Assembly: GCF_900182545.1 (NCBI RefSeq)
Contig: NZ_FXTJ01000003.1
Span: forward strand, 62,001-126,000
Length of the DNA stretch: 64,000 nucleotides
Direction: 5' to 3'
Source: Geodermatophilus aquaeductus
GTDB lineage: Bacteria; Actinomycetota; Actinomycetes; Mycobacteriales; Geodermatophilaceae
Under the pieces are notes generated by a model. It saw only the letters and a list, made by a program, of their open reading frames with translations, ran no database searches and was not told where the DNA came from. Shown in pieces: positions 1-64,000 of this stretch. The translations under genes were made by a program, and so were the position numbers. Position 1 is the stretch's first letter; every line of letters starts with the position of its first letter.

Positions 1-726
1 GGCCTGCGCATCGACCACGTGATGGGCCTGTTCCGGCTGTGGTGGGTGCCCTCCGGGGGCAGTGCCGCCGACGGCGCCTACGTCCGCTATCCGGCCGAGG
101 ACCTGCTCGACATCGTCGCGCTGGAGAGCCACCGCGCGCAGGCCGTCGTCGTCGGGGAGGACCTCGGCACGGTGGAGGACGGCGTCCGGGAGGCCATGGC
201 CGAGCACGGCGTCCTGTCCTACCGCCTGCTCTGGTTCGAGGACGACGACCCCGCCGAGTGGCCCGAGGAGGCGATGGCCGCCATCACCACGCACGACCTG
301 CCGACGGTGGCCGGGCTCTGGAGCGGCGCCGACCTCGAGGAGCAGCGCGAGCGCGGCACCGGCTCCGACGAGGACCTCGAGCGCGGCCGCTCGTCGCTGC
401 TGGAGCGGCTGCCGGGGCTGCGGAGGAACGCCCGGCCGGAGACGGCGGTGAAGCGGGCGCACGAGCTGCTGGCGCGGGCGCCGTCGCTGCTGCTGTCGGC
501 GACCCTCGACGACGCGCTGGCCGAGCGGCGCCGGCCCAACATGCCCGGCACCACCGACCGGCCCAACTGGTCCCTGCCGCTGCCGGTGCCCGTCGAGGAC
601 CTGCCGTCGCACCCGCTGCTGCGGGAGGTCGCGCGGACCCTGGCCGAGGGCGTCGCGGCGACGACCGACCCGGAGGAGGACGCGATCGGCGAGCAGGCCG
701 GCGGGGAGGCCCGGCAGGGCGCCTGA
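1..726 (+). CDS. malQ: 4-alpha-glucanotransferase (amylomaltase), 3' part only
   Basis: This is the C-terminal 241 residues of a GH77 4-alpha-glucanotransferase; the 5' end lies outside the window. The enzyme moves alpha-1,4-glucan segments between maltodextrins in the cytoplasm. All three GH77 catalytic acids appear to be included: Asp5 in the RIDH motif (nucleophile), Glu53 in VGEDLG (acid/base) and Asp99 in THDLPT (transition-state stabiliser). The frame is open from base 1 to the TGA at 724-726. A hairpin element follows, so transcription probably ends there. Nothing of its operon is visible. The family call is firm. Confidence 0.95.
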   Translation, partial: GLRIDHVMGLFRLWWVPSGGSAADGAYVRYPAEDLLDIVALESHRAQAVVVGEDLGTVEDGVREAMAEHGVLSYRLLWFEDDDPAEWPEEAMAAITTHDLPTVAGLWSGADLEEQRERGTGSDEDLERGRSSLLERLPGLRRNARPETAVKRAHELLARAPSLLLSATLDDALAERRRPNMPGTTDRPNWSLPLPVPVEDLPSHPLLREVARTLAEGVAATTDPEEDAIGEQAGGEARQGA

Positions 727-728
727 GT

Positions 729-790
729 AAGGACCCCCTGCCCCCCTCCCCGACGCTCGCGAGCTCGCGCCGGGACCCTGCAGGGGGCCG
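729..790 (+). repeat. intergenic hairpin element, copy A (probable terminator)
   Basis: The element starts AAGGACCCC and ends GGGGGCC. Outer arms are CCCCCTGC (734-741) and GCAGGGGG (780-787). A second palindrome, GCTCGCGAGC (755-764), and a GGGACCC block lie inside. It sits between the convergent malQ and nuclease genes. Related copies are at 11752-11807, 18592-18649 (other strand) and 33482-33537; their stems differ in sequence but keep pairing. Confidence 0.75.
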
Positions 791-851
791 AACACACGTC
801 CGGCGCGGCACCCGCTCGGGGTGCCGCGCCGGACTCGTGTTCAGCCGCGGA

Positions 852-3467
852 TCAGGACTCGCGACCGTCCTGCTCGCCGCTGCCCGCGCCGCGGCCCTGG
901 TCGAGGCCGTCGGTGCCCGGGCCCCCGATCAGGGTGTCGTCGCCGTTGCCACCGGTGAGCGCGTCGTCGCCGAAGCCGCCGAGCAGCCGGTCGTTGCCGT
1001 TGTCACCGGCGAGCGTGTCGTTGCCCGCACCGCCGCAGACCACGTCGTCGGCGTTGCCGCCGGCGATCGTGTCGTTGCCGCCGAGGCCCATGATCACGTC
1101 GACGCCGTTGGTGCCACGGAGCGTGTCGTTCCCGGCGGTGCCGCGGACCGTCGGGAGGAGGCCGTTGCAGCGCTCCTCCAGGTCGATCCCGAACACCAGC
1201 GGGTCGTGGTCGCTCGACCGGTAGGGGTTCGCGGCGTACAGCGCCGGGTCACCCGTGTACTGGTAGGCGAACGACTCGACCGAGTTGATGTTCCAGTGCA
1301 CCAGGTCGGTGACCTTGGCCGTCAGCTCCGGCGTGGCCAGCGCGTGGTCCAGCGAGCCCGACAGGTTGTCGAACACGTAGCTGTAGCGGCCCTCGTCGAA
1401 CTCCGTGCCGAGGTCGACGAAGCCGGCCTGCCGCAGCTCCTCGATCGGGTCCTCCTGGGTGTAGGCGTTCAGGTCGCCCATGAGCACCACGTCGGCGTCG
1501 CCGGTGCGCTGCTCGATCTGCGCCGCGAAGGCCGCCACCGAACGCGCCTGGCGGACGCGGTCGCCGTTCCACTGGCCCTGGCCGTCGCCGTCGTCGACGT
1601 TGTCGCCGGTGGCAGCGCCCGTGCTCTTGGACTTGAAGTGGTTGGCGATGACGGTGAACGCGTCGCCGTCCTTGACGAAGGTCTGCGCCTGCGGCTCGCG
1701 GGCGTTGGACCAGACGGCCTCGTCGACCAGCCCGACGGGAGCGCCGACGGGCTGCACGACGTCGTTGCGGTAGATGATCCCGTTGCGGATCACGTCCCGG
1801 TCGACGGCGTAGAGCTCCTGCGGCAGCGGGACGTAGCTCCAGACCGGCGCGCCCTCGGCGGTGTTCAGCCGGCGGACCAGGTCGGCCAGCGCGCTGTCGG
1901 CGTTGCCCGGCGAGTAGCCGGTGGAGTCGGTGTCCTCGATCTCGAGCAGGCTCACGACGTCGGCGCCCAGGGCCCGGATGGCCGGGACGATCTTGCCGGC
2001 CTGCTCCTCGAACTCCGCCGGGCTCGTGGCACCGCGGCCCTCGCCGCCGATGGTGAGGAAGTAGTTGAGGACGTTGAACGCGCCGATCTGCACGTCCCCG
2101 CCGACCGGCTCCGGGGCCGCCGTCCGGGTGTTCTGCGGCGCGAAGACGCCGGCTGCGGTGCCGTCGGCCGGCTGCAGCCGCCAGGCGGTGAAGCCGTAGC
2201 CGAGGACCAGCGGCTCGGCGAAGGACAGCGCGTCACCGACGCGGACCGGCGTGGTCGGCGACAGGTAGGGGCGGGTCGTGGTGCCGACCCGTGCGCTCAG
2301 GCCGTCGTCGAGGACGATGCTGCGCAGCGCGTTGTCCGCCGCGACCTCGGCGGCCTCCGGGGTACCCGGGCGGGCGAGCTCGGTGGGCTGCACGAGCAGC
2401 CCGCCCTCGGAGAGGGTCAGCTCGCCGAAGCTGGTGAGGTCGAAGACCTCGCTGACGGTGAGCGTGTCGGCGGGCGCCACGCGCATGCCCTCGAGCCGCT
2501 CGCGGGTGGCGTCGTCGGCGGGCAGGTCGAGCGGAGCGGGTGCCGGCAGGTCCGCGGCGGTGCCGTCGGCGCAGACGGCGACGTCGGTGCGCGAGGTGAT
2601 CTGGGTCTGACCGCCGAACTCCTGCGCCTGACCAGTGACGGCGACGGTGTCGCCGAGGTCGACCGCGACCGGGCTGAACACGAACACGCCGTCGGAGGTC
2701 GCGGCGTCGCCGTCACCGTCGGGGTCCTGCAGGTAGAAGCCGGAGAAGCCCTCGACGTCGCCCACGACGACACCGCGCACGGTGACCGTCTGCCCCGCGA
2801 GCGGGGTGGCAGCGCCGGTGCCCTGCACGGCGCCGATCTCGTGCGTGGGCTCCGTGTCGCACACGTCGGTCCCGACCGGCGGCGGCTCCGTGGCCAGTGG
2901 CGGGTTCACCGCCCCGCGGGTCGCCGCCCCGGCCACCCAGGAGAACGTGTCGCCGGCAGGGGCGTCCAGCCGCGACAGCGACTGTCCGGTCGGGGCCTCG
3001 GTCTGGGTGACGCCGATGTCCGTGCTGGTCCTGCCGGACGCAGGGCCCCCGGTGGCCGTGAAGGAGCCCTCGTACGACAGGAACTCGAGGACCGTGCCGT
3101 TCTGGAGGAGTGCGAGACCGTCCGGGCTGCCGTTCTGCAGTCCTGGAGCGGCTGCCGCTACCGCCACCGACGCGTTCGCCGGCGCGGTGGTGGGGGCGAA
3201 CGACAGCACGGGCGTGTACGTCGCACCACCGTTGCCGTTGTAGAGGACGACCGACAGACCGGCCGTGCTGGTCCCGGGCGGGAGGGTGACCTCGACGAAC
3301 TCGCCGGCGTCGGCACCGACGCTGTCGTAGAGGATCTCGGAGATGTACGGCGTGGTGGGCGCGGCCGACGCGATGGTCGGCAGGCCCACGACGGCGAGCG
3401 ACGCGGCAGCGGTGCCGAGTGCCGCCCGGCGCGCGAGGACGCGCCGGGGACGGGGGGATGAAGGCAC
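852..3467 (-). CDS. secreted ExeM/NucH-type nuclease with lamin-tail domain and RTX repeats
   Basis: An 871-residue predicted extracellular endonuclease. The GTG start at 3465-3467 follows AAGGG with good spacing and leads into an Arg-rich n-region, a hydrophobic core and an ASA-A cleavage site near residue 35. After it come a lamin-tail domain (about 38-170), an OB-fold-like region typical of ExeM/NucH proteins, and an endonuclease/exonuclease/phosphatase domain (about 470-780, with [16 protein letters not shown] and [10 protein letters not shown] motifs). The end (about 785-860) carries glycine- and Asp-rich RTX calcium-binding nonapeptides of the GGxGNDxLxG kind. Likely roles are extracellular DNA use or biofilm DNA cleavage (inference). 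RTX repeats suggest calcium-dependent folding outside the cell. No type I secretion genes are adjacent, so the N-terminal signal is the likelier route. Confidence 0.88.
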
Positions 3468-3502
3468 GGAGGACCCTTCAGGCAGGTGCGGGGACGTGAG
3501 CG

Positions 3503-3531
3503 AGGCTAAGGACGCTCCGTGCACATACCAA
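3503..3531 (-). promoter_or_regulatory. putative sigma-A-type promoter of the nuclease gene
   Basis: Read on the minus strand, TTGGTA (3526-3531) and TAGCCT (3503-3508) are separated by exactly 17 bases, about 35 bases upstream of the nuclease GTG. This is a fair match to -35/-10 boxes in a GC-rich genome. No experimental support. Confidence 0.45.
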
Positions 3532-3592
3532 CAACGGGAAGTGACGACGGTGTGACTGCACGCGTGGTCTGTTATCCAGATCACAGCCGAGT

Positions 3593-3618
3593 CGGCGTGT
3601 CGCCCTGTCGACACGCCG
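3593..3618. other. 10-bp inverted repeat between divergent genes
   Basis: CGGCGTGTCG (3593-3602) and CGACACGCCG (3609-3618) are perfect arms around a 6-base loop. It lies between the nuclease promoter and the LexA box. No T-run follows, so an operator or DNA structure is likelier than a terminator. Function unknown. Confidence 0.5.
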
Positions 3619-3649
3619 CCATGCCGCTTCGACGGCCCGACGCCACTCG

Positions 3650-3665
3650 TCGAACGCGTGTTCGA
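3650..3665 (+). promoter_or_regulatory. LexA (SOS) box
   Basis: TCGAACGCGTGTTCGA matches the actinobacterial LexA consensus TCGAAC-RNRT-GTTCGA at every defined position. It covers the place where the -35 box should be: a CAGACT -10-like hexamer follows at 3675-3680 and a GTG start at 3687. LexA bound here would block transcription of the downstream gene until DNA damage. Confidence 0.8.
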
Positions 3666-3686
3666 CCGCCGTGCCAGACTGCGCGG

Positions 3687-3989
3687 GTGGCAGGCGGGAT
3701 GCACCGGGGCAGCTCACGGCCGTCGCTCGGCGAGCGCGCCGCCGACTCCGGCGTCGTGCCCCCGCCCGCACCTGACGTGCCGCGGCCCGGTCCGCGGGAG
3801 GCCGGCGCCGGCCGCCACTGCTGGGTGCACGCCCCGCCGGGCGCCGAGGGGACGGTCCCCGGGCTGCTCGTGGAGTGGCGCCAGCACTCCGGCGGCTGGC
3901 AGGGGCGGGTGGCCTACGCCGTCCCCGGCCCGCACGGCGCGGTCCTCGTCGAGGCCTGGCTGCCGGCGGGGTCGCTCCAGCAGCGCTGA
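3687..3989 (+). CDS. small protein of unknown function, predicted SOS-regulated
   Basis: A 100-residue soluble protein. The GTG at 3687 lies 7 bases after CAGACT and has no Shine-Dalgarno, so the mRNA is probably leaderless; an ATG four codons on (3699) is the alternative. The first ~40 residues are Pro/Gly/Ala rich. The second half looks folded and rich in Trp and Val ([34 protein letters not shown]), suggesting a small beta-rich domain. I do not recognise a named family. The LexA box at 3650-3665 is the best clue to its role and points to the DNA-damage response. It is divergent from the nuclease gene. Confidence 0.75.
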
Positions 3990-4064
3990 GGTGTTTCCCC
4001 GCCCGCCCGGCGGCTATGGCCTCCCGTCGAGACCGATCGACGACGACGCAGCGGAGGTACCGCG

Positions 4065-4268
4065 ATGACCACCCCACCCGACCGCCCCACCCTCGACGAC
4101 GTCATGGACACCGAGGAGTCGGCGCCGCGCGACCGCCAGGCGCACGGCAAGACCGATCCCCGGCCGAACGACGACGCCCTGCAGCACCGCACCGAGCAGG
4201 AGCGGCAGGCCGTCGGCTCCGACGACGCCGACCCCGCCGGCGCGGAGTTCCACTCCGCCACCGACTGA
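4065..4268 (+). CDS. small acidic hydrophilic protein, unknown function
   Basis: A 67-residue protein starting at an ATG with a strong GGAGGT Shine-Dalgarno 6 bases upstream. Composition is dominated by Asp, Glu, Arg, Gln and Ala, with no hydrophobic segment, no Cys, and many residues typical of disorder. No family recognised. It follows the LexA-box gene on the same strand after 75 bases; whether they share a transcript is unknown. The ribosome-binding site and typical codon use support it being real despite its size. Confidence 0.7.
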   Translation: MTTPPDRPTLDDVMDTEESAPRDRQAHGKTDPRPNDDALQHRTEQERQAVGSDDADPAGAEFHSATD

Positions 4269-4281
4269 CCGCCGGCCGCCT

Positions 4282-4310
4282 CCCTGACCGTCGCCGCGCG
4301 GCGGTCAGGG
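4282..4310. terminator. bidirectional hairpin terminator
   Basis: CCCTGACCG (4282-4290) and CGGTCAGGG (4302-4310) form a 9-bp stem with an 11-base GC-rich loop. It lies between two convergent genes and overlaps the stop codon of the epimerase gene. It lacks a U-tract, which is usual in this kind of genome. Confidence 0.65.
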
Positions 4311-5222
4311 GGTGGCGGCCACGACCTCCGCGACGGCGTCCCGGAACCGCGAGCGGGCCGGCGTCCAGCCCAGCTCGTCGCGGACGAGAGCGCCGCTGAT
4401 GCGGAAGCTGGTGACCAGGCTGGCCACCAGCGTCGAGCCGAGCAGCAGCGAGATCAGCCCCGGCGGGACGCTCCCCGTCCGCGAGCGGCCGAGCGCGTCG
4501 GTGACCAGGTCGGTGAGCTCGCGCAGCCGCAGCGGCTCGTCGTGGACCACCGCGTAGGCCGCTCCCGGCCGCGCGCCGGTGAGCGCGGCGACGTAGGCGG
4601 CCGCGAGGTCGTCCACGTGCACGCAGCTCCACCAGTTGGTCCCCGCGCCGATGCAGCGCAGCCGGCCCCTGCGGGCCTGGTCCACGAACGCCGACGCGAA
4701 CAGGCCGCCGGGGCCGTACACGAAGCCCGGGGACAGCCGGACGACGTCGAGACCGTCGGCGCGGTGCCGGCGGTCGAGCTCGGCGGCCTGCCGCGCGTGC
4801 CCCTCCCCCATCGGCGACGGCGACAGCGGCGTGCCCTCGTCGACGACGTCGTCCCCGTGGTCACCCCAGTCGAAGCAGCCGCCGGTGTAGACCAGCCGCG
4901 CGCCGGTGCGGGTGCAGGCGTCGGCCAGCGCCGCGGTCATCTGCGCGTCGGCGTCGAACACCGCCCGCGACCGCCGGCGGGTGAGCCGGGCCGGGACCGC
5001 GAGCTGCGCGGCGTGCACCACCGCGTCGGCGCGCTCGGCGGACGGCACGTACGCCGCGGGGTCGAGCATGTCGCCGCGCTGCAGGGTCGCCCCGGCGCGC
5101 TCCAGCGAGCCGGCCCGGGCGGGGTCGCGCACCAGCCCGGTGACCTCGTGCCCCGCGGACAGCAGCGCGCGGGCGACGGCGCCGCCGACGAAGCCCGTGG
5201 CACCGGTGACGAACACGTGCAT
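4305..5222 (-). CDS. NAD(P)-dependent epimerase/dehydratase family protein
   Basis: A 305-residue extended-SDR protein. The chosen ATG at 5222 has a GGGAG ribosome site and starts directly at the Rossmann strand (MHVFVTGATGFVGG, the GxxGxxG motif). Later motifs include a catalytic-Ser region (YTGGCFDWG) and LSPGFVYGPGG, where the usual YxxxK is not clean, so atypical active-site spacing is possible. The substrate may be a nucleotide-sugar-like or atypical-SDR ligand; it cannot be fixed from sequence. It is followed downstream by the terminator at 4282-4310 and preceded by the MFS gene 66 bases away. Confidence 0.82.
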   Translation of the reverse strand: MHVFVTGATGFVGGAVARALLSAGHEVTGLVRDPARAGSLERAGATLQRGDMLDPAAYVPSAERADAVVHAAQLAVPARLTRRRSRAVFDADAQMTAALADACTRTGARLVYTGGCFDWGDHGDDVVDEGTPLSPSPMGEGHARQAAELDRRHRADGLDVVRLSPGFVYGPGGLFASAFVDQARRGRLRCIGAGTNWWSCVHVDDLAAAYVAALTGARPGAAYAVVHDEPLRLRELTDLVTDALGRSRTGSVPPGLISLLLGSTLVASLVTSFRISGALVRDELGWTPARSRFRDAVAEVVAATP

Positions 5223-5288
5223 GGCGACTCCCGGTGCCCGTCGGATCGGGCGACGCCAGCGGCTGCCGGCCACCGCGGACAGCCCCCG

Positions 5289-6524
5289 TCAGCGGCGGCC
5301 GAGGCTGGCGCTGCGGCCGAGCAGGAGCGCCAGCAGCAGCGCGCCGCCGATGCCGGTGCCCGCCACCGCGACCGCGCCCGGCCACCCGGCGGCCGCCCAG
5401 GCCCGTCCGGCCAGCGTGCCGCCCACCGAGGAGCCGACGTAGTACCAGAACGAGTACAGCGAGGCGGCCTGCCCGACCGGCCGCTCCCCCAGCGCGGCGC
5501 GCGCGGCCACCCACCCGCTGGCGACACCGTGTGCGGCGAAGAACCCGATCGTGAGCACCGCCAGGCCGGCGACGAACAGCACCAGCGGCGCGGCCAGCGT
5601 GAGCGCCAGCCCGGCCGCGGTGACCACCAGGGCCACCGGGACGACCACCCGCCGTCCGATCCGCTCGGCCAGACCCCCGGCCACCGGCGCGGCCACGGAG
5701 CCGAACAGGTAGGTGAGGAAGACCAGTCCCGTCAGCGTGGGCGACAGGCCGTAGGGCTCGCTCTCCAGCCGGAAGGTGCCGGCGTTGTAGACGGCCACGA
5801 ACCCGCCCATGAGCAGCGCGGCCAGCGCGTACAGGCCGAGCAGCACCGGGTCGCCGAGACCGCGCGCGAGCTGGCGCAGCACCGGCGTGTGCCGCGGCAC
5901 CGGCACGAAGCGGCGGGAGGCGGGCAGCAGCAGCCAGACGGCGACCGTGCACCCGACGGCGAGCGCCGCGATGCCGCCGAGGGCGGTCCGCCAGCCGCCG
6001 AGGTCGGCCAGCGCGCCTGCGACGACGCGGCCGGCCAGCCCGCCGATCGCCGTCCCGCCGACGAACAGCCCGATCGCCCGCGAGCTCACCGGGGCGTCGA
6101 GCTCCTCCCGCAGGTAGGCCACGCCGACGGCGGGCAGCCCGGCCAGCGCGAACCCCTGCAGGCCGCGCAGCCCGAGCAACACCTCCCACGCCGGCGCGAC
6201 GGCGGTGAGGACGGCCAGGACGCCGGCGCCGGCCAGCGCCACGCGCAGCACCGGCGTGCGGCCGATCCGGTCCGACAGCGGCCCGAGGACGAGCAGCCCC
6301 AGCGCCAGCCCCGCCGTCGCCGCGGAGACCGACAGCGTCGCCGCGGCCGGCGAGACGGCGAAGGCGCGCGCCAGCTCCGGCAGCAGCGCCTGCGGCGCGT
6401 AGAGGACGGCGAACACCGCGAGCCCGGCGAGGAACACCGCCAGCGACGCCCGGCGCAGCGCCGGGTCCCCCGCCCGGTGGCCGCGGGGCAGCGGCCCGTT
6501 CCCGGGATCGGACGGGGACGGCAC
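5289..6524 (-). CDS. MFS transporter (YnfM/arabinose-efflux-like)
   Basis: A 411-residue major-facilitator protein with about 12 hydrophobic segments after a short cytoplasmic N-terminus. The motif A loop (GPLSDRIGRTPVLR) follows TM2 and a second copy (GGLAERIGRR) lies in the second half. The GTG at 6524 is chosen because the reading frame upstream lacks hydrophobic sequence and no earlier start fits. It is probably a proton-coupled efflux or uptake pump of the inner membrane; substrate unknown. It is divergent from the gene at 6558 with only 33 bases between start codons; both starts are preceded by GATGGGC, forming a 7-bp inverted repeat (6527-6533/6549-6555). Confidence 0.88.
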   Translation of the reverse strand: MPSPSDPGNGPLPRGHRAGDPALRRASLAVFLAGLAVFAVLYAPQALLPELARAFAVSPAAATLSVSAATAGLALGLLVLGPLSDRIGRTPVLRVALAGAGVLAVLTAVAPAWEVLLGLRGLQGFALAGLPAVGVAYLREELDAPVSSRAIGLFVGGTAIGGLAGRVVAGALADLGGWRTALGGIAALAVGCTVAVWLLLPASRRFVPVPRHTPVLRQLARGLGDPVLLGLYALAALLMGGFVAVYNAGTFRLESEPYGLSPTLTGLVFLTYLFGSVAAPVAGGLAERIGRRVVVPVALVVTAAGLALTLAAPLVLFVAGLAVLTIGFFAAHGVASGWVAARAALGERPVGQAASLYSFWYYVGSSVGGTLAGRAWAAAGWPGAVAVAGTGIGGALLLALLLGRSASLGRR

Positions 6525-6557
6525 GCGCCCATCGTGCCGGGCTGCTGGGATGGGCCC

Positions 6558-6971
6558 GTGGCCCGCCTCCAGCCCGCCGACGTCGCCTGCTGGGTGCTCA
6601 AGACCGCGCGGCCGCCGCAGGAGACCGTCCCCGGGTGGCAGGCCGGGCAGGCGGCGACGTTCTCCCGGTGCCTGCGCCGCTCCTACCGGCTGGGGCTGAT
6701 GGCGCCCGGCGCGCCGTGCCTGCTGTGGCGCAGCGGCCCCGACCGGCCCGGCGTGCACGCCGTCGGGGAGCTGGCCGGGGAGGTCGGCGAGGACGCCGGC
6801 GGCCCGGTCGTCGCCGTCCGGCTCACCCTGCTGGCCGCGCCCGTGCCGCGCGCCGAGCTGCTGGCCGATCCCGTCGCCCGCGACGCCGAGGTGCTGCGGA
6901 TGCCGGCCGGCAGCAACCCCTCGTACCTCACGCCCGGCCAGTACGCCGCCGTCCTCGGCTCGCTGCGCTGA
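6558..6971 (+). CDS. small protein, possible EVE/PUA-like fold
   Basis: A 137-residue protein from a GTG at 6558 that is probably leaderless. It opens with ACWVLKTA and has CLLWRSGPDRPGVHAVGEL in the middle, a pattern resembling EVE-domain proteins (a Trp-Leu-Lys strand, then a gas/base-binding pocket strand leading into a G-x-V/A-G turn). EVE domains bind modified bases or RNA. The match is by eye and weak; 'conserved hypothetical' is the safe name. It precedes a DUF998 gene by 12 bases, so the two may be co-transcribed. Confidence 0.6.
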   Translation: MARLQPADVACWVLKTARPPQETVPGWQAGQAATFSRCLRRSYRLGLMAPGAPCLLWRSGPDRPGVHAVGELAGEVGEDAGGPVVAVRLTLLAAPVPRAELLADPVARDAEVLRMPAGSNPSYLTPGQYAAVLGSLR

Positions 6972-6983
6972 CCGGCTGGGACC

Positions 6984-7832
6984 ATGGGCGTCGTGCCGAG
7001 CAAGCGGATCCCCTGGGGCGCGGTCGCCTGGCTGCTGACCCTGCAGTTCTTCGTCGTCGAGACGATCGCCCAACTGCGGTCGCCGCTGCCGTACTCGCGG
7101 TCGGCCGACGTCATCAGCGCCCTCGGCGACGCCGTCCAGCCGGCGCACGCGCTGATGAACGCCTCCTTCGTGGTGCAGGCCGGCCTGATCGGCGCGGGCG
7201 CGGTGGCGCTGCTGCCGGTCCTGCGCGGGCAGGCGGCGCGGCCCGCGGTGGGGCTGCTCGGCGTCGCGGCGCTGGGGGTGCTGATGGTCGGCGTCTTTCC
7301 CCGCCTCACCTCGCCGGCGCTGCACACCACCGGCGCCGTCCTCTACCTGGCCGGCAGCGGGCTCGGGGTGATGGCGCTGGCCTACGCCGTGCGGCCCTGG
7401 TCGGAGGCGCTGGGCACGACGCTGGCGCTGCTGGGCCTGCTCGCCACCGCGATGACCGTCTTCTACGGCGCCGGCGTGGTCGGGTTCCTCGGCGAGGGCG
7501 GCACCGAGCGCGCGGCGGCCTACGTGCTGCCCGTGGCGCTGGCGCTGGCCGGGCCGTCGCTGTGGTGGCTCAGCCGCACCCGCGCCGAGCCGGACGCCGA
7601 CCGCCCGACCCGGCGCCAGAGGAAGGCCGCCGAGCGCGAGCGGGAGCGGCTCGAGCGGGCCCGGCGCGCCGCCGAGCGGGACGACGCGCTGGAGGCCGCC
7701 GCCCGCCGCGCCCGGACCGCGCCCGCCGCCACCGACGACCCCTCACACGACCTGCACGACGAGGACCTGCACGACGACGACCTGGACCCCGACGACCCCT
7801 GGGCCGGCCCCCGCCGGCGCCGCGAGCGCTGA
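6984..7832 (+). CDS. DUF998 family membrane protein with acidic His/Asp tail
   Basis: A 282-residue integral membrane protein with six predicted transmembrane segments (about 10-30, 53-75, 84-103, 110-133, 142-168, 175-195). The loop with SPLPYSRSADVISALGD is typical of DUF998. The cytoplasmic C-terminal part is a basic, Arg-rich helix (about 205-245) followed by a tail of alternating His, Asp and Leu (HDLHDEDLHDDDLD, about 256-272) that could bind divalent metal. The mltG product here carries a similar His/Asp segment. Function of DUF998 proteins is unknown. ATG at 6984, twelve bases after the previous gene. Confidence 0.82.
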   Translation: MGVVPSKRIPWGAVAWLLTLQFFVVETIAQLRSPLPYSRSADVISALGDAVQPAHALMNASFVVQAGLIGAGAVALLPVLRGQAARPAVGLLGVAALGVLMVGVFPRLTSPALHTTGAVLYLAGSGLGVMALAYAVRPWSEALGTTLALLGLLATAMTVFYGAGVVGFLGEGGTERAAAYVLPVALALAGPSLWWLSRTRAEPDADRPTRRQRKAAERERERLERARRAAERDDALEAAARRARTAPAATDDPSHDLHDEDLHDDDLDPDDPWAGPRRRRER

Positions 7833-7835
7833 ACC

Positions 7836-7861
7836 GGTCGCGGCCGTTCCGGGTCGCGGCC
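7836..7861 (+). other. direct repeat upstream of the PPOX-family gene
   Basis: GGTCGCGGCC occurs at 7836-7845 and again at 7852-7861, 16 bases apart start to start, immediately before CACGAT, a possible -10 box, and the ATG at 7873. It could be a tandem activator or repressor site, or chance in GC-rich DNA. Confidence 0.35.
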
Positions 7862-7872
7862 ACGATGGGGGC

Positions 7873-8331
7873 ATGACCGCCGAGGAGAGCGCGCCGACGC
7901 TGCAGGAGATCCCCGTCGAGGAGTGCCACCGGCTGCTGGCCACCCAGGAGATCGGCCGGCTGGCGGTCAACGCCGAGCACCACCCGCTGGTGTTCCCGGT
8001 GAACTACGCGATGGACGGGACGACGGTCGTCATCCGCACCGCCCCCGGCACCAAGCTGGCCGCCGCCGACCACGCCAACGTCACCTTCGAGGTCGACGAG
8101 ATCGACCGGCGCACCCGCAGCGGGTGGAGCGTGCTGGTGCGCGCCGTCGCCGAGGAGGTCGGGCCCGGGCACCGCGCCGACCTCGTCGCGCGCACCGAGG
8201 CCACCGGCGTCACGCCCTGGGCGCCGGGTGAGCACGGGCGGTGGCTGCGACTGATCCCGACGTCGGTCACCGGCCGGCGGATCGTGCCCGGCGAGCTGCC
8301 GCCCGCCGTGGACCCGCGCGCCTACCTCTGA
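7873..8331 (+). CDS. pyridoxamine 5'-phosphate oxidase-family flavin/cofactor-binding protein
   Basis: A 152-residue split-barrel protein of the Pyridox_ox_2 type: EECHRLLATQEIGRLAV at the N-terminus, a VFPVNYAMDG strand-turn, VVIRTAPGTKL, and VTFEVDEID followed by SGWSVLVRAVAEEV. These proteins bind FMN, FAD, F420 or haem; the exact cofactor and substrate are not evident, and true PdxH residues are absent. ATG at 7873 with no Shine-Dalgarno, probably leaderless. Its end overlaps the convergent EamA gene by 10 bases. Confidence 0.85.
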   Translation: MTAEESAPTLQEIPVEECHRLLATQEIGRLAVNAEHHPLVFPVNYAMDGTTVVIRTAPGTKLAAADHANVTFEVDEIDRRTRSGWSVLVRAVAEEVGPGHRADLVARTEATGVTPWAPGEHGRWLRLIPTSVTGRRIVPGELPPAVDPRAYL

Positions 8332-9236
8332 GCCGCCGCCTCCGCGACGGGTCCGACCGGCCGGGCCGGGCTGCGCCGCCGCGAGACGGCGACCCCGACC
8401 AGGCAGACCCCGCCGCCCACCACCGCCAGTGCCGGCGGCACCTCGTCGAGCAGCAGCCACGACAGGAGCACCACCAGCGGCGGCACCAGGTAGGTGGTGA
8501 CGCCGAGCCGGCCTGCCTCGGTGCGCGCCAGCGCGTAGGCCCAGGTGCTGAACGCCAGCGCCGTCGGCACCGCGCCGAGGTAGGCCATCCCGAGCACCGA
8601 GGAGGCCGGCGCCGTCGCCAGGTCCGAGACCAGCGCCCCGGCCCACGGCAGGCAGCACACCGTGCCGATCGCGCAGGCGGTCGCGGTCACCTGCAGCGGC
8701 GGCAGCCGGCGCAGCACCGGCTTCTGCGCCACGACGCCGACGGCGTAGGTGACGGCGGCGACGAGGCACAGCAGCACCCCGAGCAGGTCGCCGCCGCTCC
8801 CCCGGCCGGCCAGCCCGATGAGCAGCACGCCCGCGAAGGCGACGGCGAGCCCGGCCACCAGCCAGCGCGGGAAGCCCTCGCCCAGCCACACCCCCGCCAG
8901 GACGGCGATGAGGATCGGGGCGGCGTTGACCAGCATCGCCGTCGTCCCGGCGTCGAGGTGCTGCTCGGCGGCGTTGAGCGCCACGTTGTAGACGGCGAAC
9001 CAGCCGATCCCGCACAGCGCCAGCAGCCGCCACTCCCGCCGGGTCGGGGCCACCCAGCCGCGGCCGAGCGACAGCAGCGCCAGCACGACCGTGCCGACCA
9101 GCAGCCGGCCGAGCGCCAGCGCGCCGGGCGAGAGGTCGGCGCCGACCGCCCGGATCCCGATGAAGGCCGAGGCCCACGCGAGGACCGTGACGGCGACGGC
9201 GGCGAGGACCGGCGGGGACATCGGGCGGGCGGGCAC
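8322..9236 (-). CDS. EamA/DMT-superfamily transporter
   Basis: A 304-residue protein with ten predicted transmembrane helices in two homologous EamA repeats (about 8-140 and 150-285). The first helix contains AWASAFIGIRAVG, and SLGRGWVAPTRREW marks a cytoplasmic loop. Members export amino acids or metabolites across the inner membrane; substrate unknown. The GTG at 9236 is chosen because TAGGGT lies 7 bases upstream, giving a leaderless start; an ATG five codons later is possible. The C-terminal end is short and basic. It is convergent with the PPOX-family gene. Confidence 0.87.
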   Translation of the reverse strand: MPARPMSPPVLAAVAVTVLAWASAFIGIRAVGADLSPGALALGRLLVGTVVLALLSLGRGWVAPTRREWRLLALCGIGWFAVYNVALNAAEQHLDAGTTAMLVNAAPILIAVLAGVWLGEGFPRWLVAGLAVAFAGVLLIGLAGRGSGGDLLGVLLCLVAAVTYAVGVVAQKPVLRRLPPLQVTATACAIGTVCCLPWAGALVSDLATAPASSVLGMAYLGAVPTALAFSTWAYALARTEAGRLGVTTYLVPPLVVLLSWLLLDEVPPALAVVGGGVCLVGVAVSRRRSPARPVGPVAEAAAQR

Positions 9237-9243
9237 GACCCGG

Positions 9244-9249
9244 ACCCTA
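9244..9249 (-). promoter_or_regulatory. -10 box of a leaderless promoter (EamA gene)
   Basis: TAGGGT on the minus strand ends 7 bases before the GTG at 9236; no Shine-Dalgarno is present. Confidence 0.5.
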
Positions 9250-9325
9250 GGTCGCCGGCGGGTAGCGGTACCGGCGCTTTCCGGACCTGGCGCTCGGCTT
9301 GCGGAGAACGGCAGGCCGCTTGCCC

Positions 9326-10081
9326 TCAGGGCCGGCCGCGGAGGTGCTCGGCGTAGGTCACCCGGCCCCGGGCGGCCCGCGGCCCGGGCAGCACGCCGCC
9401 CTCCCGGAACGCCGCCGACAGCTTGCCCGGCAGCGGGGTGGCCACCACCCGCACGTTCGGCTCGCGCGCCGCCACCCAGGTGCGGGCGAGGTCGGCCGCG
9501 GCCAGGTCCTCCGGCCCGCCGAACTCGACGACGTCGGTGGCGGCCGGACGCGCGGCGACCTCGGTGAGGAAGCCCGCCGCCTCGGCCACGTCGACCGGCG
9601 CGGCGCTCCAGCCCATCGGCACGACGAGCACCGGCCCGCGCTTGGCGGTCGCCATCATCCCGTCGACGAAGTGGTGGAACTGGGTGATCCGCACCAGCGT
9701 CACCGGCAGCCCGGAGGCCAGCAGCACCTGCTCGGCGGCGTACTTGGCCCGGTAGTAGTTCCACGGCACCCGGTCGACGCCGACGATCGAGACGTAGACC
9801 AGGTGCCGCAGCCGGTCGCGGTCGAGGGCCTGCACCAGCCGCCGGGTGCCGGCGACGTCGACCTCCCAGGGGTTGCCGCGCGGGTCGCTGGCCGCGTGCA
9901 CGACGACCTCGGCACCGCGGACCGCCGTCGCCAGGTCCCGGCCGGTGGCCAGGTCACCGCGGACGCCACCGGGCCCCGCCCCCCGCCGCGACATCTGCCG
10001 CACCTGGTGCCCGGCCGCCTGCAGCGACGGGACCAGGGACCGGCCGAGCGGACCACTGCCTCCGGTGACCACCACGTCCAT
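9326..10081 (-). CDS. NAD(P)H-binding atypical SDR (NmrA/YwnB-like)
   Basis: A 251-residue Rossmann-fold protein starting MDVVVTGGSGPLGR (GxxGxxG). It has VVHAASD at strand 4, NYYRAKYAAE containing a YxxxK active-site pair, and PVTLVRITQFHHF. These features match atypical SDRs of the NmrA/SDR_a5 type, which are oxidoreductases or redox sensors with unassigned substrates. The ATG at 10081 follows CAGACT by 7 bases (leaderless). It is divergent from the XRE-MurA fusion gene, and the dyad at 10138-10157 lies between them. Confidence 0.85.
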   Translation of the reverse strand: MDVVVTGGSGPLGRSLVPSLQAAGHQVRQMSRRGAGPGGVRGDLATGRDLATAVRGAEVVVHAASDPRGNPWEVDVAGTRRLVQALDRDRLRHLVYVSIVGVDRVPWNYYRAKYAAEQVLLASGLPVTLVRITQFHHFVDGMMATAKRGPVLVVPMGWSAAPVDVAEAAGFLTEVAARPAATDVVEFGGPEDLAAADLARTWVAAREPNVRVVATPLPGKLSAAFREGGVLPGPRAARGRVTYAEHLRGRP

Positions 10082-10088
10082 GGGGTGC

Positions 10089-10094
10089 AGTCTG
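10089..10094 (-). promoter_or_regulatory. -10 box of a leaderless promoter (atypical SDR gene)
   Basis: CAGACT on the minus strand lies 7 bases before the ATG at 10081, the same arrangement as at 3675-3680. Confidence 0.45.
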
Positions 10095-10137
10095 GCCGGA
10101 CCGGTCCTTCCCGTTCCAGCGGCGTGCCGCACCCTCC

Positions 10138-10157
10138 GTATCTCATCTGCGAGATAC
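10138..10157. promoter_or_regulatory. operator-like dyad, probable XRE-MurA autoregulatory site
   Basis: GTATCTC (10138-10144) and GAGATAC (10151-10157) are perfect inverted 7-mers separated by ATCTGC. The dyad is AT-rich against its surroundings and ends 11 bases before the GTG of the XRE-MurA gene, so it overlaps the expected core promoter. XRE regulators bind dyads of this size; binding by this protein is inferred. Confidence 0.6.
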
Positions 10158-10168
10158 CGTCTCGATCC

Positions 10169-11749
10169 GTGACGGCGACCGAGCTCCCGGCCGAGACCAC
10201 GACCACCTCCCTCCCCGCGACCGGCGCGACCAGTGCCACCGAGCGCATCGGACTGCTCGTCCGCGACGCCCGCCGGCACCGCGGGCTGACCCAGCAGCAG
10301 CTCGCCGAACGCCTGGGCACCAGCCAGAGCGCGATCGCCCGCATCGAGCAGGGCGGGCAGAACCTCACCCTCGAGCTGCTCGGGCGGCTGTCCGAGGCGC
10401 TGGAGAGCGAGCTGATCAGCGTCGGCCCGGCCGGCCCCACCCACCTGCGGGTCACCGGCGGCACGCCGCTGCGCGGCAGCGTGACGGTGAAGTCGTCGAA
10501 GAACGCCGCCGTCGCCCTGCTGTGCGCCTCGCTGCTCAACCGCGGCCGGACCACGCTGCGCAACGTGGCCCGCATCGTCGAGGTGGACCGGATCCTCGAC
10601 GTGCTGCGCTCGATCGGCGTCTCGGCCACCTGGGACGCCGCCGGCCGCGACCTGACGCTGCAGGTGCCCGACGAGCTCGACCTGGCCGGCATCGACGCCG
10701 ACGCCGCCCGCCGCACCCGCAGCATCATCATGTTCCTCGGCCCGCTGCTGCACCGGGCCCGCGAGTTCCGGCTCCCCTACGCGGGCGGCTGTGACCTCGG
10801 CACCCGCACGGTGGAGCCGCACATGATCGCGCTGCGCCCCTTCGGCCTGGACATCGAGGCGCACGCCGGCGAGTACCACGCCACCGTCGGGCCACGGGCC
10901 GGCGAGCGGCGCACCATCGTGCTCACCGAGCGCGGCGACACCGTCACTGAGAACGCGCTGCTGGCCGCCGCCCGCGCCGAGGGCACCACGGTCATCCGCA
11001 ACGCCAGCTCCAACTACATGGTCCAGGACCTGTGCCTGTACCTGCAGCTGCTCGGCGTCGGCGTCGAGGGCCTCGGGACGACGACGCTCACCGTGACCGG
11101 CCGGGCGGTTCTCGACGCCGACGTCGACTACACGATCAGCGAGGACCCGGTCGAGGCGATGAGCCTGCTGACCGCGGGCATCGTCACCTGCTCGGAGCTG
11201 ACCGTGCGCCGCGCGCCGGTGGAGTTCCTGGAGATCGAGCTGGCGGTGCTGGCCGAGATGGGGCTGCGCTACGACCTGTCCCCGGAGTACGTGGCCGACA
11301 ACGGCCACACCCGGCTGGCCGACGTCACCATCCACCCGTCGTCGCTCAAGGCCCCGATCGACAAGATCCACCCGATGCCGTTCCCGGGGCTCAACATCGA
11401 CAACCTGCCGTTCTTCGCGGTCATCGCCGCCTCGGCCACCGGCTCGACGCTCATCCACGACTGGGTCTACGACAACCGCGCCATCCACCTGTCGGACCTG
11501 ACCCGCCTGGGCGCCGACGTCCGGCTCATGGACCCGCACCGCGTGCTGGTCACCGGCCCGACCCGCTGGCGCAGCGCCGAGGTGGTCTGCCCGCCGGCGC
11601 TGCGCCCGGCCGTGTGCATCCTGCTGGCGATGCTCGCCTCGCGCGGCACGTCGGTGCTGCGCAACGTCGACATCATCGCCCGCGGCTACGAGCACCTCTA
11701 CGAGCGCCTGGTCGAGATGGGCGCCTCGATCGAGGTCTTCTCCGACTGA
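10169..11749 (+). CDS. XRE-type DNA-binding domain fused to a MurA-like enolpyruvyl transferase
   Basis: A 526-residue two-part protein. Residues 26-82 form an XRE/Cro helix-turn-helix (GLTQQQLAERLGTSQSAIARIEQG). Residues about 95-526 are an EPSP/MurA-type inside-out barrel: VKSSKNAAV matches the MurA KxxKNAAL region, and AGGCDLGTR matches the catalytic loop, with Cys208 in the place of MurA Cys115. MurA transfers enolpyruvate from PEP to UDP-GlcNAc, the first step of peptidoglycan synthesis. The retained Cys suggests catalysis or substrate sensing. A separate housekeeping murA is expected elsewhere. GTG start at 10169 just after the dyad at 10138-10157; the gene stands alone and ends at hairpin element B. 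Confidence 0.88.
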   Translation: MTATELPAETTTTSLPATGATSATERIGLLVRDARRHRGLTQQQLAERLGTSQSAIARIEQGGQNLTLELLGRLSEALESELISVGPAGPTHLRVTGGTPLRGSVTVKSSKNAAVALLCASLLNRGRTTLRNVARIVEVDRILDVLRSIGVSATWDAAGRDLTLQVPDELDLAGIDADAARRTRSIIMFLGPLLHRAREFRLPYAGGCDLGTRTVEPHMIALRPFGLDIEAHAGEYHATVGPRAGERRTIVLTERGDTVTENALLAAARAEGTTVIRNASSNYMVQDLCLYLQLLGVGVEGLGTTTLTVTGRAVLDADVDYTISEDPVEAMSLLTAGIVTCSELTVRRAPVEFLEIELAVLAEMGLRYDLSPEYVADNGHTRLADVTIHPSSLKAPIDKIHPMPFPGLNIDNLPFFAVIAASATGSTLIHDWVYDNRAIHLSDLTRLGADVRLMDPHRVLVTGPTRWRSAEVVCPPALRPAVCILLAMLASRGTSVLRNVDIIARGYEHLYERLVEMGASIEVFSD

Positions 11750-11751
11750 GG

Positions 11752-11807
11752 AAGGACCCCTCGCCCCCCACCGCTCGCATGCTCGCGGCGGGCCCCTGCG
11801 AGGGGCC
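11752..11807 (+). repeat. intergenic hairpin element, copy B (probable terminator)
   Basis: AAGGACCCC start, arms CCCCTCGC (11757-11764) and GCGAGGGG (11798-11805), same inner GCTCGC...GGCGGG block as copy A. It lies between the convergent XRE-MurA and SDR genes. Confidence 0.75.
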
Positions 11808-11818
11808 GTTCCAGCGCG

Positions 11819-12577
11819 TCACCTCTCCTGGTCGGTGGGGCGGACGAGGACCTCGTTGACCGCCACGTGCGGGGGCTGGCTCACGACGTAGACGATCGCC
11901 CGGGCGACGTCCTCGGCCTGCAGCGGCGTCATCTCGGTGGCCATCCGCTTCGACGCGGCCCTCGCGTCGGGCTGGGTGATGTGGTCGGTGAGCTCGGTGG
12001 CCACCGCGCCCGGCTCGACCAGCGAGATCCGCACACCCCGCGTCGTCACCTCCTGGCGCAGCGACTCGCTGAAGGCGTTCACCGCCCACTTGCTCGCGTT
12101 GTAGACGCCGGCGCCCTTGCGCGCGGTGCGCCCCGCGACGCTGGAGACGTTGACGACGTCGCCCGAGCCCTGCTCGAGCATGCCGTCGATCGCCGCGTGG
12201 GTCAGGTACATGAGGCCGAGCACGTTGGTCGACAGCATCCGGCGCCAGTCCTCGACGTCGGCACCGACGATCGTGCCGAGCAGCATCACCCCGGCGTTGT
12301 TCACGAGGACGTCGAGGCCGCCGAGCTCGGCGCGGGTGCGGGCGACGGCGGCGCGGCAGGAGGCCTCGTCGGTCACGTCCAGGTCGAGGGTCAGCACGCG
12401 GGCGCCCGCGCCCTCCAGCTCCCCGGCCAGCGCGGCGAGCCGGTCGGCGCGGCGGGCGCCGATGGCGACGGCGGCCCCGGCCCGGGCCAGCGCGACGGCG
12501 GTGGCCTCGCCGATCCCCGACGACGCCCCGGTGACGAGGGCGACCCTCCCGGACAGTGGTCGGCCGGCGTCGGTCAT
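11819..12577 (-). CDS. classical SDR family oxidoreductase
   Basis: A 252-residue short-chain dehydrogenase with the full motif set: TGASSGIG (cofactor), LDVDVT-type acidic strand, NNAGV (NNAG), a catalytic SS in VNVSSVAG, and YNASK (YxxxK). The ATG at 12577 follows GGAGGA and is preferred over an upstream ATG lacking a ribosome site. It uses NAD(P)H and probably acts on a carbonyl or alcohol; the substrate is not predictable. It is preceded by a small hairpin (12593-12611) and the DUF5995 gene. Confidence 0.9.
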   Translation of the reverse strand: MTDAGRPLSGRVALVTGASSGIGEATAVALARAGAAVAIGARRADRLAALAGELEGAGARVLTLDLDVTDEASCRAAVARTRAELGGLDVLVNNAGVMLLGTIVGADVEDWRRMLSTNVLGLMYLTHAAIDGMLEQGSGDVVNVSSVAGRTARKGAGVYNASKWAVNAFSESLRQEVTTRGVRISLVEPGAVATELTDHITQPDARAASKRMATEMTPLQAEDVARAIVYVVSQPPHVAVNEVLVRPTDQER

Positions 12578-12592
12578 GCGGTCCTCCTCCCG

Positions 12593-12611
12593 TGCCGCCC
12601 GGTGCGGCACC
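12593..12611 (-). terminator. small hairpin between DUF5995 and SDR genes
   Basis: GTGCCGC (12593-12599) and GCGGCAC (12605-12611), 7-bp stem, 5-base loop. It lies 3' of the DUF5995 gene and just upstream of the SDR ribosome site, so it may end or attenuate transcription. Weak call. Confidence 0.4.
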
Positions 12612-12668
12612 CCGGACAGCCTGCGCCCGGCTCCGCCATCCGGCAGCCCGGCGATCCGGCAGTGTGCT

Positions 12669-13412
12669 TCAGTCCGGCGGCAGGCTGACGCCGAAGCCGC
12701 GGACGGCCAGCCGCAGCAGCACCGGCCCGCTGCGCTGCAGGTCGGCCACCCGGGCGGCGGCGGCCGCCTCGAGCTGCGCCGTGCGGCGGGCGAGCTCCTC
12801 CGGCCCGCGCAGCCGGGCGGCGTGCAGGACCGTCGTGTTGGCCCACACCCGGCGCCGCGACTCCCGCAGCAGCACCCGGGTCGCCGTCCGGTTGAGCCCG
12901 CCGGTGAGCCGGTCCAGCGGCGTCCGCGGGCTGCCGGCGGCCTGCAGCTCCCGGTCCTCCGCCTGCACCCGGGCGGCCAGCACCTCGTCGATCGCCTCGT
13001 GGTCGCGACGGCGGGAGTCCAGCAGCGGCGGGTCGGCGAAGTCGGCCACGCTGATCACCCGCACCAGCGACTGCGGCAGGTCGAAGTTGATGTGCGCGTT
13101 CATCCCCAGCAGCACGTGCGCCTCGGGCCGGGCGGCGGGGTCGGTGCGGAAGGCGGCCCGCCACGGCGCCGGCGGGGTGGCCGGGTCGCGGCGGTGGGCG
13201 TCGAGGGCGTCGAGGTAGAGACCGGCGAAGTCGACGTCCCAGGCGGTCACCCAGTCCGGGTCCTCGAACCGGCCGGCGTCGATGGCCGCGTTCACCGCCT
13301 GCGTGGTCCGCAGGTAGGTGCCGAGGAAGTGGCGCGCCGGGTCGCCGGCGGCGGTCACGTCGTCGAGCAGCTCCTGCATGCGGGCGACGAGCGCGTCCAC
13401 CGGTGCGGTCAC
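12669..13412 (-). CDS. DUF5995 family protein
   Basis: A 247-residue, mainly helical soluble protein. The conserved block GMNAHINFDLPQSL (about residues 100-113) and the upstream FLGTYLRTTQAVNAAI are typical of DUF5995. The many conserved His, Asp and Asn residues in the helices suggest a metal or cofactor site, but no activity is known for the family. GTG start at 13412. It lies 37 bases downstream of the TetR gene on the same strand, so the two may be co-transcribed. Confidence 0.78.
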   Translation of the reverse strand: MTAPVDALVARMQELLDDVTAAGDPARHFLGTYLRTTQAVNAAIDAGRFEDPDWVTAWDVDFAGLYLDALDAHRRDPATPPAPWRAAFRTDPAARPEAHVLLGMNAHINFDLPQSLVRVISVADFADPPLLDSRRRDHEAIDEVLAARVQAEDRELQAAGSPRTPLDRLTGGLNRTATRVLLRESRRRVWANTTVLHAARLRGPEELARRTAQLEAAAAARVADLQRSGPVLLRLAVRGFGVSLPPD

Positions 13413-13449
13413 GCCGCGATCGTGCCCCCGGACCCCCCGGTTCCGCCGT

Positions 13450-14073
13450 TCAGGCGCGCAGGAGCTCCGGCAGCCGGTCCAGCGCCGCCGTCAGCAGGTC
13501 GGGCAGGTCGCCGGGCTCGCCCGCCAGCCAGCCGGCCAGCGCCACCTCGAAGCAGGCGACCACCAGCTTGGCGAGCAGCTGCGCGTCCTGCGCCGGGACG
13601 CCTCGGGCTCCGAGGCCCTCGGCCAGGGCCCCCTCCCAGCGGCGCAGCTTGGCCGCCGCCCGCGACTGCAGCGCGGGCACGCCGGCCACCACGTGCTCCC
13701 GGGTGAGGAGCAGGTCGCGCAGCGCGGCGACCTGCCCGGCGACCGCGACGGCGGCCGAGCGCACCGCCGCCCACGGCGGGAGGTCGGCCGGCGCCTGTGC
13801 CACGGCCTCCCGGGCCGAGGCGAGCAGGTCGTCCTCGAGGCCGAAGAGCAGGTCCTCCTTGTCGGCGAACAGCCGGAAGAGGGTGCTGCGCGAGACGTCG
13901 GCGGCCGCGGCCACCTGCTCGGTGCTCGTGGCCGCGTAGCCCTGCTCGGCGAACAGCACGACGGCGCGGCGGCTCACCTCGGCACGCAGCCGACGGCGGC
14001 GCCGCTGCGCGGCGGTCTCCTCCACCCGTCCTCCAGTTGACACGTCGTCCTCGTCCGACACAGAGTCCCACAT
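13450..14073 (-). CDS. TetR family transcriptional regulator
   Basis: A regulator of about 207 residues. The N-terminal helix-turn-helix is clear: AVVLFAEQGYAATSTEQVAAAADVSRSTLFRLFADKEDL. The C-terminal ligand domain is helical and variable. Start choice is uncertain: ATG 14073 is used, but a GTG at about residue 17, preceded by GGAGG, would remove an Asp-rich extension and is also credible. It is divergent from the SDR gene at 14119, the most likely target, and a 13-base palindrome (14075-14087) sits between them. Confidence 0.87.
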   Translation of the reverse strand: MWDSVSDEDDVSTGGRVEETAAQRRRRRLRAEVSRRAVVLFAEQGYAATSTEQVAAAADVSRSTLFRLFADKEDLLFGLEDDLLASAREAVAQAPADLPPWAAVRSAAVAVAGQVAALRDLLLTREHVVAGVPALQSRAAAKLRRWEGALAEGLGARGVPAQDAQLLAKLVVACFEVALAGWLAGEPGDLPDLLTAALDRLPELLRA

Positions 14074-14074
14074 C

Positions 14075-14087
14075 GGGACGACGTCCC
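14075..14087. promoter_or_regulatory. candidate TetR operator
   Basis: GGGACG-A-CGTCCC, a perfect odd-centred palindrome, abuts the TetR start codon in the 45-base gap between divergent genes. Position fits autorepression and control of the SDR gene; short and GC-rich, so not decisive. Confidence 0.45.
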
Positions 14088-14118
14088 CGAAGACCCCGGC
14101 GAGGACGCGGAGGACGCG

Positions 14119-14982
14119 ATGGACGGCAGGCGGACGGCACTGGTCACCGGGGCGACGTCGGGGCTCGGGCGGGCCGCCGCCGGTGTCCTCGCGGCCACCG
14201 GCGGGTGGCAGGTGCTGGTCGGCGCCCGCGACCACCACCGCGGCGCCGAGGTGGCCGCCGGGCTGGGGCCGCCCGCCCACGTCGTCGCGCTCGACCTGGC
14301 CTCCCTCGACGACGTCCGGGCCGCCGCCGCCCGCGTCGCCGCCCGAGGGCGCCTGGACGCGCTGGTGCTCAACGCCGGCGTCCAGCTCCCCCGCGCAGAC
14401 CGGGCGAGCGCCGACGGGTACGAGCTGACCTTCGCGGTCAACCACCTCGCGCACTTCCTGCTCACCGTCGAGCTCCTGCCGCACCTGGCGCCGGGTGCGC
14501 GGGTGGTCGTGGTCAGCAGCGGCACGCACTGGGGCACGTGGCGCCGGTCCGGGCCCTTCCCCGCGCCGCGCTGGGCCGACCCACGCGAGCTGGCCCGCCC
14601 GCGCCGGGAGTCCGGGCAGCGCGCCTACGCGACGTCGAAGCTGGCCAACGTCCTCTTCGGCGCCGAGCTCGCCCGCCGGCACCCGGAGGTCGACGTCGCC
14701 GTCTTCGACCCCGGCCTGGTGCCCGGCACCGGGCTGCACCGCGGCTACCCCGCCCCGGCGCGCGCGGTCTACACCGTGCTGGCGCCGCTGCTGGCCCGTC
14801 TGCCGTTCGCGTCGGGCGTCGAGCAGGCGGCCGCCGGGCTCGCCGCCGCGGTGACCGATCCACCGGGCACCAGCGGGCGCTACCTCGAGCGCGGCGTCGA
14901 GACGCCGTCGTCGCCGGAGAGCCGCGATCCCGCCCGCGCCCGCGAGCTGTGGGAGGCGAGCCTGGAACTCACCCGTCCCTAG
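14119..14982 (+). CDS. SDR family oxidoreductase (retinol-dehydrogenase/protochlorophyllide-reductase-like)
   Basis: A 287-residue SDR with TGATSGLG, LDLASLDDV, LNAGV, VVSSGTHWG and YATSKLAN (YxxxK). The extra segment between the catalytic Ser and Tyr (about residues 140-165) and the NHLAHFLLT helix are typical of the WWOX/RDH/POR subgroup of NADPH-dependent reductases. The substrate is probably a lipophilic aldehyde or ketone (inference). Probably controlled by the divergent TetR gene. Its stop codon overlaps that of the convergent PucR gene by 4 bases. Confidence 0.88.
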   Translation: MDGRRTALVTGATSGLGRAAAGVLAATGGWQVLVGARDHHRGAEVAAGLGPPAHVVALDLASLDDVRAAAARVAARGRLDALVLNAGVQLPRADRASADGYELTFAVNHLAHFLLTVELLPHLAPGARVVVVSSGTHWGTWRRSGPFPAPRWADPRELARPRRESGQRAYATSKLANVLFGAELARRHPEVDVAVFDPGLVPGTGLHRGYPAPARAVYTVLAPLLARLPFASGVEQAAAGLAAAVTDPPGTSGRYLERGVETPSSPESRDPARARELWEASLELTRP

Positions 14983-16919
14983 ACGAGCGCGTCGTAGCCG
15001 TCGTCGGGCGGGAGCAGGCCCGCGTCCACCGGCGGGCGGTGCGGCTGGTCCAGCCCGCGCATGCGGGCGGCGTGCAGCGCCAGCAGCAGGTTCAGCCGCA
15101 GCGTCGGGTCGGTGGTGAAGGGCCCGAGCAGCCGCTCGAGCTTGCCGATGCGGTAGCGCATCGTGTTGTAGTGGAAGTGCAGCCGGCGGGCGGACTCCGC
15201 GACGTTGAGGTTGGTCTCCAGCAGCACCCGCAGCGTCTCGCGCAGGTCGGCGGAGTCGGGGTCGGCGGCGTCGGCCAGCGACCCGAGCACCTCGTCGACA
15301 TAGGAGCGCAGCTCCGTGCTGTCGGGGATCAGCGACAGCAGCCGGAACACCCCGAGCTGGTCGAAGTGGGTGACGGCAGCGGTCCCGTGGATCTCCTGGC
15401 CGACGCCGAGCGCCCGCTGCGCCTGCTGGTGGGCCTCCCCCAGCGCCGAGATCGACTCGGCGGGGCGGCCGATGCCGGTGCCGAGCACGCGGCCGACCCG
15501 GCGCACGCGGGCGTTGACCCGCGAGGTGACCGCGGTGACCAGCGAGGTGATCTCCTCCGGCGTCCGCCCGTCCAGCGGCAGCACGGTGACGATCTCGGTG
15601 GACAGCCCCGCGACGGCCGCGCCGCTCACCTCGGTCTCCAGCGCGGCCCGCCAGCCGTCGGCCAGCCGGTCGAGGACGTCGAGGGCGCGGGTGGGGTCGG
15701 CCTGCGGGTCGGCGGCGGTCTCGGTGGCGGTCACCAGCACGACGACGGGGCCGTCGAGCCGCCAGCCGAAGGAGCGGGTCTGGGCCAGCGCCCGCTCGGT
15801 GTGCCGCAGCGAGCCGCCCACCAGTCGGCGCACCAGGTCACCCTGGAAGCGCAGCTCGACGGAGTGCACCGCCTGCTGGCGGATGACCGACAGCGCCGAG
15901 ACGACGGCGGCCCGCTCGAGGACACCGCCGGCGCCGACCACCATCTGCCCGCTGCGGTGGACCGCCACCAGCCAGCCGTGCCGCTGGTCGCCGGCCATGA
16001 TCGGCGCGACGGCGTACTCCCCCACCCCGCCGGGCAGCTCGTGGTGCCCGGGGACGAGCAGGATGCCGTCGGCCGGCGAGAGGTCGGCGTCGGCGAGGAC
16101 GTCGGCCGGGGTGACCACGGTCTGGTCGGCGCGCACGCCGGAGAGCCGGCTCGAGGGCGCCATCATCGCCAGCTCGTCCTCGGCCTCGGCGTCGAGCAGC
16201 CAGAGCCAGTCGCTGATCTCGGCGACGTCGTCGGCGGGGCCGGCGCTGGTGATGATCTCGCGGTCGGAGCCCAGGCCGAGGACGGCGGCGCCCTCGAGGA
16301 AGGTGGCCAGCTGCTCGGTGACCTCGGCCAGGCCGCCGCCGCTGAGCGCGACGTCGATGAACTGGTCGTGCATGCGCGCCGAGAGGGCGAGCGCCTCGCT
16401 CTGCTTGCGCACCACGGCGCCGAGGACCTCGGAGACCGCCTCGTCCATGCGGACGGTGGGCGGCAGCGCCACCACGGGGAAGCCGTGCCGATCGGCCTCG
16501 GCCAGCACCTCGGAGGGCACCGGCGGCGGGCCCTCGCCGCGGCGGAAGGCCAGGGCGGCGGCGCCGGCCTGCACCAGCCGCTCGACCAGCGCCCGGCACG
16601 CGGCCGGGTCGGCCGGGGGCAGCCGGGCCCCGAGGACGACGAGGACGTCGGGCCCCGCACTCCGGAGGGGGGCCGACGGGTCGTCGACGACCATGTGCCG
16701 TACGGTGCGGTCCGCGCCCGCGCGGCCGGCGACCACCTCGGCGCCGGCCAGGCGGGGCAGCCGCAGGGCCTCGTCCACGCGCAGGCCCACCCGGTCGCGC
16801 CACTCGCCGCGGTCGTCACGGGCCGACGTGGAGCGGGCGAAGTCCTGCCACCCCTGCGGCAGCTGCAGGGGCGCCGTGGGGTAGGAGCCAGAGGTCATCG
16901 GGGCCTCACTGTAGGTCAC
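14979..16919 (-). CDS. PucR family transcriptional regulator
   Basis: A 646-residue regulator. The N-terminal part (about 45-165) resembles the PucR purine-catabolism sensor domain, the middle has a GGDEF-like/CdaR-type fold region, and the end (about 575-640) carries the PucR C-terminal helix-turn-helix (LRETLRVLLETNLNVAESARRLHFHYNTMRYRIGKLERLLG). PucR proteins switch purine-degradation genes on or off according to nitrogen supply. The GTG at 16919 is chosen for its GGAGG site; ATG 16898 is possible. The divergent neighbour is an AllH/DUF2877 protein, which fits the purine-catabolism role. Confidence 0.88.
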   Translation of the reverse strand: MTYSEAPMTSGSYPTAPLQLPQGWQDFARSTSARDDRGEWRDRVGLRVDEALRLPRLAGAEVVAGRAGADRTVRHMVVDDPSAPLRSAGPDVLVVLGARLPPADPAACRALVERLVQAGAAALAFRRGEGPPPVPSEVLAEADRHGFPVVALPPTVRMDEAVSEVLGAVVRKQSEALALSARMHDQFIDVALSGGGLAEVTEQLATFLEGAAVLGLGSDREIITSAGPADDVAEISDWLWLLDAEAEDELAMMAPSSRLSGVRADQTVVTPADVLADADLSPADGILLVPGHHELPGGVGEYAVAPIMAGDQRHGWLVAVHRSGQMVVGAGGVLERAAVVSALSVIRQQAVHSVELRFQGDLVRRLVGGSLRHTERALAQTRSFGWRLDGPVVVLVTATETAADPQADPTRALDVLDRLADGWRAALETEVSGAAVAGLSTEIVTVLPLDGRTPEEITSLVTAVTSRVNARVRRVGRVLGTGIGRPAESISALGEAHQQAQRALGVGQEIHGTAAVTHFDQLGVFRLLSLIPDSTELRSYVDEVLGSLADAADPDSADLRETLRVLLETNLNVAESARRLHFHYNTMRYRIGKLERLLGPFTTDPTLRLNLLLALHAARMRGLDQPHRPPVDAGLLPPDDGYDALV

Positions 16920-16953
16920 GGCTCGCCCTCCTCGTCGCCCGGTGTCCATGTCG

Positions 16954-16966
16954 GGTTGCAGCAACC
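16954..16966. promoter_or_regulatory. dyad between pucR-like and allH-like genes
   Basis: GGTTGC-A-GCAACC, a perfect 13-base dyad 35 bases upstream of the PucR GTG. It is a candidate binding site for this PucR protein. Confidence 0.4.
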
Positions 16967-17096
16967 TGGCAGGTGTGCCTGGACGGGCACCCCCATTCTT
17001 GGCCACATTCGCCATACGAGGACGTGCGACGCGCCGCCTAGCTTCGAGCCAGTCGGCCCGTCCGCTGGATGGTAGGCGCTCACCACACGCGGTGTT

Positions 17097-17138
17097 CCGC
17101 CCCCTTCCGGAGGGCGGTCCGGCTCGGCAGGAGCCGAG
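17097..17138 (+). other. two consecutive hairpins in the leader of the AllH-like gene
   Basis: CCGCCC/GGGCGG arms (17097-17102/17112-17117) followed by CTCGGC/GCCGAG (17123-17128/17133-17138) with an AGGA loop, about 45 bases before the ATG at 17181. This could be a structured 5' UTR. I could not match it to a known riboswitch by eye. Confidence 0.4.
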
Positions 17139-17180
17139 TGGAAGGTCGCTCCCGCTGTCCGACGGGGAAGGGCTGAGCAG

Positions 17181-18170
17181 ATGCGCACCATCGACCACAC
17201 CACGACCGGCTCCAGCACCGCAGTCCCGGGCCAGGCCGCCCGGGCCGGCGTCCCGACGATCCCGCTGCCCCGCGCCTCGGCGCAGGAGACGGTCCGGACG
17301 GCGGCGCCCACGCGGGTCCCGTCCGCCGTGCCCTCCTCGGCCAGCACCGGGATCGCCGACCTGCTGCGCGGCCCGGTCCGCCCGGCACGGGTGCTCATGA
17401 GCGGCCCCGCCGCCGTGTACCTGCAGGTGTCCACCGACCGGGGCAGCGACGTCGTCGGGGTGCTCACCAGCGACGCCGCCCGGCTGCCGCTGGGCTGCGT
17501 CCTCTTCCGGCCGAGCAACGGCCGCCCGCTGGTCGCGCTGCCCAGCGGCGCGCCCGCGGAGGTCGGCGGTGGCCGCATCGTCGTCGGCGACCTGATCGTG
17601 CGGGCCGCGGCCTGGTGGGACCCGCAGCCGCGGCTGCCCAGCCCGCACCCGGCCCTGCTGCCCGAGGGCGTGCGCCAGCTGCGCACCACCCTCTACGGCG
17701 AGGGTGTCCCGCACAGCGCGTTCACCCTCCCCGGCCTGCCGGCCGGCCCCGGTGGCCCGCTGGCCGCGCTCCGCGGCGCCGTCCGCCGGGCCGACCTCGA
17801 CGCCGCGCTGCGCACCGCCGCCCGGCTGATCGGCCTCGGCCCCGGCCTCACCCCCGCCGGTGACGACGTCATGGCCGGCACGATGGCCGGGCTGGTGCTC
17901 CTGCGGCACCCGGCCGCCGAGCGGTTCGCCGCCGGCGTCTACTCGCTGGCCGCCGGCCGCACCACCGAGCTGTCCCGGGCGTTGCTGCGGCACGCCGCGG
18001 CCGGCCGGGTCAGCGGCGAGTACGCCGCGGTGCTGCAGGGCCTGGTCGGCGAGCGTCCGCTCGGCCCGGCCATCGAGGGCCTGCTCGCCACCGGCTCCAC
18101 CAGCGGCCGGGCCATGGCGCTGGGCCTGTGCACCGCGATCGACCTGGTGGACCGCACCACCCGGCGCTGA
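17181..18170 (+). CDS. DUF2877 (AllH-like) protein
   Basis: A 329-residue protein. The first ~50 residues are low complexity. The core (about 55-325) fits DUF2877: GIADLLRGPVRPARVLM, an all-beta middle, and the signature IGLGPGLTPAGDDVMAGTMAGL at about 214-235. DUF2877 is the AllH family; in E. coli AllFGH form oxamate carbamoyltransferase at the end of allantoin breakdown. AllF and AllG are not present here, so the partner or reaction is open. Expression is probably under the divergent PucR gene. A perfect 14-bp terminator follows. Confidence 0.82.
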   Translation: MRTIDHTTTGSSTAVPGQAARAGVPTIPLPRASAQETVRTAAPTRVPSAVPSSASTGIADLLRGPVRPARVLMSGPAAVYLQVSTDRGSDVVGVLTSDAARLPLGCVLFRPSNGRPLVALPSGAPAEVGGGRIVVGDLIVRAAAWWDPQPRLPSPHPALLPEGVRQLRTTLYGEGVPHSAFTLPGLPAGPGGPLAALRGAVRRADLDAALRTAARLIGLGPGLTPAGDDVMAGTMAGLVLLRHPAAERFAAGVYSLAAGRTTELSRALLRHAAAGRVSGEYAAVLQGLVGERPLGPAIEGLLATGSTSGRAMALGLCTAIDLVDRTTRR

Positions 18171-18181
18171 CCGCACGACCG

Positions 18182-18213
18182 GCGGCCCCCTCCCCATCCG
18201 GGGAGGGGGCCGC
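18182..18213 (+). terminator. strong hairpin terminator
   Basis: Perfect 14-bp stem GCGGCCCCCTCCCC (18182-18195) / GGGGAGGGGGCCGC (18200-18213) with an ATCC loop, 12 bases after the AllH-like stop codon. Confidence 0.85.
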
Positions 18214-18285
18214 TCCCGTGGGCCCGATGAGTTCCGCCGCCGCGAGGCGTCCGTCCTGCGACCGCCCCGACCCCAGGAGTCCCCG

Positions 18286-18576
18286 ATGTCCTTCCAGGCC
18301 TACCTCGACGCGCTCGAGCAGAAGACCGGACACACCCCGCGCGAGCTGGTCGCGCAGGCCCACGAGCGCGGCCTCGACGCCCCGGGCACCAAGGCCGGCG
18401 AGGTGGTGACCTGGCTGGCCGACGAATACGGCGTCGGCCGCGGTCACGCCATGGCCCTGGTCCACGTGCTGAAGTGCGGCGCCACCATCAGCACGAAGCA
18501 CGTGGGCAGCACCGGCTCGCACCGCGACGAGTCCGACACCCTCTGGCTCGACGGCGTCGCCACCAGGCCGGCCTGA
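18286..18576 (+). CDS. DUF4287 family protein
   Basis: A 96-residue protein. SFQAYLDALEQKTGHTPRELV is the typical DUF4287 opening, followed by a helix, AGEVVTWLADEYGVGRGHAMALVHVLK, and a short polar tail. The fold is small and helical, with sequence loosely resembling the DUF4287/DUF5655 group; function unknown. ATG at 18286 with AGGAG 6 bases upstream. It is convergent with hisG, with hairpin element C between them. Confidence 0.85.
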   Translation: MSFQAYLDALEQKTGHTPRELVAQAHERGLDAPGTKAGEVVTWLADEYGVGRGHAMALVHVLKCGATISTKHVGSTGSHRDESDTLWLDGVATRPA

Positions 18577-18591
18577 GGATTCACCTGCGGT

Positions 18592-18649
18592 GGCCCCGCC
18601 GCAGGGTCCCGCCGCGAGCCTGCGAGTGGCGGGGGGCGGCGGGGTCCTT
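18592..18649 (-). repeat. intergenic hairpin element, copy C (probable terminator)
   Basis: Same family as copies A, B and D, in opposite orientation. Arms CCCCGCCGC (18594-18602) and GCGGCGGGG (18636-18644), 9 bp. Between the convergent DUF4287 and hisG genes. Confidence 0.75.
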
Positions 18650-18651
18650 CG

Positions 18652-19518
18652 TCAGATGCGGCAGGCGTGGATGCTCGTGACCAGGATCGCGCGGGCGCCG
18701 AGCTCCCACAGCTCGTCCATGACCCGGTTGGTGTCGTTCTGGCGCACCATCGCGCGCACCGCCGACCACCCCTCGGTCTGCAGCGGGCTGACCGTCGGGC
18801 CCTCGAGGCCGGGGGTCAGCGCGGTGGCCCGCGCGAGCAGCTCGTTGGGGCAGTCGTAGTCGAGCATCACGTACTGCCGGGCCACGAGGACGCCGCGCAG
18901 CCGGCGCCGCAGCTGGGCAACGGCGGGGATCTCCTCGGCGCCCTCCCGGCGGACGAGCACCGCCTCGCTGGTCAGGACCGGCTCGCCGATGATCCGCAGC
19001 CCCGCCGCGCGCAGCGTCGTCCCGGTCTCGACGACGTCGCACACGGCGTCGGCCACCCCGAGGCGGCAGGCGGTCTCCACGGCGCCGTCGAGCTTGACCA
19101 CGCCGGCCTTGATGCCGGACTCCTCCAGGTACCGCTGCAGCAGCACCGGGTAGGCGGTGGCGATCCGCTTGCCGGCCAGCTGCTCGACGGAGTCGATGAC
19201 GGACTCGACCGGGCTGGCGAAGCGGAACGACGAGCGGCCGAAGCCCAGCGGCATGACCTCGACGGCGGTCGGGCCCTCGCCGTCGGCCGGCGCGGTCTCC
19301 AGCAGCATGTCGCGGCCGGTGATGCCGACGTCCAGGGTGCCGGCGGCGACGTAGACGGCGATGTCACGCGGCCGCAGGTAGAAGAACTCGGTGTCGCTCT
19401 CGGGGTCGTACACCGCGAGGTCCTTGGTGCTGCGCCGCTGCCGGTAGCCGCTCTCGGACAGCATCTCGGCCGCGGGCTCGCTGAGGACGCCCTTGTTGGG
19501 CACGGCGATGCGCAGCAC
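18652..19518 (-). CDS. hisG: ATP phosphoribosyltransferase
   Basis: A 288-residue long-form HisG, catalysing the first step of histidine synthesis (ATP + PRPP to phosphoribosyl-ATP). LRIAVPNKG opens the catalytic domain; DVGITGRD and the PRPP-loop region DVVETGTTLRAAGL (about 173-186) are conserved; the C-terminal ~75 residues (VMLDYDCPNE to the end) are the ACT-like regulatory domain that binds histidine. The GTG start at 19518 has AGGAG 8 bases upstream. It follows hisE after 30 bases at the end of the rpe-rib operon. Confidence 0.96.
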   Translation of the reverse strand: MLRIAVPNKGVLSEPAAEMLSESGYRQRRSTKDLAVYDPESDTEFFYLRPRDIAVYVAAGTLDVGITGRDMLLETAPADGEGPTAVEVMPLGFGRSSFRFASPVESVIDSVEQLAGKRIATAYPVLLQRYLEESGIKAGVVKLDGAVETACRLGVADAVCDVVETGTTLRAAGLRIIGEPVLTSEAVLVRREGAEEIPAVAQLRRRLRGVLVARQYVMLDYDCPNELLARATALTPGLEGPTVSPLQTEGWSAVRAMVRQNDTNRVMDELWELGARAILVTSIHACRI

Positions 19519-19548
19519 TGGTCGATCTCCTGGAGTTGGGGGGCTGGA

Positions 19549-22287
<2,739 letters not shown>

Positions 22288-22288
22288 G

Positions 22289-23344
22289 TCAGCCCCTCTC
22301 GTCGGCGTGCGGTCGGTCTCCAGTGTGACGGGTGGGCCGCAGGCGGATCTGCACGTCCCCGCCCAGCGGGGTCACCTCCCGCGGTTCCAGGGACAGCGCC
22401 GCGCCGATCGTGCTGATTCCCAGGTCCCCCACCAGGGAGGGACCCGCGCCCAGCAGCTTCGGCGCGAGGTGGACGACGGCCTCGTCGACCAGCCCGGCCC
22501 GGAGGAACGCCGCGGCCAGCGTCGGGCCGCCCTCGAGCAGCACCCGGCGGACGTCGCGGTCGAACAGCTCGGCCAGCAGCTCGGCGGGGCCGGCGGCGCG
22601 GCTGACGTGGGTGGGCGCGGCGCCGTCGAGGACGCGGGCGGTGGCCGGCAGCCGGCCGCGCCGGTCGTGCACCACCCGCAGCGGCTGGCGCGCGGCGTCG
22701 CGGCCGTCGGCGTCGCGGACGGTGAGCTGGGGGTCGTCGGCCAGCGCGGTGCCCGAGCCGACGACGACGGCGTCGCAGGTGGCGCGCAGCGCGTGCACGG
22801 CGGCGCGGGCGACCGGGCCGGTGATCCAGCGGCTGGTGCCGTCGGCGGCGGCGACCCGCCCGTCGAGGGTGGCGCCGACCTTCCAGACGACGAACGGCCG
22901 GTGCTCGCGGACGCCGGTGAGCCACGCGGCCAGCGCGCCCTCCTCGGCGGCCTCCTGCTCCACGCCCACCTCGACGTCGACCCCGGCGGCGCGCAGCCGC
23001 TCGGCCCCGCCGACGGCCAGCTGGGTGGGCTCGGGCACCGCGACGACGACCCGCGCCACCCCGGCGGCCAGCAGCGCGTCGGCGCACGGGCCGGTGCGGC
23101 CGGTGTGCGCGCACGGCTCGAGGGTGACGACGGCGGTGCCGCCGCGGGCCCGCTCGCCGGCCCGGCGCAGCGCGTGCACCTCGGCGTGCGGGCCGCCGGG
23201 CGGGGAGGTGGCGCCCTCCCCCACGACCGCGCCGTCGGCGTCGAGGACCACCGCCCCGACGGCGGGGTTGGGGCTGGTGGTGCCGAGGACGGAGAGCCCG
23301 AGCTCGCGCGCCCGGGCCATGGCGGCCTGTTCCTGCGGCGTCAC
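22289..23344 (-). CDS. ribD: bifunctional riboflavin biosynthesis deaminase/reductase
   Basis: A 351-residue fusion. The N-terminal deaminase (about 1-140) shows the zinc motifs HAE ([10 protein letters not shown]) and [11 protein letters not shown]. The C-terminal reductase (about 145-350) has [21 protein letters not shown] and [20 protein letters not shown]. It converts the GTP cyclohydrolase II product to 5-amino-6-ribitylamino-uracil phosphate using NADPH. The GTG at 23344 overlaps the rpe stop as GTGA. Confidence 0.96.
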
Positions 23345-24003
23345 CCGGCGGCCTGCGCGCGCAGGGCGGCGATGGCGCGGGCGGGGTCGTCGGCGCCGTA
23401 GACCGCGGAGCCGGCCACGAAGACGTCGGCGCCGGCCTCGGCGGCCTGCTCGATCGTGTCGGCGTTGATGCCGCCGTCGACCTCGACCAGCAGCCGCAGG
23501 TGCCCGGTGTCGACCAGCTCGCGGGCCCGGCGGACCTTGGGCAGGACCTCCGCCATGAACGCCTGGCCGCCGAACCCGGGCTCGACGGTCATGACGAGCA
23601 GGGTGTCGAAGTCGCGCAGGACGTCCTCGTAGCGCTCCAGCGGGGTGCCCGGCTTGATCGCCAGCCCGGCCAGCGCCCCGGCGGCGCGGATGTCGCGGGC
23701 GACGTCGCGGGGGTCGCCGGTGCAGGCCTCGGCGTGCACCGTGACGTTGCGGGCGCCCACCTCGGCGTAGCCGGGCGCCCAGCGCTCGGGCGCCTCGATC
23801 ATCAGGTGGCAGTCCAGCGGGATCGGGCTCACCGCCTGGATGGCCTCGACCACCGGCCGGCCCAGGGTCAGGTTGGGCACGAAGTGGGCGTCCATGACGT
23901 CGACGTGCAGCCAGTCGGCGTCGGCGACGCGGGCCACCTCGTCGGCCAGCCGGGCGAAGTCCGCCGAGAGCAGGCTGGGGGCGATCATCGGGGTCCGGGC
24001 CAC
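23341..24003 (-). CDS. rpe: ribulose-phosphate 3-epimerase
   Basis: A 220-residue TIM-barrel epimerase interconverting ribulose 5-phosphate and xylulose 5-phosphate; ribulose 5-phosphate also feeds RibB, which explains its place at the head of the rib operon. Motifs: [30 protein letters not shown] and VEVDGGIN, with metal-binding His and Asp residues retained. The GTG at 24003 lies 8 bases after a TAGACT -10 box, so the transcript should be leaderless and no FMN riboswitch can precede it. Confidence 0.96.
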
Positions 24004-24011
24004 GGCGTCCG

Positions 24012-24017
24012 AGTCTA
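24012..24017 (-). promoter_or_regulatory. -10 box of the rpe-rib-his operon
   Basis: TAGACT on the minus strand, 8 bases before the rpe GTG. Good -10 match with leaderless geometry. The palindrome at 24023-24036 covers the spacer. Confidence 0.6.
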
Positions 24018-24022
24018 GGTGC

Positions 24023-24036
24023 GGGGTGATCACCCC
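24023..24036. promoter_or_regulatory. perfect 14-bp palindrome between rpe and the SRPBCC gene
   Basis: GGGGTGATCACCCC lies between the divergent -10 boxes at 24012-24017 (rpe, minus) and 24050-24055 (plus). A repressor here could control the rib operon and the divergent gene together. The binding protein is unknown. Confidence 0.5.
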
Positions 24037-24049
24037 CGGTCCGGCCGGG

Positions 24050-24055
24050 TAGGGC
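24050..24055 (+). promoter_or_regulatory. -10-like box of the SRPBCC gene
   Basis: TAGGGC, 6 bases before the ATG at 24062; the last base departs from TANNNT, so this is tentative. Confidence 0.35.
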
Positions 24056-24061
24056 GACCGC

Positions 24062-24562
24062 ATGGCACAGGTCGAGGCGACGGTCGACGTCCCGGTGGAG
24101 CCCGCGCTGGCGTTCGCCGTCTCGCAGACCACCGGGGTGACCCGCTACCGGTGGGACCCGTTCGTGCGCGAGCAGTCCCTGCTCGACGGCCGCACCCGGC
24201 CGGGCAGGGGCGTCCGGACGGCGACCCGGTCGCGGCACGGGCTGGCGATGGTCAGCGAGTACGTGTCCTACGTGCCGCCGTCGCACGTGGGCATGCGGAT
24301 GGTGACCGGCCCGTGGTTCTTCGCCGTCTTCGCCGGCAGCTGGCGGTTCACCCCGCTGCCCGACGGCGGCACGCGCGCGGTGTGGCGCTACGTCTTCCGC
24401 TGCCGGCCGGCGTGGCTTGCGCCGGCCGCCGAGCGGATCGGCACGGCGCTGCTCGGCCGAGACATCCGGCGGCGGATCGCCGGCTTCGCCCGCGGGTGCG
24501 CCGACCCGGCCGTGCTGGCGGTCGCCCGCCGGGAGCTGGAGGAGGACGCCGCCGGCCGGTGA
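24062..24562 (+). CDS. SRPBCC family protein (START-like fold)
   Basis: A 166-residue protein beginning with the strand [17 protein letters not shown], followed by alternating strands ([43 protein letters not shown]) and a long C-terminal helix ending in REL. This is the polyketide-cyclase/START-like pattern, a fold that holds hydrophobic ligands in a deep cavity. Ligand unknown. The ATG is probably leaderless. It ends 4 bases before the convergent GNAT gene stop. Confidence 0.8.
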
Positions 24563-24566
24563 GCGG

Positions 24567-25064
24567 TCAGTCGCGGTCGGGCAGGGCCGTCCACTCGGCC
24601 CAGGACAGGTCGCGGCCCACGTAGCGGGGTGCGCGCAGCGGCCAGTCCTCGGCCAGCCAGCGCGGCACGAAGGCGTCGAGGGCGGCCTCGACGTCGGTGC
24701 CGACCAGGCGGTCGACCACCCACCAGGACACCTCGGCGTCGGCGTCCCCGGCCTTCTCCGGCGGGTCCACGTACACGCAGCCGAGCAACTCGGTCTCGTC
24801 CTCGTCGAGCAGCGCGTAGTTGAAGCTCTCGTGCGCCTCGATCTCGCGCTCGTGGCGGGCGAGGTCCTCGCGGTCCTGCTCCTCGGTCATGGTGGCCGGC
24901 GGCCAGCCCCACGCCTCGCCGTAGATGCTCCACAGCCGCTCGCGGGAGCCCATGACGGCGGGGTGGTCGATGGCGGTGTCGGCCGCGCGGATGGGGCGCA
25001 GGTGCTGCCCGGTGGGCAGGTCGGCGCGGGTGGGGTGGACGAAATCGTCGGGGAGCCACGGCAC
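24567..25064 (-). CDS. GNAT-fold N-acetyltransferase
   Basis: A 165-residue GNAT-like protein. An N-terminal loop with PTGQHLRPIRAADTAIDHPAVM leads into helices rich in Glu and Arg, then strand FNYALLDEDETELLGCVYVDPPE and VSWWVVDRL, matching GNAT strands beta4 and beta5. The usual RxxGxG acetyl-CoA loop is replaced by VVDRLVGTDVE, so CoA binding may be altered. The GTG at 25064 lies 8 bases after TAGCCT (leaderless). Confidence 0.75.
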   Translation of the reverse strand: MPWLPDDFVHPTRADLPTGQHLRPIRAADTAIDHPAVMGSRERLWSIYGEAWGWPPATMTEEQDREDLARHEREIEAHESFNYALLDEDETELLGCVYVDPPEKAGDADAEVSWWVVDRLVGTDVEAALDAFVPRWLAEDWPLRAPRYVGRDLSWAEWTALPDRD

Positions 25065-25072
25065 GGGCGGGC

Positions 25073-25078
25073 AGGCTA
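25073..25078 (-). promoter_or_regulatory. -10 box of a leaderless promoter (GNAT gene)
   Basis: TAGCCT on the minus strand, 8 bases before the GTG at 25064. Confidence 0.5.
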
Positions 25079-25233
25079 GGCGACTGCCGGCCGTCTGTGG
25101 GCAGGTGCACGCACGGCTGTTCCGCGGGCCCGTCGACCGCGCCCCGTGCACACGTCGCGGGAGCGGGTGACCGGCATCCGGACGGGGGTCACCTGGGCGG
25201 GTGCCCGACGGGGCGGTCTGGCCGGTTCGCGCC

Positions 25234-25239
25234 TACGGT
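25234..25239 (+). promoter_or_regulatory. -10 box of a leaderless promoter (membrane protein gene)
   Basis: TACGGT, 8 bases before GTG 25248. Upstream, GGTGACC (25166-25172) and GGTCACC (25187-25193) form an inverted pair with 21-bp spacing that might be an operator. Confidence 0.5.
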
Positions 25240-25247
25240 CCGTGATC

Positions 25248-25946
25248 GTGCGCACCGCAGCGTCGCCCGACTCCCGACGTCCGACGTGGCCGTCGGGTGA
25301 TCCGGTGACGGTCGGTCACGGCTCCCTCGTCCGGCCCGACGTCGACGTCGTGCGGCGGGCCCGCCGCTCGGCGTTCCTCCTGCCGGCCGTGGTGCTCGGT
25401 CTGGGCGTGCCGCGGATGGTGCTCACCGGCGAGTACGCGGGCCTGCACGGCGACCTGGCGTGGACCGTCCTGGTCACCGTCGCCGTGCTCACCGCCGTCG
25501 TCCCGCTGCTCGCGCCGCTGGTACCCGCGCTGGAGCGCCGCGCCGCCGACGCCGCCCGCGTGCACGTCGCGCTGCACGCGCACACCGACCCGGGACCGTG
25601 GCTGCGGGAGCGGGCCGACCTCGCGGCCCGGCGGCTCGTCCGGCTGCACTGGGTGGGCCGGCTCATGCCGGTGCTCCCGATCGTGCTGCTGGTGCAGGCC
25701 GACTGGGACCGGCCGGGCGCGACGCCGGCCGCCGTCGTGGTGGTCGCCGGCTACGCCGCGCTGCAGTCCTGGCACCGTCGGCAGACGCTGGCCGCGGCCC
25801 GCTGGGTGGCCGACCCGGCCGGACCGTGGCGGGACGCCCCGCCGACGCCGTGGTGGGAGCCGTGGCTGGGCGGGCGCCGCATGCTCGCGCTGGCCGGGCT
25901 GTACACGGTCACCGTCGTCGTGGTCGTGCTCGCGACCAGCGGCTGA
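25248..25946 (+). CDS. membrane protein of unknown function
   Basis: A 232-residue protein with about four to five hydrophobic segments: FLLPAVVLGLGVPRMVL (about 40-56), LAWTVLVTVAVLTAVVPLLAPL (65-87), LMPVLPIVLLVQ (about 140-152), AAVVVVAGYAAL (160-172) and a final LAGLYTVTVVVVVLAT (215-230). Between helices 2 and 3 is an Arg/Ala-rich amphipathic stretch. No family recognised. GTG 25248 is chosen from the -10 box; the in-frame GTG at 25242 is equally possible. Confidence 0.68.
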   Translation: MRTAASPDSRRPTWPSGDPVTVGHGSLVRPDVDVVRRARRSAFLLPAVVLGLGVPRMVLTGEYAGLHGDLAWTVLVTVAVLTAVVPLLAPLVPALERRAADAARVHVALHAHTDPGPWLRERADLAARRLVRLHWVGRLMPVLPIVLLVQADWDRPGATPAAVVVVAGYAALQSWHRRQTLAAARWVADPAGPWRDAPPTPWWEPWLGGRRMLALAGLYTVTVVVVVLATSG

Positions 25947-25947
25947 C

Positions 25948-25978
25948 CCCGCTGCAGGCCCGCCCGGGGTTCAGCGGG
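25948..25978. terminator. hairpin between convergent membrane-protein and rsmB genes
   Basis: CCCGCTG (25948-25954) / CAGCGGG (25972-25978), with an inner CCCGCCCGGG segment; overlaps the rsmB stop codon. Confidence 0.5.
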
Positions 25979-27341
25979 TGCGGCGCAGCAGGGCCATGAA
26001 CATCGCGTCGGTGCCGTGGCGGTGCGGCCACAGCTGCCCGTACGGCCCGCGCTCGATCCCGGGCACCTCGCCGAACAGCGGCGCCACCGGCAGCACCTCG
26101 ACGTCGTCCCGCGCGGCCGCGGCGTCGGCGACGGCGACGGTCTCGGCGGCGTGCGGCGAGCAGGTCACGTAGGCGACGACGCCTCCGGGGCGCACCGAGG
26201 ACAGCGCGCTGTCGAGCAGCGCCGTCTGCAGCTCCACCAGGGGGCCGACGTCCTCGGGCGTGCGCCGCCACCGCACCTCCGGCCGGCGGCGGAGCGCGCC
26301 CAGCCCGGTGCACGGCGCGTCGAGCAGCACCCGGTCGAAGGAGCCCGGCGCCCACGGCGGCTCGCGACCGTCGGCGACGAGCACCTCGACGTCGTCCTCC
26401 CCGGACAGCGCGCCGCGGACGAGCTCGGCGCGGTGCGGCGCCCGGTCGGCGGCGGTCAGGTGCACCCCGGCCGGGCGGACGGCGGCCAGCAGCCCGGCCT
26501 TGCCGCCGGGACCGGCGCAGACGTCGAGCCAGCGCTGGTCGGGGCCCTCGAGCGGCGCGCGGGCGAGCAGCAGTGCGGCGAGCTGGCTGCCCTCGTCCTG
26601 CACCGCGGCCGTGCCGGCGCGCACGGACGGCAGCCGGCCGGGGTCTCCCCCGCCCAGGCGCACGGCATACGGCGACCACGGCCCCGGGGTCCCGCCGGAC
26701 TCCTCGGCCAGCGCCGCGCGGTCCACGTGCCGGGCGACCAGGTGCACCTCGGGTGCGGCGTCGTCGGCCAGCAGGGCGGGCTCCAGCTCCTCCTCGGCGC
26801 CGAGCGCGTCCCGCCAGGCCGACACGATCCACTCGGGGTGGTCGGTGGCCAGCGCCAGCCGGCGGTCGCCGTCGGCGCCGAGCTGCTCGAGCCAGGCGGC
26901 CCGGTCCCCGCCCGTGGCCACCTTGCGCAGGACGGCGTTGACGAGCCCCGAGGCGCCGGTGCCGACGATCGCGCGGGTGAGGTCGACGGTGGTGGCGACG
27001 GCGGCGTGCGCGGGCACCCGCAGGTCGAGCACCTGGTAGGCGCCCAGGCGCAGCAGGTCGAGGACGCGTCGGTCGAGGTCGGCCAGGGGGCGGTCGACCA
27101 GCCGACTGAGCACCGCGTCGAGCGTGCCCTGCGCGCGCAGCGCCCCGTAGGCCAGCTGGGTGGCGAAGGCGGCGTCGCGGGGGTCGAGGTGGCGCTCGCG
27201 CAGCAGCTGCGGCAGCAGGAGGTTGGCGTAGGCCTCGCGCGCGGAGACGCCGTCGAGGACGTCGTAGGCGGTCAGCCGGGCGCCGTCCAGCGGCGCCCGC
27301 TTCGGCCGCCGCTGGGGCGGCCTCTTGGGGGGCCGGGTCAC
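25971..27341 (-). CDS. rsmB: 16S rRNA (cytosine-967-C5)-methyltransferase
   Basis: A 456-residue RsmB/Sun protein. A basic, Pro-rich N-terminus is followed by a NusB-like RNA-binding domain (about 20-155) and an S-adenosylmethionine-dependent methyltransferase domain (about 180-456). [13 protein letters not shown] is the SAM loop, [20 protein letters not shown] holds the PC motif, and [10 protein letters not shown] carries the catalytic Cys in TCS. The GTG at 27341 overlaps the fmt stop as GTGA. Confidence 0.95.
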
Positions 27342-28267
27342 GTGCCGAACCGCTCGCCGTGCGCCGGGCGGGCGCCGCGGGCCCAGTCGGCGGCCGGCAG
27401 CATCCGCTTGCCGGCCGGCTGCACCTCGCCCAGCCGGACCGAGCCCCGCCCGGTGCCGACGACGACCCCGCTCGGGCCCACCGACACCTCGCCGGGCTCC
27501 AGCGCCGACGCCGTCGGCAGCGGCTCGACCGGGCCGACGCGCAGCCGGTCGCCGCGCCAGGTGGTCCACGCGCCCGGCGCCGGGGTCACGCCGCGCACCC
27601 GCCGGTCGACGACGTGCGACGGCAGCGCCCAGTCGACCCGCGCGTCGGCGGTCTCGATGCGCGGCGCGAGGCTCACGCCCTCGGCCGGCTGCGGCCGGGG
27701 GTCGAGCGTGCCGGCGGCGATGCCGTCGAGGGTGGCCACCAGCAGCCGGGCGCCGCTGACGGCGAGGCGGCCCAGCAGGTCGCCGGCGGTGTCGCGCGGG
27801 CCGATCGGCTCGGTCACCACGCCGAAGACCGGCCCGGTGTCCAGGCCCTGCTCGAGCCTGAAGGTGCAGGCGCCGGTGACCTCGTCACCGGCCATGAGGG
27901 CGTGCTGCACCGGAGCGGCGCCGCGCCAGGCCGGCAGCAGCGAGAAGTGCAGGTTGACCCAGCCGTGCACGGGCAGGTCGAGCGCGGCCGGCGGGACCAG
28001 CGCGCCGTAGGCCACCACGGGCGCGCAGTCGACGGCGAGGTCGGCGAGCTGCGCCAGGAACTCCGGCTCGCGCGGCGAGCGGGGCTGCAGCACCGACAGG
28101 CCGGCGGCGTCGGCGCGCTCGGCCACCGGGGAGCGGCTCGTCTTCCGGCCGCGGCCGGAGCGGGCGTCGGGCCGGGTGAGGACGGCGACGACCTCGTGGT
28201 CGGAGGCCAGCAGCGCCTCCAGCGAGGGGACGGCGGCCTCGGGGGTGCCGGCGAACAGGAGCCTCAG
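27338..28267 (-). CDS. fmt: methionyl-tRNA formyltransferase (probable CTG start)
   Basis: A 309-residue enzyme that formylates initiator Met-t[23 protein letters not shown] is the family's usual N-terminus; [18 protein letters not shown] holds the SLLP folate motif, with catalytic Asn and His (NLHFS) and the GLDTGPVF Asp. The C-terminal OB-like domain follows. No ATG, GTG or TTG exists at the expected start: the first residue falls on CTG at 28265-28267, overlapping the def stop as CTGA, with GGAGGTGAG 6-10 bases upstream. The nearest canonical in-frame start is GTG 28315, inside def, adding 16 residues. Confidence 0.93.
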
Positions 28268-28797
28268 TGGGGGCTCACCTCCACGCGCGGGACCCAGGCC
28301 TGCATGCCCCTCCACTCGGCCTCGGCGAGTTCGGCCAGCGCGGCGGCGCGCGCCTCGGGGTCGAGCCGGTCGACGAACACCACGCCGTCGAGGTGGTCGA
28401 CCTCGTGCTGCACCGCGCGGGCGAGCAGGTGCGAGCCCTCCACCCGGACGGGGTCGCCGTGCTGGTTCCAGCCGGTGGCGACCACGTGCAGGTGGCGGCG
28501 GCAGTCGAAGCGGTAGCCGGGGATGGACAGGCAGCCCTCGGGCGCCTCCTCGGTCTCCTCGCCGACCAGGTCCACCGACGGGTTGACCAGGTGGCCCACC
28601 TCGCCGTCGACGTACCAGGTGAACACCCGCAGCCCGACGCCGATCTGGGGCGCGGCCAGCCCGGCGCCGCCGGCGGCGTGCATCGTCTCGGTCAGGTCGG
28701 CGACCAGGCCGCGCAGCTCGGCGTCGAAGTCGACGACGGGCGCCGCGGGCCGGTGCAGGACGGGATCGCCCAGCAGCCGGATCGGGGTGACGCTCAC
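28264..28797 (-). CDS. def: peptide deformylase
   Basis: A 177-residue type I/III deformylase removing formyl groups from nascent proteins; its natural partner fmt follows directly. All three motifs are present: GAGLAAPQ (GxGxAAxQ), EGCLS and QHEVDH (HExDH), giving the Cys and two His that bind the metal. GTG start at 28797, 6 bases after TACGAT, so leaderless. Confidence 0.96.
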
Positions 28798-28803
28798 CGG
28801 TCG

Positions 28804-28809
28804 ATCGTA
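28804..28809 (-). promoter_or_regulatory. -10 box of the def-fmt-rsmB operon
   Basis: TACGAT on the minus strand, 6 bases before the def GTG. It separates def from priA, whose stop is at 28853. Confidence 0.55.
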
Positions 28810-28852
28810 GGTGAGCGGCAGAAATGGCCATCTCTGCCGCCCGCCGCGCGGC

Positions 28853-30856
28853 TCAGACGAGGTCGAGGGGGTCGAGCTGCACCCGCACGTGCTCGGGGAC
28901 CTTCCGCGCGCTGCGCACTCCCTGCACCTCGGCGAGCGCGGTGGCCAGCGCCAGGCCCTCGCCGCGCGGCACCCGCACGAGGAAGCGCTCGCGCTCCCCC
29001 TCCTGCCCCGGCCGCGGCGGCTCGGGCACGGGGCCGAGCAGGTCTGCCGTGGCGGGGAACCGGGCGGCGGCGAGGAAGTCCGCCAGCGCCGCCGGCGACC
29101 CCGACAGCGACGCCATCCGGGTGGCCGGCGGGAAGCCGAGCTCGCGGCGGTCGGCGAGCTCGCGCTCGGCCAGCCAGCCCGGGTCCCAGCGGACCAGCGC
29201 CTGGACGACGGGGTGCGCGGCGTCGGCGGCGACGACGACCGAACCGTGCGGACGCACCAGCGTGGCGGCGTTCATCCAGCGGCGCAGGGTCTCCTCCCCC
29301 GCCCGCAGGTCGGCGCGCCCGAGCAGCGCCCACGAGTCGAGCAGCAGCGCCGCGCCGTAGCCGCCCTCGGCCACCGGCTCCGCGCCCGGGGTGGCCACGA
29401 CCAGCGACGGCCCGCCCGGCACCGACGGCAGCACGCCCGAGCCACGGCCCGACACCCGCACCGCCGCGCCGGGGAAGGCCCGGCCCAGCTCCTCGGCGGT
29501 CCGCGAGGCACCGACCACGGAGGCGCGCAGCTTCGTGCCGTGGCAGTGCGGGCAGTCGAAGGTGGCCGCCGGCCGGGCACACCAGCGGCAGGCCGGCACC
29601 CGCGAGCCGCCCGGACCGGGAGCCGGCGCGATGCCCAGCGGTCCCGAGCAGACGGCGCAGCGGGCCGGTGCGCGGCAGCGGTCGCAGGACAGCCCCGGCG
29701 CGTAGCCGGCGCGCGGCACCTGAACCAGCACCGGCGCCCCCTCCGCCAGGGCCGCCCGGGCCACGCGGTGGGCGAGGCTGGGCAGTCGCGCGGTGCGGGC
29801 GGCCGGGTCGCGGGCGAGCTCGTGGTCCTCACCGAGGGCCTGCACCCGCGGCGCGACCGCGCGGAGGGTGGCGCGCTCGGCGGCCAGCTCGTGCGCCCAG
29901 CCGCTCTGCACCAGCAGTTCGGCCTCCGCCGTCCGCGCGGTGGCCGCGACGACGGCGGCGCAGGAGACCAGGTGCGCGCGGTGCACGAGCACGTCGCGGG
30001 CGTGCGCGTACGGGGCGCGCGGCTCGGCGTGCAGGTCGTCACCGTCGTCCCAGACGGCCACCAGGCCGAGGTCGGCGACCGGCGCGAACGCCGCGGCGCG
30101 CGTGCCGAGCACGACCCTCGCGCTCCCGCGGGCGGCGTCGAGGAAGCGGCGGTAGCGGGCGTCAGGAGCGGCGTCGGCGCGCAGCACGACGAAGGAGCCC
30201 TTCGGCAGGCGGGCGGTGGCCGCGGCCTCCAGCCGGTCGAGGTCACGGCCGTCGGGCACGACGACGAGCGCGCCGCGGCCGCCCGACAGCGCCGCCTGGC
30301 ACAGCTCGGCCAGCCGCGCGGGCCAGTCCTCCCCCGGCAGCGCCGTCCACACCGCACGGGCCGGCCGGCCCTCGGCGACGGCGGCCAGCAGCGCCGGGCC
30401 GGTCGGGTACCGGGCGAAGCCGGCCGGGTCCGGCGCCGCGGGCGGCGGGGGCGGCTCGGGGGCCGGGCGCTTCTCCGCGGCCGCGCGCCGGGGCGGGACG
30501 GCCAGCCGCAGCACGTCGGTGAGCGTGCCGCCCCAGCGCTGGGCCACCGAGCGGGCCAGCGCGGCGACCTCCGGGGTGAGCACCGGCTCGCCGGAGACCA
30601 GCTTGGCCAGCGGCGCGAGCTTGCGGTCGGTCTCGCTGGTGTCGGCCAGCTCGAGGACGAAGCCGTCGACGAGCTGCCCGGCGAAGCGCACCCGCACCCG
30701 GCAGCCGGCGCGGACCTCACCGGCCATGTCGTCGGGGACCGCGTAGTCGAAGGGACGGTCGAGGTGCGCCAGGGGCACGTCGACGACGACCCGGGCGACC
30801 CGCGGGGTGCGGGTGCCCGGGTCGGCGGGTGCGTCGGTCTCGGCGGCCGAGGTCAG
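28853..30856 (-). CDS. priA: primosomal protein N' (PriA), helicase motifs degenerate
   Basis: About 667 residues. The N-terminal 3'-DNA-binding domain (RVARVVVDVPLAHLDRPFDYAVP, RVRVRFAGQLVDGFVLE) and zinc-binding Cys pairs ([13 protein letters not shown] and CRWCARPATFDCPHC-type spacing, about residues 385-445) are clear. The Walker A GxxGxGKT of true PriA is replaced by TALPGEDWPARL and the DEEH box by WDDGDDLH, so ATP-driven unwinding is doubtful. Such degenerate PriA proteins are usual in actinobacteria and may retain a replication-restart scaffold role. No ATG/GTG/TTG lies between metK and the first conserved residues; CTG 30856, behind GGAGA, is the best start. A start within metK cannot be excluded. 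Confidence 0.85.
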   Translation of the reverse strand: MTSAAETDAPADPGTRTPRVARVVVDVPLAHLDRPFDYAVPDDMAGEVRAGCRVRVRFAGQLVDGFVLELADTSETDRKLAPLAKLVSGEPVLTPEVAALARSVAQRWGGTLTDVLRLAVPPRRAAAEKRPAPEPPPPPAAPDPAGFARYPTGPALLAAVAEGRPARAVWTALPGEDWPARLAELCQAALSGGRGALVVVPDGRDLDRLEAAATARLPKGSFVVLRADAAPDARYRRFLDAARGSARVVLGTRAAAFAPVADLGLVAVWDDGDDLHAEPRAPYAHARDVLVHRAHLVSCAAVVAATARTAEAELLVQSGWAHELAAERATLRAVAPRVQALGEDHELARDPAARTARLPSLAHRVARAALAEGAPVLVQVPRAGYAPGLSCDRCRAPARCAVCSGPLGIAPAPGPGGSRVPACRWCARPAATFDCPHCHGTKLRASVVGASRTAEELGRAFPGAAVRVSGRGSGVLPSVPGGPSLVVATPGAEPVAEGGYGAALLLDSWALLGRADLRAGEETLRRWMNAATLVRPHGSVVVAADAAHPVVQALVRWDPGWLAERELADRRELGFPPATRMASLSGSPAALADFLAAARFPATADLLGPVPEPPRPGQEGERERFLVRVPRGEGLALATALAEVQGVRSARKVPEHVRVQLDPLDLV

Positions 30857-30914
30857 CGGGGTCTCCGATCGGGCGTGGGTCCGCCCGTCAGTCTCGTCGC
30901 GGGGTACGACGTCC

Positions 30915-32111
<1,197 letters not shown>

Positions 32112-32205
32112 TCGGTTCTCCCTGCTTCGGTGACGAGGTCGGGGCGCGGTGGGGCCGCGCCGCCTGAGCACCGTACCGGCGTCCCGGGTGCGGATGCGCC
32201 GTCGG

Positions 32206-33417
32206 TCACCCGAGGCGAGGGAGCACGGCCTGCCAGACGGCCGCGGCGACGGCGTCCTTGGTGCCGTGCGGCACCTCGGTGGCGGTGCCGTCGGCGGCGA
32301 GGACGACGGCGGCGTTGTCCGGGCGCCCGAACACGCCACCGCCGGAGACGTCGTTGACGACGAGCAGGTCGCAGCCCTTGCGGGCCAGCTTGGCGCGGGC
32401 GTGGGCCAGCACGTCGGCGTCGGCGTCACCGGTCTCGGCGGCGAAGCCGACCACGAGCTGGCCGGACGGGCGCTTGGTGACCAGCTCGGCGAGCACGTCG
32501 GGGTTGCGCACCAGCGGCACGCTGTCGGGCTCGCTCGCGCTGTCCTTCTTGAGCTTGGTGGTGGCGACCGACTCCGGCCGGAAGTCGGCGACCGCGGCGG
32601 TCATGACGACGACGTCGGCGTCCGGCGCCTCGGCCAGCATGGCGGTGCGCAGCTCCTCCGCCGTCCCCACGGGGACCACCCGGACGCCGAAGGGCGCCGG
32701 CTGGTCGACGTTGGCCGCGACGAGGGTGACCTCGGCGCCGCGGGCGGCGGCGACGCGGGCGAGCGCCCAGCCCTGCTTGCCCGAGGAGCGGTTGCCCAGG
32801 TAGCGGACCGGGTCCAGCGGCTCGCGGGTGCCGCCGGCGCTGACCACCACGCGGCGGCCGTCGAGGTCGGCGCGCAGCACGTCGGCGCCCGCGGCGAGGA
32901 CCACCCGGGCGAGCGCGGCGACGTCGGCGGGCTCCGGCAGCCGGCCGGGGCCGGAGTCGGGGCCGGTCAGCCGCCCGACGGCCGGCGGCAGGACCAGCGA
33001 GCCGCGGCGGCGGAGCGTGGCGACGTTGTCCTGGGTGGCCGGGTGCAGCCACATCTCGGTGTGCATGGCCGGCACGAAGACGACCGGGCAGTGCGCGGTG
33101 AGCAGCGTGGCGGTGAGCAGGTCGTCGGCCCGCCCGGCGGCGGCGCGGGCGAGCAGGTCGGCGGTGGCCGGGGCGACGACGACGAGGTCGGCGGTCTGCC
33201 CGATCCGCACGTGGGCGACCTCGGGGACGTGCGACCACACGTCGGTGGTCACCGGGTTGCCGCTCAGCGCCTCGAAGGTGGCCGCGCCGACGAAGTGCAG
33301 CGCCGACTCGGTGGGCACCACGCGGACCTCGTGCCCCGCCTCGGTCAGCGCCCGCAGCAGCAGCGCCGCCTTGTACGCGGCCACGCCGCCGCCCACGCCC
33401 AGCACGATCCGGCTCAT
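32206..33417 (-). CDS. coaBC: bifunctional phosphopantothenoylcysteine decarboxylase / phosphopantothenate-cysteine ligase
   Basis: A 403-residue fusion for two steps of coenzyme A synthesis. The FMN-binding CoaC half (about 1-180) starts [14 protein letters not shown] and has the PAMHTEMW substrate motif (His where many proteins have Asn, as in other actinobacteria). The CoaB half (about 185-403) has [27 protein letters not shown] and ends with the Lys-rich dimer clamp region (ATTKLKKD). ATG 33417 has GGAGG 9 bases upstream; ATG 33426 would overlap that site. Confidence 0.96.
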
Positions 33418-33443
33418 GCCGACCATCCTCCCGCAGACGCGAC

Positions 33444-33474
33444 GACGCCCCCGGTACCGAGTACCGGGGGCGTC
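33444..33474 (-). terminator. strong hairpin downstream of rpoZ
   Basis: Perfect 14-bp stem GACGCCCCCGGTAC (33444-33457) / GTACCGGGGGCGTC (33461-33474) with a 3-base loop. Between rpoZ and coaBC on the minus strand, next to element D, giving a tandem termination signal. Confidence 0.75.
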
Positions 33475-33481
33475 ACTCTGT

Positions 33482-33537
33482 AAGGACCCCGTCCTCCCCA
33501 CCCTTCGCAAGCTCAGGGCGGGACCCGGGACGGGGCC
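33482..33537 (+). repeat. intergenic hairpin element, copy D (probable terminator)
   Basis: AAGGACCCC start, arms CCCCGTCC (33487-33494) and GGACGGGG (33528-33535), inner TTCGCAAGCTC and GGCGGGACCC blocks as in the other copies. It touches the rpoZ stop codon. Confidence 0.75.
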
Positions 33538-33800
33538 TAGTTCTCGCCGGCGGTGTGGGTCAGCAGACCCTCGTTGATCTCGCGCAGCGCGATCGAGAGG
33601 GGCTTCTCCTGCGGAGCGGTGTCGACCAGCGGGCCGACGTACTCCAGCAGGCCCTCGGAGAGCTGGCTGTAGTAGGCGTTGATCTGCCGCGCGCGCTTGG
33701 CGGCGAAGATCACCAGGCCGTACTTGCTGCTCGTGCGCTCGAGCAGCTCGTCGATCGGCGGGTTGGTGATGCCCTCGGGAGAGGGTGCGACTCCGGACAC
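33537..33800 (-). CDS. rpoZ: RNA polymerase omega subunit
   Basis: An 87-residue omega subunit that helps fold the beta' subunit. Conserved core: [34 protein letters not shown], followed by [18 protein letters not shown] start at 33800 behind GAGGAG. It lies between gmk (54 bases upstream) and a double terminator, in the conserved actinobacterial order mihF-gmk-rpoZ-coaBC. Confidence 0.96.
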
Positions 33801-33854
33801 GGGCGCGTGTACTCCTCGGCTGGTCAGGTGGGAGTGAGGGGCCTCGACGGCCGG

Positions 33855-34460
33855 TCACTCGGAGGCGCCGACGGACCTCTCGGACGACGGCGCAGCTAGC
33901 AAGGATACCAACTCGTCGGCGGCCCTCGCGACGTCGTCGTTGACCACCACGACGTCGAACTCGCCGGAGGCGTCCAGCTCGGCCTGTGCGATCCGCAGCC
34001 GGCGCTCCTGCACGGCCGGCGGCTCGCTCCCCCGGCCGGCCAGCCGGCTCTTCAGCTCGGCCCAGGACGGCGGGGCGAGGAACACCAGCTGCGCCTCCGG
34101 GGCCCGGGCGCGCACCTGGCGGGCGCCCTGCAGCTCGATCTCCAGCAGCGCCGGCGCCCCGGCCGCGAGGCGCTCGCGGACCGGGGCCGCCGGTGTGCCG
34201 TAGCGGTTGCCCGCGTACTCGGCCCACTCGAGCAGGCCGTCCTCGGCGACCAGCCGGTCGAACTCGTCGTCGGTGAGGAAGTGGTAGTGCACCCCGTCGA
34301 CCTCGCCCGGGCGCTGCCGTCGGGTGGTCACCGACACCGACACCCACACGTCGGGGTGGCGGCGGCGGACCTCGGCGACGACGGTGCCCTTGCCGACCCC
34401 CGAGGGACCGGAGAGCACCGTGAGGCGCGCCTGGGAGGGGGCCGGCTGGGCTGTGGGCAA
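33855..34460 (-). CDS. gmk: guanylate kinase
   Basis: A 201-residue kinase converting GMP to GDP. P-loop GPSGVGKGT (residues 18-26), GMP-binding [18 protein letters not shown], lid region GNRYGTP, and IELQGARQV are all present. The start is TTG at 34460 with AGGA upstream; the first ~12 residues are a Pro/Ala-rich extension. Rv1389-type actinobacterial gmk proteins are similar in length. It follows mihF by 50 bases. Confidence 0.96.
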
Positions 34461-34510
34461 CGCGTGGGTCCTCGTGGTGCTCGTGTCGGACGGGTGGTGC
34501 GGCGGGGACC

Positions 34511-34867
34511 TCAGGCCGTCGAGTCGGCGGGCACCTGGTCGGCGACCACCGCCTCGCCGCCGAACTCCGCCTCCAGCGCCCGGCGCTGGTTGGCGCCGAG
34601 GCCGCGCACCCGGCGGGTCGGGGAGATCTCGAGCCGCTCCATGATCTTCGCAGCCCGCGCCTTGCCGACGCCCGGCAGGGACTCCAGGACCGCGGAGACG
34701 CGCATCTTGCCGATGACCTCGTCGGTCTCGCCCTGCTTGAGGACGTCACCGACCGTGGCGCCCTTGCTCTTGAGCCGCTCGCGGAGCTCGGCGCGCGCCT
34801 TGCGGGCGGCGGCGGCCTTCTCGAGGGCGGCCGCGCGTTGTTCCGGGGAGAGGTCGGGGAGGGGCAT
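34511..34867 (-). CDS. mihF: actinobacterial integration host factor (mIHF)
   Basis: A 118-residue nucleoid protein. [33 protein letters not shown] is a long N-terminal helix; residues about 50-105 form the S13-like helix-two-turn-helix with [20 protein letters not shown]. It bends DNA and affects chromosome organisation; essential in mycobacteria. ATG 34867 matches the family N-terminus; an upstream ATG at 34879 would add four residues. The 298-base region upstream is the longest gene-free stretch in the window. Confidence 0.94.
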
Positions 34868-34983
34868 GGTGCGTCCCATCGTGTCGTTGCCGGGGATCTG
34901 GCACCCGGCGGGTGCGTGCGGTGTCGTCGGCCGGAGCCCGCGGTCTGGGCCCCCGCGGTCAACCTAGTAACCCCGAATGCGCA

Positions 34984-35103
34984 GGTCACGCGCGGTGCGC
35001 GCGACCAATTCGATCTCCCGGCGCCCGCCGGTGACGCACTGTGGAGCCCCCGCGTGACCGTCCGTCAACACCGCAGGTCAGGAAGTATACGAAACGCATT
35101 CGT
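34984..35103 (-). promoter_or_regulatory. putative mihF control region
   Basis: Within the gene-free 34868-35165 stretch, a TATACT hexamer (minus strand, 35084-35089) is the best -10 match in this GC-rich DNA; just upstream ACGAA/TTCGT arms (35089-35093/35099-35103) flank ACGCA. Downstream, in what would be a ~210-base leader, GGTCACGCGC (34984-34993) and GCGCGCGACC (34997-35006) form a 10-bp stem with one mismatch. No good -35 box is visible. Confidence 0.4.
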
Positions 35104-35165
35104 TCCGGCTGGACCAGGGCAGACGACATCGGCGCGACACGCCGGGGTCACCGGGGGCCGGAGGC

Positions 35166-35459
35166 TCAGGCGGCGCGGCGGCCCGACCGGCACCCCAGGG
35201 CCCAGCCGCCGACGGCGGCCAGCACGAGCGCACCGGCCACCAGCAGGCCGGCACCCACGAGGTGACCGCGGGCCCACAGGACCTCGACGCCGTCGGAGGT
35301 GAGCGTGAGCGTGCTGTCGTAGGCCTCGGTGAGCGGCGAGTAGCTCCCCCCGTACGTGACCGTGGGCGGACGGGTGTTGGTCCACCAGAAGACGGCGACC
35401 CCGGCGGCCGCGAGGGCCGTACCCAGCACCGCGACCGCCCACGGCAGCGCGCGCCTCAC
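35166..35459 (-). CDS. small two-helix membrane protein, unknown function
   Basis: A 97-residue protein with hydrophobic segments at about 5-25 (ALPWAVAVLGTALAAAGVAVFWW) and 66-88 (LVGAGLLVAGALVLAAVGGWAL), and an external loop of ~40 polar residues between them (PTVTYGGSYSPLTEAYDS). The C-terminal tail is short and basic. Its GTG overlaps the pyrF stop as GTGA, so it is translated as the last gene of the pyr operon. No family recognised; a link to pyrimidine synthesis is only positional. Confidence 0.75.
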   Translation of the reverse strand: MRRALPWAVAVLGTALAAAGVAVFWWTNTRPPTVTYGGSYSPLTEAYDSTLTLTSDGVEVLWARGHLVGAGLLVAGALVLAAVGGWALGCRSGRRAA

Positions 35460-36349
35460 CGCGCCAGCTCGTCGGCCCAGCGGGCGGCCGCGGCGCGCAG
35501 CGCGGCCGGGTCCGGGCCGGCGGCGAGCACGTCGCGGGAGACGGTCGGGACGACGGCGCGGCCGGCGCCGAACAGCCGCCGCAGGTCCGCCGGCGTCCCG
35601 CCCTGCGCGCCCAGCCCCGGCGCCAGCACGGGGCCGCCGAGCCCGTCGAGGTCGACGTCGAGGTCGCGCAGCGTGGCCCCCACGACCACGCCGAAGCTGC
35701 CGGTGGTCGCGCCCCAGCGGCTGCCGAGGTCCTGCACCGCGCCGAGGTCGGGCAGCGGGTCACCGACCACCCAGCCGGGCGTGTTCCACCCGCGCACGGT
35801 GTCCACGACGACCTGCGCCACCGACCGCTCCCCCACCGCGGCCGACTGCAGCGTGGCGGCGTCGGGGTTGGACGTGCGGGCGAGCACGAACAGCCCGCCG
35901 CCGGCCAGGCGCGCGGTGTCCACGGCCGGCTGCAGCGAGCCCGGGCCGAGGTAGGGGCTCACCGTCAGCGCGTCGACGGCGCACGGGTGGCCGGGGCGCA
36001 GCACGTCGGCGTAGGCGTCCATCGTGGAGCCGATGTCGCCGCGCTTGGCGTCGAGCAGCACCAGCGCCCCGGCCGCGCGGGCCCGGGCGACGGCGTCCTC
36101 CAACACGGCCAGCCCGCGCGAGCCGTGCCGCTCGAAGAACGCCGACTGCGGCTTGAGGACGGCGACGTCCCCGGCGAGGGCGTCCACCACGGTGTCGGTG
36201 AACCGGCGCAGCCCGTCGACGTCGTCGGCCAGGCCCCAGCGCTCCAGCAGCGGCGCGTGCGGGTCGATGCCCACGCACAGCGGCCCGCGGGCTGCGACGG
36301 CGTCGGCCAGGCGGTGTCCGAAGGGAGCCGGCCCGAACGACGCGGTCAC
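35456..36349 (-). CDS. pyrF: orotidine 5'-phosphate decarboxylase
   Basis: A 297-residue type 2 (long-form, mycobacterial-type) OMP decarboxylase, the last step to UMP. LCVGIDPHAPLLERWGL opens the barrel, the catalytic DAKRGDIGSTMDAYAD (Asp-Lys-Asp network) is intact, and APGLGAQGGTPADLRRLF forms the phosphate loop. GTG start at 36349 overlaps the pyrD stop as GTGA. Confidence 0.95.
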   Translation of the reverse strand: MTASFGPAPFGHRLADAVAARGPLCVGIDPHAPLLERWGLADDVDGLRRFTDTVVDALAGDVAVLKPQSAFFERHGSRGLAVLEDAVARARAAGALVLLDAKRGDIGSTMDAYADVLRPGHPCAVDALTVSPYLGPGSLQPAVDTARLAGGGLFVLARTSNPDAATLQSAAVGERSVAQVVVDTVRGWNTPGWVVGDPLPDLGAVQDLGSRWGATTGSFGVVVGATLRDLDVDLDGLGGPVLAPGLGAQGGTPADLRRLFGAGRAVVPTVSRDVLAAGPDPAALRAAAARWADELAR

Positions 36350-37673
36350 CGGGCCACCGACCGCGGCAGGGTGTCGCCGAGGGCGGCGACGCAGTCGCGG
36401 GCGAGGAAGGGGTCGGCGAAGGCCCCCGAGGCCGACTGCACGGCGTCGGCGCCGGCCTCGTACAGCGCCGCGAACGAGGCGACGTCGGTGACCCCGCCCA
36501 TCGCCAGCACGTCGAAGCGGTGCCCGCCGGCCTCCCGCAGCGCGACGAGTCGGCGGGTCAGGTCGAGCGCCGCGGACCGGGCCGCCGCGCCGGACAGGCC
36601 GGCCAGCGCCCGCCCGGGGAAGGTCGGCTCGCCGTCGCTGCGCACCACCCGGCTCTGCAGGGTGTTGATGCCCGCGATCCCGTCGACCAGCGGCGCCAGC
36701 CGGGGCACCAGGGCGGCCAGCGCCGGCCCGTCGAGCCAGGACAGCTTGGCGACCACGCCGGTGCGGTCGTCGAGGGCGCGGCGCACCCCCTCGACGACGG
36801 CGAGCGTGGCGTCGGCGTCCAGGCACAGCGGCGGCTTGACGCCGTCCGCGGAGGAGCTGAGCGTGTTCGGGCAGGACAGGTTGAGCTCCACGACGGCGGC
36901 GCCGGCCTCCTGCGCCATGCCCGCCACCCGGGCGAAGTCGTCGACCAGGGCGGTCCCGTCGCCGGAGCCCATCACGCTGACCAGCAGCAGCTGGTCGTCG
37001 TCGACGGCGGCCAGCGACCGCTCGAGGTCGGGCATCCACTCCTCCGGCGCCGGCGACGGGACGCCGAAGGAGTTCACCGTGCTGACGCCGGGGTCGCCGG
37101 GCACGGTCCAGTCCCACGGGTCGGACACCACCGCCTCACCGGCCGGCCGGGGCGCGAACGTCCAGTTCGGCTGCACGTTCGGCTCGTGGGCGCGACTGCG
37201 GACGGTCTTGTAGGTGAGCACGCTGAAGCCGTTGCGGGCGTGGAAGCGCACCCACTCCTCGCCGCCGTTCAACACGCAGGCCGGCACGCCCAGCGGGAAG
37301 CCGACGTCGCGGCCGAGCACCCGCCAGCGCCGGTTCCCGGCCCGCGGCCGCTCGGCCAGCCGCGGCCCGACCGGGGTGGTCAGGTTGTCCCGGTAGGAGC
37401 CGAGCACGTCGTAGGACGGCGTCCGCACCCCGTGCGCGGCGAGCAGGCCGCCCTGCCCGGCGAAGTAGGCGACCCGGGTGAGCAGCGGCAGGTCGTGCTC
37501 CCCCGCCTCCCCGGCCGCCAGCCGGGCGGTGAGGTCCCGCGCCGCCGACCGCAGGGCGTCGAGCTCGGCGGCCGGCGGCGTCGCGAACCGGGTGACCCCG
37601 GCGAGGAACGCCGCCGGCAGCCCGTCGAGCAGCCCCCGGGCGGCCAGGTCGTCGCGGACCCGCGCCACCACGT

Positions 37674-37677
<4 letters not shown>
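36346..37677 (-). CDS. pyrD: dihydroorotate dehydrogenase-like flavoprotein with catalytic Cys
   Basis: A 443-residue TIM-barrel flavoenzyme in the pyrD position of the operon, expected to oxidise dihydroorotate to orotate. FMN-site motifs [42 protein letters not shown] and AMGGVTD are present. The active-site loop reads NLSCPN: Cys269 stands where class 2 (quinone-linked) enzymes have Ser and class 1 (soluble) enzymes have Cys. The barrel is preceded by an N-terminal region of about 110 residues, much longer than in either class. GTG at 37677 overlaps the carB stop. Electron acceptor uncertain. Confidence 0.87.
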
Positions 37678-40966
<3,289 letters not shown>

Positions 40967-40967
<1 letters not shown>

Positions 40968-42133
40968 CAGGCCTGCTCCCCCGTGCTGTTCTCCACCGTG
41001 GTGGGCGGACTGACGCGGTCGCCGCCCGACCGGACGGACACCATGAGGTCGACGAAGCGGCCGAACAAAGGCGCCGCGTCGTGCGGTCCGGCGGCGGACT
41101 CCGGGTGGAACTGCACGCTGAACGCCGGGGCGTCGAGCAGCCGCAGCCCCTCGACGACGTCGTCGTTGAGGCCGACGTGGCTGACCTCGACCCGGCCGTA
41201 CGGGGTGTCGGTGGGGCGGTCCAGCGGCGCGTCGACGGCGAACCCGTGGTTGTGGCTGGTCACCCGCACGGTGCCGCTGACCCGGTCGAGCACCGGCTGG
41301 TTGAGGCCGCGGTGCCCGAAGCGCAGCTTGTAGGTGCCCAGGCCCAGCGCCCGGCCGAGGATCTGGTTGCCGAAGCAGATGCCGAACAGCGGCCGGCCGG
41401 CGTCGAGCACGCCCCGGACGGCCGCCACCGCGTAGTCGGCCGCGGCCGGGTCGCCCGGACCGTTGGACAGGAAGACGCCGTCAGGGCCGTGCTCCAGCAG
41501 GTCGGCGGCGGTCGCCGTCGAGGGCAGCACGTGCGTCTCGACGCCGAGCTCGGCGAGGTGCCGCGGGGTCGCGGTCTTGATGCCGAGGTCGAGCGCGGCG
41601 ATGGTGAACCGCCTCTCCCCCACCGCCGGGACGACGTAGGGCTCGCGGGTGCTCACCTGCGGCGCGAGGTCGGCGCCGACCATGCCCTCGGCGGCGCGGA
41701 CGCGGGCGAGCAGGGCGTCGGCGTCGGTGTCGACGCTGCTGATCCCCGCGCGCATCGCGCCGCGCTCGCGCAGGTGGCGGGTCAGCGCGCGGGTGTCGAT
41801 GCCGCTGATCCCGACGACGCCCTGCGCGGAGAGCTCGTCGTCGAGGCTGCCGGTGGCCCGCCAGTTGGCCGGGCGGCGGGCGGGGTCGCGGACGACGAAG
41901 CCGGCCACCCACATGCGGGCGCTCTCGTCGTCCTCGCCGTTGACGCCGGTGTTGCCCACGTGCGGCGCCGTCATGGTGACGATCTGGCCGGCGTAGCTCG
42001 GGTCGGTCAGCGTCTCCTGGTAGCCGGTCATCCCGGTGGCGAACACCGCCTCGCCGACCGTCGTCCCGACCTTGCCGTAGGCCTCGCCGCGGAACGTCCT
42101 GCCGTCCTCGAGCACGAGGATCGCCTCGGTCAC
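40967..42133 (-). CDS. carA: carbamoyl-phosphate synthase, small (glutaminase) subunit
   Basis: A 388-residue subunit that releases ammonia from glutamine for CarB. The N-terminal domain has [15 protein letters not shown] and [20 protein letters not shown]. The class I amidotransferase domain (about 190-375) has the nucleophile elbow GICFGNQ and catalytic SVQFHPES. The GTG at 42133 has GGAG 6 bases upstream. Gap to pyrC is 76 bases and holds a purine-rich repeat. Confidence 0.96.
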
Positions 42134-42139
42134 TCTGCA

Positions 42140-42204
42140 CTCCGTTCGGCTCCGCGGTCGCTCCGCTCCTCGCTCGCAGACCTCGCTGCGATGCTCACTC
42201 CCTG
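42140..42204 (-). repeat. purine-rich GAG/GCGAG repeat between pyrC and carA
   Basis: Read on the minus strand, the pyrC-carA gap is a run of short GAG- and GCGAG-containing units (GCGAGCGAGGAGCGGAGCG and similar) at roughly 6-8 base spacing, with few pyrimidines. It leads into the carA ribosome site. It may be a simple-sequence expansion or an unstructured ribosome-loading leader. Confidence 0.5.
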
Positions 42205-42209
42205 TCGCC

Positions 42210-43496
42210 TCACCGAAGTGCCTTTCCGTCCAGGACCGTCGCCTCGCCCCGCAGGAACGTGGCGACGACGCGGCCGGGCAGCTCCCGGCCCGCGTAGGGG
42301 CTGTTGCGGCTGCGGCTGGCCAGCGCGGCCGGGTCGACGACGGACCGGGCGGCGGGGTCGAGCAGCAGCAGGTTCGCCGGCTCACCCGGCGTCAGCGGGC
42401 GGCCGTGACCGTCGAGGCGGCCGATGGCCGCGGGGCGCACCGCCATGCGGTCCGCGACGCCGGCCCAGTCGAGCAGGCCGGGCTCCACCAGCGCCTGGAC
42501 CACGACCGACAGCGCCTGCTCCAGCCCGAGCATCCCGGGCCGGGCCTGCGCCCACTCGCTCTCCTTGTCCTCCACCGCGTGCGGCGCGTGGTCGGTGGCG
42601 ACGGCGTCGATCGTGCCGTCGGCCAGCCCGGCGCGCAGCGCCTGCACGTCGGCGTCGGTGCGCAGCGGCGGGTTGACCTTGAACACCGGGTCGTAGGACT
42701 CGGCGCAGGACTCGGTGAGCAGCAGGTGGTGCGGGGTGACCTCGGCGGTCACCTGCACGCCGCGCGACTTGGCCCACCGCAGGATCTCCACCGACCCGGC
42801 GGTGGACACGTGGCAGACGTGCAGCCGTGCGCCCACGTGCTCGGCGAGCAGCACGTCGCGGGCGATGACCGCCTCCTCGGCGGCCGCCGGCCAGCCGGTC
42901 AGCCCCAGCCGCGCCGACAGGTCGCCCTCGTTCATCTGCGCGCCGGCGGTCAGCCGCGGCTCCTCGGCGTGCTGGGCGACGACGCCGTCGAAGGCCTTCA
43001 CGTACTCCAGCGCGCGCCGCATCAGCGCGGGGTCGGCGACGCAGTGCCCGTCGTCGGAGAAGACCCGCACGCGGGCGGCGGAGTCGGCCATCGCGCCGAG
43101 CTCGGCCAGCCGCTCGCCGCGCAGCCCGACGGTCACCGCGCCCACCGGGACGACGTCGACCAGCCCGGCCTGCCGGCCCAGCCGCCAGACCTGCTCGACG
43201 ACGCCGGCGGTGTCGGCGACCGGGTCGGTGTTGGCCATGGCGTGCACCGCGGTGAACCCGCCCAGCGCGGCGGCGCGGCTGCCGGTCTCGACGGTCTCGG
43301 CGTCCTCGCGGCCGGGCTCGCGCAGGTGGGTGTGCAGGTCGACCAGGCCGGGCAGCGCCACGAGCCCGTCGGCGTCGACGACGGTCGCGCCGGTGACCGA
43401 CAACCGCCCGCCCACCGCGGCGATCCGGCCGTCCTCCAGCAGCAGGTCGGCGGGGTCGCCGCCGAGGACGCGCGCCCCCTTGATGAGCGTGGTCAC
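42210..43496 (-). CDS. pyrC: dihydroorotase
   Basis: A 428-residue class I dihydroorotase (amidohydrolase barrel) closing carbamoyl-aspartate to dihydroorotate. Zinc ligands are seen in [20 protein letters not shown] and ATDHAPH; the substrate loop includes NTDPVAD. The usual carboxylated-Lys position in class I enzymes lies near FSDDGHCV, where Asp is present instead, as in Aquifex/Bacillus-type enzymes. The GTG at 43496 overlaps the pyrB stop. Confidence 0.96.
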
Positions 43497-44413
43497 GAGG
43501 AGGCGCCTCCGAGCAGCAGGTACAGGACGGCCATGCGCACGCTGACGCCGTTGGCGACCTGCTCGACGATCGTCGAGCGGACCGAGTCGGCGACGTCGGC
43601 GGCGATCTCCATGCCGCGGTTCATCGGTCCGGGGTGCATGACGATCGCCTCGTCGCCCAGCGCGGCCAGCCGCAGCGCGTCGAGGCCGTAGCGGCGGCTG
43701 TACTCGCGGGCGCTGGGGAAGAACGAGGCGTTCATCCGCTCGAGCTGGACCCGCAGCATCATCACCACGTCGGCCTTGGGCAGGACGGCGTCGAGGTCGT
43801 AGGAGACCTGCACCGGCCAGGACCCGACGCCGACCGGCAGCAGCGTCGGCGGGGCGACGAGGGTGACCTCCGCGCCCAGCGTCGACAGCAGCCAGACGTT
43901 GGAGCGGGCCACCCGGCTGTGCAGGACGTCGCCGACGATGGCCACCCGGACGCCGTCGAGGCGGCCCAGCCGGCGCCGGATCGTGTACGCGTCGAGCAGC
44001 GCCTGGGTGGGGTGCTCGTGCGTGCCGTCACCGGCGTTGACGACACTGCCGCGCACCCAGCCGGCCAGCCGGTGCGGGGCGCCGGAGGCGGAGTGGCGGA
44101 CGACGATCGCGTCGCTGCCCATCGCCTCGAGCGTGAGCGCGGTGTCCTTGAGGCTCTCGCCCTTGGACACGCTGCTGCCCTTGGCGCTGAAGTTGATGAC
44201 GTCGGCGGACAGCCGCTTGGCCGCCAGCTCGAAGGAGATCCGGGTGCGGGTGGAGTCCTCGTAGAAGAGGTTGACCACCGTGCGCCCCCGCAGCGTGGGC
44301 AGCTTCTTGACCTCGCGGCCGGCCAGCGCCTGGTCGATCTGCGCGGCGGTGTCGAGGACCAGCGTGGCGTCGTCGCGGTCGAGGTCGGCCGCCTCCAGCA
44401 GGTGCCGCTTCAC
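43493..44413 (-). CDS. pyrB: aspartate carbamoyltransferase, catalytic subunit
   Basis: A 306-residue enzyme making carbamoyl-aspartate. STRTRISFE (carbamoyl-phosphate loop), [22 protein letters not shown] and [11 protein letters not shown] are conserved. No PyrI regulatory chain is encoded nearby, so control is expected mainly through PyrR and operon expression. GTG at 44413 overlaps the pyrR stop as GTGA. Confidence 0.97.
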
Positions 44414-44976
44414 GCGCCGGTCACCAGGACCTCGTCCGTGCCGTCGGTCTCGGCGAGGTGCACCCGGACCTTCTGCGCCCGCGACGTCGGCACGTTCTTG
44501 CCCACGTAGTCGGCGCGGATCGGCAGCTCGCGGTGGCCGCGGTCGACGAGCACCGCCAGCTGCACCGCGCGGGGCCGGCCGAGGTCGCGCAGGGCGTCGA
44601 GCGCGGCGCGGACCGAGCGGCCGGAGAAGAGGACGTCGTCGACGAGGACCACGAGCCGGCCGTCGATGCCCTCGGCCGGGAGGAGGGTGTCCTCCAGCGC
44701 GCGGACGCCGCGCATGCGCAGGTCGTCGCGGTAGAGCGTGATGTCGACGGTGCCGACGTCGACCGCGGTCCCGGCGAAGGCGGCGATGCGGCCGGCCAGC
44801 CGACGGGCGAGCGGAGCGCCGCGGGTGGGGATGCCCACGAGGACGACGTCGGGGAGCGCGTCCCCGGCCTTCTCGATCACCTGGTGGGCGATCCGGTCGA
44901 CGACGCGGGCGACGTCGGCGGCGCCGAGCAGGACGGTGGACGGGTTCTCGGGCACGGGCGCGGGCGAGCCGGCCAT
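44410..44976 (-). CDS. pyrR: pyr operon RNA-binding regulator / uracil phosphoribosyltransferase
   Basis: A 188-residue type I phosphoribosyltransferase-fold protein that senses UMP and binds pyr m[21 protein letters not shown], the PRPP loop [21 protein letters not shown], and [15 protein letters not shown] are PyrR signatures. The ATG has GGAGG 4 bases upstream, and the leader contains a hairpin fitting the PyrR-binding consensus whose lower stem covers this site. So PyrR probably represses translation of its own operon, as reported for Mycobacterium smegmatis. Confidence 0.95.
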
Positions 44977-44981
44977 CGGGC

Positions 44982-45018
44982 CTCCTTCCCCGCCTCACGG
45001 GACGGGTCGTTAAAGGAG
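44982..45018 (-). promoter_or_regulatory. PyrR-binding hairpin with Shine-Dalgarno-sequestering stem
   Basis: On the minus-strand RNA, CCCGUC (plus 45001-45006) pairs with GGCGGG (44989-44994) around the hexaloop CCGUGA (44995-45000), which fits the CNGNGA loop known for PyrR targets. Below it an asymmetric purine-containing bulge (UAACGA) separates a 6-bp stem CUCCUU (45013-45018) / AAGGAG (44982-44987), and AAGGAG is the pyrR Shine-Dalgarno. PyrR binding would stabilise the closed form. Confidence 0.75.
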
Positions 45019-45036
45019 TGGGGTGGACCGGGCCCG

Positions 45037-45042
45037 ACCGTA
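45037..45042 (-). promoter_or_regulatory. candidate -10 box of the pyr operon
   Basis: TACGGT on the minus strand; would place the transcript start near 45030, giving a ~54-base leader that begins just before the PyrR hairpin. No convincing -35 box. Confidence 0.4.
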
Positions 45043-45150
45043 CTGCACCCGTCCGTGTGACCGTCGTCGCGCGTCGCGGTACCGCAGGTGGGCACCGGTG
45101 TCCGAGGATGATCCCGACGAGGGATGCGCTGTCGCTGCACAGGATCAATG

Positions 45151-45165
45151 AGTACGCTGCGTGAC
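45151..45165 (+). promoter_or_regulatory. BldD operator at the bldD promoter
   Basis: AGTACGCTGCGTGAC fits the BldD consensus NTNACNC(A/T)GNGTNAN at all defined positions but one (G for T at position 2). The likely bldD -10 box TACGCT (45153-45158) lies inside it, so BldD should repress its own gene, as in Streptomyces coelicolor. Confidence 0.75.
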
Positions 45166-45208
45166 GACGGAGCCCCGGACACCACGACGGACAGTGAGCG
45201 ACAGACGC

Positions 45209-45745
45209 ATGAGCACCGACTACTCGCGGGCCCTCGGTGCCCGGCTGCGGGCCATCCGCAACCAGCAGGGCCTCTCCCTCCAGGGCGTGGAGGACAAGTC
45301 GCACGGCCGCTGGAAGGCCGTCGTCGTCGGCTCCTACGAGCGTGGCGACCGCGCGGTGACCGTGCAGCGGCTCTCCGAGCTGGCCGTCTTCTACGGCGTG
45401 CCGGTCTCCGAGCTGCTGCCCGACCCGCGCCCCTCGTCGGCGGTCACGTCGACGACGAAGATCGTGCTCAACCTCGAGTCGCTGGGCTCGCTGCCCGCCG
45501 ACGAGGCCGGTCCGCTGGCCCGCTACGCCTCGACCATCCAGGCGCAGCGCCACGACTACAACGGCAAGGTCCTCTCCATCCGCGCGGAGGACCTCAAGTC
45601 GCTGGCGATCATCTACGACATGAGCCCCGACGAGCTGACCACCCGGCTCATCGAGTGGGGCGTGCTCAACCCCGGCATGGACGGCGTCGGCAGCCAGGCC
45701 GACGACGAGGACGAGGGCTGGGACCGCCGCCGCGCCCCGCGCTGA
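45209..45745 (+). CDS. bldD: BldD, c-di-GMP-responsive developmental regulator
   Basis: A 178-residue regulator very close to Streptomyces BldD. Residues about 5-70 are the XRE-type DNA-binding domain ([39 protein letters not shown]). The C-terminal c-di-GMP domain keeps the RxD-X8-RxxD signature with Arg114, Asp116, Arg125 and Asp128, the same numbering as in S. coelicolor. c-di-GMP drives dimerisation and DNA binding there. A short acidic tail (ADDEDEGWD) ends the protein. The ATG at 45209 matches the family start; a frame open further upstream has no ribosome site. It is divergent from pyrR. Confidence 0.96.
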
Positions 45746-45760
45746 TCATCCGCTCCCCCA

Positions 45761-45796
45761 CGAGGCCCGCCCCGGCACCCGCCGGCGCGGGCCTCG
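45761..45796 (+). terminator. terminator of bldD
   Basis: CGAGGCCCGC (45761-45770) / GCGGGCCTCG (45787-45796), perfect 10-bp stem, 16-base loop that can pair further internally, 15 bases after the bldD stop. Confidence 0.75.
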
Positions 45797-45942
45797 CTGC
45801 GTCAGTGGGCGCGGATTGTGCACGCAGCGCGGCCGCGGGCCGCCGCCGGCAGCCGGGTGTGCACAGATCGGGGCCATGCGGCCGGGGGTGACCCCGGTGG
45901 GCGCACGCTCGTCCGGCGTCCTCGCAGGTCGCGCACCGGGAA

Positions 45943-45965
45943 CTGTCAGTGGGCGGACCTAGCGT
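45943..45965 (+). promoter_or_regulatory. PafBC-type (LexA-independent) DNA-damage promoter
   Basis: CTGTCAGTG (45943-45951), exactly 8 bases, then TAGCGT (45960-45965). This fits the mycobacterial RecA-NDp/PafBC promoter tTGTCRgtg-N8-TAnnnT in every defined position except the weak first base. It lies 37 bases before the GTG of the 49-residue ORF. A partial copy of the left part (GTCAGTGGGCG, 45801-45811) has no -10 box. Confidence 0.7.
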
Positions 45966-46001
45966 CGGCGGCGCCGAGAACGAGCACCCCGAGGAGCACC
46001 C

Positions 46002-46151
46002 GTGACCACCGTCCCGCCCGTCCCGATGCCCGACCGCGACACCCTGCTGGCGGCCGACCGCCGGGCCGCCCTGCGTCGGGCACAGCGGCTCAACGCCGGG
46101 GTCCGGGCCGCCGCGATGCTGGCCGCCGCCGAGGCCGGCCTGCGGGGCTGA
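46002..46151 (+). CDS. 49-residue protein, predicted DNA-damage inducible
   Basis: A short ORF from GTG 46002 to TGA 46149-46151, with GAGGAG 5 bases upstream of the start and the PafBC-type promoter 37 bases upstream. The product starts MTTVPPVPMPDRDTLLAADRR and continues as a single Ala/Arg/Leu-rich amphipathic helix (about 13-46) ending in Gly. No family recognised and no Cys or Trp. Promoter, ribosome site and codon use together argue that it is a real small protein, possibly binding nucleic acid or another protein through its basic helix. It is convergent with nusB. Confidence 0.65.
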   Translation: MTTVPPVPMPDRDTLLAADRRAALRRAQRLNAGVRAAAMLAAAEAGLRG

Positions 46152-46173
46152 GCCTCCCGGGTGCGGGCGGGGC

Positions 46174-46584
46174 TCAGGACGAGGTGGGCACCTCGGCGTC
46201 GAGGATGGCCCCGAGCACGCCGTTGACGTAGGCCGGCGAGTCGTCGGTCGACAGCGCCCGCGCGAGCTCCACGGCCTCGTCGATGACGACGGCGTCGGGC
46301 ACGTCGTCGGCCCAGAGCAGTTCGAAGACCGCCATCCGCAGGATCGCGCGGTCGACGTCGGGCAGCCGGTCGATCGACCAGCCGCGGGCGTGGGTGTCGA
46401 TCAGCTCGTCGATGCGGGCGCTGTTGGCCGCCACGCCCTCGACCAGCCGGACGGCGTGCTCGGGGACGGGCGGGGAGACGTCGGCGATCCGCTCGCGCAG
46501 CAGCTCCACCGCGTCGGCACCCCGCAGGTCGGCCTCGTAGAGGACGTCGACGGCGCGCTTGCGCGCCTTGGTGCGGGCAGCCAT
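46174..46584 (-). CDS. nusB: transcription antitermination protein NusB
   Basis: A 136-residue all-alpha NusB that joins NusE (S10) on boxA RNA of rRNA transcripts. ARTKARKRAVDVLYEADLRG is the Arg-rich N-terminus; DRAILRMAVFELLWADDVPDAVVIDEAVELARALSTDDSPAYVNGVLG is the conserved C-terminal half. It lies 16 bases after efp, in the conserved efp-nusB order. Confidence 0.96.
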   Translation of the reverse strand: MAARTKARKRAVDVLYEADLRGADAVELLRERIADVSPPVPEHAVRLVEGVAANSARIDELIDTHARGWSIDRLPDVDRAILRMAVFELLWADDVPDAVVIDEAVELARALSTDDSPAYVNGVLGAILDAEVPTSS

Positions 46585-46600
46585 GTCGTCGCGGGGGACG

Positions 46601-47161
<561 letters not shown>

Positions 47162-48262
47162 CTAGAGGACCAGCAGTTCCTTGCTCGTGAGGGTCAACAA
47201 CTCGGGCGCGTCCGCCGTGACGACGAGCGTGTCCTCGATCCGGACACCGCCGTGGCCGGGGAGGTAGACCCCGGGCTCCACGGTGACGGCCATGCCGGCG
47301 GCCAGACTACCCGCGCCCAGCGGGCCGATGCCCGGCGCCTCGTGGATCTCCAGGCCCACGCCGTGCCCGAGGCCGTGGGTGAAGTGCTCGGCGTGACCGG
47401 CCGCGGCGATGACGTCGCGGGAGGCCGTGTCCACCGCGACGACGTCGGCACCGACCGCCAGGGCCGCCCGGCCGGCCGCCTGCGCCTCGGCGACCAGCGC
47501 GTACACCTCGTGCTGCCAGTCGGCGGCGTGGCCGAGCACCAGCGTGCGGGTCATGTCGGAGTGGTAGCCGTCGACGGTCGCGCCGAAGTCGAGCTTGAGG
47601 AAGTCGCCGCCGGCGAGCACGGTGCGGTCGGGGCGGTGGTGCGGGATCGCCGAGTTCGCGCCGGTGGCCACGATCGTCTCGAACGACGGCGCCTCGGCAC
47701 CCAGCGCCAGCATGCGGGCGTCGAGCTCGCGGCCCACCTCGAGTTCGGTGCGCCCGTGCCGCAGCGCGCCCTCGGCGGCGAGCTCGGCCAGCGCCTGGTC
47801 GGCGACCGCGCACGCCCGGCGCAGCGCGTCGACCTCGTCGTCGTCCTTGACGGCACGTAGCGCCTCGACCGCGCGGTGGATCGAGGTGAGCTCGGGCACC
47901 GTCCCGCCGGCCGCGGCGTCGGCGAGTACCCGCTCGAGCTGGGCCAGCCCGTCGACGGTCACCTCGTGGCTCTCGTAGCCCAGACGGCCGGCGCCGGCGC
48001 GCACGGCCTCGCTCGCCAGCGCCGCAACGGTGGCGCGGTCGACGAGCAGCTCGACGTCGGGGACCTGGGTGGCGGCCTGGGTGGTGTAGCGGCCGTCGGT
48101 GCCGAACAGGTCGGACCCGTCGGTGCGCAGCAGCAGCGCGCCGTTGGAGCCGGTGAACCCGGTGAGGTAGCGGACGTTGAGCAGGTTGGTCACCAGGACG
48201 GCGTCCAGGCCGCGCTCGGCCGCCGTCGCCCGCAGCCGCTCCCGCCGCTCGGCGGTCCTCAC
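47162..48262 (-). CDS. M24 family Xaa-Pro aminopeptidase/dipeptidase
   Basis: A 366-residue creatinase/aminopeptidase-fold metallopeptidase cleaving next to proline. The N-terminal domain (about 1-130) leads to a pita-bread catalytic domain whose ligands are seen in [17 protein letters not shown] (two Asp), [13 protein letters not shown] (His) and [20 protein letters not shown] (two Glu). Its place before efp is conserved and functionally apt, as both concern proline-rich proteins. GTG at 48262 overlaps the aroQ stop as GTGA. Confidence 0.94.
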
Positions 48263-48693
48263 GTCACGCCCTGCGCGGCCAGGTAGCGCAGCGCCAGCTC
48301 GTAGCCCTGCACGCCCAGCCCGGCGATCACACCGTCCGCGACGCGGGAGACGTAGGAGTGGTGCCGGAACTCCTCGCGCCTGTGGATGTTGGAGATGTGC
48401 ACCTCGACCACCGGCGCCTCGACGGCGGCCAGCGCGTCGTGCAGCACCACCGAGGTGTGCGACCAGCCGCCGGGGTTGATGACGACGGCGTCGCCGGCGT
48501 CGGTGGCGTCGTGGATCCAGCCGAGCAGCTCGCCCTCGGAGTCGGTCTGGCGCACCTGCACGGTGAGCCCGAGCCCGGCGGCCACCTCCTCGATCTGCGC
48601 GACCAGCTGCGCGTACGTCGTCGTCCCGTACACCGCGGGTTCGCGGGTGCCGAGCCGGCCGAGGTTGGCGCCGTTGAGCACCTGCACGGTCAC
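48259..48693 (-). CDS. aroQ: type II 3-dehydroquinate dehydratase
   Basis: A 144-residue dodecameric dehydratase of the shikimate pathway. [19 protein letters not shown] holds the catalytic Tyr and Arg; [19 protein letters not shown] and [18 protein letters not shown] provide the Asn, His and Arg site. GTG 48693 has GGAGG 3-4 bases upstream and overlaps the aroB stop as GTGA; GTG 48687 is an alternative. Confidence 0.95.
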
Positions 48694-49745
48694 GGTTCCT
48701 CCGATACTGCGGCCCACGCCGCGTCCAGCCATGCCTGCTCGGGGTCGGTCAGGATCCCCGGGTAGCCGAGCCCGTCGAGGACGACGAAGCGCAGCGTCGC
48801 CCCGCGGGCCTTCTTGTCCACGCGCATGACCGCCTGCAGCGCCGCCCAGTCGCCGGCGTACCGGGTGGGCAGGCCCATCGCGGTGAGCAGGTCGCGGTGC
48901 CGGTCGGCCTCGGCCCGCGAGAGGCGCCCCGCCTGCACACCGAGCTCCGCGGCGAAGACCAGCCCGACGGCGACCGCCTCGCCGTGCCGCCAGCCGAAGT
49001 CCTCGACCCGCTCGATGGCGTGGCCCAGCGTGTGCCCGTAGTTGAGGTACTCGCGGACGCCGGTGTCGAACAGGTCCTGGCCCACCGCGTCGGCCTTCAC
49101 CCGCACCGCGCGCTCGATGAGCTCCTCGGTGTCGCGGCGGCCGGTCGGGTCGGCGGCCAGCAGGTCGAGGATGGCGCCGTCGGCGATGAAGCCGCACTTG
49201 ACCACCTCGGCCATCCCGGCCCGGAACTCCGCCTCGGGCAGCCCGGCGAGGACGTCGGTGTCGGCGAGCACGCCGGCCGGCGGGTGGAACGCGCCGACGA
49301 GGTTCTTGCCGGCGCCGGTGTTGATGCCGGTCTTGCCGCCCACCGCGGCGTCGACCATGCCGAGCACGCTGGTGGGCAGGTGCACGACCCGCACGCCGCG
49401 GGTCCAGGTGGCGGCGAGGAACCCGGCGAGGTCGGTGACCGCGCCCCCGCCCACGCCCACGACGGCGTCGGAGCGGGTCAGCCCGAGCCGGCCGAACTCC
49501 TCCCACGCCTCCGCGGCAACCGCGGCGGTCTTGGCGGCCTCCCCGTCGGGCACGACGACGGCCTCCGCGGCCACCCCGGCGGTCTGGAGCGTCTCGACAG
49601 CGGCCCCGGCGAGCGCGGCCAGCGGCGGGGCGTGCACGACGGCGGCCTTCGGCGTGCCGGCCAGCACCAGGCCCAGCTCGACCTGCGCGCCCGGGCCGAT
49701 GACGACGTCGTAGGGCTCCTCGCCCCCGACGGTCACGCGCCTCAT
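48690..49745 (-). CDS. aroB: 3-dehydroquinate synthase
   Basis: A 351-residue NAD- and metal-dependent enzyme that cyclises [54 protein letters not shown] and the metal ligands in [17 protein letters not shown] and [11 protein letters not shown] are all present. The ATG at 49745 overlaps the aroK stop as ATGA. Confidence 0.96.
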
Positions 49746-50275
49746 CGCCCGGCCCCCGCGGGGAGGGCGGCGAGCACCTCGGCCGCGACGTCCTGCGGCG
49801 TGCGGCCGCCGGTGGGGACGACGGTGGTGGCGACCTCGGCGTACAGCGGCGCGCGCTGCTCGAGCAGGGTCCGCAGCATCGCCCGCGGGTTGACCGCCAG
49901 CAGCGGGCGGTCGCGGGAGAGCCCGGCGCGCTTGGCGGCCGAGGGCAGGTCGACGTCGAGGTGGACGACGGTCCCGCCGCCGCGTCCGTAGGCGACGAGC
50001 AGCGCCCGGCTCGCCGCGCTGAGGACCGCGCCGCCGCCGAGGGCCAGGACACCGTCGTGCTCGGCGAGGGCGCGGGCGACCGCCTGCTCCTCCAGCGCGC
50101 GGAAGTGCGGCTCGCCGGAGCTGATGAACAGGTCGGCGACCGTGGTGCCGGCGACGGCCTCGACGTCGGCGTCGGTGTCCCGGAACGGCAGCCCGAGCGC
50201 AGCGGCCACGGCCGTGCCGACGGTGGTCTTGCCCGACGCCGGCGGGCCGACCAGGACGAGGACGGGCCGGCTCAC
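49742..50275 (-). CDS. aroK: shikimate kinase
   Basis: A 177-residue NMP-kinase-fold enzyme phosphorylating shikimate. P-loop GPPASGKTT (residues 10-18), shikimate-binding FRDTDADVE, and ALGGGAVL (GGGxV) are clear; the lid Arg is in SRDRPLL. The GTG at 50275 overlaps the aroC stop as GTGA. Confidence 0.95.
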
Positions 50276-51450
50276 TTGTACGGGAGTGCGTCGAGGTAGC
50301 CCTGCACGTTGCGGCGGGTCTCGGGCACCGAGTCGCCGCCGAACTTCTCCAGCGCGGCGTCGGCCAGCACGAGGGCGACCATCGCCTCCATCACCACGGC
50401 ACCGCGGGGCACCGCGCAGGCGTCGCTGCGCTGGTTGATCGCGACCGCGGCGTCGCCGGTGGCGACGTCGACGGTGGCCAGCGCGCGCGGCACGGTGGAG
50501 ATCGGCTTCATCGCCGCGCGCACGCGCAGCACCTCGCCGTTGGTCATGCCGCCCTCGATGCCGCCGGCGCGGTCGGTGACCCGGCGCAGCCGGCCCTCGG
50601 AGCTGACGATCTCGTCGTGGGCGACCGAGCCGCGGCGGCGGGCGGTCTCCAGGCCGTCGCCGACCTCCACGGCCTTGACCGACTGCACGCCCATGAGCGC
50701 GGCGGCCAGGCGGGAGTCCAGCCGGCGGTCCCAGTGCACGTGGCTGCCGAGGCCCGGCGGCAGCCCGTGGACGACGACCTCGACGACGCCGCCGAGGGTG
50801 TCGCCGTTCTTCCGGGCGTCGTCGACCTCGGCCACCATCGCCTCGCTGGTGGCGGGGTCGGCGCAGCGCACCGGGTCCTCGTCGATGCGGGGGTTGTCCT
50901 GCGGGCCGGGCAGCACGCCGTCGGGCACGGTGACCGGGCCGATGGCGACGACGTGGCTGACCACCTCGACGCCGAGCGCCTGGCGCAGGAACGCCTTGGC
51001 GACGGCGCCGAGCGCGACGCGGGCGGCGGTCTCGCGGGCGCTGGCGCGCTCGAGGACCGGCCGGGCGTCGTCGAACCCGTACTTCTGCATGCCGGCGAGG
51101 TCGGCGTGGCCGGGCCGCGGGCGGGTCAGCGGCGCGTTGCGGGCCTGGCCGGCGAGCACCTCGGGGTCGACCGGGTCGGCGGCCATGACCGTCGTCCACT
51201 TGGGCCACTCGGTGTTGCCCACCTGGACGGCGATCGGGCCGCCCTGGGTCAGCCCGTGCCGCACGCCGCCGGTCAGCGTGACGGCGTCCTGCTCGAAGGA
51301 CATGCGGGCGCCCCGGCCGTGGCCCAGGCGGCGGCGGGCGAGGTCGACGTCGAGGTCGGAGGTCTGCACCTGCACGCCGGCGGGCAGGCCCTCGAGGATG
51401 GCGGTGAGCTGCTGGCCGTGCGACTCACCGGCGGTCAGCCAGCGCAACAT
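50272..51450 (-). CDS. aroC: chorismate synthase
   Basis: A 392-residue FMN-dependent enzyme at the end of the shikimate pathway. [11 protein letters not shown], the [12 protein letters not shown] segment (signature 1), [35 protein letters not shown] and the C-terminal [18 protein letters not shown] are typical. ATG at 51450, 19 bases after the prepilin peptidase gene. Confidence 0.97.
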
Positions 51451-51469
51451 GCCCCGGAGTGTAGGAGCC

Positions 51470-52132
51470 TCAGCCGAGCGGGCCCTCCACCAGGAGGGCG
51501 AGGACGGCGCCCACCAGCAGCGGCGGACCGAAGGGCACCGGCGTGCGCCAGTCCGCGCGCCGGGTGGCCACCAGGAGCAGCGAGACCGCCGCGCCGGCGA
51601 GCAGGCCGAGGAACACCCCGGCCATCAGCACGCCCCAGCCGGCCCAGCCCAGCAGCAGGCCGAGCAGCGCGAGCAGCTTGACGTCGCCGAGGCCCAGGCC
51701 GGACGGGCCGGCCAGCGCGGCGAGGAACGCGATCCCGCCGGCGGCGGCCGCGGCGAGCAGCGCCCGCAGCAGGTCCGGCCAGGTGCCGAGCAGCGCAGCG
51801 TCGGCCAGGAACGCGGCCGCGCCGACGGCGGCGGCCGGGTAGGTCACCCGGTCGGGCAGCCGGTGGACGGCGAGGTCGACCTGGGCGAGGACGACCGCGG
51901 CCCCGGCCGCCCAGGCGTAGGCGGCGAGCGCGGGGCGGGCGCCGGTGAGCAGCACCGCGCCGCACAGCAGCGCGGCGAGGACGACGGCGGTCGCCACCGC
52001 GCGGACGGGCGGGGCGCCAGCGGCGGCGGGGCGGGCCAGCCGGACGGCGGTGCGGGCCAGCAGCGGGCCGAGGACCGCGGCGACGACCACGGCGGCCGCC
52101 AGCAGCAGCGCGCGGGGGACGGTCGGGGTCAG
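51470..52132 (-). CDS. type IV prepilin peptidase (A24), probable CTG start
   Basis: A ~220-residue membrane aspartic peptidase with about seven hydrophobic segments. The two catalytic Asp are visible: DLAVHRLPD (first) and [10 protein letters not shown] (GxGDxKL, second). It would process type IV pilin or Tad/Flp prepilins and type II pseudopilins; those genes are not in this window. It lacks the N-terminal zinc/methylase domain, as is usual in actinobacteria. The frame begins with CTG at 52130-52132, overlapping the aroE stop as CTGA; the first canonical start (GTG about 16 codons later) would cut off half of the first helix. Confidence 0.87.
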
Positions 52133-52956
52133 CGGGCGTCCAGCGCGGCGCGCATGGGGCCCAGCGGTGCGGGCAGCCCGGTCATCAGCTCCACCTGCAC
52201 CGTCGCCTGCCAGAACAGCACCTCGAGGCCGCTGACCACGGTGGCGCCCGCCGCGGCGGCCGCGCCGGCCAGCGGCGTGGGCCACGGCGCGTAGAGGACG
52301 TCGAGCAGGGTCTGCCCCGCCCGCCACCGCAGGCCGGTGAGCTCGGGGTGGGCGCCGATCGGCACGGTGCTGACGACGACCGGCGCCTCGACCGGGCCGG
52401 GCGCCAGCGGGCGGACCCTGGCCTCGACGCCGAGCACGCCCAGCACGTGGGCGACGTCGGCGGCGCGGTCGGGCGCGCGCACGAGCACGTCGACGGACTC
52501 GGCGCCCAGCTCGGCCAGCGCCACGGCCGCGGCCGCCGCCGTGCCGCCCGCGCCGACGATCGCCGCGTGCGCGACCCGCTCGACGCCGCCGGTCTGCAGC
52601 GCCATGCCGACGCCGTGGACGTCGGTGTTCTCCGCCCGCCAGCCGGTGTCGGTGTGCACCAGGGTGTTGGCGGCGCCGAGCAGGCGGGGCAGCGGGTCGA
52701 CGTCGTCGGCGACGGCGACGGCGGCCTGCTTGCAGGGCATGGTCACCGAGAACCCGCGCCACTCCGGGCCGAGGCCGGCCACGAGGTCGGCGAGGTCCTC
52801 GGGGCCGACGTCGAGGGCGTCGTAGGTCCAGCCGGTCAGGCCGAGCGCGGCGTAGGCAGCGCGGTGCAGCAACGGCGAGAGCGAGTGCCCGACCGGGCGG
52901 CCGAGGACGGCCGCCCGGCCGGGCGGGGTCGGGTCGGGCACGGGCCGGTCAGCCAC
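52129..52956 (-). CDS. aroE: shikimate dehydrogenase
   Basis: A 275-residue NADPH-dependent reductase. GHSLSPLLHRAAY (shikimate-binding Ser pair), VTMPCKQAA (catalytic Lys), NTD in ENTDVHG (catalytic Asp), and the cofactor loop GAGGTAAAAAVAL are present. GTG 52956 is chosen; ATG 52974 and GTG 52941 are in frame. It overlaps the 3' end of mltG. Confidence 0.93.
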   Translation of the reverse strand: MADRPVPDPTPPGRAAVLGRPVGHSLSPLLHRAAYAALGLTGWTYDALDVGPEDLADLVAGLGPEWRGFSVTMPCKQAAVAVADDVDPLPRLLGAANTLVHTDTGWRAENTDVHGVGMALQTGGVERVAHAAIVGAGGTAAAAAVALAELGAESVDVLVRAPDRAADVAHVLGVLGVEARVRPLAPGPVEAPVVVSTVPIGAHPELTGLRWRAGQTLLDVLYAPWPTPLAGAAAAAGATVVSGLEVLFWQATVQVELMTGLPAPLGPMRAALDAR

Positions 52957-54709
52957 CGCACCCGAGGCCGGCATCGGCGCACTGCTGGCGCGCCACCAGG
53001 AACTCGTCGTAGCTGGCGGTGAAGAAGTGCCGGCCGTCGTCGGACGCCAGGACGTAGTAGAGGAGGTCCCCGGTGGTCGGCGCGAGCGCCGCCTCCAGGC
53101 TCGCCTCGCCCGGCGCGCCGATCGGGGTCGGCGGGAGGCCCGCGATCCGGCGCGTGTTGTACGGGTTGTCCGACTGCAGGTCGCTGACGGTCAGGTCGTT
53201 GCCGTTCTTGTCCAGCCCGTAGGCCAGCGTGGCGTCGATGCCGAGCGGGATGCCCTGGTCCAGGCGGTTGTAGACGACCTGCGCCACGTTGGCCCGCTCG
53301 TCGTCGACCCGGGTCTCCCGCTCGATCATCGAGGCGACCACGACGACGTCGTACACCGAGCGGCCGGCCGCGGCGGCCCGCTGCTCGAGCTGCATGCCGG
53401 TGGCCATGTCGGTGAACCGGGCGACCATCGCGCGCAGCACGTCGGCGGCGGTGTCGTCGGGCTCGACGTCGTAGGTGGCCGGGAACAGGAAGCCCTCGAG
53501 CTGCCCGTTCGCGTAGGGCGGCAGGCCCAGTGCGGCGGGGTCGGCCGCGGCGGCCTGCAGGTCCTCGATCGGCAGGCCGGTGGACTCCGCGATCCGCTGC
53601 AGCGTGGCCGCGAGGGTGGTGCCCTCGGGGACGGTGACCCGCGAGACCTGGCGGGTGGCGGGGTCGAGCAGCAGGTCGAGGGCGGCCTGGCCGCTCATCT
53701 GCGCCCGCAGGACGTAGACGCCGGGCTGGATGCCGGTGGCGGCGGGGTCGGCCTCGGCGGCCTCGACGAACGGCTCGGAGGAGGCGATGACGTCGGACTC
53801 CACGAGGGTGCGCGCGATGTCGCTGAGGGTGTCGCCGTCGCCGACGCGGACCTCCACGGTGCCGGTGCCGGTGCCGGTGTAGTCCTCGGCCTCGGGGTTC
53901 ACCAGGCCGATGAGCGCGCGGCCGCCGAAGACGATGCCGGCCACCAGCGCGGCGAGGACGAGCAGGGCGAGCACGTTGGCCAGCGGGCTGCGGCGACGGC
54001 GGCCGTTGCGCGTGCGGCGCGACCCGTGGTCCTCGTCGTGGTGGTCGTCGTCGTGCAGGTCGTGCAGAGCGTGGTGCTCGTCGTCGTGGTGGTCGTCGTC
54101 GTGGTCGTCGGCGTGGTGGTCGTCGGCGAAGACGCCGGGGGCCTCGACGGTGGCAGGCTGCTCGGCGGCCTCGCGGCGGGCGCGGCGGCCGCGGCGGCGG
54201 GCACGGTCGGCGCCGCCGGCGCCGAGGACGTCGAGGCCGCCGGTGGCGTCCTCGTCGTCGTGGAGGTCGTCGTGGGGGTCGTCCTGGGGATCGACGTCGT
54301 GGTGCGTGTCGGCGAGGCCGCCGACGGCGGGCGCGGCCACGGTGGGCGCGTCGTCGGGATCGCGGGGAGCGGTGTCGTTGCGGCGGGCGAGCTTCGACCA
54401 CGGCCCGGAGGGGCGCGGCGGCAGTCCGGCGGCCGGCGGCGCGGGCTGGCCCTCGCCGGGCAGGGGGCCGGTGCGGTCGTCCCGCGGGGTCCCGCCGCGG
54501 GGGTCGTCGGGGGCGGCGTGCCGGCCGGCGCTGACGGTCCGGATCTCGCGGTCCATGAGCCCGGCGCGCGGCGGGAGGCCGGGCACCGGGCCGGGGGGCG
54601 CCAGCCGCGTCGTCGGCGGACCGGCCGTCCAGGTGGCCGGGGAGTTCCCGGGCGGGACGGCGGGCATGCCGGTCAGGCCCCGCCCGTACGGCGGGACCGG
54701 ACCGTTCAC
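52949..54709 (-). CDS. mltG: endolytic murein transglycosylase MltG with His/Asp-rich cytoplasmic arm
   Basis: A 586-residue YceG/MltG protein that cuts nascent peptidoglycan strands at the membrane. About 250 residues of disordered cytoplasmic sequence come first, Pro-rich then with two His/Asp clusters (about 147-165 and 205-238; e.g. DDHHADDHDDDHHDDEHH). One transmembrane helix (about 252-275, LANVLALLVLAALVAGIVFG) precedes a LysM-like segment and the catalytic domain with SMIERET (catalytic Glu) and LPPTPIGAPG. The acidic His-rich arm could bind zinc or nickel. GTG at 54709 overlaps the ruvX stop. Confidence 0.93.
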   Translation of the reverse strand: MNGPVPPYGRGLTGMPAVPPGNSPATWTAGPPTTRLAPPGPVPGLPPRAGLMDREIRTVSAGRHAAPDDPRGGTPRDDRTGPLPGEGQPAPPAAGLPPRPSGPWSKLARRNDTAPRDPDDAPTVAAPAVGGLADTHHDVDPQDDPHDDLHDDEDATGGLDVLGAGGADRARRRGRRARREAAEQPATVEAPGVFADDHHADDHDDDHHDDEHHALHDLHDDDHHDEDHGSRRTRNGRRRRSPLANVLALLVLAALVAGIVFGGRALIGLVNPEAEDYTGTGTGTVEVRVGDGDTLSDIARTLVESDVIASSEPFVEAAEADPAATGIQPGVYVLRAQMSGQAALDLLLDPATRQVSRVTVPEGTTLAATLQRIAESTGLPIEDLQAAAADPAALGLPPYANGQLEGFLFPATYDVEPDDTAADVLRAMVARFTDMATGMQLEQRAAAAGRSVYDVVVVASMIERETRVDDERANVAQVVYNRLDQGIPLGIDATLAYGLDKNGNDLTVSDLQSDNPYNTRRIAGLPPTPIGAPGEASLEAALAPTTGDLLYYVLASDDGRHFFTASYDEFLVARQQCADAGLGCGG

Positions 54710-55377
54710 GAGCGCCCCCGTTGGGCGTCGAGATAGGCCTGGAGGATGACCACGGCGGCGGCCTGGTCGATCACGGGGCGCTGGGCGCGGCTGTCGAGCC
54801 CGTTCGCCCGCAGGGAACTGGCTGCGGTCACGGTGGAGAGCCTCTCGTCGACGAGGTGCACGGGCACGCTGCCGATGCGCCCGGCGAGTGACCGAGCGTA
54901 GGCACGCGCTTCCCGCGCGGAGGCGCCCGACGCACCCGACAGGTGCCTCGGCTCCCCCACGATCACCTCTGTCACCTCGTGTTCCTCGACGAGGGCGACG
55001 ATCCGGTCGAGGTCCCCGCCGTCGCGGCGGCGCTCGACGGTCTCCAGCGGGCTGGCGAGCGTGCCGGTGGGGTCCGACAGCGCCACGCCGACCCGCACCG
55101 TGCCGACGTCGATGCCGAGCCGCCGGCCCTGGCGCGTGCGCCGCGGCGGCAGGGGCAGCCCGGCGGGCAGTCCCTGCGACAGGTCGATCTCGGTGGTCTC
55201 GTGGCGCACCGGCGGGAAGCCGGCGCGCAGGTCGATCTGCTCGGTGCGGTGGTGCACCGGCTGCTGGGGCGGCGGGGCCTGCCGGGGCCGCGACGGCGGC
55301 ACCGCCGGGCGGCCCTGCACCCGCCGCTCCCCCACCGGACCGGTCTCGTCGGGGCGCTGCTCGGGCACTCCGCTCAC
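54706..55377 (-). CDS. ruvX: putative pre-16S rRNA nuclease / Holliday junction resolvase with N-terminal extension
   Basis: A 223-residue YqgF/RuvX protein. The RNase H-like domain starts at about residue 86 (RLGIDVGTVRVGVALSDP) and keeps GEPRHLSG, VDERLST and the DQAAAVVILQ metal-binding Asp. The 85-residue N-terminal arm is Pro/Arg/Gln rich and includes a degenerate duplicate, HxTExIDLxxGFP / TTEIDLSQGLP. In E. coli the family matures 16S rRNA. GTG at 55377 overlaps the alaS stop as GTGA. Confidence 0.92.
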   Translation of the reverse strand: MSGVPEQRPDETGPVGERRVQGRPAVPPSRPRQAPPPQQPVHHRTEQIDLRAGFPPVRHETTEIDLSQGLPAGLPLPPRRTRQGRRLGIDVGTVRVGVALSDPTGTLASPLETVERRRDGGDLDRIVALVEEHEVTEVIVGEPRHLSGASGASAREARAYARSLAGRIGSVPVHLVDERLSTVTAASSLRANGLDSRAQRPVIDQAAAVVILQAYLDAQRGRS

Positions 55378-58064
55378 CTCCCTGTGGCGGTCGCGACCGC
55401 CTGCTCGCCGGCCTGCAGGGCGGCGGGGATGCCGCCCGGGTCCGTGCCGCCGCCCTGCGCGACGTCGGGCTTGCCACCGCCCCGGCCACCCACCGGGGCC
55501 GCCGCGGCGCGCAGGACGTCGCTGGCGGAGAGCCCGCGCTCCTGGGCGGCGGGGTTGAGGGCGGCGACGAGGGCCACCTTGCCGCCGCTGTCGGACGCCA
55601 GCAAGACGACGGCCGGGCGCTCGCCCAGCCGCCCGCGCACGTCGAGGGCGAGGGTGCGCAGGTCACCGCCGGAGAGACCGGCGGGCGAGGCGGTGACGAC
55701 GGCGACCCCGCCGACGTCCGTGGCGCCGGCCGCCAGCGACCCGGCCGCGGCCTGCGTCTGCTGCGCGCGCAGCTCGGCGATCTCCCGCTCGGTCTCGCGC
55801 AGCCGCGACAGGATCCCGCCGACCCGGTCGACCAGGCCGTCGGTGGGCGACTTGAGCAGCTCGCCGAGCTGGCGCACGAGGTCGCGCTCGCGGGCGAGAT
55901 AGCGGAAGCCCTCGATCCCGACGACGGCCTCGACGCGGCGCGCGCCCGACCCGACCGAGGACTCCCCGGTCAGGGCCAGCGTGCCGATCTGCGCCGAGCC
56001 CGCGACGTGCGTGCCACCGCACAGCTCGCGCGACCACGGCCCGCCGATCTCGACGACGCGCACCTGCTCGCTGTAGGTCTCGCCGAACAGCGCCAGCGCG
56101 CCGATGGCCTGGGCCTCGGGCAGCGTCATGTACGTGGCGCTCACCCGGTGGTCGGCGCGCACCGCGGCGTTGGCGACGTCCTCGATGTCGTGCCGCTGCT
56201 GCTGGGTGAGCGCGCCCTGCCAGGCGAAGTCCAGCCGCAGGTAGCCGGGGCGGTTGTAGGAGCCCGACTGCAGCGCCTGGGGGCCGAGCACCTGGCGCAG
56301 CGCGGCGTGCACCACGTGCGTGCCCGAGTGCGCCTGGCAGGCCGACAGCCGCCACTCGCGGTCGACCTCGGCGGTCAGCTCGGCACCCTCGGCCAACTCG
56401 CCCTCGAGCACCCGCACCTGGTGCACGACCAGGCCCTTGACCGGGCGCTGGACGTCGAGCACCTCGGCGCGGCCGCCGTCCCAGGTCAGGACGCCGGCGT
56501 CGGCCACCTGGCCGCCGGACTCGGCGTAGAACGGCGTGCGGTCCAGGACCACGCGGGTGACCTCGCCGGGCCCGGCCGGCGCGGGCGCGCCGCCGTCCTC
56601 GCCGGCCAGGTCGGTGACCAGGCCGAGCACGCGGGAGTCGGTGCGCAGGGTGGAGTAGGCCTGCCAGTCGGTGGGGCCGTGCTCGGCGAGCAGCCGGCGG
56701 TAGGCCAGGACGTCGACCGAGCCGGTGCGCTTGGCGCGGGCGTCGGCGCGGGCGCGGTCGCGCTGCTGCTGCATGAGCGCGCGGAAGCCGGCCTCGTCGA
56801 CGGTCACGCCCTGCTCGGCGGCCATCTCGAGGGTGACGTCGATCGGGAAGCCGTAGGTGTCGTGCAGCGAGAACGCCTGCTCGCCGCTGAGCGCCGGCGT
56901 CCCGGCGGCCTTCGCCTCCCGGACGGCGGTGTCGAACAGCGCGGTGCCGGAGGTGAGGGTGCGCCGGAACGCCTCCTCCTCGGCGTAGGCGACGGCGGAG
57001 ATGCGGTCGAAGTCGGTGACCAGCTCCGGGTAGCTCAGGCCCATCGCGTCGCGGGACACCGGCAGGAGCTCCGGCAGCGAGGCGGCGTCGACGCCGAGCA
57101 GCCGCATCGACCGGACGGCGCGGCGCAGCAGCCGGCGCAGGATGTAGCCGCGGCCCTCGTTGCCGGGCGTGACGCCGTCGCCGATGAGCATCAGCCCGCT
57201 GCGGACGTGGTCGGCCACCACGCGCAGCCGGACGTCGGCCTCGTGGTCCTTGCCGTAGGTGACCCCGGCGAGGTCGGCCGCGCGGCGCAGCACCGGGGCG
57301 ACCTCGTCGATCTCGTACATGTTGTCGACGCCCTGCAGCAGGAAGGCCACCCGCTCCAGGCCCATGCCGGTGTCGATGTTCTTCTTCGGCAGCTCGCCGA
57401 CGATCCGGAAGTCCTCCTTGCTCCGGACGTCGGTGAGCTCGTACTGCATGAAGACGAGGTTCCAGATCTCGAGGAACCGGTCGCCGGCGGTGTCGACCAG
57501 CGGGCCGCCGTCGGGCCCGAACTCCGGCCCGCGGTCGTAGTAGATCTCCGAGCACGGCCCGCCCGGGCCGTCGGCGCCGGTGTGCCAGTAGTTGTCCTTC
57601 TTGCCCAGCCGCTGGATCCGCTCGAGCGGCAGCCCGGCGATGCGGTGCCAGGCCTCGGCGGCCTCGTCGTCGTCGAGGTAGACGGTCACCCAGATGCGGT
57701 CGGGGTCGAAGCCCAGCCCGCCGTCGGCCACGGGGCCGGTCACCAGCTCCCAGGCGTGCTGGATGGCCCCCTCCTTGAAGTAGTCACCGAAGGAGAAGTT
57801 GCCGTTCATCTGGAAGAACGTGCCGTGGCGGGTGGTCTTGCCCACCTCCTCGATGTCGAGGGTGCGCACGCACTTCTGCACGCTGGTGGCCCGCGGGAAC
57901 GGCGCGGGCTCCCGGCCGGTCAGGTACGGGATGAAGGGCACCATGCCGGCGACGGTGAACAGCAGGGAGGGGTCCGGCGACACCAGCGACGCGCTGGGGA
58001 CGACGGTGTGGCCGCGCTGCTCGAAGTGCTGCAGGAAGCGGCGGCGGATCTCGGCGGTCTGCAT
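55374..58064 (-). CDS. alaS: alanyl-tRNA synthetase
   Basis: An 896-residue class II synthetase. The aminoacylation domain (about 1-250) has RATSVQKCVRTLDIEEVGKTTRHGTFFQMNGNFSFGDYFK and GMGLERVAFLLQG; the tRNA-recognition part follows; the editing domain (about 560-720) holds zinc ligands HSGTH and CGGTH; the C-terminal C-Ala domain (about 760-896) is Gly/Ala rich. It charges tRNA-Ala and removes mischarged Ser or Gly. ATG at 58064. Confidence 0.97.
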   Translation of the reverse strand: MQTAEIRRRFLQHFEQRGHTVVPSASLVSPDPSLLFTVAGMVPFIPYLTGREPAPFPRATSVQKCVRTLDIEEVGKTTRHGTFFQMNGNFSFGDYFKEGAIQHAWELVTGPVADGGLGFDPDRIWVTVYLDDDEAAEAWHRIAGLPLERIQRLGKKDNYWHTGADGPGGPCSEIYYDRGPEFGPDGGPLVDTAGDRFLEIWNLVFMQYELTDVRSKEDFRIVGELPKKNIDTGMGLERVAFLLQGVDNMYEIDEVAPVLRRAADLAGVTYGKDHEADVRLRVVADHVRSGLMLIGDGVTPGNEGRGYILRRLLRRAVRSMRLLGVDAASLPELLPVSRDAMGLSYPELVTDFDRISAVAYAEEEAFRRTLTSGTALFDTAVREAKAAGTPALSGEQAFSLHDTYGFPIDVTLEMAAEQGVTVDEAGFRALMQQQRDRARADARAKRTGSVDVLAYRRLLAEHGPTDWQAYSTLRTDSRVLGLVTDLAGEDGGAPAPAGPGEVTRVVLDRTPFYAESGGQVADAGVLTWDGGRAEVLDVQRPVKGLVVHQVRVLEGELAEGAELTAEVDREWRLSACQAHSGTHVVHAALRQVLGPQALQSGSYNRPGYLRLDFAWQGALTQQQRHDIEDVANAAVRADHRVSATYMTLPEAQAIGALALFGETYSEQVRVVEIGGPWSRELCGGTHVAGSAQIGTLALTGESSVGSGARRVEAVVGIEGFRYLARERDLVRQLGELLKSPTDGLVDRVGGILSRLRETEREIAELRAQQTQAAAGSLAAGATDVGGVAVVTASPAGLSGGDLRTLALDVRGRLGERPAVVLLASDSGGKVALVAALNPAAQERGLSASDVLRAAAAPVGGRGGGKPDVAQGGGTDPGGIPAALQAGEQAVATATGR

Positions 58065-58113
58065 GGCCTCTTCGGTCCTCGGGGCGGGGTGTCCCCCGCG
58101 TGGTGGGTGCGGC

Positions 58114-58422
58114 TCAGCGGTCGGCGGCGTGCGCGCCCCGTCGTCCGGGGAGCTGCCGGCCGGGCAGCTGGAGCGGGGAGTCGTCGCGCTCGGGGAGCGG
58201 TGCGTCCAGGCCGGTGCCCGAGCGCAGCTCCTCCTCGCGCATCGCGGCGGCGGCGCGCACGTCGGCGCCGAAGTCGCCGATCGCGTCGGCGAGGTCGCGC
58301 AGGCCCTCCACCAGCGCCCCGGCGAGGCCCTGCGGGGTCAGCTTCTCGGCGGCGCGGGAGAGCTTGCGGACGACGAGGGCGCCGATGGTGATGCCCATCG
58401 CCAGCCAGAACAGCCGGCGCAT
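58114..58422 (-). CDS. small membrane-associated protein (DUF6167-like)
   Basis: A 102-residue protein: one N-terminal hydrophobic helix (RRLFWLAMGITIGALVVRKL, residues 2-21) then an amphipathic helix (LTPQGLAGALVEGLRDLADAIGDFGADVRAAAAMREEELR) and a polar tail. This matches small proteins found upstream of alaS in actinobacteria; DUF6167 is my best name. ATG overlaps the stop of the DUF948 gene by one base. Function unknown; probably acts with its DUF948 partner. Confidence 0.8.
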   Translation of the reverse strand: MRRLFWLAMGITIGALVVRKLSRAAEKLTPQGLAGALVEGLRDLADAIGDFGADVRAAAAMREEELRSGTGLDAPLPERDDSPLQLPGRQLPGRRGAHAADR

Positions 58423-58847
58423 CAGGCGGCCCGCCGGGCGGCACGGCGCTCACGGCGCGAGGCCTTGTCGCGGGCGGCGGCCTCGGCGATCGCCTGGCCC
58501 TCGCGGCGCTTCTTCGTGGCGCTGCGCACGCCGTAGCTGAACGCCGCGACCTTGATCAGCGGGCTGCCCACGGTGGCGGCGACGACGCTGGTCAGCGCCG
58601 CGACGTTGCTCGACACGTTGGCCGCGTTGCCGGTGATGTCGTCGACCCGCTCTAGGTTGCTGTTGACCTGGGCGATCGTCGTCTGCGCCTGGCCGAGGAT
58701 CGGCGCGCTCTGCTCGCGCACCTGGCGGATGGTCAGCGTCGTCTCGTCCAGCGTGCGCCCCAGCTTGAGCACCGGGACGGCGAGCAGCACCACCAGCAGC
58801 ACCAGCGCCAGGGCGGCGATCAGTCCGGCCCACTCTCCTGCGGACAC
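58422..58847 (-). CDS. DUF948 domain-containing membrane protein
   Basis: A 141-residue protein with an N-terminal transmembrane helix (about 6-28, WAGLIAALALVLLVVLLAVPVL), a heptad-rich segment (about 30-95, VREQSAPILGQAQTTIAQVNSNLERVDDITGNAANVSSNVAAL) that looks like coiled coil, and a basic C-terminus (KKRREGQ...[13 protein letters not shown]). DUF948 proteins are unassigned, anchored coiled-coil proteins. GTG at 58847 behind GAGGAGA; a TACTGT -10-like box lies at 58915-58920 on the minus strand. Confidence 0.83.
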   Translation of the reverse strand: MSAGEWAGLIAALALVLLVVLLAVPVLKLGRTLDETTLTIRQVREQSAPILGQAQTTIAQVNSNLERVDDITGNAANVSSNVAALTSVVAATVGSPLIKVAAFSYGVRSATKKRREGQAIAEAAARDKASRRERRAARRAA

Positions 58848-58937
58848 GCGGGATCTCCTCTACCTCGTCGGCTCGTTCGTCGGCGGCCGGCGTGGTCGCA
58901 CGCCCGGCGTGGCAACAGTAGTCGCGGCCCTCGGCGG

Positions 58938-60272
58938 TCAGCGGGCGCGGCGGAGGATCGCCCGGAGCTTGCCGAGCCGGGCGCCGATGCCGGCCTCGGC
59001 CCCGCGCGAGGTCGGGCGGTAGTAGTCGCGGCCGACCAGCGCGTCCGGCGGGTACTGCTGCGGGACGATCCCCTCGGGCGCGTCGTGCGGGTAGACGTAG
59101 GTCCCGCCGTGCCCGAGCTTCTTGGCCCCGGCGTAGTGCGCGTCGCGCAGACCGGCGGGCACCGGCCCGCCGAGGCCGGCGCGGACGTCGGCCACCGACT
59201 CGCCGATCGCCACGGTGACAGCGTTGGACTTCGGCGCGGTGGCCAGGTGGACGACGGCGTGCGCCAGCGGGAAGTGCCCCTCGGGCATGCCGATGAAGGC
59301 GACGGCCTCGGCCGCGGCGACGGCGGTCTGCAGCGCGGTGGGGTCGGCCATGCCGATGTCCTCGCTGGCGGAGATGACCAGCCGCCGGGCGATGAAGCGC
59401 GGGTCCTCCCCCGCCACGACCATGCGGGCGAGGTAGTGCAGGGCGGCGTCGACGTCGCTGCCGCGGATGGACTTGATCAGCGCGCTGGCGACGTCGTAGT
59501 GCATGTCGCCCTGACGGTCGTAGCGCACGGCGGCCTGGGCGACGGCGGTCTCGAGCGTGGCCAGGTCGATCTCGGCGGCGCCCGCCGCGACGGCCGCGCC
59601 CGCACCGGACTCCAGCGCGGTCAGCGCCTTGCGCGCGTCGCCGCCGGCCACCCGGACCAGGTGCTCCTCGGCCTCGGCGCTCAGCGTCACGGCACCGGCC
59701 AGCCCGCGCTCGTCGGTCAGCGCCCGGTGCAGCACGGCGCGGACGTCGTCGTCACCCAGCGGCTGCAGCGCGAGGACCAGGCTGCGGGACAGCAGCGGGC
59801 TGACGACGGAGAAGAACGGGTTCTCGGTGGTGGCGGCGATCAGGCTGACGATGCGGTCCTCGACGGCCGACAGCAGCGAGTCCTGCTGGGTCTTGGAGAA
59901 CCGGTGGACCTCGTCGATGAACAGCACGGTGCGCCGGCCGGCGTAGGTGAGCTCGCGCTTGGCGCTGGAGATGACCGCGCGGACCTCCTTGACGCCGGCG
60001 TCGAGCGCGGAGAGCTGCACGAACTGCCGCCGGGTGGCCAGGGAGATGACGTGCGCGAGCGTCGTCTTGCCGGTGCCCGGCGGGCCGTAGAGGACCAGCG
60101 ACATGGGCTCGTCGGCCTCGACCAGCCGGCGCAGCGGGGAGCGCGGGCCGAGCAGGTGCGTCTGGCCGACGACCTCGTCGAGCGAGCGCGGGCGCATCCG
60201 CACGGCCAGCGGCGCGCCGGGGTCGACGGCCTCGCCGCCGGGTTCGGCCGGCTCGTCGAACAGGGACGTCAC
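58938..60272 (-). CDS. rarA: replication-associated recombination protein A (MgsA/RarA AAA ATPase)
   Basis: A 444-residue clamp-loader-like ATPase acting at stalled replication forks. Walker [10 protein letters not shown], Walker [12 protein letters not shown], sensor 1 AATTENP and the C-terminal tetramerisation domain ([46 protein letters not shown]) are complete. GTG 60272 is 8 bases after TAGCGT, so leaderless; the start codon sits at the edge of an 8-bp inverted repeat. Confidence 0.95.
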
Positions 60273-60290
60273 GGGTAGCGACGCTACCCG
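60272..60290. promoter_or_regulatory. inverted repeat over the rarA -10 box and start
   Basis: CGGGTAGC (60272-60279) and GCTACCCG (60283-60290), perfect 8-bp arms, 3-base centre. It includes the rarA -10 box (minus strand TAGCGT, 60281-60286) and its first start-codon base. It may be a repressor site in the 36-base gap to the aldo/keto reductase gene. Confidence 0.5.
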
Positions 60291-60308
60291 CGGGGCACGA
60301 CACCTCCC

Positions 60309-61166
60309 GTGCAGCAGCGACGCATCGGCGACCGTCCCGTCAGCGCCATCGGCCTGGGGGCGATGCCCCTCTCCACCAAGACCGACCGGCCCTCCCGCGA
60401 GGACGCGGTCGCCGTCGTCCACGCCGCCCTCGACGCGGGGGTGACGCTCGTCGACACCGCCGACGCCTACGCCCGCGACGAGGCGGAGTTCGGGCACAAC
60501 GAGTCGCTCGTCGCCGAGGCGCTGGCGTCCTACGGCCATGGTGCGCGCGACGTGCTCGTGGCGACCAAGGGCGGGCACACGCGGCAGGGCACCGACTGGC
60601 TGCTCGACGGGTCGCCGGCGTACCTGCGGAAGGCGTGCGAGGCCTCGCTGCGGCGGCTCGGCGTCGACGCGATCGGGCTGTACCAGTTCCACCGGCCCGA
60701 CCCGGACACGCGGTGGGAGGACTCGATGGGCGCGCTGCGGCAGCTCGCCGACGACGGCCTGGTGCAGAGGGTGGGCATCTCCAACGCCGACGTCGCGCAG
60801 ATCGACGTCGCCCGCTCGATCGTGGGGCCGGCGCTGGTGAGCGTGCAGAACCAGTTCTCGCCGGGCTGGCGCTTCTCCGCCGAGGAGGTGGCGCACTGCG
60901 CGGCGCACGGGCTGGCATTCCTCCCGTGGAGCCCGTTCGGCGGCGTGACCGCGGCCGGCTCGCTGTCCGCGACGGCGCCGGCGTTCGCGGAGGTGGCCGC
61001 GGAGCTGGGCGTGTCGGTGTACCAGGTGACGCTGGCCTGGCACCTCGCGCAGTCCGACGTCGTCGTGCCCATCCCGGGGGCGTCGCGGCCGGCGTCCATC
61101 CAGGACTCCGCGGCGGCGGCCGACCTGCGGCTGACGCCGGAGCAGCTGGCCCGCCTGGACGCCTGA
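60309..61166 (+). CDS. aldo/keto reductase
   Basis: A 285-residue NADPH-dependent TIM-barrel reductase. The catalytic tetrad is visible: Asp and Tyr in DTADAYARD, Lys in VATKGG, His in [16 protein letters not shown] and the C-terminal [20 protein letters not shown] complete the family pattern (AKR11/AKR13-like by eye). The substrate is unknown, probably an aldehyde. GTG at 60309 with no clear Shine-Dalgarno. The nearest downstream feature is palindrome copy 1. Confidence 0.9.
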
Positions 61167-61182
61167 GGGGCCTGCCGCGGCT

Positions 61183-61252
61183 GTTGATCATCGGCTGCGT
61201 GCACGACACCGCGCGGGACACGCCGCCGGACCGTGCACGCGTCCGATGATCA
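61183..61252. repeat. long palindromic repeat, copy 1
   Basis: Begins GTTGATCATCGG and ends CCGATGATCA, with inner GCGTGCACG/CGTGCACGC arms and a ~26-base centre containing GACACGCCG. Near-identical to copy 2 (62225-62302) and in the same orientation. Lies 3' of the aldo/keto reductase gene. Confidence 0.8.
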
Positions 61253-61347
61253 CGACGGGCGTCCTGCCGCTGCGCACAGCAGGCGCCGCCGTCCACAGAT
61301 GACGACGGCGACACCGCGGCGGGGCGGGTGCGCCCGAGCGTGGCGGC

Positions 61348-62232
61348 ATGGAACCCCTCGACCTCGGGTCGACCTGGACGTGGCGCGAGGCGCGGGCCCG
61401 CGGCGCCACCCGGCGGCAGATCGCCGCGGGCGGCGAACAGCTCACCCGTGGCCTCTACCTCTCGCACGCCGAGGCGGCCTCCTTCCGCGCCCGGTGCGCC
61501 GCGTGGACCCGGCTGCTGCCCGCGGACGCCGCCTTCGGGCTGGAGAGCGCCGCCGTGCTGCTCGGTGCACAGCCTGACCCTCCAGCTGAGGTCCAGGTCG
61601 TGTTGCGTCCGCGCCCCGTCCTCCCGCAGCGGCGCGGGCTGTCGGTCGCGGTGCGGCAGCTGCGCAGCGAGGACGTCGTCGTCTCGGGCGGGCTGCGGGT
61701 CACCTCGGGCGCGCAGACCCTCCTCGACCTCGCGGCCGGCCTGCCGCCCGCCGAGCTGGTCGCGGTCGGCGACGCACTCCTGCGCCGCGGCGTCCTGACC
61801 CGGGGGGCACTCGACGCCCGACTGCGCCGTGCCGACCGGGTGCGGGGCGTCGTCCGGGCCCGGGAGTGCGCTCCGCTGCTCGACGGCCGGGCGATGTCCC
61901 GTCCGGAGAGCCTCCTGCGCTACTGGCTCGCGACCAGCGACCTGCCGCCGCCCGAACCGCAGCTGCCGGTGTGCGACCGCCGCGGCCGGGTGGTCGCGCA
62001 CGCCGACCTGGGGTGGCGCCGGTACCGGGTCGCCGTCGAGTACGAGGGACGCCAGCACGCCGACACCGGCCAGTTCGGGCGGGACGTCGACCGCTACTCG
62101 CTGATGGCCGCCGACGGCTGGCTGGTGCTGCGCTTCGCCGGCCGGCACCTGTCCGGGCCCGCCGTGGTCGTCGAACGGTCCGGCGGTGCGCTGCTCAGCC
62201 GCGGATGGCGTCCCGGAGCCCTGACGAGTTGA
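61348..62232 (+). CDS. AbiEi-antitoxin-like / DUF559 (Vsr-type fold) protein
   Basis: A 294-residue protein. The first ~60 residues resemble the AbiEi-type winged-helix (TWREARARGATRRQIAAGGEQLTRGLYLS); the middle is a variable helical region; the end (about 205-275) matches DUF559/Vsr-like nuclease folds: VAHADLGWRRYRVAVEYEGRQH, then RDVDRYSLMAADGWLVLRF, with Asp, Glu and Asp/Arg residues in PD-(D/E)XK order. Such actinobacterial proteins are common and uncharacterised. No AbiEii toxin gene is next to it, so a toxin-antitoxin role is not supported. Its stop codon lies inside palindrome copy 2, and copy 1 precedes it. Confidence 0.8.
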   Translation: MEPLDLGSTWTWREARARGATRRQIAAGGEQLTRGLYLSHAEAASFRARCAAWTRLLPADAAFGLESAAVLLGAQPDPPAEVQVVLRPRPVLPQRRGLSVAVRQLRSEDVVVSGGLRVTSGAQTLLDLAAGLPPAELVAVGDALLRRGVLTRGALDARLRRADRVRGVVRARECAPLLDGRAMSRPESLLRYWLATSDLPPPEPQLPVCDRRGRVVAHADLGWRRYRVAVEYEGRQHADTGQFGRDVDRYSLMAADGWLVLRFAGRHLSGPAVVVERSGGALLSRGWRPGALTS

Positions 62233-62302
62233 TCATCGGCTGCGTGCACGCGACACGCGTCGACACGCCGGTCGACCGTGCACGCGTCCGATGATCAACT
62301 CG
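62225..62302. repeat. long palindromic repeat, copy 2
   Basis: Arms run from CGAGTTGATCATCGG (from 62225) and CCGATGATCAACTCG (to 62302) inward through GCGTGCACG/CGTGCACGC with a 2-base mismatch, about 26 bp per arm, around a centre with GTCGAC at both sides. Between convergent genes, overlapping the stop of the DUF559-like gene; could act as a bidirectional terminator. Confidence 0.82.
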
Positions 62303-62314
62303 CGGGGGCAGCGC

Positions 62315-63406
62315 TCAGCGCCCCAGCACCTCGCGCAGCGCGGCGAGCACCAGCGCCACCCTGTCGGGGGCGGCGTTGGGGCCCATCAGCCCGATCCGCC
62401 ACACCGTGGCCGCGTAGGCGCCGACCCCGCCGCCGATCTCCAGGTCGTAGCGCTCGAGCAGCTCCTTGCGCACCGCGGCGGAGTCCACGCCCTCGGGCAC
62501 CCGCACGGTGGTCAGCTCCGGCAGCCGGTGCCCCTCGGCGGCGAACAGCTCCAGGCCCATCGCCTGCAGACCCTCGTGCAGCAGCCGGCCGGCCTCGGCG
62601 TGCCGGGCGTGCACCGCGTCGAGGCCCTCGTCGAGGATCCGGCCGAGCCCGGCGTGCAGCGACACGACCATCCCGGTCGGCGCGGTGTGGTGGTAGGTGC
62701 GGCCACCCGACCCGGCCGCCTCGCCCGCGTACCCGCCGAGCATGCCGAGGTCGAGGTACCAGCTGCGCGGCTTCTCGATCCGCCGCTCCCACGCGCGGTC
62801 GGAGATGGTGAACGGCGCCAGCCCCGGCGCCACGCCCAGGCACTTCTGCGAGCCGGAGTAGGCGAGGTCGACGCCCCAGTCGTCCAGCCGCACCGGGATG
62901 CCGCCGAGGGAGGTCACGCAGTCGGCCAGCAGCAGCGCGTCGCCCTTCCCGGCGGCCAGCGGCTCGAGGTCCGACAGCACACCGGTCGAGGTCTCCGCGT
63001 GGACGGCGGCGATCAGCTTCGGCGACGGGTGCGCGGCGAGCACGCGGTCGGCGTCCACGGGCGTGCCCCAGTCGTGGTCGACCCGCACGACCTCGGCGCC
63101 GCACCGCCCCGCGACGTCGACCATCCGCTCGCCGAACAGCCCGTTGACCGCCACGACGACGACGTCGCCCGGCCCCACCGTGTTGACGAACGCCGCCTCC
63201 ATGCCCGCCGACCCGGTGGCCGACAGCGGCAGCGTGCGCCGGTTGGCGGTGCCGAACACCGTCCGCAGCCGCTCGGAGGTCTCGTCGAGGACGCCGAGGA
63301 ATACCGGGTCCAGGTGCCCGAGCAGCGGCTGCGCGAGGGCGACCGTGGCCTCCGGGTAGGGGTTCGAGGGACCGGGACCGAGCAGGGTGCGGGCGCGCAG
63401 CGGCAT
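62315..63406 (-). CDS. class V aminotransferase (alanine-glyoxylate / serine-pyruvate type)
   Basis: A 363-residue PLP enzyme. LLGPGPSNPYPEA is the usual N-terminus; TGSAGMEAAFVN binds phosphate; DCVTSLGGIPVRLDDWGVDLAYSGSQKCLG contains the cofactor Asp and the PLP Lys (SQKCL); YHHTAPTGM follows. Likely converts glyoxylate, serine or alanine; glyoxylate use would fit the purine-catabolism genes earlier in the window, but these are 45 kb apart. ATG 63406 lies 7 bases after TAGGGT (leaderless). Confidence 0.92.
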   Translation of the reverse strand: MPLRARTLLGPGPSNPYPEATVALAQPLLGHLDPVFLGVLDETSERLRTVFGTANRRTLPLSATGSAGMEAAFVNTVGPGDVVVVAVNGLFGERMVDVAGRCGAEVVRVDHDWGTPVDADRVLAAHPSPKLIAAVHAETSTGVLSDLEPLAAGKGDALLLADCVTSLGGIPVRLDDWGVDLAYSGSQKCLGVAPGLAPFTISDRAWERRIEKPRSWYLDLGMLGGYAGEAAGSGGRTYHHTAPTGMVVSLHAGLGRILDEGLDAVHARHAEAGRLLHEGLQAMGLELFAAEGHRLPELTTVRVPEGVDSAAVRKELLERYDLEIGGGVGAYAATVWRIGLMGPNAAPDRVALVLAALREVLGR

Positions 63407-63413
63407 GCGCCGC

Positions 63414-63419
63414 ACCCTA
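63414..63419 (-). promoter_or_regulatory. -10 box of a leaderless promoter (aminotransferase)
   Basis: TAGGGT on the minus strand, 7 bases before the ATG at 63406. Confidence 0.5.
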
Positions 63420-63479
63420 GGACCGGCCTCCGGCCGCCGCTCGCCCGACACCCGACCCGTCGCTGCCGGGCCCGCGAGG

Positions 63480-63989
63480 ATGGGCACCGTGGACGACGCA
63501 CCGGGACCGCTCCGCCGCGACGAGGCCGCCGTGATGTGGCGCGCCTACGCCGCCACCCGGCCGGCGGGCGGCCCGCCCGAGGACGAGCCGCCCGTCGAGC
63601 GCTTCGGTGACAGCCGGTCGCTGGCCGACGAGCTCATCGCCCTCGTGCTGGCCGGCACCAAACGGGCCACCGCCGGCCTGGTCGCCGACTTCGCGCACGA
63701 CGGCGAGCCGCTCCCCCGCGTCGGCGGGCACTGGATCGCCTGCGACGGCGACGGCCGGCCCCGCGCGGTCCTGCGCAGCACCGAGCTGCGCGTGGGCCGC
63801 CTGGACAGCGTCGACGACGCCTTCGCATGGGACGAGGGCGAGGGCGATCGCACCCGGGCGAGCTGGCTGGCCGGCCACCTCCGCTACTTCACCCGCACCC
63901 TCGCCGCCCGCGGGGAGGCGTGGGACGACGACCTCGAGGTGCTCTTCGAGCGTTTCGAGGTCGTCTTCCCCGGGGAGGTCGCGGACTAG
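63480..63989 (+). CDS. ASCH domain-containing protein
   Basis: A 169-residue protein. After an N-terminal helix (AAVMWRAYAAT) come FGDSRSLADELIALVLAGTKRATAGLVADF, typical of ASCH (GTKxxT motif), GGHWIACDGDGRPRAVLRSTELRVGRLDSVDDAFAWDEGEGDRT, and a C-terminal LEVLFERFEVVF strand. ASCH domains have a PUA-like RNA-binding fold; some are ribonucleases or amidohydrolases on modified nucleosides. ATG 63480 is used; GTG 63489, with GAGGA at better spacing, may be the true start. It ends 11 bases before the window end. Confidence 0.85.
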   Translation: MGTVDDAPGPLRRDEAAVMWRAYAATRPAGGPPEDEPPVERFGDSRSLADELIALVLAGTKRATAGLVADFAHDGEPLPRVGGHWIACDGDGRPRAVLRSTELRVGRLDSVDDAFAWDEGEGDRTRASWLAGHLRYFTRTLAARGEAWDDDLEVLFERFEVVFPGEVAD

Positions 63990-64000
63990 GAGGTCGGGTC

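Follow-up and report, generated by a model that had tools for sequence, protein, structure and literature searches.

A 49-codon open reading frame (ORF) between bldD and nusB of Geodermatophilus aquaeductus is probably a single PafBC-activated gene, which would encode a damage-induced small protein, basic, lysine-free and made of one helix, that occurs only in Geodermatophilaceae. Both the damage induction and the translation of this ORF are what we infer from sequence comparison. The promoter class and its regulator are already known; what is new is a probable PafBC-type target and an unclassified, lineage-specific small protein. Among the matches listed in searches on PafBC, Geodermatophilus and small proteins or ORFs, which covered literature outside subscription journals, we found no description of the gene. 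Table 1 lists the features in the window, that is, the whole 64,000-nucleotide stretch of DNA that was analysed, which spans G000:C3:62001-126000.

Table 1. Positions in the window of the small-protein gene, its control elements and its neighbours.
Feature	Position	Strand	Basis
PafBC (RecA-NDp) type promoter: upstream element CTGTCAGTG, 8 bases, -10 TAGCGT	45943..45965	+	Sequence, orthologue alignment
Wider conserved block GGAACTGTCRGnGG-N5-CCTAGCGTC around the promoter	45939..45966	+	Orthologue alignment; served as pattern for the genome-collection scan
Ribosome-binding site GAGGAG, 5 bases before GTG	45991..45996	+	Kept in 14/14 orthologues
49-codon ORF, GTG start	46002..46151	+	ORF list, orthologues, selection, composition, AlphaFold2
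bldD, upstream neighbour (context only)	45161..45745	+	Pfam BldD-like_C and HTH_3
nusB, convergent downstream neighbour (context only)	46174..46584	-	Pfam NusB

The promoter reads CTGTCAGTG-GGCGGACC-TAGCGT, with the upstream element at 45943-45951, the 8 bases at 45952-45959 and TAGCGT at 45960-45965. Within it, TGTCAG-TGGGCGGACC-TAGCGT (45944-45965) is an exact fit to the mycobacterial form given in PMC8151990, which is TGTCGG or TGTCAG, 10 bases and TA-N3-T. The first-pass annotation had compared the site with tTGTCRgtg-N8-TAnnnT; this match holds with one mismatch, the 8-base spacing being as claimed but the first motif base being C, not T. Conservation among orthologues extends beyond the consensus into the wider block of Table 1. 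The site faces the ORF, and GAGGAG falls within the 36 bases that separate TAGCGT from the GTG, so that a ribosome-binding site, a GTG start (46002) and a 49-codon frame closed by TGA (46149-46151) follow the promoter at proper distance, as first described. At up to two mismatches the window holds six full-motif sites against 0.83 expected; the site at 45943 is the only one with a single mismatch, and the other five have two. LexA-type boxes (consensus TCGAAC-N4-GTTCGA, up to two mismatches) also number six in the window, with none between 39605 and 53663. The sole perfect one, TCGAACGCGTGTTCGA with 0 mismatches, lies at 3650-3665.

Elsewhere in the 5.43-Mb genome, the exact core TGTCRGTG-N8-TANNNT has three occurrences and its reversed counterpart none, while the looser TGTCRGTG-N8-TAGNNT, with up to two mismatches, exceeds its control no more than about twofold (269 versus 128). 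Similar sites, which show 1-3 mismatches according to the pattern applied, precede recA, ssb, the 3-methyladenine glycosylase gene (Tag) and an SRAP gene, and weaker candidate sites precede pup, the proteasomal ATPase gene and dnaB. At recA, the PafBC-type site is accompanied by a LexA-type box, TCGAACACGTGTTCG, 65 bases further upstream. A strict form of the motif, allowed up to three mismatches, gave 16 sites against 3 for the control: four stand upstream of this ORF, recA, ssb or SRAP, and the other 12 lie before genes without an evident damage role or inside coding sequence. The first rank of our ORF among these sites means little, because the strict form was derived from its own orthologues. 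Of the looser TGTCRGTG-N8-TAGNNT there are 22 sites in the genome at up to one mismatch, and downstream genes were read for the 12 most promoter-like, a choice that favours the PafBC reading; nine of the other ten look like coding sequence, because they fall in long high-GC3 frames. The regulator is encoded in the same genome: one region (L147) holds PafA (Pup_ligase), PafB (WYL+WCX) and PafC (HTH_PafC+WYL+WCX), a single frame on the reverse strand lying between pafA and pafB.

Some of these sites merit a separate record. The ssb site (L195, G000:C10 near 116099) lies 46 bases upstream of the start codon. Those before the proteasomal ATPase and pup genes have one mismatch (L066 and L067, G000:C4 near 175239 and 180614); if they are real, the damage response would boost its own protein-removal machinery. 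One of the only three exact motifs (L060, G000:C4:220978) stands before a frame of 143 aa that contains cysteine pairs, for which no Pfam or NCBIfam family was found.

Across 112 genomes of the family, the pattern ACTGTCRGNGGN5CCTAGCGTC with up to two mismatches gave 477 matches, against 8 for the reversed control. The PafBC-type promoter class is genuine in Geodermatophilaceae, in line with the first-pass annotation: recA and repair genes are preceded by it, and the window's genome encodes pafBC. We examined 30 strict-form loci, one per genome, in 30 genomes from other genera of the family, naming genes by eye and confirming single examples by Pfam. Downstream lay recA (11 loci), an ABC-transporter ATPase (8), a RecB-like PD-(D/E)XK nuclease (7), a protein starting MLIDCDxC and divergent from a DnaQ-type exonuclease (1), and other or unclear genes (3). 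RecA-NDp promoters are also described beyond mycobacteria, for example before Streptomyces SCO6735 (PMC5087735; PMC8223512).

The exact block GGAACTGTCRGnGGN5CCTAGCGTC was present in 29 stretches of the genome collection, of which ten lead into this ORF, ten into the MLIDCDxC protein, six into the ABC ATPase and three into others. The MLIDCDxC protein begins with [MV]-[LFI]-IDCDxC and has about 85-130 aa where complete. The copy in the window's genome lies outside the window (L002:1136-1420, G000:C3 near 313075) and has no Pfam or NCBIfam family; others are at L113, where the gene is divergent from the DnaQ-type exonuclease, and at L156, L157, L159, L160, L162, L163, L166, L171, L174 and L175. 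It resembles the 49-aa protein in its promoter block and its small size, but contains Cys, is unrelated in sequence and also occurs outside the family (Pseudonocardia). The ABC-transporter ATPase follows the strict promoter in Blastococcus and relatives (L092, L095, L097, L099, L103, L105, L108, L109, L150, L151, L158, L164, L165 and L176), with its start codon a few bases downstream and a Pfam ABC_tran match in one representative. In Nocardioides sp. ChNu-153 (L149), the exact promoter block stands before a SAV_6107-like HEPN protein. The family-specific block may thus be used as a cheap bait for short ORFs, and has already given a second small-protein family.

The promoter and the small protein are conserved together. 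A profile search of the 112 family genomes found 14 clear orthologues (E 3.7e-18 or better), in 11 of 26 genomes of the same genus and in 3/3 of a second genus; a further 17 genomes matching at E up to 0.01, all at 8.6e-5 or worse, were excluded from this count. A DNA pattern scan of the genome collection raised the total to 15, with a member in Blastococcus sp. CPCC 205250. TGTCRG-N10-TAGCGT is kept at 13/14 orthologous loci, the exception (G022) having CGTCAG instead of TGTCAG, one base off, and the spacing of the elements is identical in all 14. GAGGAG before the start and an intact frame are likewise found in 14/14. Every orthologue lies downstream of bldD, in two cases (G026 and G135) with frames that by reading resemble an ABC-transporter pair between bldD and the ORF. 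The relaxed motif, in a pattern too narrow to pick up a site as degenerate as the one in G022, was absent from the bldD-nusB stretch (700 bases where nusB was not found) of 15/15 congeners without the ORF. Because this promoter and this protein form a conserved pair among related species, the gene probably specifies a real DNA-damage-induced small protein.

Wider searches placed the protein in the same family. In an order sample of 397 genomes, 12 clear members were all in Geodermatophilaceae, and in a class sample of 394 the genome itself was the sole match; both searches scored 17 first-look candidates per genome, so that a divergent member could escape them. Three of the 397 order genomes, two outside the family and one inside, gave weak partial matches at E 5e-5 to 1e-4, which we treated as chance. 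A protein-guided scan of genome contigs matched 590 stretches and confirmed no relative, perhaps owing to low-complexity masking. A paralogue candidate in the window's genome (G000:C6:125271, E 0.004; locus L177) was also taken as chance, none of its frames standing out as a similar small ORF. As judged by these searches, the gene is confined to part of Geodermatophilaceae in the genomes searched.

It is missing from 15 of the 26 genomes of its own genus and is therefore dispensable. On a bldD tree of 28 rows (G026, whose bldD is cut, was omitted), presence and absence of the ORF require 3 changes against a mean of 9.6 after shuffling, and in one clade of 10 every member has it. The position common to the members favours an old gene with later losses, as read from this one gene tree.

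The 14 orthologues share 96 to 45 percent identity with the window protein and 13 invariant positions. All lack lysine, and the charge is +4 in the window protein and +3 to +8 across the family. AlphaFold2 predicted a loose Pro-rich N-terminus (residues 1-11) and one helix (residues 12-48), with a mean pLDDT of 87.7 and a pTM of 0.49; a model of a lone helix without tertiary fold says little on function. The basic amphipathic helix announced by the first-pass annotation was borne out as basic and as one predicted helix, but not as amphipathic: the helical moment was matched by 54/200 shuffles of the window protein and by 15 to 169 of 200 across the 14 orthologues. It is no greater than in shuffled sequence, and amphipathicity was rejected as a special property. 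Searches of Pfam, NCBIfam, PHROGs, PDB sequences and the phage collection brought up nothing convincing, and thereby no homologue with a known function. For the window protein, Pfam searched to E 10 and NCBIfam searched to E 1 returned nothing, and the best PHROGs match, at E 0.029, was unconvincing; the best Pfam match for the 14 members reached E 0.0032, in one member. A PDB profile search yielded six partial hits, all of them weak and on unrelated chains (best E 0.02), and tblastn against the phage collection returned none, with a low-complexity filter that might hide a query of this kind.

A more specific version of the preferred reading takes the protein for a checkpoint effector like Caulobacter DidA, in which a WYL-type regulator senses single-stranded DNA (ssDNA) and a tiny protein pauses division or replication. 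DidA is a small membrane protein, whereas none of the 14 members has a membrane-spanning stretch (maximum 19-residue hydropathy 0.05-0.98), and a membrane protein was rejected since no member has a hydrophobic stretch. Small size, an own promoter and lineage restriction speak for the checkpoint reading, as does the parallel with DriD-didA: according to a preprint, the ssDNA-binding WYL regulator DriD activates didA, which encodes a division regulator that binds FtsN (PMC12340889). Taken together, we regard it as doubtful.

Both neighbours named in the first-pass annotation, bldD and nusB, were identified by Pfam, and the end of the ORF is separated from the end of nusB by a gap of only 22 bases. 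This closeness would suit a different product: the promoter might be truly damage-induced with RNA as its main output, read-through into the convergent nusB lowering NusB and slowing rRNA synthesis, and the ORF being secondary. No intrinsic terminator was found from 45740 to 46700, in a scan that is weak for such genomes, and this too fits read-through. Against it stand the coding selection on the frame described below and the persistence of the unit where nusB is not adjacent: the distance to nusB is about 457 bases in G026, about 915 in G010 and about 448 in Blastococcus sp. CPCC 205250, and in G007 no nusB was found in about 4 kb downstream. With nusB about 450 bases or more away, or not found, in 4/15 known members, antisense control of nusB is disfavoured as the conserved role, and we consider this reading unlikely.

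The ORF itself carries a coding signature. The pN/pS analysis drew on 45 codons from each of ten orthologues, G022 and the three sequences of the second genus (g2) being omitted from the 14. The ORF frame gave 0.63, a value as low being reached by 2/300 column shuffles. The other five frames gave 1.40, 1.23, 1.43, 0.70 and 1.40, where 0.70 belongs to the antisense frame that shares its third positions with the ORF. Selection was moderate, with dN/dS about 0.4-0.7 in more distant pairs, and clearest in close pairs, which differed by 6 synonymous and 2 non-synonymous changes (G000-G017) or by 7 and 1 (G006-G002). Failure of the frame to be conserved had been put forward as what would speak against the gene; instead, frame, start, ribosome-binding site and promoter are kept in 14 genomes, and the frame is under purifying selection.

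These data bear on whether the locus is a small non-coding RNA in which the open frame is incidental, as a short, intergenic unit with its own promoter could be. Variable columns at codon positions 1, 2 and 3 number 18, 23 and 32 of 45, the third position varying most, every orthologue keeps the frame intact behind its GAGGAG, and no Rfam family scored above its gathering score (one sub-threshold match fell outside the ORF), all of which argue against such an RNA and make it very unlikely. A chance motif before a chance ORF is hardly tenable: long open frames are common in this GC-rich genome and two-mismatch motifs abundant, as counted above, but chance is contradicted by 14 genomes in which promoter, ribosome-binding site and frame are all kept, although protein identity falls as low as 45 percent.

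We return to the probable reading, a PafBC-activated small-protein gene. Under this reading ssDNA would activate PafBC, which would let SigA RNA polymerase use the TGTCAG/TAGCGT promoter; a short mRNA with a good GAGGAG site would then give a 49-residue product, predicted to be one long basic helix behind a Pro-rich N-terminus. The first steps would follow the mycobacterial scheme, in which ssDNA activates PafBC and SigA polymerase then uses promoters with a special -26 element (PMC11804915). As to function, the likeliest mode, weakly suggested by composition, would be docking of the helix on a nucleic acid or protein partner; that the Arg-rich helix acts in this way as a small damage-response modulator, on nucleic acid or on a replication, transcription or division protein, is possible, and we put it forward tentatively. 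Since Pup is attached to lysines (PMC10465538), a protein without lysine would be spared from it, a point of little weight, since genomes of such high GC content are probably poor in lysine codons. The boldest version, a lineage-specific, PafBC-controlled, lysine-free helical microprotein that cannot be Pup-tagged on lysine and serves as a damage checkpoint or modulator, a DidA-like counterpart in actinobacteria, seems to us rather speculative.

Geodermatophilaceae are known for radiation and desiccation tolerance. Should the protein take part in recovery from damage, it would provide a simple handle on damage tolerance in this family. The work on PafBC considered here is mainly mycobacterial, and the present case offers a compact, clearly bounded candidate target among soil actinobacteria.

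Compared with known systems, the locus is closest to the PafBC (RecA-NDp) regulon, with which it shares TGTCRG-N10-TAnnnT at equal spacing, in a genome that encodes PafA, PafB and PafC and whose recA carries both a PafBC-type site and a LexA-type box. It differs in that the driven gene, a candidate target, encodes a 49-aa protein without a convincing Pfam, NCBIfam or PHROGs match. The likeness to DidA and DriD is one of logic, and the 49-aa protein, unlike DidA, comes without a membrane-spanning stretch; what the two would have in common is an ssDNA-sensing WYL regulator that drives a small effector outside the SOS response.
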